Shown here: in pieces, positions 1 through 64,000 of the stretch
Layout of the letters: the number at the start of each line of letters is the position of its first letter
How positions within the stretch are numbered: the stretch's first letter is position 1
DNA from: Bryum argenteum
Taxonomy: Eukaryota > Streptophyta > Bryopsida > Bryales > Bryaceae
Direction: 5' to 3'
Assembly (NCBI GenBank): GCA_037043015.1
Contig: CM073324.1
Coordinates: forward strand, 24,258,097 to 24,322,096
DNA: 64,000 nucleotides
The notes under the pieces: generated by a model
The model's database searches: none
What the model saw: only the letters and a program-made list of their open reading frames with translations
What the model was told of the DNA's origin: nothing
Translations under genes and position numbers: made by a program

Positions 1-1799
1 CCCCATATTTGCACATGCTTCCAATGTGCTTTAGTACCATGTCCATAAGTGGTTGCTTTGAATCGATTCCAACCAGCTCCATCAATTCCGCGGCCTGTAC
101 GCGCACGGATTTCAGATCTCTGAGCTCAAAAACTGATAGAAGATTATGAACGAGCTTCGGAGAGTGAACGAACCTGCTGTAACAAAAAAAATGTCTCCTC
201 AAACTAGCGCGTAGTTGAGCCAAAATGTCCAGCATGACTATTTGCTCCTTAGATTCAAACCCAGATTCACGCTGCTCCACAACAAGCTCATAATTGGATT
301 CTATAAAACTCGCGGGCTGTATCCTCGTCTCCTTCTTCTATAAGCTCAAGCACTTGCCCGTAAAAGCTGTTGTAACTGTCCCTCCAAGTCAGGGGCTACG
401 TCCAGCTACTTCCCTAATGCTCTAAGAATCCCTGCAAATATGGAGGCTGGTCAACACTCTAACCTCAATCGAGTTTACTGCTTTCAAATCATGGGACCCA
501 AATATACAAACCAGAGCATTACCCCATTTCTTGCATAATCTGCTGTGCCTATTTACTGTCTTGCGTAGCCATGGCCATGGCGAAACGATTAAATTGATCT
601 TCAAGCATGCGATCACCTATTTCATCATCGTAATCCCCGAAAGGTTCCACCTTATCGTTTTCTGCGGTTCCAGGTTTCCCTTCAGCACCTCTGCAAGGAC
701 ACAAAATTAAGCTCAATTCATCACTTGGTTATTGGCAACTGCGAATAAAAAAGGACTTTGAATGAACACTTGTCCCAACTACACCATTTCAGCAGGCGAG
801 ACTCACAGGCTACAATTTCCGCTTCCAAAATGCTCAAACGAGCCACAATAACTCTCCATCATTGAGGCCGATTCACTAATTGTATATATACTGTGTATAC
901 ACTGTTGTTCAACCTTATATTTATGTTTTCAGGAACTAATACAGTCAAAGTCGTATGAAACTACATTATCTTGTCCTTACATCAGTTCTATGACTGCAGG
1001 AGGTAACCATTGCTTATCGAGGAACGAAGCAGCGCTCTATTCTTCGCTTCAGGTTTCCGAATGTCTACAGGCCCAGAAGCACACATTATTATTGATGATC
1101 AGGGTCAGTGTTGAGATAGCAAAGAAAACGCGACATGCACGTATACATTAAATCAACATCCTTTCCTCAAGCATTTATACCTATTGCTTCTGGAACTGCA
1201 GCCTTCTGGCAGAACTGTGAAGAAGCTTAATGATGTCTGACATGGAGATCTTTGCAAAGTATCTGAGTCTTGGGCTCCAACAAGTCCCTGAAAACACTTG
1301 CAAAGACTCGAGGGAGAGCTACTTCTTGAAAAACAAACTTGATGCCTGCAGGAAGATGGAATTTGAGCGACTACACCAGGCTCCCCCACGCCATGCCGCA
1401 TTCGCTGGGCAGTGACCTCCCTGCAAAGCAACAGTACACGCAGTCCTCGATTAAGCTCAATCCGATGCAAGAGAACACATCGGTGCTTCAAATATCATAA
1501 ACCCTAAACCCTAGCAGAGAGCCCTCTGTTGCACCATAACTGGTACAATTGGTTCTATACATACAATCAAATCTTCTCGTATCTACCTTAGCATCCTCCC
1601 AAGAGCGCTGAACTAATTTCATAAGAAATTTCCACAGCTTTCAAAATTGGATAAGGAAAATCTAACATAACCTCGGGGACAAAGAAGACCAATTCTGCTA
1701 CCGTTGAGCGAGACAATACAAACAGTCAAGTGACAATAATTTAATAGAAATTTACCAGGCGATAGAGACAGAAACCGACACTACAAGTGCCTTCGCCAT
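1..1799 (-). pseudogene. Decayed, truncated copy of the TPR gene at 20.4-25.3 kb
   Basis: This is the 5' part of a diverged duplicate of the intact TPR gene; the rest lies beyond the window start. Start codon and exon 1 are near 1799 (MAKALVVSVSV, compare [11 protein letters not shown] in the intact gene). A transit-peptide exon lies near 1310-1405, reading VGEPGVVAQ against [10 protein letters not shown] repeat exon near 530-705 keeps LEDQFNRFA but has an in-frame TAG before AQQIMQEMG. Sequence matching the later exons lies at 180-400 and 1-176 (LMELVGIDSKQPL against [13 protein letters not shown]). The 180-400 part needs a frame change (GQVLELIEEGDED, then ESGFESKEQIVMLD). A telobox (1499-1512) sits in intron 1, as it does in the intact gene. 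The stop and the frameshift make it a pseudogene. Confidence 0.82.
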
Positions 1800-2277
1800 T
1801 GCAAAGTCATGGACCGCCCTGCGTCAAACGCTTCGAATTTCCACCCCTGCCATCTCCTTCGATCCCACGCTTGTCCCCTCCCTCGTTTCCAATTAATTCC
1901 ACGACAATCGGACGAATCTCCTTCACTAGAGTATTTTCTCGTAACTCACGGAAACTGCAAAACCTCAATGCGGAGTCTTAAACCCTAAAGCTTGAAATTC
2001 CTCACACTTTTTAGAAATTTCGGACATTCTCTGGAAAAAAATCGCTTCTGGAATTGCACTGTGGTTGTCAAGATGGCAATTCCTCGGTACTCGATGACGC
2101 CGATTGCTACTAGACCTGATTCATTCACCTTCTTTGGACTTTTGATGATTAATCTTCATCCATTTATTTTCATCCAAAAGGATGAGCTTCTCTATCTATC
2201 TCCACCTACTGTAGATATATTAGAAAAAGAATAGTGTTGTTTTTCTAATATATCTTCTCCATTGCAGTCTGTACCAA

Positions 2278-2475
2278 TGATTGGGGAAAACTAATGGCTA
2301 GTCCATTACCAGCCGATGGAAATAATCCACTAGCTGGTTGATTCTTGAAAACATTAGCTAAAAACCGATGATAATTACAAGAAATTTTTTGTTCTCAATA
2401 CAAATTGAGACACCGGTTGGACAAAAGAACTATAGGATACTAGCCAGTAAGAATGAAATTATTTCCCAAACCCTG
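2278..2475. mobile_element. Small MITE (198 bp) with 11-bp target duplication
   Basis: The segment is flanked by direct repeats GTCTGTACCAA (2267-2277 and 2476-2486) and is absent from the related copy at 34.2 kb. Its ends are imperfect inverted repeats: the left end has TTGGGGAAA followed by GGCTAGT, and the reverse complement of the right end has TTGGGAAAT followed by GGCTAGTA. An 11-bp duplication fits a Mutator-type MITE, but the terminal repeats are too worn to be sure. Confidence 0.55.
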
Positions 2476-2532
2476 GTCTGTACCAAATAGGTCTTTTAGG
2501 GAAAGGTGGCTAGAAGAAGAGAAACAAACTTA

Positions 2533-2999
2533 GGGTCCCTTTAACTATGGATCAAGAGCCATGACCAAGAAAATTAAAATCATTATCATGGTCATGGCTC
2601 TTGATTACAAGCGTTGACCATGATATGTTCATAAATGGATTTCTGATTGGCTTGGTCACTCTATGAGTGTAAAGTGAATTTAGACCAAGACAAGTTTTAG
2701 CTCAATTTTCTAATATAAATCCTCTCTTTTACTCTCCCCTTTTTCTTCCTTTCTTTTTAACTGATTGAACTCTAGCCAATCAATGATTTTTTAGCCTCAT
2801 GGTCTCCTTGATTACAGTTCAAAACATTTTCTTCAACTCAATCATAATCGAGGAGACCATGAAAATATTATCCACTATGGTAAATTTCCCTTTTTTCAAG
2901 GTAGAGTAAAGTTAAATGGGACCAAGAGCACTTTACTCTTCAATCACAAATTTAAAAAGTCCGTGGTCGATCTTCATGGTTCATAGTGTAAAGCGACCC
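2533..2999. mobile_element. Tourist/PIF-like MITE, 467 bp, flanked by TTA
   Basis: The ends are inverted repeats: GGGTCCCTTTAACTATGGA on the left, and GGGTCGCTTTACACTATGA as the reverse complement of the right. TTA trinucleotides flank both sides (2530-2532 and 3000-3002), as expected for PIF/Harbinger MITEs. The interior is rich in inverted repeats; the longest is a 17-bp stem at 2551-2567 pairing with 2589-2605. The copy near 34.2 kb lacks the element. A truncated relative lies at 56700-56930. Confidence 0.75.
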
Positions 3000-3002
3000 T
3001 TA

Positions 3003-3774
3003 TCACTAGTAAGGGAGTATTCTTTCAATCTATTCTTGAATGTTTATGTTGATAGGTCATAACACCAAAGATTGGTGGCATTATATCCATTTTCAAGTGA
3101 ACACTATGCCAATTGTTATCTAGGGTTTAGTGTCTAGAGATAACCAAATTGTTGTCTACCCATCAGACTTTAAGGTATCCATAATCATAAGGAGGTCCAC
3201 GAAGGTGGCCACATCAAGTATTTATGTAAAACGTTTTTAGAAGACCTCGTTACTATAGAAGTGATATTGCATTATTGTCGCTTTGTTCTTGAAGACATCT
3301 ATAAATATAGAAAACCTAAAAGTTGTATCGAATTTGTGATTCAAGTCTTCACTATTGATTTTTAATATAAAGTCTAAAATCAAATAGGATGCTTGGACAA
3401 GATCTTTCATATAAAGATTAGAAGGAAGAAAGAAAGAACAAAGGCCTTAGAAGGTCAACATAAATAAAGCGTCAATTTTTACAGCTAATCATAGGCACAA
3501 ACATAGCATATAAAACGTAAATTTGGCAGCTTCTCACTTTAGATGGTTAATGAAAGTTGTAAACCAACAAAGTTTTAAAGGCGCACCAAAGGACTCAACC
3601 TTGAGAAAGGTACCATACTCCTCTTTATGTGAAAACGCTTGCACGACGACAGGCCCAAAAGCGGTTTATTTTGAAGCATTACGACAGGCCCAAAAGCGGT
3701 TTATTTTGAAGCATTTTGCAATTTTGGTGAACCTCCACATCATCTTGTTTTGATATGAAACATAATATAAAAAT
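3003..3774. other. Gene-free left flank of the 14-kb transposon
   Basis: Repeat copy A ends near 3185. The rest is AT-rich with no supportable gene. The only structure I see is the 35-bp duplication at 3646-3715. Confidence 0.5.
3646..3715. repeat. 35-bp tandem duplication (2 copies)
   Basis: Two identical adjacent 35-bp units, 3646-3680 and 3681-3715, each beginning ACGACAGGCC and ending GAAGCATT. They lie about 60 bp outside the left end of the transposon. Confidence 0.95.
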
Positions 3775-3784
3775 ATTGGAAAGC

Positions 3785-3836
3785 GGATGCTGCTTAGATG
3801 TGAGCCACGAGCAGCGAGCAGCGAGCCACGAGCAGG
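3785..3836 (+). repeat. Left terminal inverted repeat of the MULE
   Basis: Starts GGATGCTGCTTAGATGTG and continues with short internal repeats of GAGCAGC and GAGCCACGAGC. It pairs with 17733-17784. Confidence 0.88.
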
Positions 3837-4587
3837 AATATGTGAGCAAGGAGCAGGAACATGTGAGCAAGTCACTGTTCATAGTGTAATTTGGAGGAAA
3901 ATTCAGTTGATTTAAGTGAAAATTGAACAACTTTTAGGTATAGACATTAGAAATTCGGATGTAAGAAAGGGGGCCTATAAGCGTGGAATTTTAAAATCCC
4001 ACGGCGATAGGATCAATATGTAGATAAGATGACCATCTCAAAAAAACAATCACGAGTGACACCATACGGATAAATTAGGAATAAAATCGAAAAACATATA
4101 AGACAGACAAAAGAATATGATATATATCAACCACCGCAATGACCATAAACCGTACTTTGGAGCGATATACGAAGTTTTGAAGTATTATGGATATACTTGT
4201 ATCCTAATACATAAGAGGAAGTAATTCCTACAATCAGAAAGATAACTTCTATAAGCATAACAACAAATATATTAGTTGACAATGCAATCCTAGTTTAAGG
4301 TCTATGTATAATAACTTGCACGGGGCTAATGAACTTGTTCAACCATTCACTCTTTCTCTACAACTCCAAGACTCTAGAATCTGCATGACCTCGTTGTAGG
4401 AGTATGTAGGTCGGTGAATGAACTTGTCTGCTCTCATAGTTCAACTTACATAAGTAACGGAAAACATAATATAGGTGCTTGCTGCACGGCACCCACTTCC
4501 TACTCGCGCCTTAGAACTCATACCAACAAAGTCTTCGCAGTACATTGTGGAATAGTGCTCACCGACACAAGGTATGCCTTGTCTTTG

Positions 4588-7500
4588 TCATTGACAATGG
4601 TGATGACCACACCACACCCCGGTTGCGGAACCGTCGTCACTCCAGGTGATGTAATATCCGTTCATGTGGCCCGTCTTCATCCATCTGTTCTTGTGGTCGG
4701 CGCTAGGGGGCATCTGGACTCGACGACACTTCCTTCCAAACCTCATGCTTGGATGAGCATCCGTGTTGTCAGGAACATGGAATCGAGAACGTAGTATAGG
4801 AATATTCACCTGAGTTTGGAACTTCTGCCGAGGTGATAAAGCTTCTTGTTCTTTGCAATCGAACCCTGCATCTTCAAGCTTCAGAACCTCTTCGCGTGTC
4901 AAATTTGTACCAAACTTGACAGGCCAAGTAATGGGGACAGGGGGCCAATGTAAAACAAATGGCCTCTTGGTACCCATTACGCAACGATGAATGTCGTCCG
5001 GGCAGAAGAAGAACTCGGCTTCTACATTCCGACCCATTCTAACGTCTTTTTCATGCTGCGTAAGTTGGTGCGGGAGTGCCATTTGCCCCTTGTGAAATCT
5101 TGGTTACGCAAGCCTCTCCGAAATGGATTGAAGCGCTTGACATTGCCTCCCGAAGACTTCGGAAGACGAGCAATGTGCCATTGCTTGGGATCACACTGGA
5201 CTCCATCACCCTTGTCGTGTGAGAGACGTGGTGTTGAGGGCTTTTCGAGAGACTCCTCAATGCGTTGCCTCGTTGACCTAGTGTTCGGCTTGGGAATGGA
5301 ATAGTTTACCTTATCCGGCGTGCGAATCAAACTCGAAACCCGATGGTAAATTCACTTCTCTTAGTGGAACCAAAAATCTCAGCCCCTTCAAGAACAATTG
5401 GATGATCGGGAGATCTCCACCGCCAGAAATGACTTCATGGCGGCAATGAGCTTGGGATCACCGCTGCTTGTTGCTGCCCTTAGCTTCAAAGCGGCTTTAT
5501 CGGGGCCCTTCCCTCGTTGTCCACCTTTGAGCCATTCACGATAATTCGTGATCTGCATAAACGCTCGAATCATATCGTCTTGGGTTGCTTCATATAGGCA
5601 CTCCATGGTATTGCCAGGCTGCATCGGCCACTTGTGATGCACGGACTCGCTAGATTGCACGAAGGCATGTCTGCCCGTTGCTCTAGTGTCAAATCCTACA
5701 AAAGCAATTGAAGTACGGATGTCAACTTTAGTAGACAATACGCTCTTATTGCCAGGAAAAAAAAAAAGGTATATGAGCATCACCAATATCATTTGGCCAC
5801 CCCATTGTCTGTAGATCGATGGTGCCAAAATCCCAACCATTCGGATAGAGAAGACAAGCATTCTTCTCTTGTGCGCTGCCGGATGTTGCCCACCATGCAC
5901 GAATTGCATGGTATTTCTCGTCGACCTCCCCTTGGGTCTTTGCATCTCTCGTAATTGCGACAAAGTTGCTTGTCTTTGGAATTGCATCTCCGGTTTAATG
6001 TACTTCGTCGTATACTTATCAAGGTTTGCGGACCAATGATAAAAGCACGTCGTTCACGATCTTCCATAGGCTCATCCGGATTCCCGCATCCATACACCTT
6101 TCGACCGCTATCCAATTGGCTTGGGCACTATCCGCCATGAAACCCTTAAAGTTAACATTTGGGACGCCATTTTCGGCCATAACCTTGTTGAGATTCTCCC
6201 AGAAGAGAGTCTGGGCAACAACATCTTCAGATTGCATATCACAAAGAGCAATTGTCATTACCTTGCGATATTTGGTGTAAATAAACGTGGCGGCCAATGT
6301 CGTCCACTCTTTCACTCGTTTAACGTTGTCAAACATAATCCATGCATCTTGTAGTTCACCTCCCACCTGCATACGCTTCACGAGGTCGACACCACTCCCT
6401 TCGAGGTCCACGGACATCTTGAAAATGAATACCTTGTCGTCACATTGTCCTGGGAATCGATTATCATGCACAAACTTGAAGTGGGGATTCTTCTTGAGGT
6501 CGATAATCCCCTCCATAGGGGCACGCGAGGACTTCACAAGGCGTCTTGAAGCAGAGACAATGTTCCTACAATTAGGAGAGGCAAGAGGGGCAAAGCGATC
6601 CATGACTGATTCGAGACTAGGATGTTTCTCTCCTGGAGTTGGTGTCTTGAACAGAAAATCCGCTAGGAAGTTTTTACTTGCTGCCATTTGAATAGCGAGT
6701 TTTGTCGCCTTTGGAGTTCGTGACACTTGGATGCCAGGAACTCATACGTGAGATCTAATGAGTCCCGGCAGACGCCTTCCGCCACTGGATGACTGTGATG
6801 GCCCAGATGAATAAATGCACGCTGCATTGCGGGATTGGCACAAGTAACATGGTACAGTTGGGCATCACAGAGAGCTAAGCAAGAAGGTGGTGTTAGACAA
6901 ACCTTACACATGAAGGTAGATTTCTGGGGAGGGGGGCCACCGACATGGAATTGAGAGTGTGTAATACCCGTCCATTGTGTATTGTTCCGGACACCACCAT
7001 TTCGGAGAAGGTACTCAAAGAGTCGTTTGCACATTCTAGATGTCCAGTAAGACACGGAGCGTCGGAACACGAGGAGAAGTCGTTCGATGTTAGAGGTCTT
7101 GGTAGTGCACCACGGTTTGCCATCATAGACCTTGTCCATCCCGTCTAGGCTCTTGCCGTATGTTGCCGGAAATCCGTTGGTAAAGGTGGAAGCAAAAAAA
7201 ACAACATCTCCGTCGTAAGTGGTAGGGATGTACTTGACTTCTTTGACCCTGATGTTGTCGAAGTCGATGTCAGCTAGCGCGGATTGGGAACGTGGGCGAA
7301 CAGCAGTTGCCTTCAAGACATCTAACATGGATCTATATTTGACGGAGAATGCGGGACTACGGGGTGGCCTAGCTACACTACCTGATGGAGTCCTTTGGAG
7401 TTGCGAGTTGTTGTTGCTCCGTCACAAAGACTAGACAACGGGGTTCGTCCGAAAGAAAGCAAGTCTTGCGGATCAACTGTTGGATCTATGTCATCATCAG

Positions 7501-8011
7501 AGTCACTCAGAAGCGTGATGGGCTCCGTATCTGGCTCAATCTTCACTCGCACTGGCGGGGTGAGGAGGACAGTGGAGGTGACAGAAGCTGGAGTCAGGCA
7601 CACTGTAGATCCTTGCAAAGCCGAGCTCAAGTAACCAAATACTTTGTAAGACCCAGATGACAACAACCAACCTACAGAATCACCTTGCCTAGTTTGCAAT
7701 TGCAGAACAGTCTCCACTATATCACCGACATCAGAGATAAGCTCTTGCTCAATGTACATCCTATCCATCTGAAGACCAAACTTCGCCTCCAAGATCGATT
7801 CGTCCACATAAACCTTGCCATCTTCGCCAAGAGGCAAAGTGAAAGGGATACCAACTCCGTTTGCACGAATGGACGCCATCATCAAAGAACGGGAGCACGC
7901 AGGTATGTCCGCCTTAGATGGTACACAAATCGCAAAGAAGCATTCAGTTATTCCATAAACCTTATGTAGCTCAACAATGATAATGCGACTACGGATGAAG
8001 TTGTGGTTCAT
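4588..8011 (-). pseudogene. MULE-type DDE transposase, frameshifted
   Basis: Fragments in several frames form one protein in order. N-terminal part (8011-7373): acidic region with VKIEP and ITLLSDSDDD. Next (7328-6663): DVVFFASTFTNGF, a Cys-containing stretch, and RAFIHLGHHSHPVAEG. Then the catalytic core (about 6720-6050): WTTLAATFIYTKYRKVMTIA, MQSEDVVAQTLFWENL and GFMADSAQANW, which fits the order of the MULE core with E in MQSED and the last D in FMADS. C-terminal pieces follow (about 6115-4588), e.g. GNPDEPMEDRER, then ECLYEATQDDMIRAFMQITNY. The reading frame changes near 6700, near 6060 and at least once in each C-terminal piece, so this copy cannot make a full transposase. An intron is likely between about 7390 and 7370. 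The gene reads toward the left end of the element. Family assignment rests on motif layout. Confidence 0.75.
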
Positions 8012-8611
8012 TAATGTCGGGAAGAATGAAGAATTAAATTATCTTTTAATTCATTGTATTACGATTGAGGAGAGATATGATTATAGTGTGTATAAATAGG
8101 CAACCGCCGTCCGAAAAAATCACGATGGCTTTTCCACCATTTAGCCACAAATATGAGAGAATGTCAGCATACATATCGTTGATGTACTTCCAAAATCTAT
8201 TAGTTCAATTGTCGCATGCACGTGACTAAGCAAAAATAGATTAGCTAGATGCAATCCCAGTATTTTACTAAAAATCCTAAATACTAAAAATGTATTAAGT
8301 GTTGACAGCCTTGAAAAGCGACTAAGTAAGGGTCACATTATGAGCTCGTTTTAATAGTATAGGTATCAGACCTAGTAAGATAAAATCATACTCCGCCGTT
8401 TTTCAAAAATACATTTACAAAAACAGCACATATATTGCAAAACAAATTCATATTGTAGTTGGTCAGTACTAATTTATTTTTCGAATGATTTTAGGAGTCG
8501 ATACATTCTTGATGAGTGTTGGTTGAAATGGTGAGCAATGTTAAGGCTCGAGTTGAAGAGAGCTCTACGAGTATTTTGTAGTCAGAGAAGGTCTTTATAT
8601 AACGTAGACAC
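8012..8611. promoter_or_regulatory. Divergent promoter region between the two transposon genes
   Basis: About 600 AT-rich bases separate the minus-strand transposase start (8011) from the plus-strand ORF at 8612. TATA-like sequences are at 8092-8099 (TATAAATA, reads on either strand) and 8593-8599 (TATATAA). The second lies too close to the ATG for a normal leader. Assignment is by position only. Confidence 0.35.
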
Positions 8612-9064
8612 ATGAAGGAAGGTGAAGCGTCGACTCCTCCCACTTTTGTGACACCTAAGCGGAGGAGGAAACGGGGAAGCACAAACTTTTCGAATAGGAA
8701 AGCGAGACAAAGGAGAGAAGCACGAAAGAAGGTAGATGGGAATAGAACTCTTCCAAATGCACCTGTGAAGGTCCAAGGAGATGCGTCGGGCGTTAGTTTA
8801 AGGTTTCGAAGCATTCGTAAACTCCTTATAGAATCTATAGTTGAGAGAGAAGAAGAGGATATTGAGGACACCATTGTTCGGTGTCACCAGCACGACACAC
8901 ATAACATTGAGGGAGTAGGCCACGAAATGAATGAGGAGCACTACTTGGAGTATGAACAGTCGCCAGAGTCACCGCAACCTTCTATCGGTAAAAAATACTC
9001 TCCATCAGGTGACGATTTCGTAGATAATATATCAGGAGAAGATTGCGACCCGCAAGAAGTAAGT
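8612..9064 (+). CDS. Basic-then-acidic ORF, possible first exon of the methyltransferase gene
   Basis: The ORF starts MKEGEASTPP and has a nuclear-signal-like TPKRRRKRG and a second basic run (KARQRREARKK). It then turns acidic (VEREEEDIEDT; SGEDCDPQE). It ends at a good splice donor, GAA|GTAAGT (9065). Two continuations are possible. One uses the AG at 9136, giving RIHRILPLPLVLDW and a stop at about 9229, for a small protein of about 180 aa. The other skips the GC-rich block and joins the acidic exon at 12961 (ESSQDIMEIEDPAQ). The second fits better, because the acidic character continues and the methyltransferase ORF otherwise lacks a start. An in-frame stop lies just upstream of the ATG, which fixes the start. 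Confidence 0.55.
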
Positions 9065-10712
9065 TAACGATCTCAATTCCCTAAAGTGGATTTCATATTG
9101 TTACTTGACGTTGTGCTAATTATTTTAATGTGTAGAGGATTCATCGTATTCTTCCACTTCCATTAGTCCTTGATTGGAAAGGGTTGTTCACGGAGTCCAT
9201 AACTCACATTCTTGGTAGGAGGAATTAGGGTTTTTCATTCCAAGGCGGAGTAGGAGCAAGGTGGGGCGGTTTAGGATCCGGGAGTATAGAGGCGGGCGAA
9301 GGAGGGTCGAAGGGAGGAATGGAGGGCGAAGGAGAAGCTTGGGAAGGAATGGAATCCGAGGCCAAGGAAGGCAAGTGGAACGATCGGCGGCCGCAACCAA
9401 CATGGAGCGGTGAGTATTCGTTGGAAGGCATGGGCATTCTTCCATAGTGTGTTTTAGGGTTTGTCGGCTCGGAGGGTTTGCCGCGGGAGTGGTTACGGTA
9501 GGGAGGGGAATGGTCGAGAGAGTGTGGGAGGGTCCACGGTCGAGGAAGCGATGGTCGGGAGGTGCCGAAATTTGGCGGTGGGGAGGGGAAGTGAAGTTGG
9601 GAGGGAAAGAGATGTGGGGGAGTGAAATCGGAAGGCGGCGAGATGGTCGCGAAGTGCAGGAGGAGAGGATCGGTTTGGCGGTGGTGATGCATGGATTGGA
9701 CGAGCCGAAAGTCCATCCGTTGATTCGGATCGATCCGACAACGGCTCCTCCCACACAACGGCTCCTCCCACACCACCATCTGCTCCGACAATGGCGGCGG
9801 GACGGGCGAGAGAGTTTTGGGGAGACCCACTCCCACGTCCTCCACACGCGTCGGATGACGACGAAGATACCTGTCAAACTTACCATGAAACCCGCACAAG
9901 CGAGGTTGAGCACGCGCGAGTCGAGCTGCGCATGAACCTGCGAAGTGTGGCTTCGTGACGACGTACACTTACTCTGCTTTGGGTTGTGATTCCTCGTGAC
10001 GGTCACAGTGCCTTCGGGACAAAACGCTTACCACTCAAAGCTCTTCTGTTGGTCGATACCTTTCATTGAACATCCTTCTCGCCACCTGCCGTTCAGTTGT
10101 CGCTTCAAGGTACCGTATTCCGTGTTTCTGCTCTCCTCATTTGATGCTGTTCGCATGCATTGTGAGTCTTCATCTTCGAAGAGACGGTTTGTTTATTTTT
10201 TCGGCTTTTCTATGGATCTCATATTGGCAATGAAAAGGTCTGGACTATTTTGTGCGAAGAGAAAGAATTTTTAATTTAGTGGAACAGAAGTCGAGGAACC
10301 TTTCTTTATAGTCTTTCGTGTCCTTTGATCTCTTGGGAGAGCGATATAGATTTTCGAGCGGGCGTTCGTGCGGCTCTGTGCATTTTAGAGAGAGGCGTGT
10401 GTGCGGCTATCCACGAGTCCGTTTCTTTGCAATACATTTCTTGGAGTATTGTGGTGGCGCATTTTTTCTAGCGGCGGGAAATAGAACATAATGCTCCTTG
10501 TTCAATTTTCGGTATCGTTGTCGTGTGTGGTAATTTGTACTCGATTTTCTGTCCGTCTCTACCTTCTAAAAACTTAAATTGTTCCATATTCATTCACTGG
10601 ATGATGGTGGAAGGGAGTGATATTGACGACTCACGTTCCTAATTCTGGTTTCGGCTTGTTCAGGAAATTTGCTGCGAACGAAGCATCGTAGAAAGGTGTT
10701 AAGAGACCGGTT

Positions 10713-10997
10713 TTGAGAATGAACAGCCGAGCATTACTCTTGAGAAGGTCATTCTTTTGTGCTGAACGCGAATTGTGCCTTCATGGTCGGGGCTTGAGAA
10801 CATTTGCTGGAGACACATCTGGGCTTGGCTGTAGTTTATGCTTTCATGGACAAATACATCTTGAGTCGTCACATCGTTTGAGGTGGCAAGCGAATGCAGT
10901 TGCCGAGCTCTCCAGGACTGATTCTACTGACATTGGCAGCAGCGCAAGAGACGATTTATCGAATGTAGACTCTGCTGTGTACATCATCAAAGAGTAA
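10713..10997 (+). CDS. Possible captured first coding exon, organelle-targeting-like
   Basis: The ORF reads MRMNSRALLLRRSFFC, then RGLRTFAGDTSG. It is rich in Arg, Ser and Leu and poor in acid at its start, as in mitochondrial presequences. An AG acceptor (near 10663) precedes it and a GTAAGA donor-like site lies near 10994, so it resembles a first coding exon with a 5' leader intron. I do not recognise the protein. After the putative donor the sequence runs into the satellite, so any gene is broken here. Confidence 0.25.
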   Translation: MRMNSRALLLRRSFFCAERELCLHGRGLRTFAGDTSGLGCSLCFHGQIHLESSHRLRWQANAVAELSRTDSTDIGSSARDDLSNVDSAVYIIKE

Positions 10998-11138
10998 GAG
11001 CTTGTGCTTGCTCGAAATTGAAGCCTTTCCAGATTCTAACTGCACTTCATATTGATCAGATGACTTTTTACTTATCATTTACGCTTATGAAGACGATTTA
11101 CATTTCCAGGATATGTGCATGATGCCACGGTTATTTTT

Positions 11139-12690
11139 GGGCCGTGAGGGCGCAAACTCGGCGTTCAGATTTTGTTTTTCGTCGTCCTCGCGTTCTCGGA
11201 CGAGCCTCGGCGGATCTCACCACGCCACGCACCCACCGCCTGCTCCGACAGGTGGGCCGCAACGGCGCAAGCTCGGCGTTGAGGTTTTGTTTTCCATCCT
11301 CCTCACCTTCTCGGAGAGAGCCTCGGCCGGATCCCACTGTCTGCTCCGACAGTGGGCCGCGAGGGCGCAAGCTCGGCGTTGAGATTTTGTTTTCCGTCGT
11401 CCTCGCCTTCTCGGAGAGAGCCTCGGCCGGATCCCACCACGGCCACACACCCACTGTCTGCTCCGACAGTGGGCCGCAACGGCGCAAGCTCGGCGTTGAG
11501 GTTTTGTTTTCCATCCTCCTCACCTTCTCGGACAGAGCCTCGGCCGGATCTCACCACGGCCACGCACCCACTGTCTGCTCCGACAGTGGGCCGCGAGGGC
11601 GCAAGCTCGGCGTTGAGATTTTGTTTTCCGTCGTCCTCGCCTTCTCGGAGAGAGCCTCGGCCGGATCCCACCACGGCCACGCACCCACTGTCTGCTCCGA
11701 CGGTGGGCACGCACGGCGCAAGCTCGGCGTTGAGGTTTTGTTTTCCATCCACCTCACCTTCTCGGGACAGAGCCTCGGCCGGATCTCACCACGGCCACGC
11801 ACCCACCACCTGCTCCGACCCGATGGGCGCGAGGCGCAAGCTCGGCGTTGAGATTTTGTTTTCCGTCGTCCTCGCCTTCTCGGAGAGAGCCTCGGCGGAT
11901 CCCACCACGCCACGCACCCACCGTCTCGCTCCGACAAGTGGGCCGCAAACGCGCAAGCTCGGCGTTGAGGTTTTGTTTTCCATCCACCTCACCTTCTCGG
12001 GACAGAGCCTCGGCCGGATCTCACCACGCCACGCACCCACCGCCCCGCTCCGACGGTGGGCCGCGAGGCGCAAGCTCGGCGTTGAGATTTTGTTTTCCGT
12101 CGTCCTCGCCTTCTCGGAGAGAGCCTCGGCGGATCCCACCACGCCCACGCACCCACCGTCTCGCTCCGACGGTGGGCCATAACGGCGCAAGCTCGGCGTT
12201 GAGGTTTTGTTTTCCATCCACCTCACCTTCTCGGGCAGAGCCTCGGCCGGATCTCACCACGCGGCCACGCACCCACCGTCTCGCTCCGGCGGTGGGCGCG
12301 AGGCGCAAGCTCGGCGTTGAGATTTTGTTTTCCGTCGTCCTCCTCGCCTTCTCGGAGAGAGCCTCGGCCGGATCCCACCACGGCCACGCACCCACTGTCT
12401 GCTCCGACAGTGGGCCGCAACGGCGCAAGCTCGGCGTTGAGGTTTTGTTTTCCATCCACCTCACCTTCTCGGACAGAGCCTCGGCCGGATCTCACCACGG
12501 CCACGCACCCACTGTCTGCTCCGACAGTGGGCCGCGAGGGCGCAAGCTCGGCGTTGAGATTTTGTTTTCCGTCGTCCTCGCCTTCTCGGAGAGAGCCTCG
12601 GCCGGATCCCACCACGGCCACGCACCCACTGTCTGCTCCGACAGTGGGCCTTGGGGGCCGCGAGGGCGCAAGCTCGGTGTGGATTTTTTG
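11139..12690 (+). repeat. Hairpin satellite: 13 units of ~117 bp, two alternating types
   Basis: Thirteen units, most 116-117 bp. They alternate strictly between type A (TTGAGATTTTGTTTTCCGTC, ending CGCGAGGGC) and type B (TTGAGGTTTTGTTTTCCATC, ending CGCAACGGC), so the real period is a ~234-bp dimer: A B A B ... A. Most units contain a hairpin, e.g. CCCACTGTC-TGCTCC-GACAGTGGG at 11333-11356, 11450-11473, 11567-11590, 12391-12414, 12508-12531 and 12625-12648. The 12152-12176 unit has the paired variant CCCACCGTC / GACGGTGGG. A 14th, degraded unit ends the array. Because 117 is divisible by three, several frames stay open for up to about 300 codons; these are not genes. Confidence 0.95.
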
Positions 12691-12960
12691 TTTTGGTTTC
12701 CTACGATTGTCGCGCATGTGGGTGGATGTTTCGGGTGATAGGGAGCGGAGAGGGACAGGAAGTGCTCGCAGACTGTGTGCGCGCTGGAGGGGAGCAAGGT
12801 TTGGGCCGGGAATGAGGCCGCGGTCCTACTGTTAGAGCAGAGAGTGGGCCGCGTCGGCAGAACCTCTGAGTTTCGTTTGTAACAATATAGACAATACCAT
12901 GTGGCTTCCTCTACTATGCTTTCAAATGTTTTTAATATTCTATTGATGTTCTCTTTTTAG

Positions 12961-15900
12961 GAGTCATCTCAAGACATCATGGAGATCGAAGACCCAGCCC
13001 AGATTCCGGAGGAAACTGAGGTATTTAAAGTGATTCGAACCTTGGAATTCTTTGTGGGTGGTACATTTATATCTTGAATTTCTTTTCAGTTCTGTTAACT
13101 TCTTTAATCGCTTGGTCGTTAAAAAGCGCGCCTAATTTGGACTTGTACAAAGGCTAGGGATTACTAGAGACGTTCGTCACGTAGACTTGCTTCGAAGTGA
13201 TTCTTTGGGCGACATATGATCATTGAGTTGTGACATGAGACTTTTATTTAAGAGATGATTTCGTGATGATTTCAGTATGATCTTCTCTAATGATTTCACT
13301 TCTCGATGTGTTGAGGTTCAGTATTTAATTGTATAATATTTGGCAGGAATATCAAACTCAAGACGTGTTGCCAACAACTTCTTGTCCCAGTGGCTTGAAC
13401 AACGCTCTTGAAAGCGAATTGCGGCATCGAACACAGCACAAGGTGGACTCCATCAACGTCATTAACAGCCTTCGAATTCATCCCTTGAAGAAGTCGCGGC
13501 TGCTTGTCCCCTTGTGTCGGATGATATCAATGGCTAAGGTAAGGCCAATTGGTGAAATGGGAATACAGCATCTGGAGAGGGAGTTTGTGAAGGGCTATCG
13601 AGATGGAGACCGCGTCATGTACATTTCTATGTACAACAACGAGGAGTTGTCATCGGATGTTACGGAGGAGGTTAAGTCCAGTTGGAGCCCACTTTGGCAA
13701 TCGGCGAACCAAGCTTTTGAAGAAGAGCTTCAAAGTGACTGTGATCTACGGCAATTCTCTGGAAAGATGTTCTTTGTTTGGGAAGGTAACCATCGCCTCC
13801 ATGCATGGTTAAGACATATTAATAATCATCATGGCGAGGACCCCGATTGGCACATCTCTGTGCATTGCATTCTTCTAGATCCCCGTGGTCAAGTTGGCAA
13901 CCTTCTTCATGCAATGCACGATATCAACTGGTAAGTGTCTACCTCTTTCTTTTTATCCACACTCTTGAAAGCTAGGTTTTATTTTATACATGTAGTGCTA
14001 ATTCTCTTCTTTTTTGTGTAGGTCTACTGAAAATGACCACGTGAAAAGTAATCTTCCCGCAAAGCTTTTCCGCATTCGATCGTTTGGTGCTATGAAGTTG
14101 GAGGAATTCAAGGATCTCCTCACTCCAGATGAGTTCCGTATCTGTTTGACGAACAAGCCATCTAATCCGAGATGGTTTACATTGACAACGAAAGTATTCA
14201 TTGCCTTCCTTTACCGAGTAAGTATTCATTCAATACTTAGTTATCATTTGTTCCGTAGAAGGATTCATAGTTTGAATCCGTTTCTCAATTTATTTTCTTT
14301 TTACAGCGGGAGATTGCCGCGGCTTCGGATGAAGCCGCTAGGGCATACACTGAAAAAACACCCAAAGAGGAACAAACTGCTACAGGAGTTTGGGATGCAA
14401 TGACATTGGCATCAGATAACATGGTCGATGCCATTAAGAAGAAAGACTTCACCAAGTATTTGGCTATCGCTAATCCCAAAAATGGCGACGATTTTCTCGG
14501 CGAGGTGAGACTCTAAACACTACTATGGTAGTTATATTGAACATATTTTACTATCATTCAATTTATCTACGTGGTTATGTCATGTTATTCTCTCAGATCA
14601 ATCGACATTTCAGTGAATTTCAGAAACCTGAGATGACACTTGATAAGCTCCAGAAGATTGTTCCCGCTAATGTGGAAGCCAAATACAAAGCGCGTTGGCT
14701 GAGGTGGTGGAACTCTTCCCCAAGTTCGCGGGTTTTTCGTATAGATTTCTCCCGCCGAATTCAAGGAAGCCGACCTCGACCCTTGGTTGAACAAGGCAGC
14801 ATTTTGGGCAGGGGTATAGTTTCCATAAATCCTTTCAAATTGCTTAAAATATTCTCAATTCGGCTCAATTCATTCTCGTCTCTCATGAATTACATTTGTT
14901 CTTCTAGTTGGAGGAAGCCGTTGTTCACGAGTTCGAGGACATATGCAAGGCGGAGAAGCTCGTCATCAACTGGAAGGCATCTCCAGATGTTCTGCGACAT
15001 GGCGCCTATGTGGACAGTTGGCGTATTCTACTATGGGAGAAGGCATTCCCCACATTCATAGGTCCCAGAATTGAGAAGGTTTTTGATAAGAAGTCAAACT
15101 TCAGCAAATTCCCGGGAACGTCAGAGGTTGTCAAGCGGGTTACGTACCGGTATGCACACGAACTCAACCTCCCTTGCTTTATCATTGATGTCCCTTATTC
15201 TACGATACCTTAGTGACTAGAAAAAATTGCATTTGTAATTGATTAGGTACTTCAAGAGGGAGCTACTTCCGAAAGGTGCCATCGATGTACAATCGCTCCC
15301 GAAGTACTTTGCAGCATGGATTCAGAAAGGTTCAGACCAATGTATCTATACTGCTCAACAGTTGAAAAGGTACAAACAACCACACTTGGATGCAGGATGT
15401 TGGTATCTCGACTGCGTTCGTGGATTTGTCTTTGATTCAGAGGCCGAGGTGATGACCTTACATGATGGCGGACTGGAGGTGGAAGAAGATACCATGCAAG
15501 TTCGTGAAGAAGACGAAGGGCTCCAGGATCAGTCCTTTGTAGCGCCACCTAAGCCGAAGAGGGCGACGTTTGCGTCGAGGGCGGACATTGTGTCCTTGGG
15601 TTGAGTCCCAAGCATCGAACTAGGGCAAACGGAGTCATCCGCACAAGGGTCCGTGCCGTCCTTGCAACTCAATCTAATGTCGTCGCTAAACGTCACTTGC
15701 TCACGCGTCGACCGTGCCTTCCTCGGTGAGTGCATTCGAGATCACAAAAGGTCTCATTGAGCGGAGAGGAAGGCGAAACAAATCCCCCCCGCTGACTCTT
15801 CAAGTGGAATTCCACATTCGTCCAAAGTTTTCGTCTCCAACAATTACAGTGGAGACATTGATGTCTTTGCACTCAAAACGTACAAAGTTAGCGGTGGCGA

Positions 15901-17387
15901 TCAAAGATGGATTCAGTTTCACGACTTCATTCGCAAGGTACAATCCTTTACATGGACTCCCCTTGTATGCATTATTGTCTAATTAGTACAAGAAAGACTA
16001 ACTTTGCTTACTACTTTCTTCCCAGGTTGGAGAAGGCCGCAAACACAAGTTCCGAACGATGCGAGGAAGAGAAGCACTCGGGGATCGATTTGATCATTGC
16101 CGACATCCCTGAGAATCTACCCGTACCAACAATATCCAATCCTTCTTCAAGCATTCCGCCGTGGAACGCTCGACACACCGGATATGTGGAAACCATCTTC
16201 GAATTCACAAGCGATTTCTTGCAAAATGATGGTGCTCTCCTTCTCTTTCTCTGCGATGATCAACACCTTATTACGGACATTTTTGATCGTGGCTCACACC
16301 TACGACTTCGTGTTGCACAAGGATCGGTGGGGCATCAACGACACGGGCTTGGCTTCTCCAAAGGACTCCAACTCCACGGTAATTGAAACCATTCAATCCA
16401 ATGATGACATTGTGCACTCCGGTTATGAATTTAGTTGTTTTTTCTCACATGTTTTGGTTTCTTCGCAGTCTATTCGATTACGGATTTACGTCTTCATTCG
16501 AGGTGGCGGCGTGACCTCTACCTTCACATTCCGCATTTAAGAAATCGAGGTCATACATGAGGACGTTAATATAACCAAGAGCGATGCCCTGTTCAACCTC
16601 ACCACTTTGGAGACTCGGCTCATGAACGGGAACGTTCCTTGAGAGGACCAAGGAGAAAGCCCCTTTGTTTGTGCGGGCCCTCATTGAAGCGACTAACCAA
16701 GCCCGGTGACATAGTCCTCGATTGGAAGCGCGAAATAGTAACCGATCACTTAATCGTTCCGCATTTCCATTTTTCTCACTTTCTCGAATTCGATCTCACT
16801 TCTTTATGCTTTAAATTTCGGGGCTTCCATTAAGGCCTGCCAGGAGATTGGTCGCCATGTTCTGGCGTTTGAGGATGACGAACCCATCTACAACGCCCTT
16901 TTAGCTCCGTATGCCGCCCCTAAACATCTCATGGCCCCACCTAAACATCCAAGACCTTCGCCTGATGGCGAAGCCCGTAGCAAGAAACAAAAACGCAAAC
17001 GCTGGGATTGTAAGTAAGTCTTACTTTATATTTCCATACTCGTAGTCGCATCATCTTACCTTCACTTCTACATACATCTCTACGTATTCATTCTAACGAC
17101 TATTCGATACATACTGCAGAGTACTTGCAGCAACACCACGACCTCTGCCAAGTCCCGTGCCCATTCCATCGTGGCGTATAAACACCAGTCCCATTCAGCC
17201 TTATGTTCTTCTAGAGTACGCTGAAGAATTAGCACTAGCGTTTCAGTCCGGCGCCGTTAGATATGATCCTAGTCGAGCTACTACTTGTGATCCGAGAGCC
17301 CTTGTGTTTATGGATACCGAGGCTTTAGAAGGAGATTCTGAGTCCTGGAGATCAGATAGTGGAAGTAGCGATGGTAGCATATCTTGA
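12961..17387 (+). pseudogene. ParB-like domain / beta-class DNA amino-methyltransferase, decayed
   Basis: Exons at 12961-13020, 13347-13930, 14022-14217, 14307-14504, 14597-14813, 14908-15149 and from 15247 have good splice sites. The N-terminal part is ParB-like (HLEREFVKGYRDGDRV; WEGNHRLHAWLRHI, resembling the ParB GxRRxxA box). A middle region follows (DSWRILLWEKAFPTFIGPRI). Then comes a methyltransferase-like part: DLIIADIPEN at the position of catalytic motif IV, and FVRALIEAT, KPGDIVLDW and ASIKACQEIGRHVLAFEDDE, the C-terminal AdoMet motif I region of beta-class enzymes such as CcrM. A basic KKQKRKR and an acidic Ser-rich tail end at 17387. Damage: two frame changes at about 14690-14755, TGA at 15604, further stops or frame changes near 15767, 16280, 16530 and 16702, and a lost acceptor near 16828. 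Intact relatives would be predicted to methylate adenine N6 or cytosine N4 in DNA; which one cannot be told. Confidence 0.78.
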
Positions 17388-17732
17388 GTTTGAACGACGT
17401 TTCGAACATTTGTTGTTTTCATTTCATTTTATTTGATTTGATTGGACTTGATTGGATTTGATTACATATTGTTTCGAAATTTCATACACACACATCTAAC
17501 ATGTTTGTACTCGACCATCATGGTTTTATTAGTTTTTTCCCATTTTACATTCTTACATTTGTCCACGGTCATAGGTGTTGTTCTCTTTAATTCTCTCCAT
17601 TTCCAGAATGGGTCTTTCAATTTATAACCAAAATCTTCCATTAATAATGTTAAACCTTCCAAAAATCCACGGTCATAGGACCTCTTCGCCGAGACTGTTT
17701 TTGTTTTTTCCCCAGAAAGTCAACTCCCTGAG

Positions 17733-17784
17733 CCTGCTCGCGGCTCGCTGCTCGCTGCTCGTGGCTCACATCTTAGCAGCTGCC
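17733..17784 (-). repeat. Right terminal inverted repeat of the MULE
   Basis: The reverse complement starts GGCAGCTGCTAAGATGTG. Across the 48 bp from GCTGCT inward it differs from the left end at only two positions. Confidence 0.88.
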
Positions 17785-17794
17785 ATTGGAAAGC

Positions 17795-18604
17795 TACGCT
17801 TCCAACTTCCAACGAATATGCTTGGATGTATATTTAGGTCTCAATATGGAGTTATAGAGTGCGTTTTTAAGTCCAATAGAAATGAGATTCTCTTACTTTG
17901 ATGTCGTGCTTGCCAATGTGAATTCTTAAGATGTATTGCAAAGAGACACTATCGAATGAGCTTCATGAAGAATAAGACCTATTTTGGTAAATTTCATAAA
18001 AGTGAGGGCCATTTTAGTAGATATGCAATCTTTGAGGTAATTTTCCCTAAAATGCACTCAGTTGAGACATATCAAAGTCCTGATTGTGTGCAGCAAACAT
18101 GTGCACAGCCTGCGGAACTTGTACAACAACAGAGAATGACAAGTGCTGTTCGAAGATAAAGCAAAGCTGAGGAAGAGATTTAGAGACAACGTACCATGAC
18201 AGAGGATTAACTTCATCGACAAATGCACACCTGAAGCATCGTCATCGTCCGGACACACTAAGCTCAGAATGCCCCCTCGAACTCCGAATCCATTTAGATT
18301 AGAATGTCAGCATTTTTAAAGCTGTCCAATCCCCAGAGCAGAGTTTCATCCCTTACATACTAACGCGGCCGGTTTTTATAACGGATGATAATAAGAACGT
18401 TCAAGGAAACAGTACACTACTGACCCTACATACATACATACAGTAGGTGGGCCAGCAAACAACCATTGAAAATCATGAATTGGGGGAGAACTCCTTTTTC
18501 CAATCAATCGATCATTGCTTGCATCGATCGATTGTTTGATGAGGAGCTCAGAGTTTGAGTAAAGAGATGCGGTAATTTGTGTGTGGTGAAAGAGAGATTG
18601 AGCG
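17795..18604. other. Gene-free stretch, includes upstream region of the small membrane protein gene
   Basis: Nothing coding is supportable at 17795-18360. The 18360-18604 part is the likely promoter and leader of the gene at 18605, with short CATA repeats (18427-18440) and a palindromic ATCGATCGAT run (18503-18533). Confidence 0.4.
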
Positions 18605-18823
18605 ATGCTGCCGTTTTTCATTCTGTCGCTGCTCCTGTTCCTGCTCGTGACGGTGTTCGTCGTGCCGGGCTTGATGGAACAAAGCCAGGAGGTGGCGCAG
18701 GAAGTGGTGGGTCGCTGGCAAACCCCCTCGCTCTTCACCAGCCTCGCTGCTCTCATTCTGTTCCTTGTCTGTATTCCTGGCGGTCCCTTGCACCCCGTCA
18801 TGAACACCGTCCGCAACCTGTGA
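18605..18823 (+). CDS. Small two-pass membrane protein, 72 aa, unknown
   Basis: The ORF starts MLPFFILSLLLFLLVTVFVV, a strong hydrophobic segment (residues 3-21). A short polar part follows (MEQSQEVAQEVVGRW), then a second hydrophobic segment (SLAALILFLVCIPGG, about 46-60) and a tail PLHPVMNTVRNL. The composition is clean and the ORF fills a gene-sized gap between the transposon and the TPR gene, with a GTAAGA donor just after the stop (18847), which suggests an intron in the 3' leader. I do not recognise the family. Both segments are long enough to span a membrane. The main doubt is its short length. Confidence 0.55.
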   Translation: MLPFFILSLLLFLLVTVFVVPGLMEQSQEVAQEVVGRWQTPSLFTSLAALILFLVCIPGGPLHPVMNTVRNL

Positions 18824-20104
18824 CTGACCCTCCTCCCTCTATCGTGGTAAGAATACACGCTACAAGCTTGAACGATGTCGCTTGTTTGCAGAGAACGTAA
18901 TTTATTTATTTTTGTCTCTAGAGATTTTGAGAGCTTGCGAGTGTATGGCAAAATCTTCCAAGAGCTTCGTGGTTCATTTAGTTACCAATGAATCAGCAGA
19001 TTTCTACAGCACTTTAGTTTAGGGTTACGTTGAGATTTTGGCCATTTTAGATGTTTTGTGTTCTGTATGCATCACGGTCATCGTTATATTTTTGACTGCA
19101 ATCCTCTCCTGAGTTTCATTGGCACCCAAATAAGCGTGGTTCTCATCATTGTTTTGATTTTTTTAGTCAACATATACAGAGTTCCTGCTTGAGGAATTTG
19201 TTTTTTTGCATTTTAGGTCGGTCTTGCAAGTTGTCGGTATAAAGTGTTGGAAGCTTCCAGTGACCTAATATTTCTGCTCGAAGTGTTTAGTTTGAGTTTA
19301 AGTATATTCTAGGCTGGGGTAGCAACACATCGATGTGATAAATTGTTGACAAGCTATGTTAGTGGCCTGATAGTTTGTAGTAACTGATAATCACAATCAG
19401 ATATTTTTAACATGTAATATTTATCTTGTTAGGTTTGTAGCACATTTTGTTACTCATTTTGTAATCTGTGTGGCAGGTGATATCGAGAAGCGAGTAAAAG
19501 GGGTCTTCTACCATGCCGGCATTCGACTTTTTTGTAAATAGTACTAGTGCAACGTCTAGATGCATATGTACCTTGTTACATTGTAACATAACATTTTCGG
19601 CGATTAGGTCGTAAATACTTACCGGAGTGCCTACTGGCATAGCTTCCAAATATTACAAAAGCTTGCAATCGCATTGAATCGTTGTGAGCTATCTTAATCA
19701 CTTGTGCTTTAATCGTTGTGAGCTATCTTAATCACTTGTGCTTTACTTGCTGTGCGTGCATCAAACATTTTTTTATGGTAGTATATTATTAGTCGAGATA
19801 CATTATCGTAGAATCAGGTAACCGAAGCGTCCATCTGTGTTATGATAGGTTGAGGTATATTATATAGAAATGACAGGACCAATTTTGAAATACAGAAAGG
19901 ACATTGGACGCTCGAATGCTGAAGCAGATGAAAACATTGCATAATAACTGTCACAATCGACTGGTTAAAAATGAAATTCAGTTTTCCAAGGATATATTGA
20001 ATACTGCATTTAAATGTAGGTGCTTCAATGTCCATGTTCGTATAATTCTTACTCGATCGAAGGACCAGAGTGACTTTCCCCGCGTTCATGAACACTCTCG
20101 ATCA
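18824..20104. other. 3' region of the small gene, then intergenic
   Basis: AT-rich and non-coding. A possible 3'UTR intron runs from GTAAGA at 18847 to an AG near 19475. Contains the 34-bp duplication at 19677-19744. No other structure noted. Confidence 0.4.
19677..19744. repeat. 34-bp tandem duplication (2 copies)
   Basis: Two identical adjacent units, 19677-19710 and 19711-19744, each beginning AATCGTTGTGAGC. Confidence 0.95.
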
Positions 20105-20280
20105 TGAGCAGGACAGAAAATCCTCTTTAGGGGGAAACAGAGTATACTTAGCACGGAAGGACAGCAGGACAGAAAGTCCTGCTTTAGGGGGAAACAGAGC
20201 ATACTTAGCACGGAAGGACAGCAGGACAGAAAATCCTGCTTTGAGGGGAAACAGAGCATACTTAGCACGGAAGGACAGGG
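20105..20280. repeat. Three 57-bp tandem units with hairpins, in the TPR gene 3' region
   Basis: About three units of 57 bp, each with a palindrome of the form GCAGGAC-AGAAA-GTCCTGC, followed by GGGGAAACAGAGCATAC and TTAGCACGGAAGGA. They lie 110-290 bp beyond the stop codon of the minus-strand TPR gene, so they may be in its 3'UTR. The first unit has a worn stem (TCCTCTTT in place of TCCTGCTTT). Confidence 0.9.
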
Positions 20281-20391
20281 CACAGAGCAGGTGCAAAAAT
20301 GGACTAATTGGTCAATGTTCACTTAAAAAGGGATCTACTCAAACTCTGCTTCATGGGGGAAACTTTTTGCCCCTCTCTAACTCTATCAAAA

Positions 20392-21072
20392 TTAAATATC
20401 TATAATATCACCGTCATCGTCATCGAGATACATGTTGGAAGCAGGTGCAGGTCTAGTATCGAATCTTGCTCGGATTTCATGGAGAATAGAATCCTCCTCT
20501 TCTTCCTCGTACTCTCCATCACCCTCCTCGTCACCAATCTCCTCCATCAAGTCATCCTCTTCTGTGGCTAACAACGCTAACCTCTTGTAGTAAGGCTCGA
20601 TCTCTTCGGCTCTTCCTGACCTATCTAATAGCATTATTATCAATTCTAGAGAGAGGACAAGCTGTGGACTGTCAACGCCCAGCTCTTTCTCCTGAATGGA
20701 GAGTACACGTTGCATCAATGACAGTGCCTCCTCGTACTTGCCTACGGCATGCAGAATGGACGCCAAACAATTGCACGCTTCTCCTGCAAAACAAACAATT
20801 GATTAATATGTTGTGGAAACTATTGTCACTGCGCTACAAAGGGCTCGGAGTACTTATTGTGATTCTACACCCTCATAAGATGAATGCTTCTGTTGTTAGA
20901 TGCACAAAATTATCAACTTTTACGTGTTCTAAGTTGAACCCAACTTTGTGCATAGAACTGAACCTAGATATGAATGCATAAATGTAAAAGCTTGGATGGT
21001 TTGATTGACATTAGTGACTTCATTGACCTTCAGAAGCTATTGATTGACATATTTTTATATGCATAAAAGCCA

Positions 21073-21122
<50 letters not shown>

Positions 21123-24100
21123 CCCTCTTGGACTTTGAGTCGTAAGAGCTTAGTGGAGCAACTCACCAATGACAGCGCTATCAGGGTCGAAATGAGCCTC
21201 TCGAATTTCCAATGCTCGGCGGGCAATAGGTTCAGCTTCAGCAGGTCGGTCCAAATGGTGCAAGGCAGTGGCAAGCATCTCCAAGGGCACGGAGACTTGA
21301 GGAGAATCTGGACCCAAGTCCTCAATTGCTAGTTTCAAGGTGCGCCGCAACAAAGGCAACGCCTTCTCATGCTTCTCACCCACAGCATACGCTGTTGCCA
21401 AGTTTTGCAGATGCACTATCAACGTCGGGTGCTCAGGACCCACTAACCTCTCTCTCACAACCAGATTCGTTTCCCACAGCTCCTCAGCCTCCTCGTTCCT
21501 GCCTACAAGGCTGAGGAGTTCCGCCAAATCTGCCCGCGCTGTTTCCAATGACGAATCATCTTCCTCCAAGTTGCTGCATGATTCCATAATTTGTATTCCT
21601 TCCTCGGACAATGCAATGGCGTCATCAACTGAACCTGTTAAAATTCCCACGATGGTTATTCAGTGCGTCAATGAGTGAAATGAATATACTCCGGAGAGAG
21701 TAGTGTGAACGGGAAGAGAGTGTGAAAGTTGTAGTTGCATACCCCCAGAAGCATATACTCGGGCTAGTGCACATTTAGCAATCCCATATCTCCCGTCCTT
21801 CGTTCCGTAAGCTTTCTCCACAAGCTCTATTGCTCTGTACAACCACAAGTCTGTTCAACAGATTGCAACTCAACTAGATGTGTCCGTGCAATAAGGGATC
21901 TCAAGGAACATCCTACAATTCAAGGCATGCTTTTAGTCAACGGAGAATCCAGCGGTCAGATGCTATTTTGGAAAAGAGCATGATCTGGGTAGTATCATCA
22001 TCAAGGAGAGACTCAATGAAGCTAGATTTTGATTGTGATGACTAACCTCTGCAGAGCACTTTCAGCTTCATTGAGCCTCTCGACCTCCAGGAGGCACTGT
22101 CCTAATTTTGAAAGAGGGAGTGCAAGTGAAGTGTCTGCCGGCCCTCTTGTTTTCTCAATTATAGCTATGATACGATTGTACACCTCAATGGCATTTACAG
22201 AATCGTCCATATCGTTGTAACAGTTAGCCAACTCCAAAAGAGTGTCTGTTATCAATGGACTCTCGGCTCCTGCATATAAACAACACAACGACATGAGCTA
22301 CGTACTGGACTCGCATTATTTTAATGAAAGATCTTGGATCAACTACGCAAGAAACCACATCAAATTACTGACTTGAAGGCAAACCGTATTGTACTAAAAC
22401 CGTTGATGATAAATGCGAGTCTCAGAATAACAATAGACAAGAGAAGTGACCCTTGTTTACAGTGATGCTCGAAAGAATGTTCCATTGAATAAAAGGATGT
22501 TACCTACTTACCGACTAAATCCTCTTGAATTTCAAGACTTTTCAGAATTAAAGGAAGCCCCTCTTCAGGTTTGCCTAATTCAGTGTACATGGATCCTGTG
22601 TGTTCTAGTACCCTGTCGGCAAGAGGTTGTAGTGAATCGATACCAATATCCTCCATCAAATCTTTAATCTGCAGGCATGCACATGTTAAGATTACTGGAA
22701 GAAACAACAAATATTGAGTAGCAGAACTATTTGACAATACGAACCTGGTCTAGAAGAACTTCGGTCTCCTCGAATTCACCCATGCTCATTTTCAGAGAGG
22801 CGAGAGTATCCAGCATAGCTACTTGCTCCATTCCTCTATAGCCAGACTCGAGCTGCTCGGATAATACTTCAAGATTAGCATCTATTAAACCAAGAGCCCC
22901 TTCCGCATCTCCTTCTTCCACCAATTTAAGAACTTGATCCGTGAGCTCTTGTAGCTGTTCTTGCATGCCAGTCACTTCACTCACTAAGCCCTTCATATCA
23001 TTATAATCCACAGAATGCCTGTCAACAACCACAGATAATTAGAGGATAATAATATCATTATAAATATAACTGGGCTTGAAAATGCTTCTTCAACCTGAAA
23101 TAGTTTCAATCCGATATCTTACAAAAGACACGACAATATGGATGGAAAAGACTTACCCCATTTCCTTCAAGACATGCTCCGCAGTTCCATCGTCGTTTGA
23201 TTGCAAAGCCCTTGTAAAGCGGTTGAACTGATCCTCAAGCGGCGACTCCTGAGAGCCCCTGAAAGAAAGAGGATCCACCCAGAGGTAAATAAAGAAACCA
23301 AACCAAGAAGTGACAAAAACAAGTCTAACAAAGAGCCACAGTGACACGGCTTACCCCATTTCTTTCGTACCCTGCTCACGCTGCTCACCCTGCTCACCCT
23401 GCTCACCCTGCTCACCCTGCTCACCCTGCTTACCCATTAATCCACCATCTATTAAGAGAGACTTTGCGAATTGATTGAATTGATCTTCAACCGCTCCATC
23501 ATCGGTATACCTGGCAAACAAAGGGAAGAAATAAGATGTGATAAAAGCAACCAAGAAAACATGAAGGGAATGACCCCTTTGCTGACGAGAGGGAATAACG
23601 AAAACACCAGAAGCACAACTTACCCCAATTCCTTCATAATCTGCTCAGCTGCTTCGTTATCATTCTCTGCCATAGCCTTTTTGAAACGCTCATACTGTTC
23701 CTCAAGCACCGTATCCCCAAAACTTCTGCGAACAAGAAATTGATTAAGGCTGTTAGAACGAACTAGAGATACAACCATATGAATCCAAAAAACTTCATTA
23801 TTATCGCTCAAATGTATCGGTCAGATGACGACTTGTTACAAAAAAAAATTAGGTGATATCTGTGTGAAAACTAGGCTGGAGCAAGACGTGTTACTTAAGC
23901 ACATTATAGAAGAATTCAGAAGTCTCTGGTTTTATAACGAACACTTGAAACAGCTGGTCCACACCTATATTTTAAGCTCGACAATAATACATCTGAAACT
24001 CTCTCATCCAACATGAGAAACGCAAGAATACATAAAGTCTTACCCCATTTCATCAATAACCTGCTCAGCGAGCTTCTCATCTTGTAACAAAATCGCCTTT

Positions 24101-25311
24101 GCAAATCGCTGGAACTGACCCTCAAGCGCTGCGTTAGCTTTCTTGAATTCATTCTCGACTACCTCTAACTTGTTAAACTCGTTGCTCCCAGAATTTCCTT
24201 CTGCCTTTCTGCAATTTCAATGTTGATCATCCTCAAAAGTTAAGTAACTTCATGATAACTTCTAAACCATGTTCAATGTCGCTGAAGCTCAAATATGTGT
24301 TTGATAGTAACAAGACCTTTTCATCCTTTTCATCAGCAAGGGCAGGGCGGGGCAATGCCACAACAGTACTAAGACAACCTCCTCTCAGCACAGGAGATTC
24401 GTACTCTCTTCTATACAAAACAAATGCTTAGATTGTTTAGCCTCACTTACATCGGCAGTATACGGCCATAATTGTCTTTTAGTCTTTCGGAGTGTCTGCA
24501 TACAACAAAATACATTGAATCAGCTGCTTACAAGAATAGAAAATAAATAATCACGAATTTGATTCACGAAGCTCACCTATTAGCAATGCAACGATGTCGT
24601 TCCAAAGACACTCCTGTAAAGCTCGAAGATGGCAGCCATTTGCAGGAGACTACTTGTGAGGCCACGCTCCTCTTCAAGCATGCTTGTGACCGAGTCAAAG
24701 CAACATTAGGTTCCCCAACTTTCCTGCACCATATCAAAGAATTTTCAGAATCCTCTCCACCGTGACAATCATAAATTCAACTCGTCGCATTTTGAGCCTA
24801 TCTGCTACCCGAGAGACACTCACAGCATCCAAAATTCAATGGAACTTCTGAAATTAAACTCCAGTCAAGTAACAATTGAGCTTAAAAAAAAATCATGAAT
24901 CTATCAAGGATTTTGAAACGAAACGCACGGTGACTCGTTACACGTCAAATTAGTTCTATCACCGCCGCTTGCAAACACACACCTATCAACTCTCACAATG
25001 TCTCGCCGCTAAACGAAAATTTAACGGTACTCACGAATGAAATACCTTCTACTAACAACAATCTATAAACCCTAAACCCTGATACTTCAGAAACTCTAAC
25101 AACGGAGCTAGAGATTTTTAAATTTTTAAGTCAAGCGTTACGAGAGAAGCTTGCACTTAGATAGAGTAAGTGCAATTGAAATTGAAACAGCTATCCTTTT
25201 ACACTCGACTAATTCATCAAATGTAGCGGTGATACAGAGGTCAGAATTTTATAAGAATAAGAGTAATCACCCGGCGGTTGAGACGGAGAACACAAGCGCC
25301 GTCGTCGCCAT
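20392..25311 (-). CDS. Plastid-type tetratricopeptide-repeat protein (kinesin-light-chain-like), 787 aa
   Basis: Thirteen exons (minus): 25271-25311, 24577-24723, 24451-24495, 24044-24208, 23624-23725, 23355-23510, 23157-23258, 22745-23018, 22512-22668, 22047-22269, 21743-21834, 21167-21634, 20392-20783. All have GT..AG borders and phases that close to 788 codons. The first ~63 residues are Ser/Arg-rich with few acids, like a plastid transit peptide. Residues ~115-250 hold four repeats ending in [KD]E[ML]G, each from its own exon. Residues ~265-740 are KLC/nephrocystin-type TPRs (e.g. [59 protein letters not shown]). The tail is acidic ([33 protein letters not shown]). TPRs bind other proteins; the partner cannot be seen here. 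A telobox lies in intron 1 (25067-25080). Confidence 0.9.
21076..21115. repeat. (AT)n microsatellite in a TPR-gene intron
   Basis: About 20 AT units in the last intron of the TPR gene. Confidence 0.95.
23157..24208 (-). repeat. Four tandemly duplicated exons of the TPR gene
   Basis: The repeat-coding ends of exons 4-7 share one pattern: [64 protein letters not shown]. All end in phase GG|GT. Exons 5 and 7 are 102 nt and exon 6 is 156 nt. The extra 54 nt in exon 6 comes from a run of 9-bp GGTGAGCAG units that encode GEQ. Confidence 0.9.
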
Positions 25312-26116
25312 TGTGAAGCAATATCTTCAATCGGCAAGCACCGCTGGTGGCTCCTCTTTCCCTTCCCTTCACATGCGAGTCTCTTCTCGCAATGAAAAGC
25401 CCTGCTTAAACCCTCGCTGGGAGAATGCTTGCAACAAGTAAGCTTGTGAATGAATGAAAATATCTACGGAATGAAGATTCAAGAGCAATTTTGTTGCGAG
25501 TTTTGTTGTTGCAATTCCTCCCGCGGATAAGAAAAGCAGGTCTTGAGGATATGGTCCCTTTCGTCATGGAGTCCCCATTCACACCGCCGCAGCTATGGAT
25601 ACTGACCGACTAGACTTCTTTTTTCGTGTGGAATTGAGGTCCTCAAATCTTAAGCGGTTTCAATCAAATTTTAAGGCCGGTTCACATTAGCCGTCCAAGT
25701 CGTCGCCCAAACTCCTCTCATTCTTGTTTTGCAAGTGACATAATGATCTCAAGCACCACCGGTGGGATTGGGGGGCATGAGGTGTCGTTGGAAGCAAGTT
25801 TTTTTGGTAGAATTGTGGAAAACATTCGGATTGTTGAACGGGTCGACGTATCCCGAGATATTGAGTTTCGAAATACCTATGACCCCAAAAATAATGAAAA
25901 TTATTTGTATGGGAGTGGCAACTCCGCGGGGGTGTACTAGTTTTTATTGGAAAAAAAAATTGGCCTCTTGACCAAAGTTTGGGTTTCCATTTTCATCACA
26001 TCCAGACTCTTGACCTCCGAATAGATGGGGATAGTGTGAGTCGCACCTAGGCTCAAGAAGTTCTTCAACCTCTAAATGCCTAAATAATTATTTTCATGGT
26101 TGATAGAAAGATTTAA
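25312..26116. other. TPR gene upstream region and spacer
   Basis: 25312-25560 is the likely promoter of the minus-strand TPR gene. It resembles the region upstream of the decayed copy only near the start codon. The rest holds no gene I can support. Confidence 0.4.
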
Positions 26117-26376
26117 CCCCTAACTCTCCTCAAAACCTGAAACGGGTTTTGAAGGTTCCCGCAGGAGAAAAACTCAGCCAACTTTGACCATTATAATCTC
26201 ACAAATGAGGAAGAATGAACGGTTCAAATTTGGAATGTGAGATGAATGTCAAGTGAACTTTGAGATCTTACGGTTGAATCTTTCAAATAATGCTTGGATT
26301 GAGATTTTTTGAGCTGAATCTAAAGGAAGGTCAAATTTTGTGACTTAGACCGTTTTGCAACAAGGAGAGTTAGGGG
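26117..26376. mobile_element. TTAA-flanked (piggyBac-like) MITE, 260 bp
   Basis: Both ends lie inside TTAA (26113-26116 and 26377-26380). The terminal inverted repeat is CCCCTAACTCTCCT, with no mismatch between the ends. A TTAA target and CCC-starting ends are the signature of the piggyBac superfamily. It has no coding capacity. Confidence 0.65.
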
Positions 26377-26488
26377 TTAAAGGACTCATGTAGAAATATC
26401 AATGTATCTCTCTAAAATATATCTTGTATAATTTTCAGTGGAATTTGTATACCATATCAAGTTTCTTTAATTGTTTTTTATCTCATTA

Positions 26489-26868
26489 GAGAAATCCGCT
26501 AAGTAAGACGGACTGGGGACGAGAATACCCAGTTTTGGTCGGACTGGGGACGAAAAGTCGAACTGGGCACCAACTTTTTACACTACGATCGAACTGGGGG
26601 CTAAACTCAAGAATGCACCGATTGTGATGGTATTCCGAGTTTGGTCCCTAGTTTGACTTGGTGCCCAGTCCGCAGCACAGCGAGAAGCTAGAGTGAAGAG
26701 TTCGGAGGGGCAGCGCCGAGCGCCGAACATCTGGTCCCCAATTTCGTGCATTTGGTCCCCAGTTTGCTCTACTTAGCGGATAACCGAAAACTAGGCACGA
26801 AACGACGGACTGGGGACCAACTGGGGATCAACTAAGGTCCAAACTGGGGACTACTTGGCGGATTTCTC
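26489..26868. mobile_element. TA-flanked MITE, 380 bp (copy 1)
   Basis: Inverted ends GAGAAATCCGCTAAGTA and GAGAAATCCGCCAAGTA, flanked by TA on both sides. The inside repeats ACTGGGGAC-type motifs in both orientations. A second copy is at 40914-41270. TA flanks suggest a Tc1/mariner-type MITE, though the ends do not match Stowaway. Confidence 0.7.
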
Positions 26869-27883
26869 TATTGTATAGTAGAAATTGCATTTGAAAAATA
26901 CTCCAATTATTATAATGTGAAAATCTATCGTGGTGTTTTGTTTGTTTGCATATATTTACAATTTCAAAACTAGTGTTAGAATCAAAGTTGGCTTGCATCA
27001 AAATGGTTAGGAGGGGGTGAGAGCATGTTGAAGCACAACATGGGGAAGCATGTGGATATATTGGGAATTAGAGAAGTAGGTGGTGATATTGGAAGCATTT
27101 CCAAACAGGACGATGGAAGGAAGGCAAAAGGCTATTCAAATCAAAAGTAAACCCACCCTAGAAAAATATGCTCTAAAATCACTTTCCTCTCGAATCACTT
27201 TGTGCTAGAAGAGAATGACATGAGATAAACACTAATTGCTATTGGCTTCACAACTAAACAATGTAGTAGATGAATGAAAATGCAACACCAAATGAATTTT
27301 CATGCAACCTAAATTTCACTATTTCTCTATTATCATCTCAAGGATCAACGATTTGTGCCAAGTAAAATTTTGCTCTCTTTGAATACACAATTCCAATCAA
27401 CTCCATGTATGAGTAAATATGATATGATAGGCGAATTAAAATATTAAAATATTCAAACTACCAAAACAAAACTTTTGGAAGAAAAGGTGTTTACTCAAAA
27501 ATCTTGAAATCCTCCCAGAAGATACAAATGTCAAACTAAAAATCTTAAAAGCCAAATGATTATTTGACAACCAAGTGTTGACCTGTAACTTTATCAAATC
27601 ATTCTACTCATGAATATAGCCCCCATTCGCCTTGTAAATGGAGAAGGTTCTAGGTCGAGAAGGACGAACAGACAAACGAACACCCTGTTGGATGAATGAA
27701 AAAGAGGATGAACGTAGCAGGCTCCCAACGGGACCAATTTAGGGTTTTGTTTTCGTCACAGTTCAACTGTTTTGATTTTGCAAGGCCAGAGCTCATCACG
27801 GCAGAGCATCGGATCGAGCTTGTTATGCATTCGGCATAACACTCTCTTTGCATTGCATTTGATTTTTTCCCCTGATCGTAACG
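26869..27883. other. AT-rich spacer upstream of CCT theta
   Basis: No gene is supportable. The last ~250 bases should be the promoter and leader of the gene at 27884; a GGGTTTTG telobox-like motif is at 27733. Confidence 0.4.
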
Positions 27884-29539
27884 ATGTCGGGGTTCCATTT
27901 GCCGAGCAACTATGGCATGCAGGGAATGCTCAAGGAAGGGCACAAGCTCATTTCAGGGCTAGAGGAGGCGGTTCTCAAGAACATCGAAGCATGTCAACAA
28001 GTCTCCAAGATCGCCTCAAGCTCTCTAGGTCCCAATGGCATGAACAAGATGGTGATCAACCACTTGGACAAGCTATTCGTCACGAACGACGCCGGCACCA
28101 TTTTGCAGGAACTCGAAGTCCAGCACCCGGCAGCCAAGGTGCTCGTCTTGGCGGCGAAGGCGCAACAGGAAGAGGTCGGCGATGCGGCCAATCTCGTCGT
28201 CTCCTTCGCCGGTGAGCTTCTTGGCGGCGCTGAGCAACTGATCCGCACCGGACTCCATCCGAGCGAGATCGTTTCAGGGTACGCCAAAGCTTCTCTTAAG
28301 GCTTTGGAGATTTTAGGAAATGATCTTGTTGTCCCCGGCTCGGACACCATGGACGTCCGCGACCTCGAGCAGGTCGTGCATCGCATGAAGTCTGCCGTTG
28401 CCAGCAAGCAATATGGCCAGGAAAGCATCCTCTGCCCCTTGATTGCCGATGCTTGCATCCAAGTTTGCCCTAAGAACCCGATGAACTTCAACGTCGACAA
28501 TGTCCGCGTCGTGAAAATCGTCGGAGGCGGGATCCACGACACTCAAGTTGTGCGTGGCATGGTGTTAAAAAGCGAGAGCGTCGGCACTATCAAGATCGCG
28601 CAAAATGCGAAGGTCGCTGTCTTCGGAGGCGGCATTGACACTTCCGCTACCGAGACGAAAGGTACTGTCCTCATCAACAGCGGTTTGGAGCTTGAGCAAT
28701 ACGCCAAGACCGAAGAAGCGAAAGTGGAGGAGCTTATCAAATCCATCGCCGCTTCTGGAGCTACGGTCGTCGTCAGTGGTGGCGCTGTAGGGGAGATGGC
28801 GCTCCATTTCTGTGAACGCTATAAACTTATGGTGATCAAGATTGCTTCGAAGTTTGAGCTTCGTCGTTTCTGTCGCACAACGGGTGCGATTTCTTTAGTT
28901 AAATTGCAGCAGCCAACTGCTGATGAAATAGGATACGCTGATTCCATTGTATCTCAAGAGTTGGGAGGAACTAGGGTTACGATTGTGAAGAACGAAACAG
29001 GTGGAAACTTGGTGGCGACTTTGGTGATTCGAGGAAGCACGGACAGCTTGTTGGACGATGTTGAGCGAGCAGTTGATGATGGTGTGAACTCTTACAAGGC
29101 CATGTGCCGGGATTGTAAGCTAGTACCTGGAGCTGGTGCCACAGAGATCGAGTTGGCCCAGAGATTGAAGGAGTATGGTGCAAAGGAGGCTGGTTTAGTC
29201 CAGTATGCAATCGATAAGTATGCTGATAGTCTCGAAGTTGTGCCCCGCATTCTATCTGAGAATGCTGGCTTGAACTCCACAGATGTGATCTCTTCCCTCT
29301 ATGCTGCTCATGCAGCTGGTCGGACGAGCGCGGGTGTAGACATTGAAACTGGTGCTGTTGTAGATATGGATCATGATACTGGAGTCTGGGATCTGCTCAC
29401 TCCCAAGTACTGGGCGTTGAAGTTGGCTACTGATGCTGCTTGCACTGTGCTCCGGGTGGATCAAATCATTATGGCTAAGCAAGCCGGAGGACCTAAGCCT
29501 AGAGGTGGACCTGGTGGTGACGGAGGAGATGACGACTAG
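27884..29539 (+). CDS. CCT8: T-complex protein 1 subunit theta (chaperonin CCT8), intronless
   Basis: One uninterrupted ORF of 551 aa, the usual length of the theta subunit of the cytosolic CCT/TRiC ring, which folds actin, tubulin and other proteins using ATP. Visible landmarks: LGPNGMNKMVINHLDK (48-63) and VTNDAGTI near the nucleotide site; QHPAAKVLVLAAKAQQEE (80-97); CERYKLMVIKIASKFELRRFCR; GSTDSLLDDVERAVDDGVN; LVPGAGATEIELAQRLKEY; and the C-terminal ACTVLRVDQIIMAK followed by a Gly/Asp tail. These match theta rather than other CCT subunits. The GDG motif at the nucleotide site reads GDAAN (99-103) where theta subunits usually have GDGAN or GDGTN. Plant CCT genes usually contain introns, so the lack of them is odd. 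The first half is GC-rich and the second nearer average. Confidence 0.95.
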   Translation: MSGFHLPSNYGMQGMLKEGHKLISGLEEAVLKNIEACQQVSKIASSSLGPNGMNKMVINHLDKLFVTNDAGTILQELEVQHPAAKVLVLAAKAQQEEVGDAANLVVSFAGELLGGAEQLIRTGLHPSEIVSGYAKASLKALEILGNDLVVPGSDTMDVRDLEQVVHRMKSAVASKQYGQESILCPLIADACIQVCPKNPMNFNVDNVRVVKIVGGGIHDTQVVRGMVLKSESVGTIKIAQNAKVAVFGGGIDTSATETKGTVLINSGLELEQYAKTEEAKVEELIKSIAASGATVVVSGGAVGEMALHFCERYKLMVIKIASKFELRRFCRTTGAISLVKLQQPTADEIGYADSIVSQELGGTRVTIVKNETGGNLVATLVIRGSTDSLLDDVERAVDDGVNSYKAMCRDCKLVPGAGATEIELAQRLKEYGAKEAGLVQYAIDKYADSLEVVPRILSENAGLNSTDVISSLYAAHAAGRTSAGVDIETGAVVDMDHDTGVWDLLTPKYWALKLATDAACTVLRVDQIIMAKQAGGPKPRGGPGGDGGDDD

Positions 29540-30651
29540 ATGAGGAGGTTCAACATTCCTTTTAGTGAGATACCACTGCACATGGGGTCCTGGAGGTATG
29601 GTTCTTGTAGATCCACATAGGCCGAATGAATAGTTCTTGATCAAGGACCCCCAAATTTCCTATTCATCTGCTAAGTCTCCTTGCCATAGTCTTCAGGGTG
29701 TAGCTGTTGTGAGTCTAGCAGGTTTTTTGACGCTTCAGAAAGTTGGCATACAAAAATTAACTTTTTACATTGTAAGGCCCGCCTTCATTTTACGAATCAT
29801 ATAATTTTTCCCACTTGTAGGGTATCACTTCTGGGTTGATCACATCAGGTGGAGCGCAATGTACTTTTTTTGATTCTGAACGCTGGTTGTGCCTTGCAAT
29901 CGAAGTTTGAGATTTGATGAAAATGAAACGAAGGAGACAATTAGAAAAAGAAAATCGTCATTTGATTTTGCATATCATTTATGCCCTGCTCACTGTATTG
30001 AACCCTAAACATGTTCATTATTTTTTATGTAACGTTGGCGTTATCTTGTGGCTGGCATCATAAAAGAATTGCTGGATCGTGATCCATCTCGTTCAGGTTG
30101 TTCTATTACGGATATACCAGTCAATACTCAAGAAATCTCAATGAGCTGGTATTTGAAAACTTGCCAGAGTACTTTCCCAAGTTTTTTGATTACAACGCCA
30201 TTCTTTCATTTTATCAAGAATAATTGCTTCTTCACAGGACGGTCTCTTGTAATTTCAACAACAAGCTTCCTCGGAACTAACCGAAGCTAATTTTGAGTGT
30301 TCAATCTTTCAGCTTTGCTTGAATGATATCAGGTTGAGCATCCCCATACAGATGCTTAACAACTCTTACTCCCTGATACGGACAAGCAACCAATCAACTC
30401 TAGGCATATATGTGATGTCTTCGACCAGAATTTTCGACTCTTGATCTTGAACTTCAAAGTAACAATTGGTATTCGAAATATAGAATGTCTCACAATCGTG
30501 GAGAGCAACTAAGTATCCTGAATGATCAAAACTTCCAACTTTCCTAAATTTTGCTCCACTCATTCTTGTTCTAAATGACTGAAGGACAATCAATTTTGAA
30601 GCTACTTATCAATGTCTTTGTACAAATGGGAACTTCTCCAACCCAAAGCCA
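29540..30651. other. Shared 3' region of CCT theta and the GH28 gene
   Basis: The two genes converge here. AT-rich, with no further gene or repeat that I can support. Confidence 0.45.
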
Positions 30652-32374
30652 TCAATCCAGATATGTGTTTTGGAAGTCCACCAAGTGCATCTCATGCACA
30701 GTGGAGGGGGTGAAATCAAATGGCAAGCCCCAATCCGACACATTCAAGGCTCCCTGCCATTGAACTGATACGTGTTGCATCCAAATATCCTCCACATACT
30801 CCATGAACCATCCGGACATGCGATGTGGCACCAATCCTTCGCAATCGGGTCGATAGTCATGGTACCCGCCCGGGTAGTTCGTCGATCTAGCCAATGTCAA
30901 GTTCATGTTTTTGAAATGGAGTCCTCGAAGAAGACTCTCTCGGGACCCTGCCAAAAATATGCCATTCTCAGATGTGGTGGAGATGTTGATGAAGCGGACG
31001 TTGTTTACCGTGCCTACTACCGTTTCCGGTGTCCGTGCACATGCTGATATGTAGATGGGCTCCGCGAGCCCCCACCAGGATGGGTCATAGTACCGCGTAC
31101 TCATTTGGATGTTGGCATATGTGACATTGTCTACATTGCCTGCACAAAGCAAAATCATATTCAATGCTTCAATAAAAAACCAGGCCAAAAATCACTACTA
31201 TACTTTCAATAACACAATCATGTCAGTGTTTATTGATATCATGACGAGTTTAAAAAGATCAAATTCTAGCTTAAAGCTTCAACAACACCAACCCTTTTTT
31301 TTTTAGTTATGTCACTTAGGAGTTTCTTTTTTGCAGACTTTTTCAGCATTTGGATGCATATGTACCTTCATCTCGGAGCTGAATCCCGAGCCCTCTATGG
31401 GAATCCACAATCACAAGCCTCTCAAAGTGAAGATTTCGTATGTCATCACTGGTGCCACTACCAAGTTTCACAGCACTGGATTTGGATCGGATCCAACAAT
31501 CGGTCGCAGTCAAATTGTACAATGGTCCCTCATTGCCAGTTTTTGCACAAATGGCATCGTCCCCTGTGTCTATATGACAATCTCGGATCACTGTGTTGTT
31601 GGATGATTCAATGTCGATGCCATCGTTGTTTGGGATGTTGAAGTCGCCGTAGATGGACACATTGTGGATGGAAATGTTGTCTGATTTCACTATGTGTAAG
31701 CTGCAATCGTAATCAACATGAATTTCACTCATTACACTAGTTTTATGTACAAAGAACAAAATGTGAAGAAATAATGTTTGGGTTCTGATAGGGTGAAGGG
31801 AAACATACCACCAATAAGCCGGATCACGAAGGAACACATTCGAAACACGCACATTCTTACACCCAATAAACCCCACCAACCTCGGCCGACACTCATCACC
31901 GACGCACTCCCCCGTTTCATTCCAACTTACCATGATATTCTTCTCCTCCTTAAACTCCACCACAAACTCCAATCCTTGACCCGTCACCACACCCCCTCCC
32001 GTGACCTCCACATTCTCAGCCCCCTCCGCCAAGATAGTGTACCATCGCCCAGGCTCGAAGTCCTGCTGCCGCGTACTGCCCAACAACACAGCCCCCTCCT
32101 CCACCCAGAGCGTTACATTGGTCCGCAAATGTAACGTGCCCGTCAAATAGCGTCCAGGTGGGATGTGCACCACTCCCCCGCCATGGTGGGAGGCGCAGAA
32201 ATCGATCGTGGCTTGAATGGCGAGTGTGTCGTACGACACTCCGGTGCCTGTTACCCCGAAGTCGCGAGCTTTGCACACCCGCCTCCCAGTTTCCAGGATC
32301 GATTCCGAAGCTCCCACCTTGTTCACGAGTGCTAGGATTAGAATCACTGCTGCCAGGCCTGAAAATCTCCCCAT
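30652..32374 (-). CDS. GH28 polygalacturonase-like secreted protein, 462 aa
   Basis: Three exons (31809-32374, 31366-31700, 30652-31139) with GT..AG borders and closing phases. The N-terminus is a signal peptide (MGRFSGLAAVILILALVNKVGAS). Next come the family start KARDFGVTGTGVSYDTLAIQ and GGGVVHIPPGRYLTGTLHL, then the parallel beta-helix of GH28. The catalytic region has NNDGID (~213-218), TGDDAIC (~234-240) and SHRGLGIQ, the positional equivalents of the NTDGxD, DD and GHG/GxGI motifs of pectin-cleaving enzymes. The canonical His of GHG is not obvious, which is usual for the divergent polygalacturonase-like clade. The role is probably cell-wall pectin cleavage or a related glycosidase activity; the substrate is not certain. 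Several N-x-S/T sites fit secretion. Confidence 0.9.
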
Positions 32375-32444
32375 CGCCAGTTTCTAGCTCCTAAAAGATC
32401 ACCCGCATTGTGTCCGATACCCTCCTTGTTCTCTTCCACTTTGT

Positions 32445-32990
32445 CAACTTCAGAGACCAGTTCCACTCGATGGCTGAATTCCACAATGCTTTCACCTCCA
32501 GTACAATAATTTAGAACCTAATATGGTTATGGAGAAATAAAACAAGGTCGTACTTGAATGATCACCTCCCCCGTTCAGTTTCAACTTCAGGACCAGTTCC
32601 ACTCGGTGATAGACTAATGCTCAATTCCACAATTCTTTCACCTCCAGTAATATAAACCTAGAACTTGTGGTTACAGAGCCAGGTAACAAGATCATTCTTC
32701 GATGACAGAGTAGACTTTGAAAAACTGCGATTGTGGGTTACTGTCTCTGTCACGATCGATCAGTTGCAGGAAACGGCGAGCGAGGAACCATATATTTAAC
32801 CTCCGCACCCAACTTCCGCTCGAAATAGACAAATGCTCAATCTCACGAAAAGCACAACGGTCTCACTGTCCCAATTCCAGGACCAGTTTCGCTCGCGATC
32901 GATTTCAAACTAAGACTCAAGTAGCAGATTGCGGCATAAACCTAGAGTCCAAGCTTCCAGAAGAATCAAACAAGGTCACATTTTGATGAT
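32445..32990. repeat. Direct repeats upstream of the GH28 gene
   Basis: Two clear copies (about 32445-32545 and 32575-32690) and a weaker third (32870-32990) share GGACCAGTTCCACTCG, CAATTCCACAAT and TTTCACCTCCAGTA, spaced about 130 bp apart. They lie 70-620 bp upstream of the minus-strand start, in the promoter. Confidence 0.65.
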
Positions 32991-34019
32991 ACAGATTTGA
33001 TTTACTGCAACTGGTGCGTACGTTCCTAGCAGAAATGGCCAGAGAGGCACTGTCAATACAATCTCCACACGACCACTTCAACAGGGGGCACTGCTGGGTA
33101 AGCTTGGAAATGGTGATTGCCGAAAAAGCAAGGGAGCTGTGCAGGGAGGCGTAAACAAGAGAGATGTTCAGAGGGGTCAGAACTCAGACGCAAGCGAGCG
33201 TAGCGTGGGTTGTGAGGCAGCTTAATCGAGACGTCGTTGACATGATCCCAGTAAGTTACGGTGACTGGTTGGAAAAAGACCAGTCAGGTATTTCGGTTCA
33301 TTCATGAATCTAGTTACCTTACGTGGGATCTGATGTATATTGAGATCGGTTGTGAGGTTGGACGATGGCGATCCATTGTTATGTATGATTGGTCGTGTTT
33401 TATGTTGCACTCCAATTCCTGCAACTGGCTGGCTGGCCGGGGAGCGAAATGGCTGCGTCGTCGTTGTTATCCGCTTGGAAGTCTCTTTCCGTGTAGCTTC
33501 CTTCGTAGCTTGAAAGTTTCATCCAGAAGAAAGGTTCATCCGCTAGCGTTTGGATGAGGTCGGTAGTGGATGAAAGTGGAACTCTGTAGGTTGGAGAGAG
33601 TATTTACAATAAAGATAGAAGATAGATATTGTGATCATGTTATGATCATATTAGTAAGGTCCCCGTCGTCTCGACGGAGAAGCTCTTTATATGGTACTTT
33701 TAAAAAGGTTTCTCGTGTTTACCATTTCCTCAAACAATACTATATTTATATTTTTATATATGCCTTTTCTTTCTTTTTTTTCTTTTTTTTCTTTTTTCTT
33801 TTTTTTTTAAATATAAATATACATAATCCAAATTACATAAAAGAAGGTAGGTAGGTTGGTAAGTTTGTAGGTTGGTAGGTTGGTACGTTTGTAGGTTGGT
33901 AGGTTGGTACGTTGGTGGGTAGGAAGGATCGCCGTACAATATTTTATTATAGAAGTAGATTATCCTCCATAAATTTCTTATAAATGAAAAGTCAATCTCT
34001 AGGGGACCCTTGAAATTCG
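32991..34019. other. Spacer with simple-sequence runs
   Basis: No supportable gene. Contains a T-rich run (33760-33810) and a GTAGGTTGGT minisatellite of about eight units (33843-33930). Confidence 0.6.
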
Positions 34020-34300
34020 TTGGGTAGACAAAAATATGGGTATCTCTTAGACATTGAACCCTAAATAGGAATCTATTTAGCATAGTGTTCACTAGAAAAG
34101 GATAAGTAATCCCATCAATATTTGGTGTTTTGACGTGTGGGCATAAACATTCAAAAATAGATTGAAAGAATACTCTTGAAGTCATAATAGGTTTGTTTTT
34201 CTTGTTTTTCTGGCAACCTTTACCTAGAAGACCTATTCAACAATTTGAACAGACTGCCATGGAGAAGATATATTAGAAAAACAACACTTATCAAAACTAT
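34020..34300 (-). repeat. Dispersed repeat, copy B (uninterrupted)
   Basis: The reverse complement matches the split copy A at 2217-3185 and runs through both MITE positions without an insert. It is the empty-site reference for those two insertions. Confidence 0.72.
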
Positions 34301-34589
34301 TTTACACTAGATGGAGTTTACAATAGATAGACTAGTTGATATTATCATCATAATCAGGCTCCATTTATCAACAAATATACAGGATTTGACGGAGAACATG
34401 AGAACAGAGAGATTCTGCTCCCAGCAAAATATCATTCGTATACATTTCAATCTTACAATCCCTAATAGTCTAAGTTGCTAGACGTGCTAAATGCAATGAT
34501 TTATTGTATCAATGAGAGACGTTCCTTGAGCAAGAAACCAAAAAAGTAGGATGGAACTATATGACAAAAAGAAGGGTCGTGCCGACAGA

Positions 34590-37500
34590 CTACAAAATTC
34601 GATCAGCTTGCGAGGGTAGCCTTTTGAAGACATTCAAAGGTAGTGAAGGCAACGGGTCTCGGAAGCGCGGGTGCCTAAGAATGTACAAACCCAACAAGAC
34701 GGCTATCACTTGAAACGATGTCACGTACAACACTATTGCTGCTATCAAGCAGAACGTTATAAAAATCCCTGTTGCCCTGCAACACACATTGTCACAAACA
34801 CATTTCTACTATCAACCAACTTGGAAAGTCACATCCCACATGAAAAAATCGCAATATTCTAAGTGTCATATTACCATATCAAAATTGTCAATATGTCATG
34901 ATCAATCATGCTTCGATCATTGCAAAGTGTCATAATCGATCATGCTTCCAAAATGACACCTTCGATGCAGTTATGAAGCACCCATTGATTACTTCTTTGT
35001 AATATTACTATGCTTGTAATATATCACCCTATCTTTTCATTACTTTCTAGCCGCAATTTTACATCTTAGCGAAATTTGGGTTCCATGCAACACTCTTTGA
35101 TATTTACAACTTTGTGTATCACAATCAGTTTTGAAGAGAATAGTCTCAATTAGTTACCTGGGGTCACGCCAGCTCAATAAAGAGTGAAGTTTCTCGCCCA
35201 CACTAGCAAGGTCACCCAGAGCATTTTGAATCCGGCCCGCCACACCACGCAATCGCTCATACCGAAACTTGAGTACCTGCAATCAAAGCATCTTCAGAAT
35301 ACAACCATCCATGCAGCATACTAAATAGCTCCAAAACTGGGGAATCTGTCACATGGGCTCAAACCTCTTGAGCGCGGTCGGCAGGGACGACGTTGAATTC
35401 TTCCTCTAGTTCATCCATGTGGCCGATATACTCCCCTTGCGAAAGCTTGGCGTCCATGAATGCCGGTGTCCGCGCCCGGTACCGGTAGTTCCACGAGCCG
35501 ATGAAAAACAAGTAGAGGAATAATGTCGGTAACAAAAGCTCCGGGTAACATATTAGAACGAAGTACAGGATGTGCACTATAACCGTGGTTGTCGGACTCT
35601 TCCATCTACAAACATCTGAGAACCAGTTCATCGTTGCTAGCACTCCCCTCAACACACCCTGCTCAATCCAACACGATAACCAGTTTCAATTCCGTTAAGA
35701 TGGCAAGATTTAGGAAATATGGCACAGAATTCAGTGAAAAGAGGGGGTGATATATACAACAGGAGTAGTGAAACCACATCATGGAATGTCAAAATGGCAC
35801 TTGGGGTGTTGCTATAATGAGGGGATTGTCTGTACGATCTTTCAGTTGTTTTGTGGGGTGGGGGTTTACCATGATTCGGTAGTAGTTGGCTTTACTTCGG
35901 CGCATGCTCCATCGGTCGTCTTCAGTGCCGAGCATGTAGAGGATGACTTCCTGTCTCAAAGGGGGTTCCATCCGTATCAACCTCAAGGCTACTGTATTCA
36001 TGGCTGCTACTCGAAGTTTCTCCTGGAGCCGGGGATCGAGGGGGTAGAAGAAATGCATTCTTGGCAATTGTGGTTGCAGATAAGCAGACGTTAGATGTAA
36101 CGCCGAGGCAGACGAGAATCTCACTGCGAGCTCTATCTCCCCCATTTTCTTCACCCCATGTGGCGTTACAACTAGTAATGGGTAGGCATTTGTGTACACT
36201 CGGTCAGTCTCGAGTGTCGAGAGCCTGATCCTCACTTTCCCTATCGGTAAGTCTGCCATTGCTTGAGGTGGAGCCCCTGCTACTGCACGCCTGGCACATC
36301 CCATTGAGCAAAAGTAAGTCTAGAGAGAGACTTGCAAGGAGAGAGACTTGCATACCGATTGTCGGGGAAGACACCAATTGTGGTTACAGTGCAAGGATCG
36401 AAGACCATCCCATTTCCATCATGGCATTGTGTGAGCAAAAGAGAGCAAAAGCAAGTCTAGAGAGAGACTTGTATAGAGAGAGACTTGCGTACCGATTGTC
36501 GAAGACGCCAATGGTGATGACAGTGCAAGGATCGAAAACCTCCCAAGTGTACTGCTCGTTCCATCGAGGATTGGAGCTATTGAAAATGGTGCGAGTGCGG
36601 ATCCACTTGGGCCCATACTTGGCAACGCAGTAGGCATCCGTGCTGCCCCGTTTGTCGATTGTCGTCTTCATGGGGAGGAGGTTATTTGCACCATGAATTC
36701 CCACCTCTAAAACGCCCACAGCTGGTCTCCACAGTTGCCTTGCTGTTGCCCTGGTGTCGCTGATGTAGTTTGCGGACTCGTCCATCACATGGTAGCCACC
36801 TTCCCAACAGAGACGAAGATGAAGTCGAGGTTGGAATGGACCCTCTCTCCCTCCTTCCTTGTCCAGCGTATACCACCTAATTCACAAACAACCCAATCAA
36901 AAATCACCCTTTTGCTCATCCGGTCATGCTATGCTATGGCCAAGTTCGTTGTGTTGAAATTTTGACAATAACAGGCCTTTGTTACTTGATTGTGTTAGTT
37001 CCAGATTCTTTTCATGAGAACGGACTCCGCAAAGAAGTCTCAGTTTTACACCATAACTGTGGTTTGAGCACCTTGAGGCCACAGGTCGTCCATCGAAGCG
37101 ACGTTCAAAACTGTTCAGTGGTATGCTTGTAAATGCAAGAACCTCCGCCTGCATGCACACACAGCAATTTAGCCTCATACTTTGGGTATCAAAATAGATG
37201 TTGTCTATTCTCATTTCAAACACCAGCAATATTCTCTGATTCTAATCACATGAAATTTTACGCCTTCATGGGAAATTTCATTTAAATAGCAATGCATTTT
37301 GTCAGAGTCAATTTGTGTGTTTGGTTATGCTTGAATCGAAATGGCACCTTCGATACCACTATGGAACACTCTGTAATAACACTATTCCTGTAATATCGTC
37401 CTCTCATTTTGTTGAATTCTAAGCTTTTGCGGAACAATGCAATTTCAACAAGATTGAGGTATGTCTGAGTACCTTTCCAGGGGCCACAGCTTCTTCAATA

Positions 37501-39535
37501 TAAAGAGAAATCATGTCATCGAAAGGCTCAGCGGCAACAAAGATCAAGTCTTCGTTCCAGAACGGGCTGCCTCCGCGTATTGCACTTCGTGACGTTCGCA
37601 GTGACTGGTAAGGTCGAATATCTGCCCGGACGAACTGCAAGCACCAGATCATTTCCACACCCATCACTGTCTATGCTATGATCTCGAAACATCAAGAGAA
37701 TGCATGAAGCTTAATAGCTTGGCAGCTTACGTACCGGCTCAGACATTGCCCTGTCATCGATATCTTGAGCTTCGATGACATTCACTCGCAAATACCAAAG
37801 CTTCGGCGACAAGTACACTTTGGATTTGAACTGCGCGTGTCCACCCGTGTCCGAGTGCCATGCATCAGGAAAGGCTTCATCTGCCTGAGTGCCCCACCAA
37901 ATTGCCACAAAGATATCACCTGCAAAGAGCGGATCATCTCAGTAAAGTACAAGTGCAAGTCTCTATACAAGTCTCTCTCTCTATACAAGTCTCTCTCTAA
38001 CTAACATGTCAAGATGGTACCTCGCACTCTGCCCTTTCCAGTCTTGGACTCCAAAGTGTACCACGATGGCGCTACTGGGCTCTCCGGCGGCCTCCGAAGC
38101 GGAACCTCTTGCAGTGATAGCATGAATCCTCCAAGGAAGTCATCTTTTGACAATCTGTCCTGTTTCATGCATCATCGCACAACCCTCAATCCTGTTAATA
38201 TGGATCTTATAATTAAGGAATCCTTAAGAAATTATAGACCATAGCAAAGGACCGGATGAATTCAAGTACTTACCGCATCCCATACTGTAACTTCGACGTT
38301 CCCTGCTTGCGTTTTGTCCCTCCCAATTGCGAAATTTTGGTTCCACTCAGGATTTAGAGTGTTCGGAATGATCCTGCTCTCCGCCTTGATAGGACCCAGA
38401 GATATCCTCACATACTGCCATTCAAATCAAAGAGTCAGCAAAACGATGAATGAATCGAGGAAAACTGCAACTGATCATGAGGAGGATCGTTCGGAGAGAC
38501 TGTTGCTTGCTTGTATGCATGCTTACAGGGTCACTGAGTCCGTTGTTATCCTTGCCCATGAGGTTTCGAGCTCGGACCACTCGTATGAAGAGGTACAGCA
38601 TCTCTTCCACCAAGTCATAGTGCTGCCGGTAATCCACAGCCTTGCCTAAATCCGGATTGGTCTCCTTCACAGCAAAATCCTCGGCCGGCACGGTCACCCT
38701 GTCCGCCATGGCTAGTGGCACTCTGTCGGCCTTCGCTTCCTTCTTCGTCTCTACTCTACTCGCACTGCTCTTTTCCGCCTTTGAGGGTTCTCCCAAGTCC
38801 AACCACATTCTCAACCTGCAATTGCAATGATATACATGCCAAATGATCATCACTAGTAGAAAAGAGCATGACGGTTAAGCATATCGAATTTTGATTTGGA
38901 TTGTTGGCATGGCATGGCTTACCCTAAGTCGCCTTTGACGACGGAGAAGAGACCTCGCTTCTGCAGTGGGTACCATCTGGTAGCTTCGGGTCTGGACGGG
39001 ACAGTGGTGATAGGAACATCCACTTTTCCTAAGAAACTACTTCGTCGTCCGGTGCTGCTGCTTTTCCTTTCGTTTTGCACGTTGATCTCTAAATCTCCAG
39101 TCACTCCTCCATCAGGAAACTCCAGTAACTCAAATTCAAACTGCTCACAAACATCTCACTTCAGCTTCTAGCTCACTGACAACCCAATCAAATTGGTGAG
39201 AGAAAACTCCTGATCATGCTGATTAGACACTAAAACCATCATTCATGCTCTTTAGGAGCTTTAAAACAACCCTAACTAGAGCTGAAATATCAGGAACTGC
39301 CTCGAAGTAGCTACGAAGGTTTTGAGTTCTGAGGATCTATGATGTACCTTCTCGTTCCAGGCAGGATTGAGGTCCTTGTGCTTCACTCGAGTCCTCGTTC
39401 GCTGGCCACCGTAATCCAGCTGCACACGAAAGGACAGAATCAGCCAAAGCTTTGAATCGTTCGTGATCGGTCATAGAAATCATCAAACAATGACCAATTC
39501 AAAACACTGACTGACAATCAATATATTCATCTCTT

Positions 39536-39573
<38 letters not shown>

Positions 39574-39690
39574 TTACTTGCTAAAGCGTTGTGTGCATAC
39601 CACGCAGTATGCATTCGTGGTGCCTTGACCGTCTTTCGACATCAGCCCTTTGGCTGCCACCACTTCCACGATCAGCCTCTTCCCTGCCAT
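34590..39690 (-). CDS. Multiple C2 domain and transmembrane protein (MCTP/FTIP/QUIRKY type), 925 aa
   Basis: Fourteen exons (minus): 39601-39690, 39348-39419, 38923-39140, 38527-38815, 38274-38414, 38021-38159, 37735-37919, 37473-37634, 37072-37148, 36493-36876, 35870-36290, 35365-35658, 35158-35276, 34590-34776. All phases close to 926 codons. The start is MAGKRLIVEVVAAKGL, the first strand of C2 domain 1. Further C2 domains begin near residues 190 (LYLFIRVVRARNLMGKD), 355 (LWYLRVNVIEAQDIDD) and 495 (GVLEVGIHGANNLLPM). The C-terminal PRT_C-type region has membrane segments near 745-780 and 868-898 and ends FKRLPSQADRIL, close to the plant MCTP signature. Such proteins tether ER to plasma membrane at plasmodesmata and help move signals between cells. 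Confidence 0.93.
36350..36415 (-). pseudogene. Duplicated partial exon inside an MCTP intron
   Basis: In the intron after exon 10 of the MCTP gene, about 136 bp downstream of the exon's own end, there is a second copy of that end plus its donor site. The real copy encodes VFDPCTVITIGVFDNR|GTACG; the duplicate encodes VFDPCTVTTIGVFPDNR|GTATG with one extra codon. Both are joined to AGAGAGAGACTTG repeats. There is no clear acceptor of its own. Confidence 0.75.
39539..39569. repeat. (TA)n microsatellite, MCTP intron 1
   Basis: About 15 TA units between exons 1 and 2 of the MCTP gene. Confidence 0.95.
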
Positions 39691-40306
39691 CGCCACAGAC
39701 AGCTCGAATCGATCCTCATGCACAAAGAACTCCCCGGACCAGTGCTCGATCGGCTAACTCAGTCCTGTTAGTAGCTGGTGGCGCTTCGGTGTCTGTAAGT
39801 TAGAAATCGAGCTAACAGGCTAATGAGACCACCGAAACTGTGCCATTCTCCGACAATTGGAGGTAAATTGCCCGTGTTCCGGGAACTTTGACCTTCCCCG
39901 GTACTGTAGCTAGCTAGCTTCATGTTTAGCTTTTGAAGTTACTCCTATTTTGTAGAGGTAGCAAGTAATCGCACGAGCAACAGTTCCAATGTGGTCGGTC
40001 CCTGGCTGGAGATTCATATCCCCTGTCGGTCGCTTCATATGCACACGGCTCTCATAGATCAGTAAACTTGGTGGAGATCAGCCTAATTCTGAAGATTTCC
40101 ATACCAAGTAATCCCATCCCCGTCCTAAGATGAATGAAGCCTCCGTCCATCTTGGGATCATATTCTTGCTTCTGGGATATGAACTTTTTTAAATGTGTGC
40201 TTCCAATAACTATACCAGATCTTTATTATGCATGATGAAAACTTCGTTCAATACTTTGGAGGCCTGAAATTTATTGTCTTATCACTTTGTAACTAACTGT
40301 TTGTTA
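39691..40306. other. Upstream region of the MCTP gene
   Basis: No gene. By position it contains the MCTP promoter and leader; no clear TATA box was noted. Confidence 0.4.
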
Positions 40307-40655
40307 CCCCTTAAACACCCAAGGAGCTTTTTTTTCATCAGAATGTGCTTTGTAGCTCTCACTGTACTCAACTTTTCACTTATAATGTCGAACTAATCAC
40401 CTTCTTATAATGCATTCAAAAGGTGAAATTTTACTATACAAAGCGCAATTTGTATGAGTGATTTTGTGGTTTGAAAGGATCGTAGTAGGTAGCTTGGGGT
40501 TATACATAACCTTGTAGGAGGCTCAAAGCTCATCATTGATGGGTTCATTCAAGATGCCCAAGTTCAAAAAGTGCAGTACTCATCATGCCCAAGTCCAAAA
40601 GATGATGGGATCAAATCTTGGGTTGCTCGTTTTACACCTCATGGGCGTTTAAGGG
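40307..40655. mobile_element. TTAA-type (piggyBac-like) MITE, worn, 349 bp
   Basis: Left end GTTA|CCCCTTAAACACCC; right end GGGCGTTTAAGGG|TTAG. The flanks are one base off TTAA on each side. The terminal repeats match over CCCTTAAACGCCC with few changes. Confidence 0.45.
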
Positions 40656-40913
40656 TTAGTTTAGCTGGAAATGGCACTTTCGTTATTTTGAGACTTTTCA
40701 AAATCACGAGTTTCTTTTCAAGATTTGCTTTAACATTCTAGTGATTCCCCGGCGGAGGATGCTCAATGACGGCAAGGATTCATTTCCACGTGTAAGCGGT
40801 TGCACTCGTGAAGATTCTCGCTCTACCGAAAATTCTTTGATAGGTGACATGAAGAGGTTAGAGGGATTCGTCGACCAAGAATCCACGCTAGTCTCAATTT
40901 TCATTGCACAATA

Positions 40914-41270
40914 GAGACATTCGCTAAGTACGACGGACAAGGGACCAAAACACCTAGTTTTGGTCATACAAGGGACCAAACATCAAACTAGGCACCAGAT
41001 TTTTACTCAAAGATCGAGGTGGGGACCAAACTCAAAAATGCATGATTTTGATGGTTTTTCTGAGTTTGGTCCCAGTCCGCAATGTGATGCGCGGAAGACC
41101 AAAGGAGCACGATTGTTGTTCATGTATGTGTGAAGGTCCCTAGTTTACATCTCGTCCAAGTTTGGTGCATTTGGTCCCCACTGCGTTCTACTTTAAGACG
41201 GATATTGAAATCAGGGCACGAGACGGAGACCAAGTGAGGTCCAAACTCAAGACTAATTAGCGGATTTCTC
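40914..41270. mobile_element. TA-flanked MITE, 357 bp (copy 2)
   Basis: Related throughout to 26489-26868. Ends GAGACATTCGCTAAGTA and GAGAAATCCGCTAATTA, flanked by TA on both sides. Confidence 0.65.
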
Positions 41271-42292
41271 TAATAAGTCTCAATTCAATGAAATTGTTCA
41301 TCAGAGGAGACTCCAAAACAATTAGTTTACGAAAGGAGCAATATCTTTTATGCTACACATACCGCTCAATAATAAATGAAGCTACACGTATCCTTACAAC
41401 TCTTCGTCTACTAAGGAATCATTTCAATATGTGGAGGTTTTCTTCCTTCACAAACATCGCACAATCTGGTGGCAAGCTGTTGATGTTTTCCTGTCCATGA
41501 GAGTCCCCACCAAAGTTACTGCATACTAAAAAATTCAGCCACCAAGATTCATCCTTGATTCCATCGACTTTCAAAAACATCTTATCCCTTAAACGCCCAT
41601 GGGGTCTGAATTCTGAAACGGGCAGCCCACATGAAGTTGCCATTCAAGCTTCCAACACTTTCTTGAGTCCAGTAAGTATGGTTAAACGACAAGTGTTTTG
41701 GAGAAGAATCGGCGGCAGCCCTCCCCTTGGAAATGGCCCGCCAGCAGGGAAATCCCCACCTCGGGAACTGCGCTTGCATGCGAAGGGCCGCCACTACCGT
41801 CTAAATTTAAATTTTCTCAACTTGGAATCTTCTCATGAATGCGTGACATTAACGGTCATTGCTACAGTCTAACTAATCTCACAGTAAAGTACTACTACTA
41901 CTGGATAATCACTTTCTTTCATGAGGTATAATACTACTTCCACTCTTGTTCAAAGTTTAGTAACTTGAAATTGTCTTGTTCTTTCTACCCAAATGGAAGT
42001 TACATCCATTGCAAAAGTATGATGCAAGCACCCAGGGCTACAAGAGACTTCCGAGCTACAACTAAACTAGTGTCAGTTCACATTTAATGTTATGGTTTGA
42101 TGATTAGTGTTGTAACACTCTGGTGTTGTGTGACAATTGGTGTTAAGATTTGCACTTTAACGTTTGTAACACAAACGAACAACTCTTGTGTATTGACTAC
42201 GGTAGTCCTCCTGCAAAATGAAGAAGATTCCATCTCCTTTCTACTGAGCCTGGGTATTGGAGGAGCAAGTTTGCTACTAAGATTGTACTTTA
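41271..42292. other. AT-rich spacer
   Basis: No gene supportable. A lone TTAT|CCCTTAAACGCCC end at about 41582-41598 resembles the TTAA-type MITE terminus but has no partner that I can see. Confidence 0.4.
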
Positions 42293-43043
42293 CCCCTAAA
42301 CGTCCTTGCGATCGTTTTGATGCATGTTGAATGAGGTGCAGAAACTTTGAGGAGTCATAACTTCTACCACTAAAAATAAAATCTAATTTAAGTCCATTCC
42401 AAGAACTAAAGTCAAAATCTAACAATGGATGAAGTAGATATAGCTCCTAAAACTTCATCCTTTTTTCACTTTTTTCATTGAAGAAACATTATGGCAATTT
42501 CAATACTAAACTCATTCAAATCAAAAAGCTTCCAACTATAAAGTTGTTAGGATCCATCTTAAGATCATACATATGTAAACTTTGAGGAGTCATGACATGA
42601 TTGAAGGTGTTTCAAAGATTAGACGAAGGTTTGAATGCAAGATATGTAGTTCTGAACTACTTTTCCCTTCGTAATGTTTCTGGCAATTTTCACGACTGCA
42701 AGGTTACTAATTACTATAACCGCCAATGAATTTTTTTGATGCATTTTTTTTGTACAAGTTTATATTCAGACAATAACTTTCTAGTTGGTGACTAATTGAT
42801 TTCAATTGGTTTGTCTGTAGAATTTCACTCCAAAATGAAAATGATGAAATTTCATAGTTTTTTTAAATTTTAGTACTAGTACGTTCTGATCCCACAATCT
42901 TTGAAGGTTCATGCCTTAAAATTTGGTCCACATGATTTATAATTAATCTACTAAAAGTTCGTAGTTGAAATCTGAATAAGTTACCTTCACTTTTGTCTAC
43001 AAAACTTTTTTTTTAAATGTGTGTTTTTGGCTAAAAATAGGGG
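42293..43043 (-). mobile_element. TTAA-type (piggyBac-like) element, about 750 bp, inverted copy
   Basis: The interior matches 57812-58738 in the opposite orientation (e.g. GATATAGCTCCT followed by TTTTTCACTT and TTTCATTGA). Ends TTTA|CCCCTAAACG and TAGGGG|ATAA are worn. Confidence 0.45.
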
Positions 43044-44240
43044 ATAAACCTGAAATTAGAGTTCTTGAATTCTGTCGAGTAGCTGATTTAATACATGTTT
43101 CTAGCCTTTGATATTCAGTAAACTAACAAGTATAATTAGGCTCCTGCTAATGCAATTACTATTTCATTATGAACTATCTTGGAGCTTGGATTTACTACTC
43201 CCGAAGTAGAATGTTAAGTTGCCTTGTTCACCTACTATAGTTTTATGGTAGGAGCAGGTCCCAATGCTAACTTTATACGGTGTAAAGAATTAAAAATATG
43301 AGAAAGGAGAACAATAAATAGGAGATACACTAATTTATATAAACATTTTATGAGATTTTATTGTTAGTCAATATTTTTACTCTCCGACCAATGGTAAAAA
43401 TGGGGATCCTTCCATACGACTTTGAATCAATACTCTTGGTATTTTTTATCTTTTTCATCAAAAGTAAAAGCTTATAGCATTTTTGAATCTTGTAAATATC
43501 TAACACTTATCCTCCTATTTGGTGTACGGGTATGTTAAAAGAATGTTTGTAGTTACCAGGAATATGTACGTATCCTGTGAAAAGATGTTAAACATCTAAG
43601 GGGGAATGATGGTTCAATACAAATAAAATTGGTCAATTACTACAAGTAGGGGTTAAGTTATTTTAGCTTTAATTGAGAATAAATTTAGGGGTGGGGAGTA
43701 TATGGTCAACATCAAACCTTGAGTATCATTTTCTTGTTTGAAAGGGTAGATATCACATTCAAGGTTTTATGACTATGGGTGTAGTCATGTTGTATGGATC
43801 AACTAAGAGTAAATGATTGAAAATATTATTATTGATAATCATCTTCACTCTAGTCATGTTATGATACTTTGTGGTCACATATTACATGTTATTATGACTA
43901 TTTGTGATGACATTTGATTACATACCGTCAAAACTTGATTATAAAATGATAGTCATATTTTCAATTACTTACTCGTAGTTGCTTTTTCACTGTGCCCATA
44001 GTCATACAACCTTAAATTTGTTGTAGTGTATGTTTCTTCTCACAACATTCCCAACAAGCGCATTTTTTTGGGGATACAATGTTGGTAAAAGAGTTCTTCT
44101 TGTTGTTGGAGTATTGAGCATGATAGAACTCAATTGAAATTATGAGAAGCCTAGAGGAGAAGTTGAGGATGTTACACACACAAGCATCCCTTCTTGTGAA
44201 GGTTGCAGTGACACTCAAGGTTGACTGAGTAAATCACATA
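43044..44240. other. AT-rich spacer
   Basis: I see no gene, RNA or clear repeat here. Confidence 0.4.
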
Positions 44241-44417
44241 CTTCCTCCCTCTCAAAAAAACACCATGAATTGCTAAAATTGGTTGATTCTTCTGATGGTC
44301 TAGATTACTCATTGATAGAGTTTGGATGGTCTGGATTACTCATCAATATTAAATGTTGGTATTATTGTGAGATAGGTGTTTGAACCAAATCATGGTGTTT
44401 TCTAGAGACGGAGGGAG
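44241..44417. mobile_element. Stowaway MITE, 177 bp
   Basis: The terminal inverted repeats carry the Stowaway signature: left CTTCCTCCCTCTC, right (reverse complement) CTCCCTCCGTCTC, both continuing into AAAACACCATGA. TA flanks both ends (44239-44240 and 44418-44419). Confidence 0.88.
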
Positions 44418-46904
44418 TATTAAAAATTTGTTGGTTCCTTACAGATCCGACATTCCAACAATTGCCAACTATTTCAACATTTAATTACATTTATTTTTTT
44501 CGGCAAAGGTGAGTGAACGTTTCCTTAGGCATATCAGAAAATGATAAATTCTTTGATTCTCATACTGGACCTATTTTTTGGTGGTTATTTTCTTTCTTTC
44601 TTTCTTTTCTTTTTCTGTTTTTATTTCATTTTAATTTTTTACCAGAGACTACAGACACTGTAGAGGAGGAGCCCCTGTAGGTGGGGGGGCTGTGGGGGCA
44701 AGAATTTCCTGGCATCGAACTTTCCTACTGGTAAGCACACAGTCACACACCCATAACCATACTCCACGCACCCCATCACCGCAGTGAGAGCATCCTATCA
44801 CCGTACTCCTGAACTCCCATAACTGCATCATCACTATAATCCCTTCAGACTCAATGTATAACAGTATTCTCATTCTATAACAGTATTGTGTATTGCAGCA
44901 AGTGTCTAAGGCTGCTTTCTTCCACTTTTACTGACTTTCCACATATGTCACCAAAGTTGTGTTTCGCCACAAGAAACTAATCTCCACTTTATGCAATTTA
45001 TTCTGTTATATGCAAATTTACACAGCTTACATGAATGGCACACATATAAAGGTATCTGGATGACCTATTGGGATAGCTCAATATTGTTGTTGGTAATTCC
45101 TTTTGTGTACCAAAGAGGCTCATACAACAAGGCTCAAGCCAAATCACGGTCTTTTAGTGAGATGGAAGGATCGATTAATCCAAGTTGTTAAGATGGAGAG
45201 ATTTGTCATTAATGTATATTTGTTTGCCAAAGCATCCCACGTGAAAGGGGTTAGTTGTCCCACTGTTGAACATCATTCCATTCCAATACCCCAATCTGAT
45301 GAGCTACTCCACGAGCGTTTCAAAATCAGTAGGAGAAACGTAAACTCACTAATCCCCTCCCCTGCTATAGATCATCTACATTACTTGCTTCATGGCTGCA
45401 AACGTTCAACAGAAGAAGCTGAGAAGTTCATCAAATAATCACCAATTGAAACCATCTGCCGTGGATGAAGCTTACGGAAACACGCTAACCTTACATCAAT
45501 GTCTGTTCTTGTGAAGCTTGTGTGCAAAGTATCCAAGGCCAGTTTTCGAGAAGATGATCAACCTCCTGTCTGCATCGGTTCGATCTCTCTCACTTTATCG
45601 TGTGCAGGCCATAGACACCAAGAGCAAGTGCTTGATCCATTAATTCCTGAACTTGCTTGTCGTTTTCGGTTATTGATACTGTCTTGTTGTGACTGTGCCT
45701 GCAGTTTTCGATTAACAAACGATTAGTGAGGGTTAGATCGAATAGTAGTGTGAAGGTTACTTAGCTATTATCGATTAGTGTTTTTTCCGTACTCTCATCG
45801 AAGTGTAGAGCACGACGAAATATCTCGTTCTCCCGATCGATCGTGCAAGATCCAATCTTGCATGACTGTGCTGATCGTGTGCACGATTGGGTATTGATCA
45901 CTGTCGATCGAGGTTGCGGATGTATACATTGATTGATTTCTGATGTGCTTGCTCATCTAATGTTATGCCAGTGTTCCAGAGAGTGACTGATCGACTTGCG
46001 GACGATTGTTGGAGGATTCTTTTTGACTGCAAAGCAGATTGTGTATCTTTGGGTTGTTGCTCGATCAGGTTCAAATCACATCGTGCGTGTCGAACTTGTC
46101 GCCTTGATTTTTCTCAGAATACAACTGAGCCATGTGCATGTAGATTCCTCGATTCCATAATTTAGGCAACTGATTGTGATTTCCTTGCACTACAACAGAC
46201 GTGAGCTGAGAATTGAGACAAGCAGTTGCTTTAAGCATTGTCAGTCCCTTCGGTTTCTAGTGTCTACCTCACAGACACAGATTGAAGGGAGTAAAAGTGA
46301 GCGTGTTACCTACAAAATCAATGCTGTAACTTCAATCAATTTGAAGCTTTATTGCTTCCGTCGTTTGAAGTTTGATTTTCGTTGTATCGGTATGTGATAT
46401 TTTGACCTGAATTCTTGTTAAGTGAAGTAATTACAGTAATTAACTTGTGATTTGTTATGGTATGCAGTGCTATTATTATAAGTAAGCTACACAGAATGTA
46501 GCAGTTTTTCACTTTTAACCTTTGAAATTGATCACCTTTTCTCATTTTTTTTTGTGTCATTTTCAGTTGTAAACGAGCTCAAGATTAGGGGTTAGTGGTT
46601 AGAGGAGTGCAAAAGCAGTTCATGTTCTGTGATATCCTTTCCTGGGCAAGTTTGGGGCAAAGGAGCTTTGTAAGCAGTTGAACTTTTTCAGAGTCTAACA
46701 CAAATTTGAGTGCTTTTGCTTTTCAGAGTCTACCACTTTGAAAATAATTTAGTTGTCAAAGAAACTTTTTTAAGTGTTTTCTTTCATTGTTGGAACTCTA
46801 ATGTCAATTGAGTTCTTTGACTTCATATCAGTCACAGTTCTAAATAGTCGGTTAAGTTTTTATGATAGAGAATCCAATTGTAACTACGGCTTGTCAATCA
46901 TTAA
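44418..46904. other. Long gene-free stretch
   Basis: No supportable gene. Noted: a CTTT-rich run (44590-44625) and an 8-bp perfect hairpin TGCAAGAT-CCA-ATCTTGCA (45844-45862). The 45103-45438 open frame has no recognisable features. Confidence 0.4.
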
Positions 46905-47482
46905 CCCTTAAGGGCCCACGCAACCCAAAATGGACTTTTGTAGTTTTGGACAGCCTAGATGAAGGGGTTGATGAAATCTGTGTTTTTGCCCAAGAACCCT
47001 TGCTATACTACAAGGTGTGTGTGAGAGAGAGGGAATTTGCAAAGTCATATTCCAAACTTAGAATTTTAAAAGTCAAATTTTAGTATTCAAGCCCAAATAG
47101 AGCAGTCAAGGCACCTTAAGTCTTTTCTTTTTTTTAAATCACATATAATATTATGATAATAGTATCACTCAAATTCTCAAGAATTCCAAGTTCAAGTTCA
47201 TACCAATTTTACAAGGGTAGCTCCCAAAATTTACAAGAGGGAGCTTTGAAGTCTGCAAAATAAACTTGACAGATCAACTTTGAATGTTATAATCTCACAA
47301 ATGGTAAAGATACCACAATAGAAATTTGACATAGTTTCAATGAAAGTAGTCATTTTTTAGATTTTATGGTCGGAAATACAAGAAAAGTAACAAATCTTGA
47401 ATCATACCTCGACTTGCACAAAGTTGTCAAAAGATGGCATTTTTGGTTGTGAAAGCTAAAAAATACACTTGGCCTTGAGGGG
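46905..47482. mobile_element. TTAA-type (piggyBac-like) element, 578 bp, worn
   Basis: Left end TTAA|CCCTTAAGGGCC; right end GGCCTTGAGGGG|TTCA. Inverted ends and a TTAA-like site on both sides, with changes on the right. Confidence 0.4.
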
Positions 47483-48518
47483 TTCATGAAATTAAGATTT
47501 AGATTGGTATAAGTGTTAGAATCTTGTGAAAATCTAAATCATCAAGAGTCTAAAATTCATCGGGATATTGTATAATCAATGAAAGCATTTGTACAACAAT
47601 ACTAACTTTTCAACTCCACGTTTATACATGCAATATTACAAGCTATCTTACCACTCATGATGCAATATACATTTAGTTCAAACTAGAAAGAGTAATTTAA
47701 GGTCGAAATGGGATTAAAACAAACATAGTTCACTTTAGGTAGAACTTCTAGAATACTTCCCAGAAGTTGAAAATTACCATTTCTAAATGCTCTTTCTAAG
47801 AAGTTCAACATTATTGGTATTTAATAATGAAGGGTGGGTAGCTTGTTTAAAATCTAACCTAACAAATAAATAAATCGAGACAACCTACTAATTGTCATGT
47901 ATAAATCAAGGCAACCTATCAAGAATTATTTATTGAACAGAGATAATAGCTTGCATAATCTCAACAAAGTTGGTAGCTTCTTTAAGATCTATCCTCACAA
48001 TCATATCAAGATAACCTACCAATGATTTATCATTGAGGAAAGATAGTATCTTACAAAATCTCAAAAAATTTATTGAAATCTTTACGTTATCTCACTACTT
48101 TTTTTCGATGGATGACAATCAACGTATTTATTTAGTTTACTCAATACTAGTAAAAAATGAGAGTAAATTTAGTTCACCTATCACTAACAAACAACAAATA
48201 TGGATTATCAGTATTTGTAAACCACTCTTTACTAAAAGTAGTCATACCAATTATATATCTCTTCTCTATCAACAAACCTTTTCAAGACAAGTAGAGTTTT
48301 TCATTTAATAATTTGAAAAGCACAAGGGTGCACTATTCCCATCATCTTTTCGCATTGCACATGCAAAAGCGGGTTCACACAGAACAAGATAAAAGGCAAC
48401 ATACGAACATTTCCCCCTTCGTAATTCCTATGCAAGCAAACACAACAAGGAAATTAAAATAGACACTTCTAAGCCTTTACTACAATGTAAAAGGGTTCAT
48501 ACTCAGCAATAAGTTTAA
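47483..48518. other. AT-rich spacer
   Basis: No gene. Short local repeats of CAACCTA..AT and ATAGTATCTT occur at 47875-48060. Confidence 0.4.
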
Positions 48519-48777
48519 CCCCTGAGCGCCCCTTCCAAAAAGCCCGAAAATCAAGGTGTGCAGACCGTGCCCAAGCTTATCGGGTGCCAATTCTACAGAA
48601 TTTGATTATTTTCAATTTCACCGTTGAGAAACATGAAGAACAGGGATGCGAAGGTGTGGGGAAAATTGGGATGGATTTCACCGCACGGATTTGGTTTCTA
48701 TAATGGTCAAACAATGGTTGACTTCTGACTGGCGGAATTCCTGGCGGACACATTTAGTCCGCAGGGGCGCTCAGGGG
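48519..48777. mobile_element. TTAA-flanked (piggyBac-like) MITE, 259 bp
   Basis: Perfect inverted ends CCCCTGAGCGCCCC / GGGGCGCTCAGGGG between two TTAA sites (48515-48518 and 48778-48781). It is nearly the same length as the element at 26117, though with a different interior. Confidence 0.68.
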
Positions 48778-51592
48778 TTAACTCTAAGTGTCATTGTTTA
48801 CATGCATTGAATCTTGTAAGACTTCACTTTCAGTGACAATCATGGCAAGTTGCACCATTACATCAAATCCTTCACATCCTTATTCCACCTCAATTTGTAT
48901 AAAGTGACAAAGAACATAAAACCTATGAAGCAAACAATTTTATGCAACAATGAAAATGTGATAATTTCATCAATATCCAATGGTTTTATTCTATACTTTT
49001 GGAGTTACAAGTAGAACTAACCACCTTTTTATAATATAAACACTCTCTTTTTATAGGAGTATATCATGTCTCAACTGTACTACATAATTAACCCCGGACT
49101 ATTCTTAAAAGCCACAATTATGGCTTTTTGTTGTTTTGAACAACCTAAATACATGGTCTGTTTATAATATTGTAGACTATAATGTGGCATAGGGGTGGTT
49201 GTACATATCATATGTGTGATAGAATTTGCAAGATCACATTTTAGTTTTAAGTTTTTATTGCAAATAGTTGTTATTAGGCCCAACTAGGCCAACAAAAACT
49301 ATACATGGTCAAATTTTTTTTGAGATGTTGGAAAATTTTTCTTTTTCATTTCCACCATGATTAGACACAAATTTCCAAGTGACCCAAGGCAATAAATTCA
49401 ACAGGTTTCACAAGGCAAAAATATACATGAGCTAGCTTCAAGGTTTTTTGTCATTCTACATCCTTTGAGATTTCGGAAATTTTCAAAGAACATTTAACCT
49501 AAAATTCAGAAATTTATTAAGGTACCTAGGTACCTTTATAATTTTCCATAAACCAAATATAATGAACATGATGCATGTTTGACTAGGTGGTCATTCCTAA
49601 ATCTCCTTCTAGGAAACTCAACTTGCATACAAATTGAAGAAACCTAATGAGTCTCCAATTTTTTTCATGGGCATACTCAACTTAGTTATATACATGGAAA
49701 ATCATTTGAGCAAGATTTTTGGGGAGTAACATTCATCAAGTCCTCTTTCATTTGTTGAATGTAGACTATGTCACCCAAACAATGCCAAAAAAATCTGCAT
49801 CAAATATGTATACTATTATCTCACACATGGTTCAAATCCAATGGCTAAAATTCTAGAAACTTTTTTTTTCGAAAGTAAGGAGGTTGAAAATCCTAAAAGT
49901 GAAAGTACCACGAAAAGCAAGAATAAAAACCTTCATCCCCAAACCTCACTTCCAACAAGGTGGCAAAAAAATCGCAATTTTTAAATTAGGAGGTCTAAGA
50001 AATGCTTGAACCAAAAGTATCTGCATCCACAGACATTTACACCCTCAAGTATCAATTCAATGTTTCTTTTAGCAAAGATTTAGTATCTCCCAAAAGAGAT
50101 TCATTCCGGGTTATAATCATTTTTTGCAATAAAAATCCACTTCTACTTGCACTAATAAAAACAAATAAATAAAATAAAAATGAAAATAATAAATTACTGC
50201 CGCTTGATCCTGCCTGCATTTTTATGGTTTGCTAACTTTACCAAATTCAAAGTCAGTGCTCAATTTTAACAGTACCTCCGTTTGAAAATTATTATATAAG
50301 AACCTTTACAGTACAATGAAATATACTAATATATGATTTTTTTTTTAAAAAGACTATCAGTATGTATGTTATCAGAGTGTACGATTCACATGGTTCACAT
50401 GGTCCTTGCTTGTAAAGCCCATGACAAAAGAGGACCATGCTCATAGTCAACATGCAACCAAAACCTTGAAAATGAGATGAAAGGGAGAGTTTTAGTTGAA
50501 CTAAACATAAAAATATATTTGGTCAGATCTGCCAGTTCCTGCCTACCAGAAAGTCCATGTTTGTCAACATTCCGTTAACCACGTTGAAACCCATGAAAAC
50601 CAATAACCGAAAAAAGAGAGGAGGAAAGGTACCTTTACGATCACATGTCTTTTTCTTTGAATTTTGTTGGGAGACCAAGATTTGTAATGGATGGGTTTCC
50701 TCGGAGTAAATCTAAAGTGATGTAAGTGACACTCGGTAACCGCATGTTGGTTATGAGGTTCGTATGGTATTATAATAAGTACCAATTTGGTTTGTAATAT
50801 CCCATGTTTTGTTGAATTAACGCAAATTAAGATCTTCTTGAATTAAGTATGCCATCGTAGGCGAAGTATTCCTCCTCCTCCTCAATCTAGAAGAGATTTA
50901 TGTTCCACAAGAATGTTGCATTACAAAAGATTATTTGGTCTTTACGCATCGGAAAATAGTACTTATTGCTTAAACAAGGAACTAAATGTCATAGCTAATG
51001 ACTTCCTATTTCATGTCTCGCTAATCCTAATTCAAGAATTATTTTGGAGATAGAATTGTGAGTTTTTGAATCTCACTTGATATTTAATAAATTACCAAAG
51101 CGGAATTGTTGATTGCTCTTTTGTTATAAGAACATGAAGGGAGCTTTTAGCAATTTTTTCATTTCAAGATTTGGGGCTTATCCTTGTAAAAACCATGGAA
51201 ATATCAACTTGGGTTGGTTGGCAAAACGAGGAGGAATGTGGTTGAAAGCACGTTGTAAAAGAAAATAATTAAAGAATATTCAAAAGAAGATTATCAACTA
51301 CCTCGCTTGGGTTCTAAAACTAAAATATCTTATGTTGCACGTCCTCTTTGTGGTAATATGGCTTTCTCACAAAGCTTTATGGATTCGCTACATTCATTCA
51401 AGAAGGAGAGAATGAAATGTAATACTCCATTTAAGGTGACGAGAATCTCCAAAAGACTTTTAGGGGTTAATACAAGGATAATTACAATGACATTACAAGG
51501 TTGTTTTAGTCTTGAAAAATCCATCGTAATGGTTGAATTGTGGCAAAAAAAAATCCCGAAATTGAGGATGCCAACCGTTTGACAAGAACAAT
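48778..51592. other. Long gene-free stretch
   Basis: AT-rich. Open frames here are short and lack features. Nothing further supportable. Confidence 0.4.
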
Positions 51593-53285
51593 GTTGAAAT
51601 CAAGAGCACGCAAGTTGTAACACTTGATTCGATTAGAGATTAGTGAAACAACTAAATGCCATTTCATCCAAATGTTCTTTTGTGCGCTTCAAATTCCGAT
51701 CAAAAAGTGCAACATCATACATTGAGATTTTTCCAATGTATATTCATCCACAAGTTCCCTTTCCCTTTCTAAAGAACCCATAAGTATGAACTCAAAACTT
51801 TTGCAAACAAATTCTATACTCTCAGATCAGTAATTCAAGTCAAGAAATGCATACCAACACATGGGAAGAGCCAAATGAAACTTCAAATTAGACACATTTG
51901 AGTTTGAACGTTCAAACTTCCTACCCATTTGAAACCTTCGAACACACATGGGCATCACACGGGTATCACCCACATAAAACCTAAGTACCAATCCAAAATA
52001 CCACGCGAGGGATTATAGCCGGATGATTTCAAGAAAATTCTCGGGCATGTGAAGTAAAACACTTTTTTTCCCACTTGTCATGAAAGATTTCTCATAAGAT
52101 CGTGTGAGACAAACATGTTTGTTGGATATGTTGGAATCAAGAGTCACTAAGCGACGCACAAAAGTTGTAACAATTGATTCGATTCGAGGTTAGGGAAACA
52201 AGTGAACGCCATTTCATACAAACGTTCTTTTGTGTGCTTCAAATCCGATCCAAAAGTGCAACACCGAGATTTTGTCGATGTTTGTTCATCCCCAAATTCC
52301 CTTTCCCTTTCTAAGGACCCATAAGTATAAAGTCAAAACCTTTGCAAACAAAATCCATACTCTAAGATCAATAATTTTAGTCCAGAAGATGGGAAGAGCC
52401 AAATGAAACTTCAAATTAGACACATTTGACTTTGAACAATCAACACTTTGTACCCATTCAAAACATTCGAACACACATGGGCATCACGCACATAAAACCT
52501 AGGTATCAATTTGAAATACGAAGCGAGGGATTTTAGCTGGATGATTCTAAGATACTTCCCCGACTTCCGGGAAGTACAACATGTTTTATCACTTGTCAAT
52601 AAGATTTCTCGCGAGATCTTGTGAGACAAATGTTTGCTTGATGTGCAAAGGGAGGGCTTATACCCATATAATTGCAAGATACTTCCCAGAAGCTCAACAT
52701 GTTTTCTCACTTGTCAATAAGATTTCTCGGGAAATTGTGTGAGACAAACATGTTTGCTTCATATGTTGAAATCAAGAGTCACTAAGCGACGCACACAAGT
52801 CGTAACACTTGATTCGATTAGAGATTAGGGAAAAACTAAATGCCATTTATACAAAGTTAACGTTCTTTTGTGTACTTCAAATCCAATCCAAAAGTACAAC
52901 ACCAAGATTTTGCCGATGTTAATTCATCCACAAGTTCCCTTTCCCTTTCTAAGGACCCATAAGTATAAACTCAAAACTTTCGCAAACAAAATTCATACTC
53001 TCGGATCAGTAATTCAAGTCAAGAAATGCATACCAACACATGGGAAGAGCCAAATGAAACTTCAAATTAGAGTTTAAAACGTTCACACTTTGTACCCATT
53101 CAAAACCTTTGAACAAACATGGTATCACCCACGTAGAACCTAGGTATTAATTCGAAATACCGAGCGAGGGATGAATTCAAGATACGTCCCAAACTTCCCG
53201 GAAGTACAACATATCTTATCTCACTTCGTCGATAAGATTTCTCGCGAGAGTTCGTGTGAGAAAACATGTTTGCTTAACGTGCAAA
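51593..53285. repeat. Three tandem units of ~0.54-0.63 kb
   Basis: Units at 51593-52129, 52130-52764 and 52765-53285 share in order GTTG(A/G)AATCAAGAG, TTGATTCGATT, GTTCTTTTGTG, TCCCTTTCCCTTTCTAA, GGGAAGAGCCAAATGAAAC and AAGATTTCTC near the end. The middle unit is longer because its last ~110 bp are doubled (52550-52640 and 52665-52750). Confidence 0.92.
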
Positions 53286-53805
53286 CGAAATGCTTGTTGA
53301 GTTGAGTCATGCAATGAAAGCGCAATGTTGGTAGCCTGCAAAAGATGCGACGGCCATATGGGCATCGCCATCACCCAAGCGAGCAAGCAGGCAAGCTCCT
53401 GGCCAGCCAGCTATGGATATTCCATTCAAGTCCTTTCCATGCATGCACATGATCGTGCTGCAAATGAGAGAGGAATGCACCTCCGTTTCCCCCTCCCTCC
53501 CTCCCTCCCTCCGGGGGCTCCCGAGGGGTCCTCCCCACCCCCTTGCGATAATTCTGATGGGCACATGTGGGGAAGGGGCAGTTGCAGGGCAAACATGTTC
53601 CACGTCACTCTCCCTGCCTGTGCTGTGCTGCATCCGCATTGTAACCACCTTGCCATCTTCATGACGTACTTATTGGAACAGCTCACTCAATCACTCTCTC
53701 TTTAGTTTGTGTTTCAAACATGCCACTTCTTTGCTGGCTCCGGTCAGTGTGTCCAAAATAATTGCATTTCACTATGTGGGGACCCATAGCGACATGAGCC
53801 CTTTA
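53286..53805. other. GC-rich island in AT-rich DNA
   Basis: At 53320-53660 the composition turns GC-rich, with open frames on both strands of 70-126 codons and a CCTC microsatellite (53492-53512). None looks like a known protein. It could be a small CpG-rich promoter or a transferred fragment. Confidence 0.35.
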
Positions 53806-54300
53806 CCGTAATCCGTATGAATTTTGGGGGCTTCTTAATTTGATTTGTGGAGGCTAAAAAGTAACACACCCATTGAGTTTTTTTGAGAATTTTATTGATG
53901 GAAGTAAAATTGTATCCCTCAAAGAACAATACATAGAGCACATATGGTGCTCTAACATGAATTAAAAGCATCAAGAACCATCAAATCAAAGTACCCATTT
54001 TAGAGTGGATGCAAAGCCTCGAAGCGTAATTTGGAATGCGTATTGATATTATGTTACGTGTTGGGGGCTACTTATTTTTATTCGTGGAGAATAAAAAATA
54101 ACACACCCATTGGATTTTTTCGAGAATTTCATTGATAAAAGTAAAAATTTATTCCTCAGAGAACAATGCATGGAGCACATACGGTGCTCTAACATGAATA
54201 AAAAGAATCAAGAACCATCATGAATTAAAAGCATCAAGAACCATCAACCCAAAGTTCCCATTGAAGAGTGGATGCAAAGCCTCAAAGCGTAATTCGGAAT
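53806..54300. repeat. Two tandem units of ~245 bp
   Basis: Both contain TTGGGGGCT, ACACACCCATTG, GAGAACAAT(A/G)CAT, GGTGCTCTAACATGAAT and GAGTGGATGCAAAGCCTC. Confidence 0.88.
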
Positions 54301-54302
54301 GC

Positions 54303-55000
54303 GTATTGATCTTATGTTATGTATGCTACTTCCTTGATGCGACACTTACAGAAGAAGTTGCCGAAGCAAACATGAAATAGAAAAATGGCATTCTTGCACC
54401 GCCGAGAATGGATGAAATAAGAAATAAAAATGTAGCGTTTTGATCGTATGTTACGTATGCAACTTCCTCGATGCGACACTTACGGAAGAAGTTGCTAAAG
54501 CGAACATGAAAGAGAAAATGGCATTTTTGCACCGTCAAGAATGGATGAAATAGGAAATACAAATGTAGCTTATTGATCTTATGTTACGTATGCTACTTCC
54601 TCATTGATACTTACGGAAGAAGTTGCCAAAGCGAAAATGGCATTCTTGCACCGTTGAGAATGGATGAAATCAAAATTAAAAATGTAGCATATTGATCTTA
54701 TGTTACGTATGTTACTTCCTTGATGCGACACTTACAGAAGAAGTTGCCGAAGCGAACACGAAAGAGAAAATGGCATTTTTGCACCGCCGAGAACGAATGA
54801 AATACAATTGAGAAGGACTTAAAAGCATCAACCCAAAATACCCATCGTAGAGTGGATGCAAAGGCTTGAAGCGTAATTCCAAATGAAAATGTAGAAAATT
54901 TAGCGTATTGATCTTATGTTACTTCCTCGATGCGACACTTCCGGAAGAAGTTGCCAAAGCAAAAATGGCCTTCTTGCACCGCGGAGAATGGATGAAATAA
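54303..55000. repeat. Five tandem units of ~110-135 bp
   Basis: Each unit contains TTGATCTTATGTTA, TTCCT(T/C)GATGCGACACTT, GAAGAAGTTGC and AATGGCATT(C/T)TTGCACCG, with variable spacing. They directly follow, and share words with, the 245-bp units. Confidence 0.88.
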
Positions 55001-56699
55001 AAACATGAGAATGACAAACTCGGAGAAGGCTGGCATTGACAACTAAGGTGTTCCCCTCGACCGATCATAATGGAAAGAAAGGCTGGAAGAAAGTGGGCTA
55101 CTGCCCGACTTACAGCACACTATCTGAAATATCATTGTATTCTTCTTACACCTTTAATGGTGTGGTCAGGCGCTGCCGGCCCCTGTTAAAAGGTATGATG
55201 CAGAACATTCAATCCAACCCCCTTGTTCTCGGGGAATTCCCCCCCTCCCTCGTCGTAAAATCTCATCGTCATGAACCCCTCTTCATCACATTCAAGTGAG
55301 TTTCCATCACATTCAAATTTCCTAACTTAAGATCATGGTCAAGAACATCCACATCTCCTCATAGAATGCGCTCTTTGCAATGAGCAAAGAGAAAGAAAGA
55401 TTTATGGCCTTGTCAAATAATATAGTCATCATTTGAGATAATCATCACGAACTCTAAAAACTAGTCACCATAAACCCACTATACACACATCACATTCAAA
55501 ACTCCACAACGATGAAGATTGTCAAAGTACATCGAAATCAAGAATACAACATCTCCCCCTTTATCATGAAATGGCTTTTCGAAGTGAGAAGGGGGAGATA
55601 GATTTATGGCCTTACCAAACAATGTAATAAATCTTCTCCAAAATACACACATTCCTCTTTTGCTAGAGTGTGTAACTATTTCCTCACAAAATGACCCGCC
55701 TATGTACGGCAAGCCCGCCTATGAACGGAGCGGCACTAAGAACCGTCGGCTTATTACCCTAGCTTTCAAATGTACATCACATCATAAGCGATTCTCGAAA
55801 CACCTAAGGCACCATCTTACAAAGTTCATAACTTGGTAAAGCAAACTTCAGTTTTTTTTATTCCTTCATCGTTGGTCACCAACAAACCTTGTGCATTATC
55901 CTTTAAAAAAGAATCCCTTGGCCACGCCACTCCATAAGAAACTCGTTATTATAAAGTTTGCTCGGTAACCTTAGAAGAAAATCAATGAGGAAGAAATCTT
56001 ACTTCCGTGTAGGGCAACTTCTGACTTCCTCGTCGTTCCGAATAAAATAACAATAAGGAGTATAAATCGCCATACCTCCGGAGGGTGCAGAATTGCGCCA
56101 TGCTGGAATTATTCTGTCGCACAATGGCTCTACGTCAATGATGGGGGACAAGCGGATTCAGAGGCCACAGAGGGGCGCCATGGGAAGTGTTGGGGTTTAG
56201 AGCAAAATAATTGGGGGGGAGGGGGGGAGGCATTGAAACTCTAAGTCAGGGACCTCACATGTTCACATGGCTATCACCTTCCCAGTTCGAAGTGGACATG
56301 ACGCACCAACACTCTCCCCTCTTAACTGGCTTTTATTTTGTCCCTATTACCCATCTTCTAGAAGTCGCTGTGATTATTATCAATTATTCAATCGTCTTTA
56401 TAACCGGGAAAATAAGAATTTATACCTGTGGAACCATACTTGATGAGTGGAAACTTATGTACTTTTATTGTCACATGTCTTTTTTTTGTTTTGTTTTTTC
56501 ATACGAGAATTATTTGGTTCTTGTTGAGTGCTAGAGATTTTGGTTGAGTATGATATTCTTGTCGACTACATGATATGTAGTTACAAATCTTGTCGCCGAC
56601 ATATGATGTGTAGTGGAGATTCAAGGTGGAGGATGATTGACGCTCTAAAATAAGTAGATTTTGTCAACCATGGTTATAATCAAAAGGATTAGTTGATTT
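55001..56699. other. Gene-free stretch with a weak ~200-bp duplication
   Basis: 55320-55440 and 55510-55625 share CATCTCC, GAAAGA/GGGGAGATAGATTTATGGCCTT and flanking words. No gene supportable. Confidence 0.4.
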
Positions 56700-56930
56700 T
56701 GTTTTCTAAACTATGGACCAAGAGCCATGACCGAGAAAATTGACATCATTTTCTCCTTCATGGCTCTTTGGCCAAGAGCTCACACCATGATAAATCAAAA
56801 GCACATTTTCGAGTGGCTTGGTCACTCTTGTAGTGTAGAGTGGATTTGAATCAGGACAAGTTTAAGCTGAATCTTCTTATATAAATCCTCATCATTCTCT
56901 ATTTTACACTCCCCTTTTTCCCTCATTTCT
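56700..56930 (+). mobile_element. Truncated relative of the MITE at 2533
   Basis: Matches 2541-2760 (AACTATGGACCAAGAGCCATGACC, shown by positions 56713-56736; GGCTTGGTCACTCT; TTACACTCCCCTTTTTC). It lacks the terminal GGGTC and the right end. Confidence 0.6.
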
Positions 56931-57811
56931 CATGAAATAATTGAAGGGTTTCAAAGCCAAAATCAGAATGTATTTTCTAAAAACTCATCATGGATAGTGG
57001 AGATTTTGTGGGTCCGGATTCATGTGGAATCCATAAAACTTCATTTGTTACAAGCCTTTAAACACAAATAGAGAATGACTTTTCTCATAATTAACCCAAT
57101 TGCACTATCTTTCTACTAATTTTCCCCATGCACAAAACTTGCTTGCACTCGTAACATCCCTAGATATTTCATGTGGTGAAAATTGAGTCATTATTGAGCA
57201 CTTTTTTATGTAGAAGGCATCAATGGCTCAATGCAAAGCAAAATGAAAGATAGATCAGAAGCAAAAACAAATTATAGGACTCAAAGGCATAATTGTTAAT
57301 TATGATTGTTAAGCACGTATTAGCAAATAAGTTCACTTAACTTGCATGGGTCAAGTGCCTTCAAAGGAGTTCATGGTTTGCTTCCAGTTCATTCAAGCAC
57401 TTTGAAGCAACCATTGAGCTCCTCTATAAGTCTTGCATGCCTACGTTGCTTCGTATCAATTAAGGTGGGTCATCTTGGATTTGGAAAGGAAGTCACCTAT
57501 TTAGCAATCTCTTCCAATATATAATTTGGTAGTTGCTAAAAATTCTATATGAGCATGATTTCTAATTGTTGTTTAAAGTTTGCAAATTAAAGTAGAAAAA
57601 GAGTGGTGTTCAACGAGGTTATGTATGCAGAATTTCACTAAGCATTATGAAATGAGACACTTCTAGTGGAAATATTGTGAAGAGCTTTAGTGGAAATACC
57701 ACACTTTTCCATTGGTTTCATTATTACATGTTAATTTTATTGCATTCCTAGAGTTGTTTGTAAATAAAGGCTAAGTTTTGGTATTCTTTGAGTTCTTGTA
57801 CATGCACTTAA
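56931..57811. other. AT-rich spacer
   Basis: No gene or clear repeat seen. Confidence 0.4.
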
Positions 57812-58738
57812 TCCCTTCATGTCCAAGCTTATTTTTAGCCCGAAAACACATATTTAAGGAAGTGTCATGGATTCAAATGAGGATGGGCAACTAAGATCTC
57901 AACCGTGAAAACTTGTGATAGACTTGTTGTAGGTCATGTGGACCAAAATTTGAGTCAAAAGGCCTTATAGATCGGGAGCCCATAACGTATTACTACTAAA
58001 AACAAACTGCAAGATTTCATCATTTTCTACCAACAAATCAATGGCAATCCAAGAATCACCAATTACAAAGTTCATTTGTTCACCTTCATCTCAATGGCAC
58101 CCTTACTCAAAAAAATTCTTGGTTCAAATAATAGCCTTGTAATTATGAAATCTGCCAAAAAATTTACAAAGAAAAAATAGTCCAAAGCTAGACCCTTTTG
58201 CACTCAAATGCATGCCTTACATTCAAAACTTCTTCAATCATGTCAAGGTTAGTACCACTAAAACTAGACTTTAATTGAAATGCATCTCAGATAATAAAGG
58301 TGAGATTCAACAGTGGATGTTGGAGATATAGCTCCTCAAAAAACATCCAATTTTTCACTTGTTTCATTGACAAAAAATCATTGCAAATCCAATAGCAAAA
58401 GCACTTGGATCAACAACGTTCATGGATCACCTTAAGATCATGATCATCAAAAAAATTCATGAAAATTTATTTTTGATTTCACATAATTGGCTTGCAATGG
58501 TAAAACATGCTGCGTTCTTGGAAACCCAAAAACAAGAGTTGTCATCACTAAAATGCATGCCATAAATTCATAGTTTTATTCTTTAGGTTTTCAATTTTAC
58601 CACACAAATCGGACTTGATTTATGACTTATTCACAGTGACTTCATTCAAAAACATACCTCAGATGAAGAAGTATAGCTCTTCAAAGTTGCAGCCTTCCAT
58701 CCAATATGTAGTTTTTCTACATTCGGCGCGTTTAGGGG
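57812..58738 (+). mobile_element. TTAA-flanked (piggyBac-like) element, 927 bp, non-coding
   Basis: TTAA at 57808-57811 and 58739-58742. The right end reads GCGTTTAGGGG and the left TCCCTTCATGTCC, so the inverted ends agree only over the CCCT core. Its interior matches 42293-43043 in inverse orientation. Confidence 0.5.
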
Positions 58739-58824
58739 TTAAGTATAACCACAATGTACTTGAAATTTTCCACAATGTATTCAAATTCCATGGTTTTTGT
58801 AAATTTGCACCGTTGTATATGAAA

Positions 58825-58851
58825 CTAGTATATACCCGTGTCCTTCGGACC

Positions 58852-58882
<31 letters not shown>

Positions 58883-59630
58883 AGAAGAAGAAGAAGAAGA
58901 AGAAGAAAGAAGAAGAAACAAATCCCTCTCCTCCCGATGGATGAGGACTTTATCTGATGTTCTTCAAAACTACCCTCTATCCCCACTTCCCTTGTTGATG
59001 GTCCCCCTGCTTTTTAAGATTTATAGCATGTCCTCCATTCCCTTCATCTCAGTTCCTTGTGCTTTATAAGATTTATACCATGTCCTCTCTTCCCTCGTTC
59101 TCTTGTTCCCTTGTTCTCTCTTCCCCGTCTTCTCGTTTAAATTCCAATTTTCCATTTTTTTAAAATTGGTATCTTATCTCGAAACTCATGTTTCCCCGTT
59201 CCACAACTCCTCTTCTTTGTTTCCATTATTCGTTTCCGGTTCCCATCATTTGTTCCCGGTTCCCATCATTCATTCTTGGTTCCCATCATATCGTTTCTAA
59301 TTCTCAATATTTGTTCTCCGTTTCCATCCTACGTTTCCAAGTCCTATCCTTTGTTCTTGATTCCTAGTTCCCCTCTGATGTTTCCTTGATCTCCCGTTCA
59401 CTCTTTCTTTGCTCCCTTTTCCATGTTCCATACTCCTTGTCCCTTTTACTCATCGTTATATTATTGAGATCTTAAATACATCAAATACCACTTGTGGAAA
59501 CCCTTCAAAACCTTTAAACTCTCCATGCCATGTATACATGACCAAAAAATGATCACCATGTCCTTGACCATGCATGTATGGATCGCCAAGGACACGAAAA
59601 CCGATTGACCGATCGCATTCTTTTATATTT
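58825..59630 (-). mobile_element. Helitron-like element (minus), ~0.8 kb
   Basis: Read on the minus strand, the 5' end is near 59630 (ATATAAAAGAATGCGATC). The 3' end has a hairpin GTCC-GAA-GGAC (58840-58850), then ACGGGTATATACTAG with a following T, i.e. the CTRR|T Helitron terminus. The interior matches 60144-60887 in inverse orientation. A 29-base A run and a GAA repeat (58852-58917) sit just inside the 3' end. Confidence 0.55.
58852..58917. repeat. A29 run followed by (GAA)n
   Basis: A simple-sequence tract inside the Helitron-like element, absent from its inverted partner, which has only short A runs at that place. Confidence 0.95.
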
Positions 59631-60143
59631 GGAAAGAAGATGTGATTCTCAAAAATAATTACAACAGTATCATTATAGTATCTATCATCATTGTGACTAT
59701 TTAAGTTGGTAGTGACTTATTTTTGCAACTCTGAAGGGTCTTAGATTGGTTTTTCATTGAATCTAAATTAAGCTCAAATTATTTTTTGTTGAATTTTATA
59801 ATTCATAATTGTCATTGAATATAATAGATATTTAAACTTTGCAACTACAAAACCTTGTCATTGATAACTCTAATGAATACTTGGTACATACACATCCTCT
59901 AAACATGGATCATTCAAAAAGTTAACAAATCTCTTGGAAAAAAGAATTGAGGAATCTTTATGGGACTCCATTTTACATGTGATGCAATTATATGATGTCT
60001 TTATATGATGTCTTACATGTTTTATAAAATACATTCTACATGCTGACAAGATGAAAAAAAATATACTTGTAAAATCGATTTGATAAAAGGTTTAATAAGA
60101 TTTTTCGGAGAGATATAAGAATAGAGCCCATAATTTGTATAAA
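59631..60143. other. AT-rich spacer between the two Helitron-like elements
   Basis: No gene seen; a TATATGATGTCTTA duplication lies at 59990-60015. Confidence 0.4.
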
Positions 60144-60887
60144 TCTATATATATAAAAGAACACGATTACCTGCTAGCGATCCTTTGCAGGTTGCCCGAC
60201 CTGATGCAGCCGGTTTTCTCTGTTTGCCCTTGGTGATCCTTCCCGGTAGTAGGGTGGTTTGCCCATGAGAGTATACACGGTATGAAGAGTTTTAAAGATT
60301 TTGAAGGATTTCCGTAGGTGGTACTTGATTGTTATTAAGAATTTATTAAATCTCACTAAGATAACAAGAGTCGAAGGGACAAGGAATGTGGAACATGTAA
60401 AATGGAGCAAAGTAAGGAGTAAAGAGGAGATCAACGGAACATGGAACAAGAACTAGGAATTGGGCACGGAGAATGGGAACAAAATCAAATAATGAGAACC
60501 ACATGTGAATGTATGATAGGAACTGGGAACAAATTATGGAAATCGGGAACAAATGATGAAACCAAGAAGGGAAATTGGGGGATGGCCGGATGGGGGAGCC
60601 GGAATCGGGAACAAAGGATGGAAACCAAAAAGGAAAGTTGTTGAAATACAAAAGAAATTATGAGAACGGGGAACATGCCAAAGCATGGGTAACCCAAAAA
60701 AGGGAACGTAGGACATGCTATAAATCTTAAAAACTAGGAAGACCATTTACGAGGGAACCAAGGATAGGGTGTAGTTTTTGAAGAACACCAAATAAAGTGC
60801 TTACCCATGGGACGAGGGGAACTTACTCACCAATTAATTGAATACTATTTTTTATTTTGTTTTGTCCAAAGGACATCGGTATATAGA
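60144..60887 (+). mobile_element. Helitron-like element (plus), ~0.74 kb
   Basis: The 5' end is A|TCTATATATATAAAAGAACA, as expected of a Helitron. The 3' end has hairpin GTCC-AAA-GGAC (60864-60874) then ATCGGTATATAGA, where the CTAG terminus has worn to ATAG. It is homologous to 58825-59630 in inverse orientation over most of its length. It does not code. Confidence 0.55.
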
Positions 60888-61389
60888 AGTCCTAACCTAT
60901 ATCCTTCGGACTAGGACATCAAAAAGGGCCGATCAATTTATTTTTTTTAAACACGTAAAAAACTAAAAATTTAAACTCAGGTATAAAAAGAAATACGTAG
61001 TTGGAGGATTCTCAATAGGGTATAACTATTTTTATACTTAGGTCTGGATTTTTTACATGTTTTCATAAATTTCAATCTTACCTTTTTGATGTCCTTGTCC
61101 GGAGGACACGGGTTAGGACTTGTCCACTAATAAAAAACCCGTCTTAGAAGCCACAACTCACATTTTTGACAATTTACATCCACCTGGATGTATGGAGTCA
61201 CCACGATATTGGCTACATTTACTCATACGACTACTATGCTCGCGAGCGCAACTAACTTGACTTTCAAGAGGCAAGACATCCGTTATGGGATAATTCTACA
61301 AAACTTCATATACAACAAGAGAAATCTTTAATTTTCAACGAAGGTTGATACGTTCACACAAAGTAAACAAGATGTCTTCTGAAATCAAT
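60888..61389. other. Spacer with two more Helitron-type 3' termini
   Basis: 60893-60930 (inverse) and 61077-61125 both read TTTTGATGTCC..GTCC-(GAA/GGA)-GGA..GGTTAGGACTT. The second ends CCACTAAT, a CTRRT terminus. The 61230-61340 part resembles 63700-63800 (CAAGACAT..AAACTTCATATA). Confidence 0.45.
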
Positions 61390-61890
61390 TTGGAGTTCTT
61401 TGTCTTCTGAAAATGGGTTTGGAGTTCTTTGCTTTAGAATATGGGTTTGGAGTTCTTTGTGGATGCTCTCTTCGGGACTACCAAATTACTAACCAAACGA
61501 CAAACAGGTTGCTCAGGCAATGGGTTTGGAGTTCTTCCTCTTATGAAAATGGGTTTGAAGTTCTTCGTCTTCTAGGGATGGATTTGGAGTTCTTCATCTA
61601 CTGAAAATGGGTTTGAAGTTCTTCGTCTTCTAGGGATGGATTTGGAGTTCTTCATCTACTGAAAATGGGTTTGGAGTTCTACATCTTTAGAATATGGGTT
61701 TGAAGTTCTTTGTACATGTTGTCTTCGGGACTATCATAATACTAACCAAACGACAAAGAGGTGGCTCACGCAATGGGTTTGGAGTTCTTCCTCTTATGAA
61801 AATGGGTTTGGAGTCCTTCATCTTCTAGGGATGAATATGGAGTTCCTCATCTTTAGAAAATGGGTTTGGAGTTCTTCGTCTTCTGGAAAT
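61390..61890. repeat. Minisatellite based on GGGTTTGGAGTTCTT, with ~254-bp higher order
   Basis: About a dozen units of 35-50 bp with the word ATGGGTTTGGAGTTCTTCG or close. A longer block (TCTTCGGGACTA.., ACTAACCAAACGACAAA, GG(T)TGGCTCA) recurs 254 bp apart at 61471 and 61725. Confidence 0.9.
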
Positions 61891-62042
61891 GGGGATGGAA
61901 GGGAGGTAAGGAAATCTGGGAATATCATGTGCAAACAAGCTCAAAAGCCTTGGTTGTCTTGTTGACGACGGTACGTGCCCATCGGAGCCTGCTTTATGGA
62001 CACATGCGCTTGTAAGGTGGCCCACTCACAAACAGACCTTGC

Positions 62043-62112
62043 CTGCCCCTGCCCCTGCCCCTGCCCCTGCCCCTGCCCCTGCCCCTGCCCCTGCCCCTGC
62101 CCCTGCCCCTGC
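62043..62112. repeat. (CTGCCC)n microsatellite
   Basis: About twelve perfect 6-bp units. Confidence 0.97.
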
Positions 62113-62299
62113 ATTCCGCAATTGCCATATTATGACATTCATAACTTACAAGGGCATTATGATCCTCTCAGAAAATTTTCTACACATCGGTTGACCCTTT
62201 GACCGTTTACCAAAACTACAGGACTGTACCCTGGCACCCACAAAAGCACCCCCATATTCTTCCGCTTATGAATGCTGCTCCCACTTTGACGGGTTGGTT

Positions 62300-62980
62300 G
62301 ACAAATGGTGCGTAAAATCCAAATAAGGGTGCCATATGAGCTAAACCAACTGTTCCAAATGTTGCACCTTCCGAATCTTCCTTTACCATCCGGTGTGGCG
62401 GTGTATCATTCGTCGAAGAATGCAACCACCACTTGTAGACAAAGTGTTCATTACAAGTGCAATGATCTAATAAATCCAATAAGGGTGCATATGAGCTAAA
62501 TCAACCGTTCCAAATGTTGTACCTTTTTATACTTTTTCCATGATCCAATAAATCCAATAAGGGTGCATATGAGCTAAATCAACCGTTCCAAATGTTGTAC
62601 CTTTTTATACTTTTTCCATGATCCAATAAATCCAATAAGGGTGCATATGAGCTAAATCCACCGTTCCAAATGTTGTAACTTTTTCTTCTTTTTCCACTCG
62701 GTGTATCATTAGTCACTCGAAGAATGCAAAGTGACAAAGTGTTCATTACAACTGCAATGATCTAATGAATCCAATAAGGGTGCACATGAGCTAACTCAAC
62801 TCTTCCAAATGTTGTACCTATTTCTTCTTTTTCCATGATCCGATAAATCCAATAAGGGTGCATATGAGCTAAATCAATTGTTCCAAATGTCGTACCTTTT
62901 TCTTCTTTTTCCACTCGGTGTATCATTAGTCAAAGAATGCAACACCACTTGTAGAAAAACTGTTCATTACAATTGCAATG
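62300..62980. repeat. Tandem repeat of ~78 bp, about six units
   Basis: Each unit has AATCCAATAAGGGTGCATATG, GAGCTAAATCAACC and TTCCAAATGTTGTACC (positions about 62320, 62470, 62550, 62628, 62770, 62846). A longer word CACTCGGTGTATCATT is interspersed. Confidence 0.9.
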
Positions 62981-64000
62981 ATTCAAACACCCGAGAACCA
63001 GTATCCTAAGTTTCAAGATTTGTTTTTCTAGAAGTGTACAAACAAGAGTAATTTTCTGCGCCACAAGTGATATCTCACATAAAAGAGGCTCTCAATAAAT
63101 TAACCTCACAATGTGTGGAAGAGTAGTTGGTCCTATTCGTGTTGATTTTCAAGTATGCTTCATCCGAAAGTCTTTGATGATGGTCGGTGAATGCCAAAGT
63201 AGTTGAAGAAATTTGTAGCTCCTCGCCAAAAAGAGGTGGTCTCCTCTCATGCCACCTTGATAGTATCTGCCAATGCCTTGCAAATGATAGTCTCTCTCGA
63301 GGCCAAGGGGGTATGATTCAATGAGATGGTCAACATGACCAATACATTAACCTCAATGTATAGCATGTATTGTCATGACTTTCCTCAACTTGGAGATGAG
63401 CCAAGAATCATTATCTTGGTTTGAAAATTTACGTGAATTTGGACCTTCCTATGTTGAGCATCATATCAAACAGATATGAAGAGAAATGTAACACTTGTAA
63501 AACTCATTTAAGTTTACATGTATTTGAAGTATGGAACTGTGATGTGAATGAAACCACTAGTAAAAAAGTGATTGTTGAAGACCCAACACACATCCAAGCA
63601 TATGTAAAGTGCAAGTAGTAAGTAGCTTGTACACTCACTTCTCACAATCCACTTGGTTGTACTAAGTTATCGCAGTAGTGGCTTTGTGAGACCACTTTTT
63701 TGCTTGCCCGTGCATGTACGCGGCATTCAACTTGGCTCCTTACATGCAAGACATTTGCTATGGATTATCTCTATGAAACTTCATATAAGATTTAAGTAAT
63801 TTCAATGTTATTGTGAATTTACTTCATTCTCTTCAACTGTTAGATTCCTTGATGTTCATATTGTATATCCACGCATATTACATCAAACTTTCAAATCAAC
63901 TAAAGAATGATACACGAAGAAGTGCTATGTAGTCCTTAATAAGTGACATTTTACATAGGATTTATAATAGGAAAAAGTCCTCAACAAACTCTATCTGACA
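62981..64000. other. Gene-free right edge of the window
   Basis: AT-rich with short open frames only. Nothing further supportable; a gene extending beyond the edge cannot be excluded. Confidence 0.35.

Follow-up and report, generated by a model that had tools for sequence, protein, structure and literature searches.

Two-gene DNA transposons of Bryum argenteum that recurrently pair a transposase with a ParB-like/methyltransferase-like gene

Is a methyltransferase-like gene between the ends of a plant transposon a passenger or a regular part of the element, and could its product mark DNA? The question is raised by a locus in the window, the 64,000-nucleotide stretch of Bryum argenteum contig CM073324.1 (assembly GCA_037043015.1) analysed here, for which the original prediction was a MULE transposon carrying a ParB-methyltransferase gene as cargo. 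The features of the locus are collected in Table 1.

Table 1 Features of the element and its flanks (window positions)
Feature	Position	Strand	Remarks
Target-site duplication ATTGGAAAGC, left copy	3775..3784	none	
Left terminal inverted repeat (TIR)	3785..3836	+	core of 7-bp tandem units nGAGCnn
Transposase gene	~4372..7990	-	frames broken in window copy; C-terminal CxC...CKH pattern
Central 117-bp minisatellite	11138..12716	none	
ParB-like/methyltransferase-like gene	~12979..17387	+	~11 predicted exons; model inferred, exon limits by eye
Exon with ParB-like domain (PLCR, VRP, GNHRxxAW)	13348..13934	+	start set by eye
Exon with methyltransferase motif IV position (DIPE replacing DPPY)	16025..16381	+	limits by eye
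Exons with SAM motif I region (GDIVLDW / GASIKAC)	16468..17010	+	frame disturbed in window copy; limits by eye
Right terminal inverted repeat	17733..17784	-	
Target-site duplication ATTGGAAAGC, right copy	17785..17794	none	

Element ends and transposase

The whole element spans exactly 3785-17784. Its predicted ends were reproduced: the terminal inverted repeats, ~52 bp in full, share 46 of 48 bases over their aligned part (3789-3836 and 17733-17780), and both 10-bp copies of the duplication are exact and lie flush against the element. A genome search for further copies with shared TIRs and 9–11-bp duplications was likewise successful, with an exact 9–10-bp duplication in 12 of 13 two-ended copies, the window copy counted among the 13. 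GAGC-repeat ends are also present in a third lineage. For the L048 copy, a shared 9-mer sits off the element end, and no target-site duplication is claimed.

The duplications (9–10 bp in the 12 copies, 10 bp in a distant relative on C2) fall within the 8–11 bp characteristic of MULEs, and the TIRs have the MULE length of tens of base pairs. The prediction of a MULE-type transposase held in part: between MULE-like ends, the minus strand carries a transposase-like gene, but the profile of the MULE DDE domain (PF10551) does not match it. Its frames are open as ORFs of 807 and 447 amino acids in the sister copy at C4:6.06 Mb, and PF10551 found no match in the 807-residue ORF at E values up to 10. 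PF10551 has 74 matches in the genome; 31 of these loci were compared, and none is closer than 3 kb to a transposase of this kind. By hhalign, FMADSAQ...CFYH falls on the second D and C-H motif of MULE transposases, at a probability of 0.2% with shallow profiles; the Pfam model of the C-terminal SWIM zinc finger scores 9.9 bits against a cut-off of 19.6, alongside the CxC...CKH pattern. Pfam searches of the window exons, and Pfam, PHROGs and NCBIfam searches of the exons of other copies, returned neither a MULE nor a ParB match. The element is thus MULE-like by its ends and duplication length, although the MULE profile misses its transposase, and the label rests on these two features together with the motifs.

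The ParB-like/methyltransferase-like gene

The ParB-like and methyltransferase-like exons would form one gene, divergent from the transposase. A methyltransferase-like gene with introns inside a DNA transposon was correctly predicted; its ParB half was less well borne out, as the ParB N-terminal domain profile (PF02195) has no match in the exons of the window or of other copies. Across the genome PF02195 has a single weak match (16.6 bits), located elsewhere than these genes. The ParB/sulfiredoxin fold is a beta-alpha core with a GxxR-type motif. Here the GNHR motif is invariant among eight aligned ParB-like sequences, two pairs of which are near-identical, and a structure model of this part has a mean pLDDT of 57, with 10-residue block means of 51–91 over residues 81–220. 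The name ParB-like is therefore used provisionally, for an invariant motif and a half-confident model. No sequence relatives of this part were found by tblastn in phages, by profile in the PDB or by pattern scans of IMG/VR and GTDB genomes.

In the other half of the gene, PF01555 matches the best copy of the L047 lineage with 33.2 bits as joined exons and 27.6 bits as a single exon (cut-off 26.7), and phrog_67 (E = 1.4e-10) and PDB entry 5hfj (E = 2.1e-4) were also matched. The window's own exons gave no PF01555 match, a rough hand-joined string of them scored 11.5 bits against the same cut-off, and genome-wide 2 of 32 matches exceeded it. SAM motif I is kept in the four lineages aligned; TASTGAS is directly readable in L047, while in the other lineages the motif is inferred to join across an intron. 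Alignment with a phage enzyme places motif IV before motif I, the beta-class order. Judged by the PF01555 match and these motifs, the methyltransferase part is a relative of beta-class N6/N4 enzymes. The best-covered phage match is a stand-alone DPPY methyltransferase, and we do not take it as evidence of a ParB fusion.

Recurrence of the gene pair

A ParB-like exon lies within 20 kb of 100 of the 182 transposase loci among the matches listed. The pair is divergent at 93 of these 182 loci, on the same strand at 6 and convergent at 1, with no listed ParB neighbour at the remaining 82. Random placement gave 2.4 divergent pairs on average and at most 7 in 200 runs, against the 93 observed. Ordinary PF10551 loci, taken as a comparison (n = 31), had no divergent ParB neighbour, one on the same strand and none at all in 30 cases. 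Viewed from the other gene, 162 of the 266 ParB loci lack a partner at up to 20 kb among the matches listed, so that neither this figure nor the 82 above is a firm negative. For 68 of 107 listed methyltransferase exons, a ParB exon sits no more than 6 kb away, in 67 cases on the same strand and upstream; the other 39 have none listed. Each exon query gave 874–1202 first-look candidates, of which 96–150 were scored each time, so that abundance is a hint only.

The pairing recurs with transposases as low as 36% identical to the L049 transposase. The layout is shared by the distant C2 relative, whose ParB-like exon is ~50% identical, whose ends differ and which is flanked by a separate 10-bp duplication. 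The methyltransferase-like genes of L047/L050 have a divergent transposase ~5 kb away; a reading of them as host genes was dropped on this ground, although element ends were not found. Because the pairing recurs and a relative with other ends shares the layout, we conclude that the element belongs to an extensive and old lineage of DNA transposons with two genes. Contrary to the original prediction, the methyltransferase-like gene is no one-off cargo; the proviso attached to that prediction, that related genes might never lie inside transposon ends, did not materialise, given the distant relative and the genome-wide recurrence of the pair.

Possible roles of the second gene

Taken as a whole, the locus is probably best explained as a single copy from an extensive, old and diversified two-gene lineage whose second gene is a standing accessory factor. 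The ancestor of this gene would be a beta-class DNA amino-methyltransferase of prokaryotic type that had a ParB/sulfiredoxin-like domain at its N terminus. The protein would bind SAM and DNA and may act at the ends or promoters of its own element. Its most likely purpose would be to oppose silencing by the host or to assist transposition, in the window lineage probably by a route other than canonical DPPY chemistry. By analogy with other elements, the role is possibly one of anti-silencing.

Literature searches found no earlier description of this lineage. To our knowledge, ownership of a DNA-modifying enzyme by DNA transposons was so far known for TET/JBP in fungi; a plant lineage in which a methyltransferase-like gene may be present in hundreds of copies would be a second, independent case, with a gene related to methyl-adding rather than methyl-removing enzymes. 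Silencing by methylation is well studied in plants, MuDR consists of mudrA and mudrB, and anti-silencing of the VANC type works in trans, by demethylating or activating the element; VANC is not known to be methyltransferase-like. The fungal elements likewise have a recurrent second gene from a DNA-modifying enzyme family, with a proposed role in escape from silencing, but theirs is a TET/JBP dioxygenase in several other superfamilies (PMC12730594), whereas ours is a beta-class amino-methyltransferase-like gene in a plant element of MULE-like layout. VANDAL MULEs, plant Mutator-type elements with 9-bp duplications (PMC6446971), also carry an additional gene, whose product, the anti-silencing protein VANC, targets the DNA of the elements themselves (PMC10398659, PMC5735166). 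Hop-type MULEs, tabulated in a survey (PMC6446971), and MuDR similarly combine a transposase with a second ORF; the main text of that survey mentions no methyltransferase. Bacterial-type amino-methyltransferase genes in eukaryotes include bdelloid N4CMT (PMC8885841) and Marchantia MpDN4MT1 (PMC8566409), reported to be active on genomic DNA in accounts whose relevant parts do not describe them as transposon genes. The present lineage also cautions that genes annotated in plants as "bacterial" methyltransferases may belong to transposons. Prokaryotic ParB-methylases such as B. cereus Bce_0392 (PMC5512222) share the fusion of a ParB-like domain to an amino-methyltransferase, though the phage, IMG/VR and GTDB scans linked none to the plant domain by sequence.

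A somewhat unlikely alternative is that the protein is a transposition cofactor without epigenetic function, which would bind TIRs or central palindromes and aid excision or the processing of strands. The divergent pairing is consistent with this, as is DNA nicking reported for a ParB-methylase (PMC5512222). The consensus unit of the central minisatellite contains the palindrome CCCACTGTC-tgctcc-GACAGTGGG, with variants between units, and palindrome-bearing central arrays occur in several copies; however, searches of C6 and C9 revealed no such array, and it is not a general feature.

The catalytic motif IV has the consensus (D/N/S)PP(Y/F/W). It reads DIPE in the window lineage and in L019/L023 (DISE, DIPQ and DILE in single copies), ARCS in L048 and DTPF, close to DPPF, in L047/L050. 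Because DPPY is replaced by DIPE, DNA methylation by the window's copy appears doubtful, and the predicted marking with 6mA or 4mC is weakened for this lineage; the DIPE/DTPF split predicts which copies can methylate. More speculatively, and rather improbably, the lineage may own a prokaryote-derived methyltransferase as an epigenetic self/non-self label, with at least the DTPF lineage writing 6mA or 4mC on element DNA and the DIPE proteins acting as SAM-regulated DNA-binding proteins that recognise GAGC-repeat ends or palindromic arrays. That a working methyltransferase writes these marks on the element, blocking silencing or protecting its ends, is unlikely: the retained SAM motif, the beta-class order and DTPF would fit, but DIPE and ARCS argue against it.

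Plant MULEs are known to take up gene fragments (PMC6431247), but the occasional capture of a host or bacterial methyltransferase gene by one element, as a passive passenger unlinked to lineage, is highly improbable, being contradicted by the recurrent divergent pairing, down to 36% transposase identity, and by constraint in most exon comparisons. In both genes dN/dS was mostly 0–0.3, which indicates purifying selection in most comparisons and conservation of both as protein. Higher values came from comparing the motif I exon with that of C4:6.06 (1.00, 1.08, 0.43, 0.50 and 0.50), from C9/C8 (motif IV 0.59, motif I 0.88, transposase 1.11) and from the C4/C9 transposase (0.39).

Compared with a sister copy (1.5% mismatch of aligned bases), the window copy is broken: 46 indels fall between 4400 and 8100, and another 35 between 12900 and 17400. 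Over the whole element, 120 single-base indels stand against 209 mismatches. Such indels are in excess, too many for 1.5% mismatches, so reading the frameshifts as simple decay is unsafe, and part of the excess resembles what unpolished long reads produce. Among older pairs, C9/C6 and C10_4.15/C2_29.4 gave ratios of indels to mismatches of 6 to 201, 25 to 394, 12 to 212 and 32 to 199. The young pair C10/C4 is also indel-rich (28 to 104 and 40 to 58), and the excess is therefore not unique to the window.

Paired ends of the element and its copies

The termini of the window element pair with 46 of 48 bases identical, and ATTGGAAAGC directly flanks the element on both sides as a target-site duplication, confirming the predicted TIRs and perfect 10-bp duplication. 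Searches of the same genome returned at least 65 matching pieces for the left end and at least 50 for the right. Thirteen further places, taken as 20 stretches, were used to compare the ends, and both ends were present in 12 of these. An exact 9–10 bp duplication was found in 12 of the 13 two-ended copies, window included. The strings common to both flanks are 9–12 bp long, a few extending 1–2 bases into an end. The two-ended copy at C5:13.2 Mb lacks an exact duplication, and C2:11.3 Mb, where the examined stretch contained just a left end, was left out of the 13-copy count.

Five copies (C10:8.11, C4:9.2, C5:4.33, C5:4.36 and C5:13.2 Mb) are shorter (~3.4–9.2 kb), with matching ends and little transposase region alignable to the window, and are apparently internal deletion derivatives. 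The copy at C8:15152703-15185692 spans 33 kb, with large unrelated ORFs in its right part, where another element has perhaps inserted.

For the name MULE, the TIRs and duplication length fit membership, whereas the PF10551 profile does not fit the transposase of the window's family, and a comparison with a MULE profile was too shallow to speak for or against it. In the C4:6.06 Mb copy the transposase is open, with ORFs of 807 and 447 aa for which a Pfam search gave no family name. Clusters of Cys and His occur in the first half of the protein, and a CxC...CKH pattern at its C-terminus.

Features of the window element and its flank
Feature	Position or strand	Remarks
Window element	3785-17784	Ends paired, duplication outside
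Left gene (transposase)	minus strand	Window frame split into overlapping ORFs
Minisatellite, 117-bp unit, between the two genes	11138-12716	Consensus unit with 9-bp-arm palindrome
TPR-type gene	20392-21659	Near direct repeat 22584-23716

Pairing of the transposase with a divergent gene

Positions were compared for 182 transposase loci and 266 ParB-like exon loci, each set merged from two listings. The original prediction had treated the methyltransferase-like gene as cargo; it is instead a recurring partner, as the nearest ParB-like exon within 20 kb is divergent for 93 of the 182 listed transposase loci (6 have it on the same strand and 1 in convergent orientation), against a mean of 2.4 divergent pairs and a maximum of 7 in 200 runs of random placement, for which the extent of contig C11 was assumed. 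The other 82 have no partner among the ParB-like loci listed. Seen from the ParB-like side, 95 of the 266 listed loci have a divergent transposase, 9 have one in another orientation and 162 have none among those listed. Methyltransferase exons lie within 6 kb of a ParB exon at 68 of 107 listed loci (39 lack one among those listed); the ParB exon is upstream on the same strand in 67 of the 68, and at 2.3–3.4 kb in 66. Within 25 kb of these 107 loci, a transposase is divergent in 56, otherwise oriented in 2 and absent among those listed in 49. Ordinary PF10551 loci, sampled as 31 of 74 from the upper half of the list, have a divergent ParB neighbour in 0/31 and a same-strand one in 1/31.

A related gene also lies inside transposon ends elsewhere, as predicted: a distant copy on C2, its ParB exon ~50% identical, has its own TIRs, the 10-bp duplication CTTTTGTCCG and the same gene order, with a transposase that looks split by a nested retroelement. 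Another lineage of the gene pair, L048, has a copy with GAGC-repeat at both ends and a candidate duplication. Since 7-bp nGAGCnn units are common to three lineages, they suggest a common putative binding site.

The stretch C4:20498302-20518172 contains a pair of oppositely oriented ParB/methyltransferase genes from the DTPF lineage (L047/L050), which are separated by ~19 kb and enclose a transposase; one has a 98% identical copy on C7.

Domains, selection and possible role of the right gene

The gene diverging from the transposase comprises ~11 predicted exons, with limits set by eye, and its later exons encode the methyltransferase-like domain. One exon contains PLCR...VRP...GNHRxxAW, invariant in 8/8 aligned sequences, two pairs of which are near-identical. 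For the name ParB, the GNHR motif and predicted strand/helix order agree with a ParB/sulfiredoxin-like domain, whereas the PF02195 profile gave no match to the domain. Its structural model has a mean pLDDT of 57, with 10-residue block means of 51–91 over residues 81–220.

With its exons joined, the L047/L050 domain scored 33.2 bits against PF01555, and a single exon reached 27.6; the cut-off of 26.7 is passed by only 2 of 32 matches genome-wide. The domain also matched phrog_67 over both halves (E 1.4e-10) and the solved enzyme 5hfj, named DpnA (E 2.1e-4). The window's own exons gave no match in a Pfam search; alignment with the L047 lineage would place the window lineage in the methyltransferase family. 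Aligned to a phage enzyme with DPPY at catalytic motif IV, L047 reads DTPF, L048 reads ARCS, and the window and L019/L023 lineages read DIPE, apart from single copies with DISE, DIPQ or DILE. The SAM motif (motif I) keeps an A(S/G)TG form in the plant proteins aligned, its join across an intron being inferred in all lineages other than L047. Loss of the motif IV aromatic residue disfavours ordinary amino-methyl transfer in the window lineage; the protein could still bind SAM or perform another chemistry.

Among window-family copies, dN/dS is mostly 0–0.3 in the transposase exons and, for the second gene, in the ParB-like, middle, motif IV and first motif I exons. Exceptions are C9/C8 (motif IV 0.59, motif I 0.88, transposase 1.11), the C4/C9 transposase (0.39) and, in comparisons with C4:6.06, the second exon of motif I (1.00, 1.08, 0.43, 0.50, 0.50), where that copy aligns poorly. 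Comparisons to L047-L049 are saturated and little informative. Synonymous divergence between C4:6.06 and C9:1.17 is uneven, with a dS of 0.70 for the ParB exon against 0.02 for the motif IV exon; the elements look like mosaics, with recombination or gene conversion between copies likely.

Being kept with the transposase over wide divergence and mostly constrained, the second gene likely serves the element. A first guess, by analogy, is that it would counter silencing; its main rival is a role as transposition cofactor. Analogues for an anti-silencing role are the anti-silencing proteins of VANDAL elements, the SET genes of Phytophthora MuDR elements and the TET/JBP genes that, according to PMC12730594, are carried by fungal transposons. 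Among the papers listed in a literature search, none was on a transposon with a DNA methyltransferase-like gene, though the Iyer, Zhang and Aravind review of eukaryotic adenine methylation could mention one; 'methyltransferase' and 'moss' are absent from the main text of the MULE survey PMC6446971, and 'methyltransferase' and 'ParB' from the plant gene-capture review PMC13317346.

The window copy and its surroundings

Against C4:6064000-6078400, the window element has 209 mismatches over 13928 aligned bases and 120 single-base indels, the latter gathered in patches. The excess looks like unpolished long-read consensus within a repeat. An older pair, C9/C6, has 6 indels to 201 mismatches in its right half and 25:394 in its left; the young C10/C4 pair is also indel-rich (28:104 and 40:58), so the window indels may reflect either real decay or unpolished sequence.

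The minisatellite palindrome, or a related one, recurs in arrays of C4:6.06, C10:13.6, C2:29.4 and C10:8.11, whereas a search of the C6 and C9 copies did not find it; the array is possibly a set of binding sites. Diverged direct repeats (1-700 and 22584-23716), perhaps duplicated genes, flank the insertion on both sides. The gene content around the element hints at a land plant host, perhaps a moss: neighbours in the window are a TCP1/cpn60 family member, a GH28 gene and a C2-domain gene, presumably MCTP-like.
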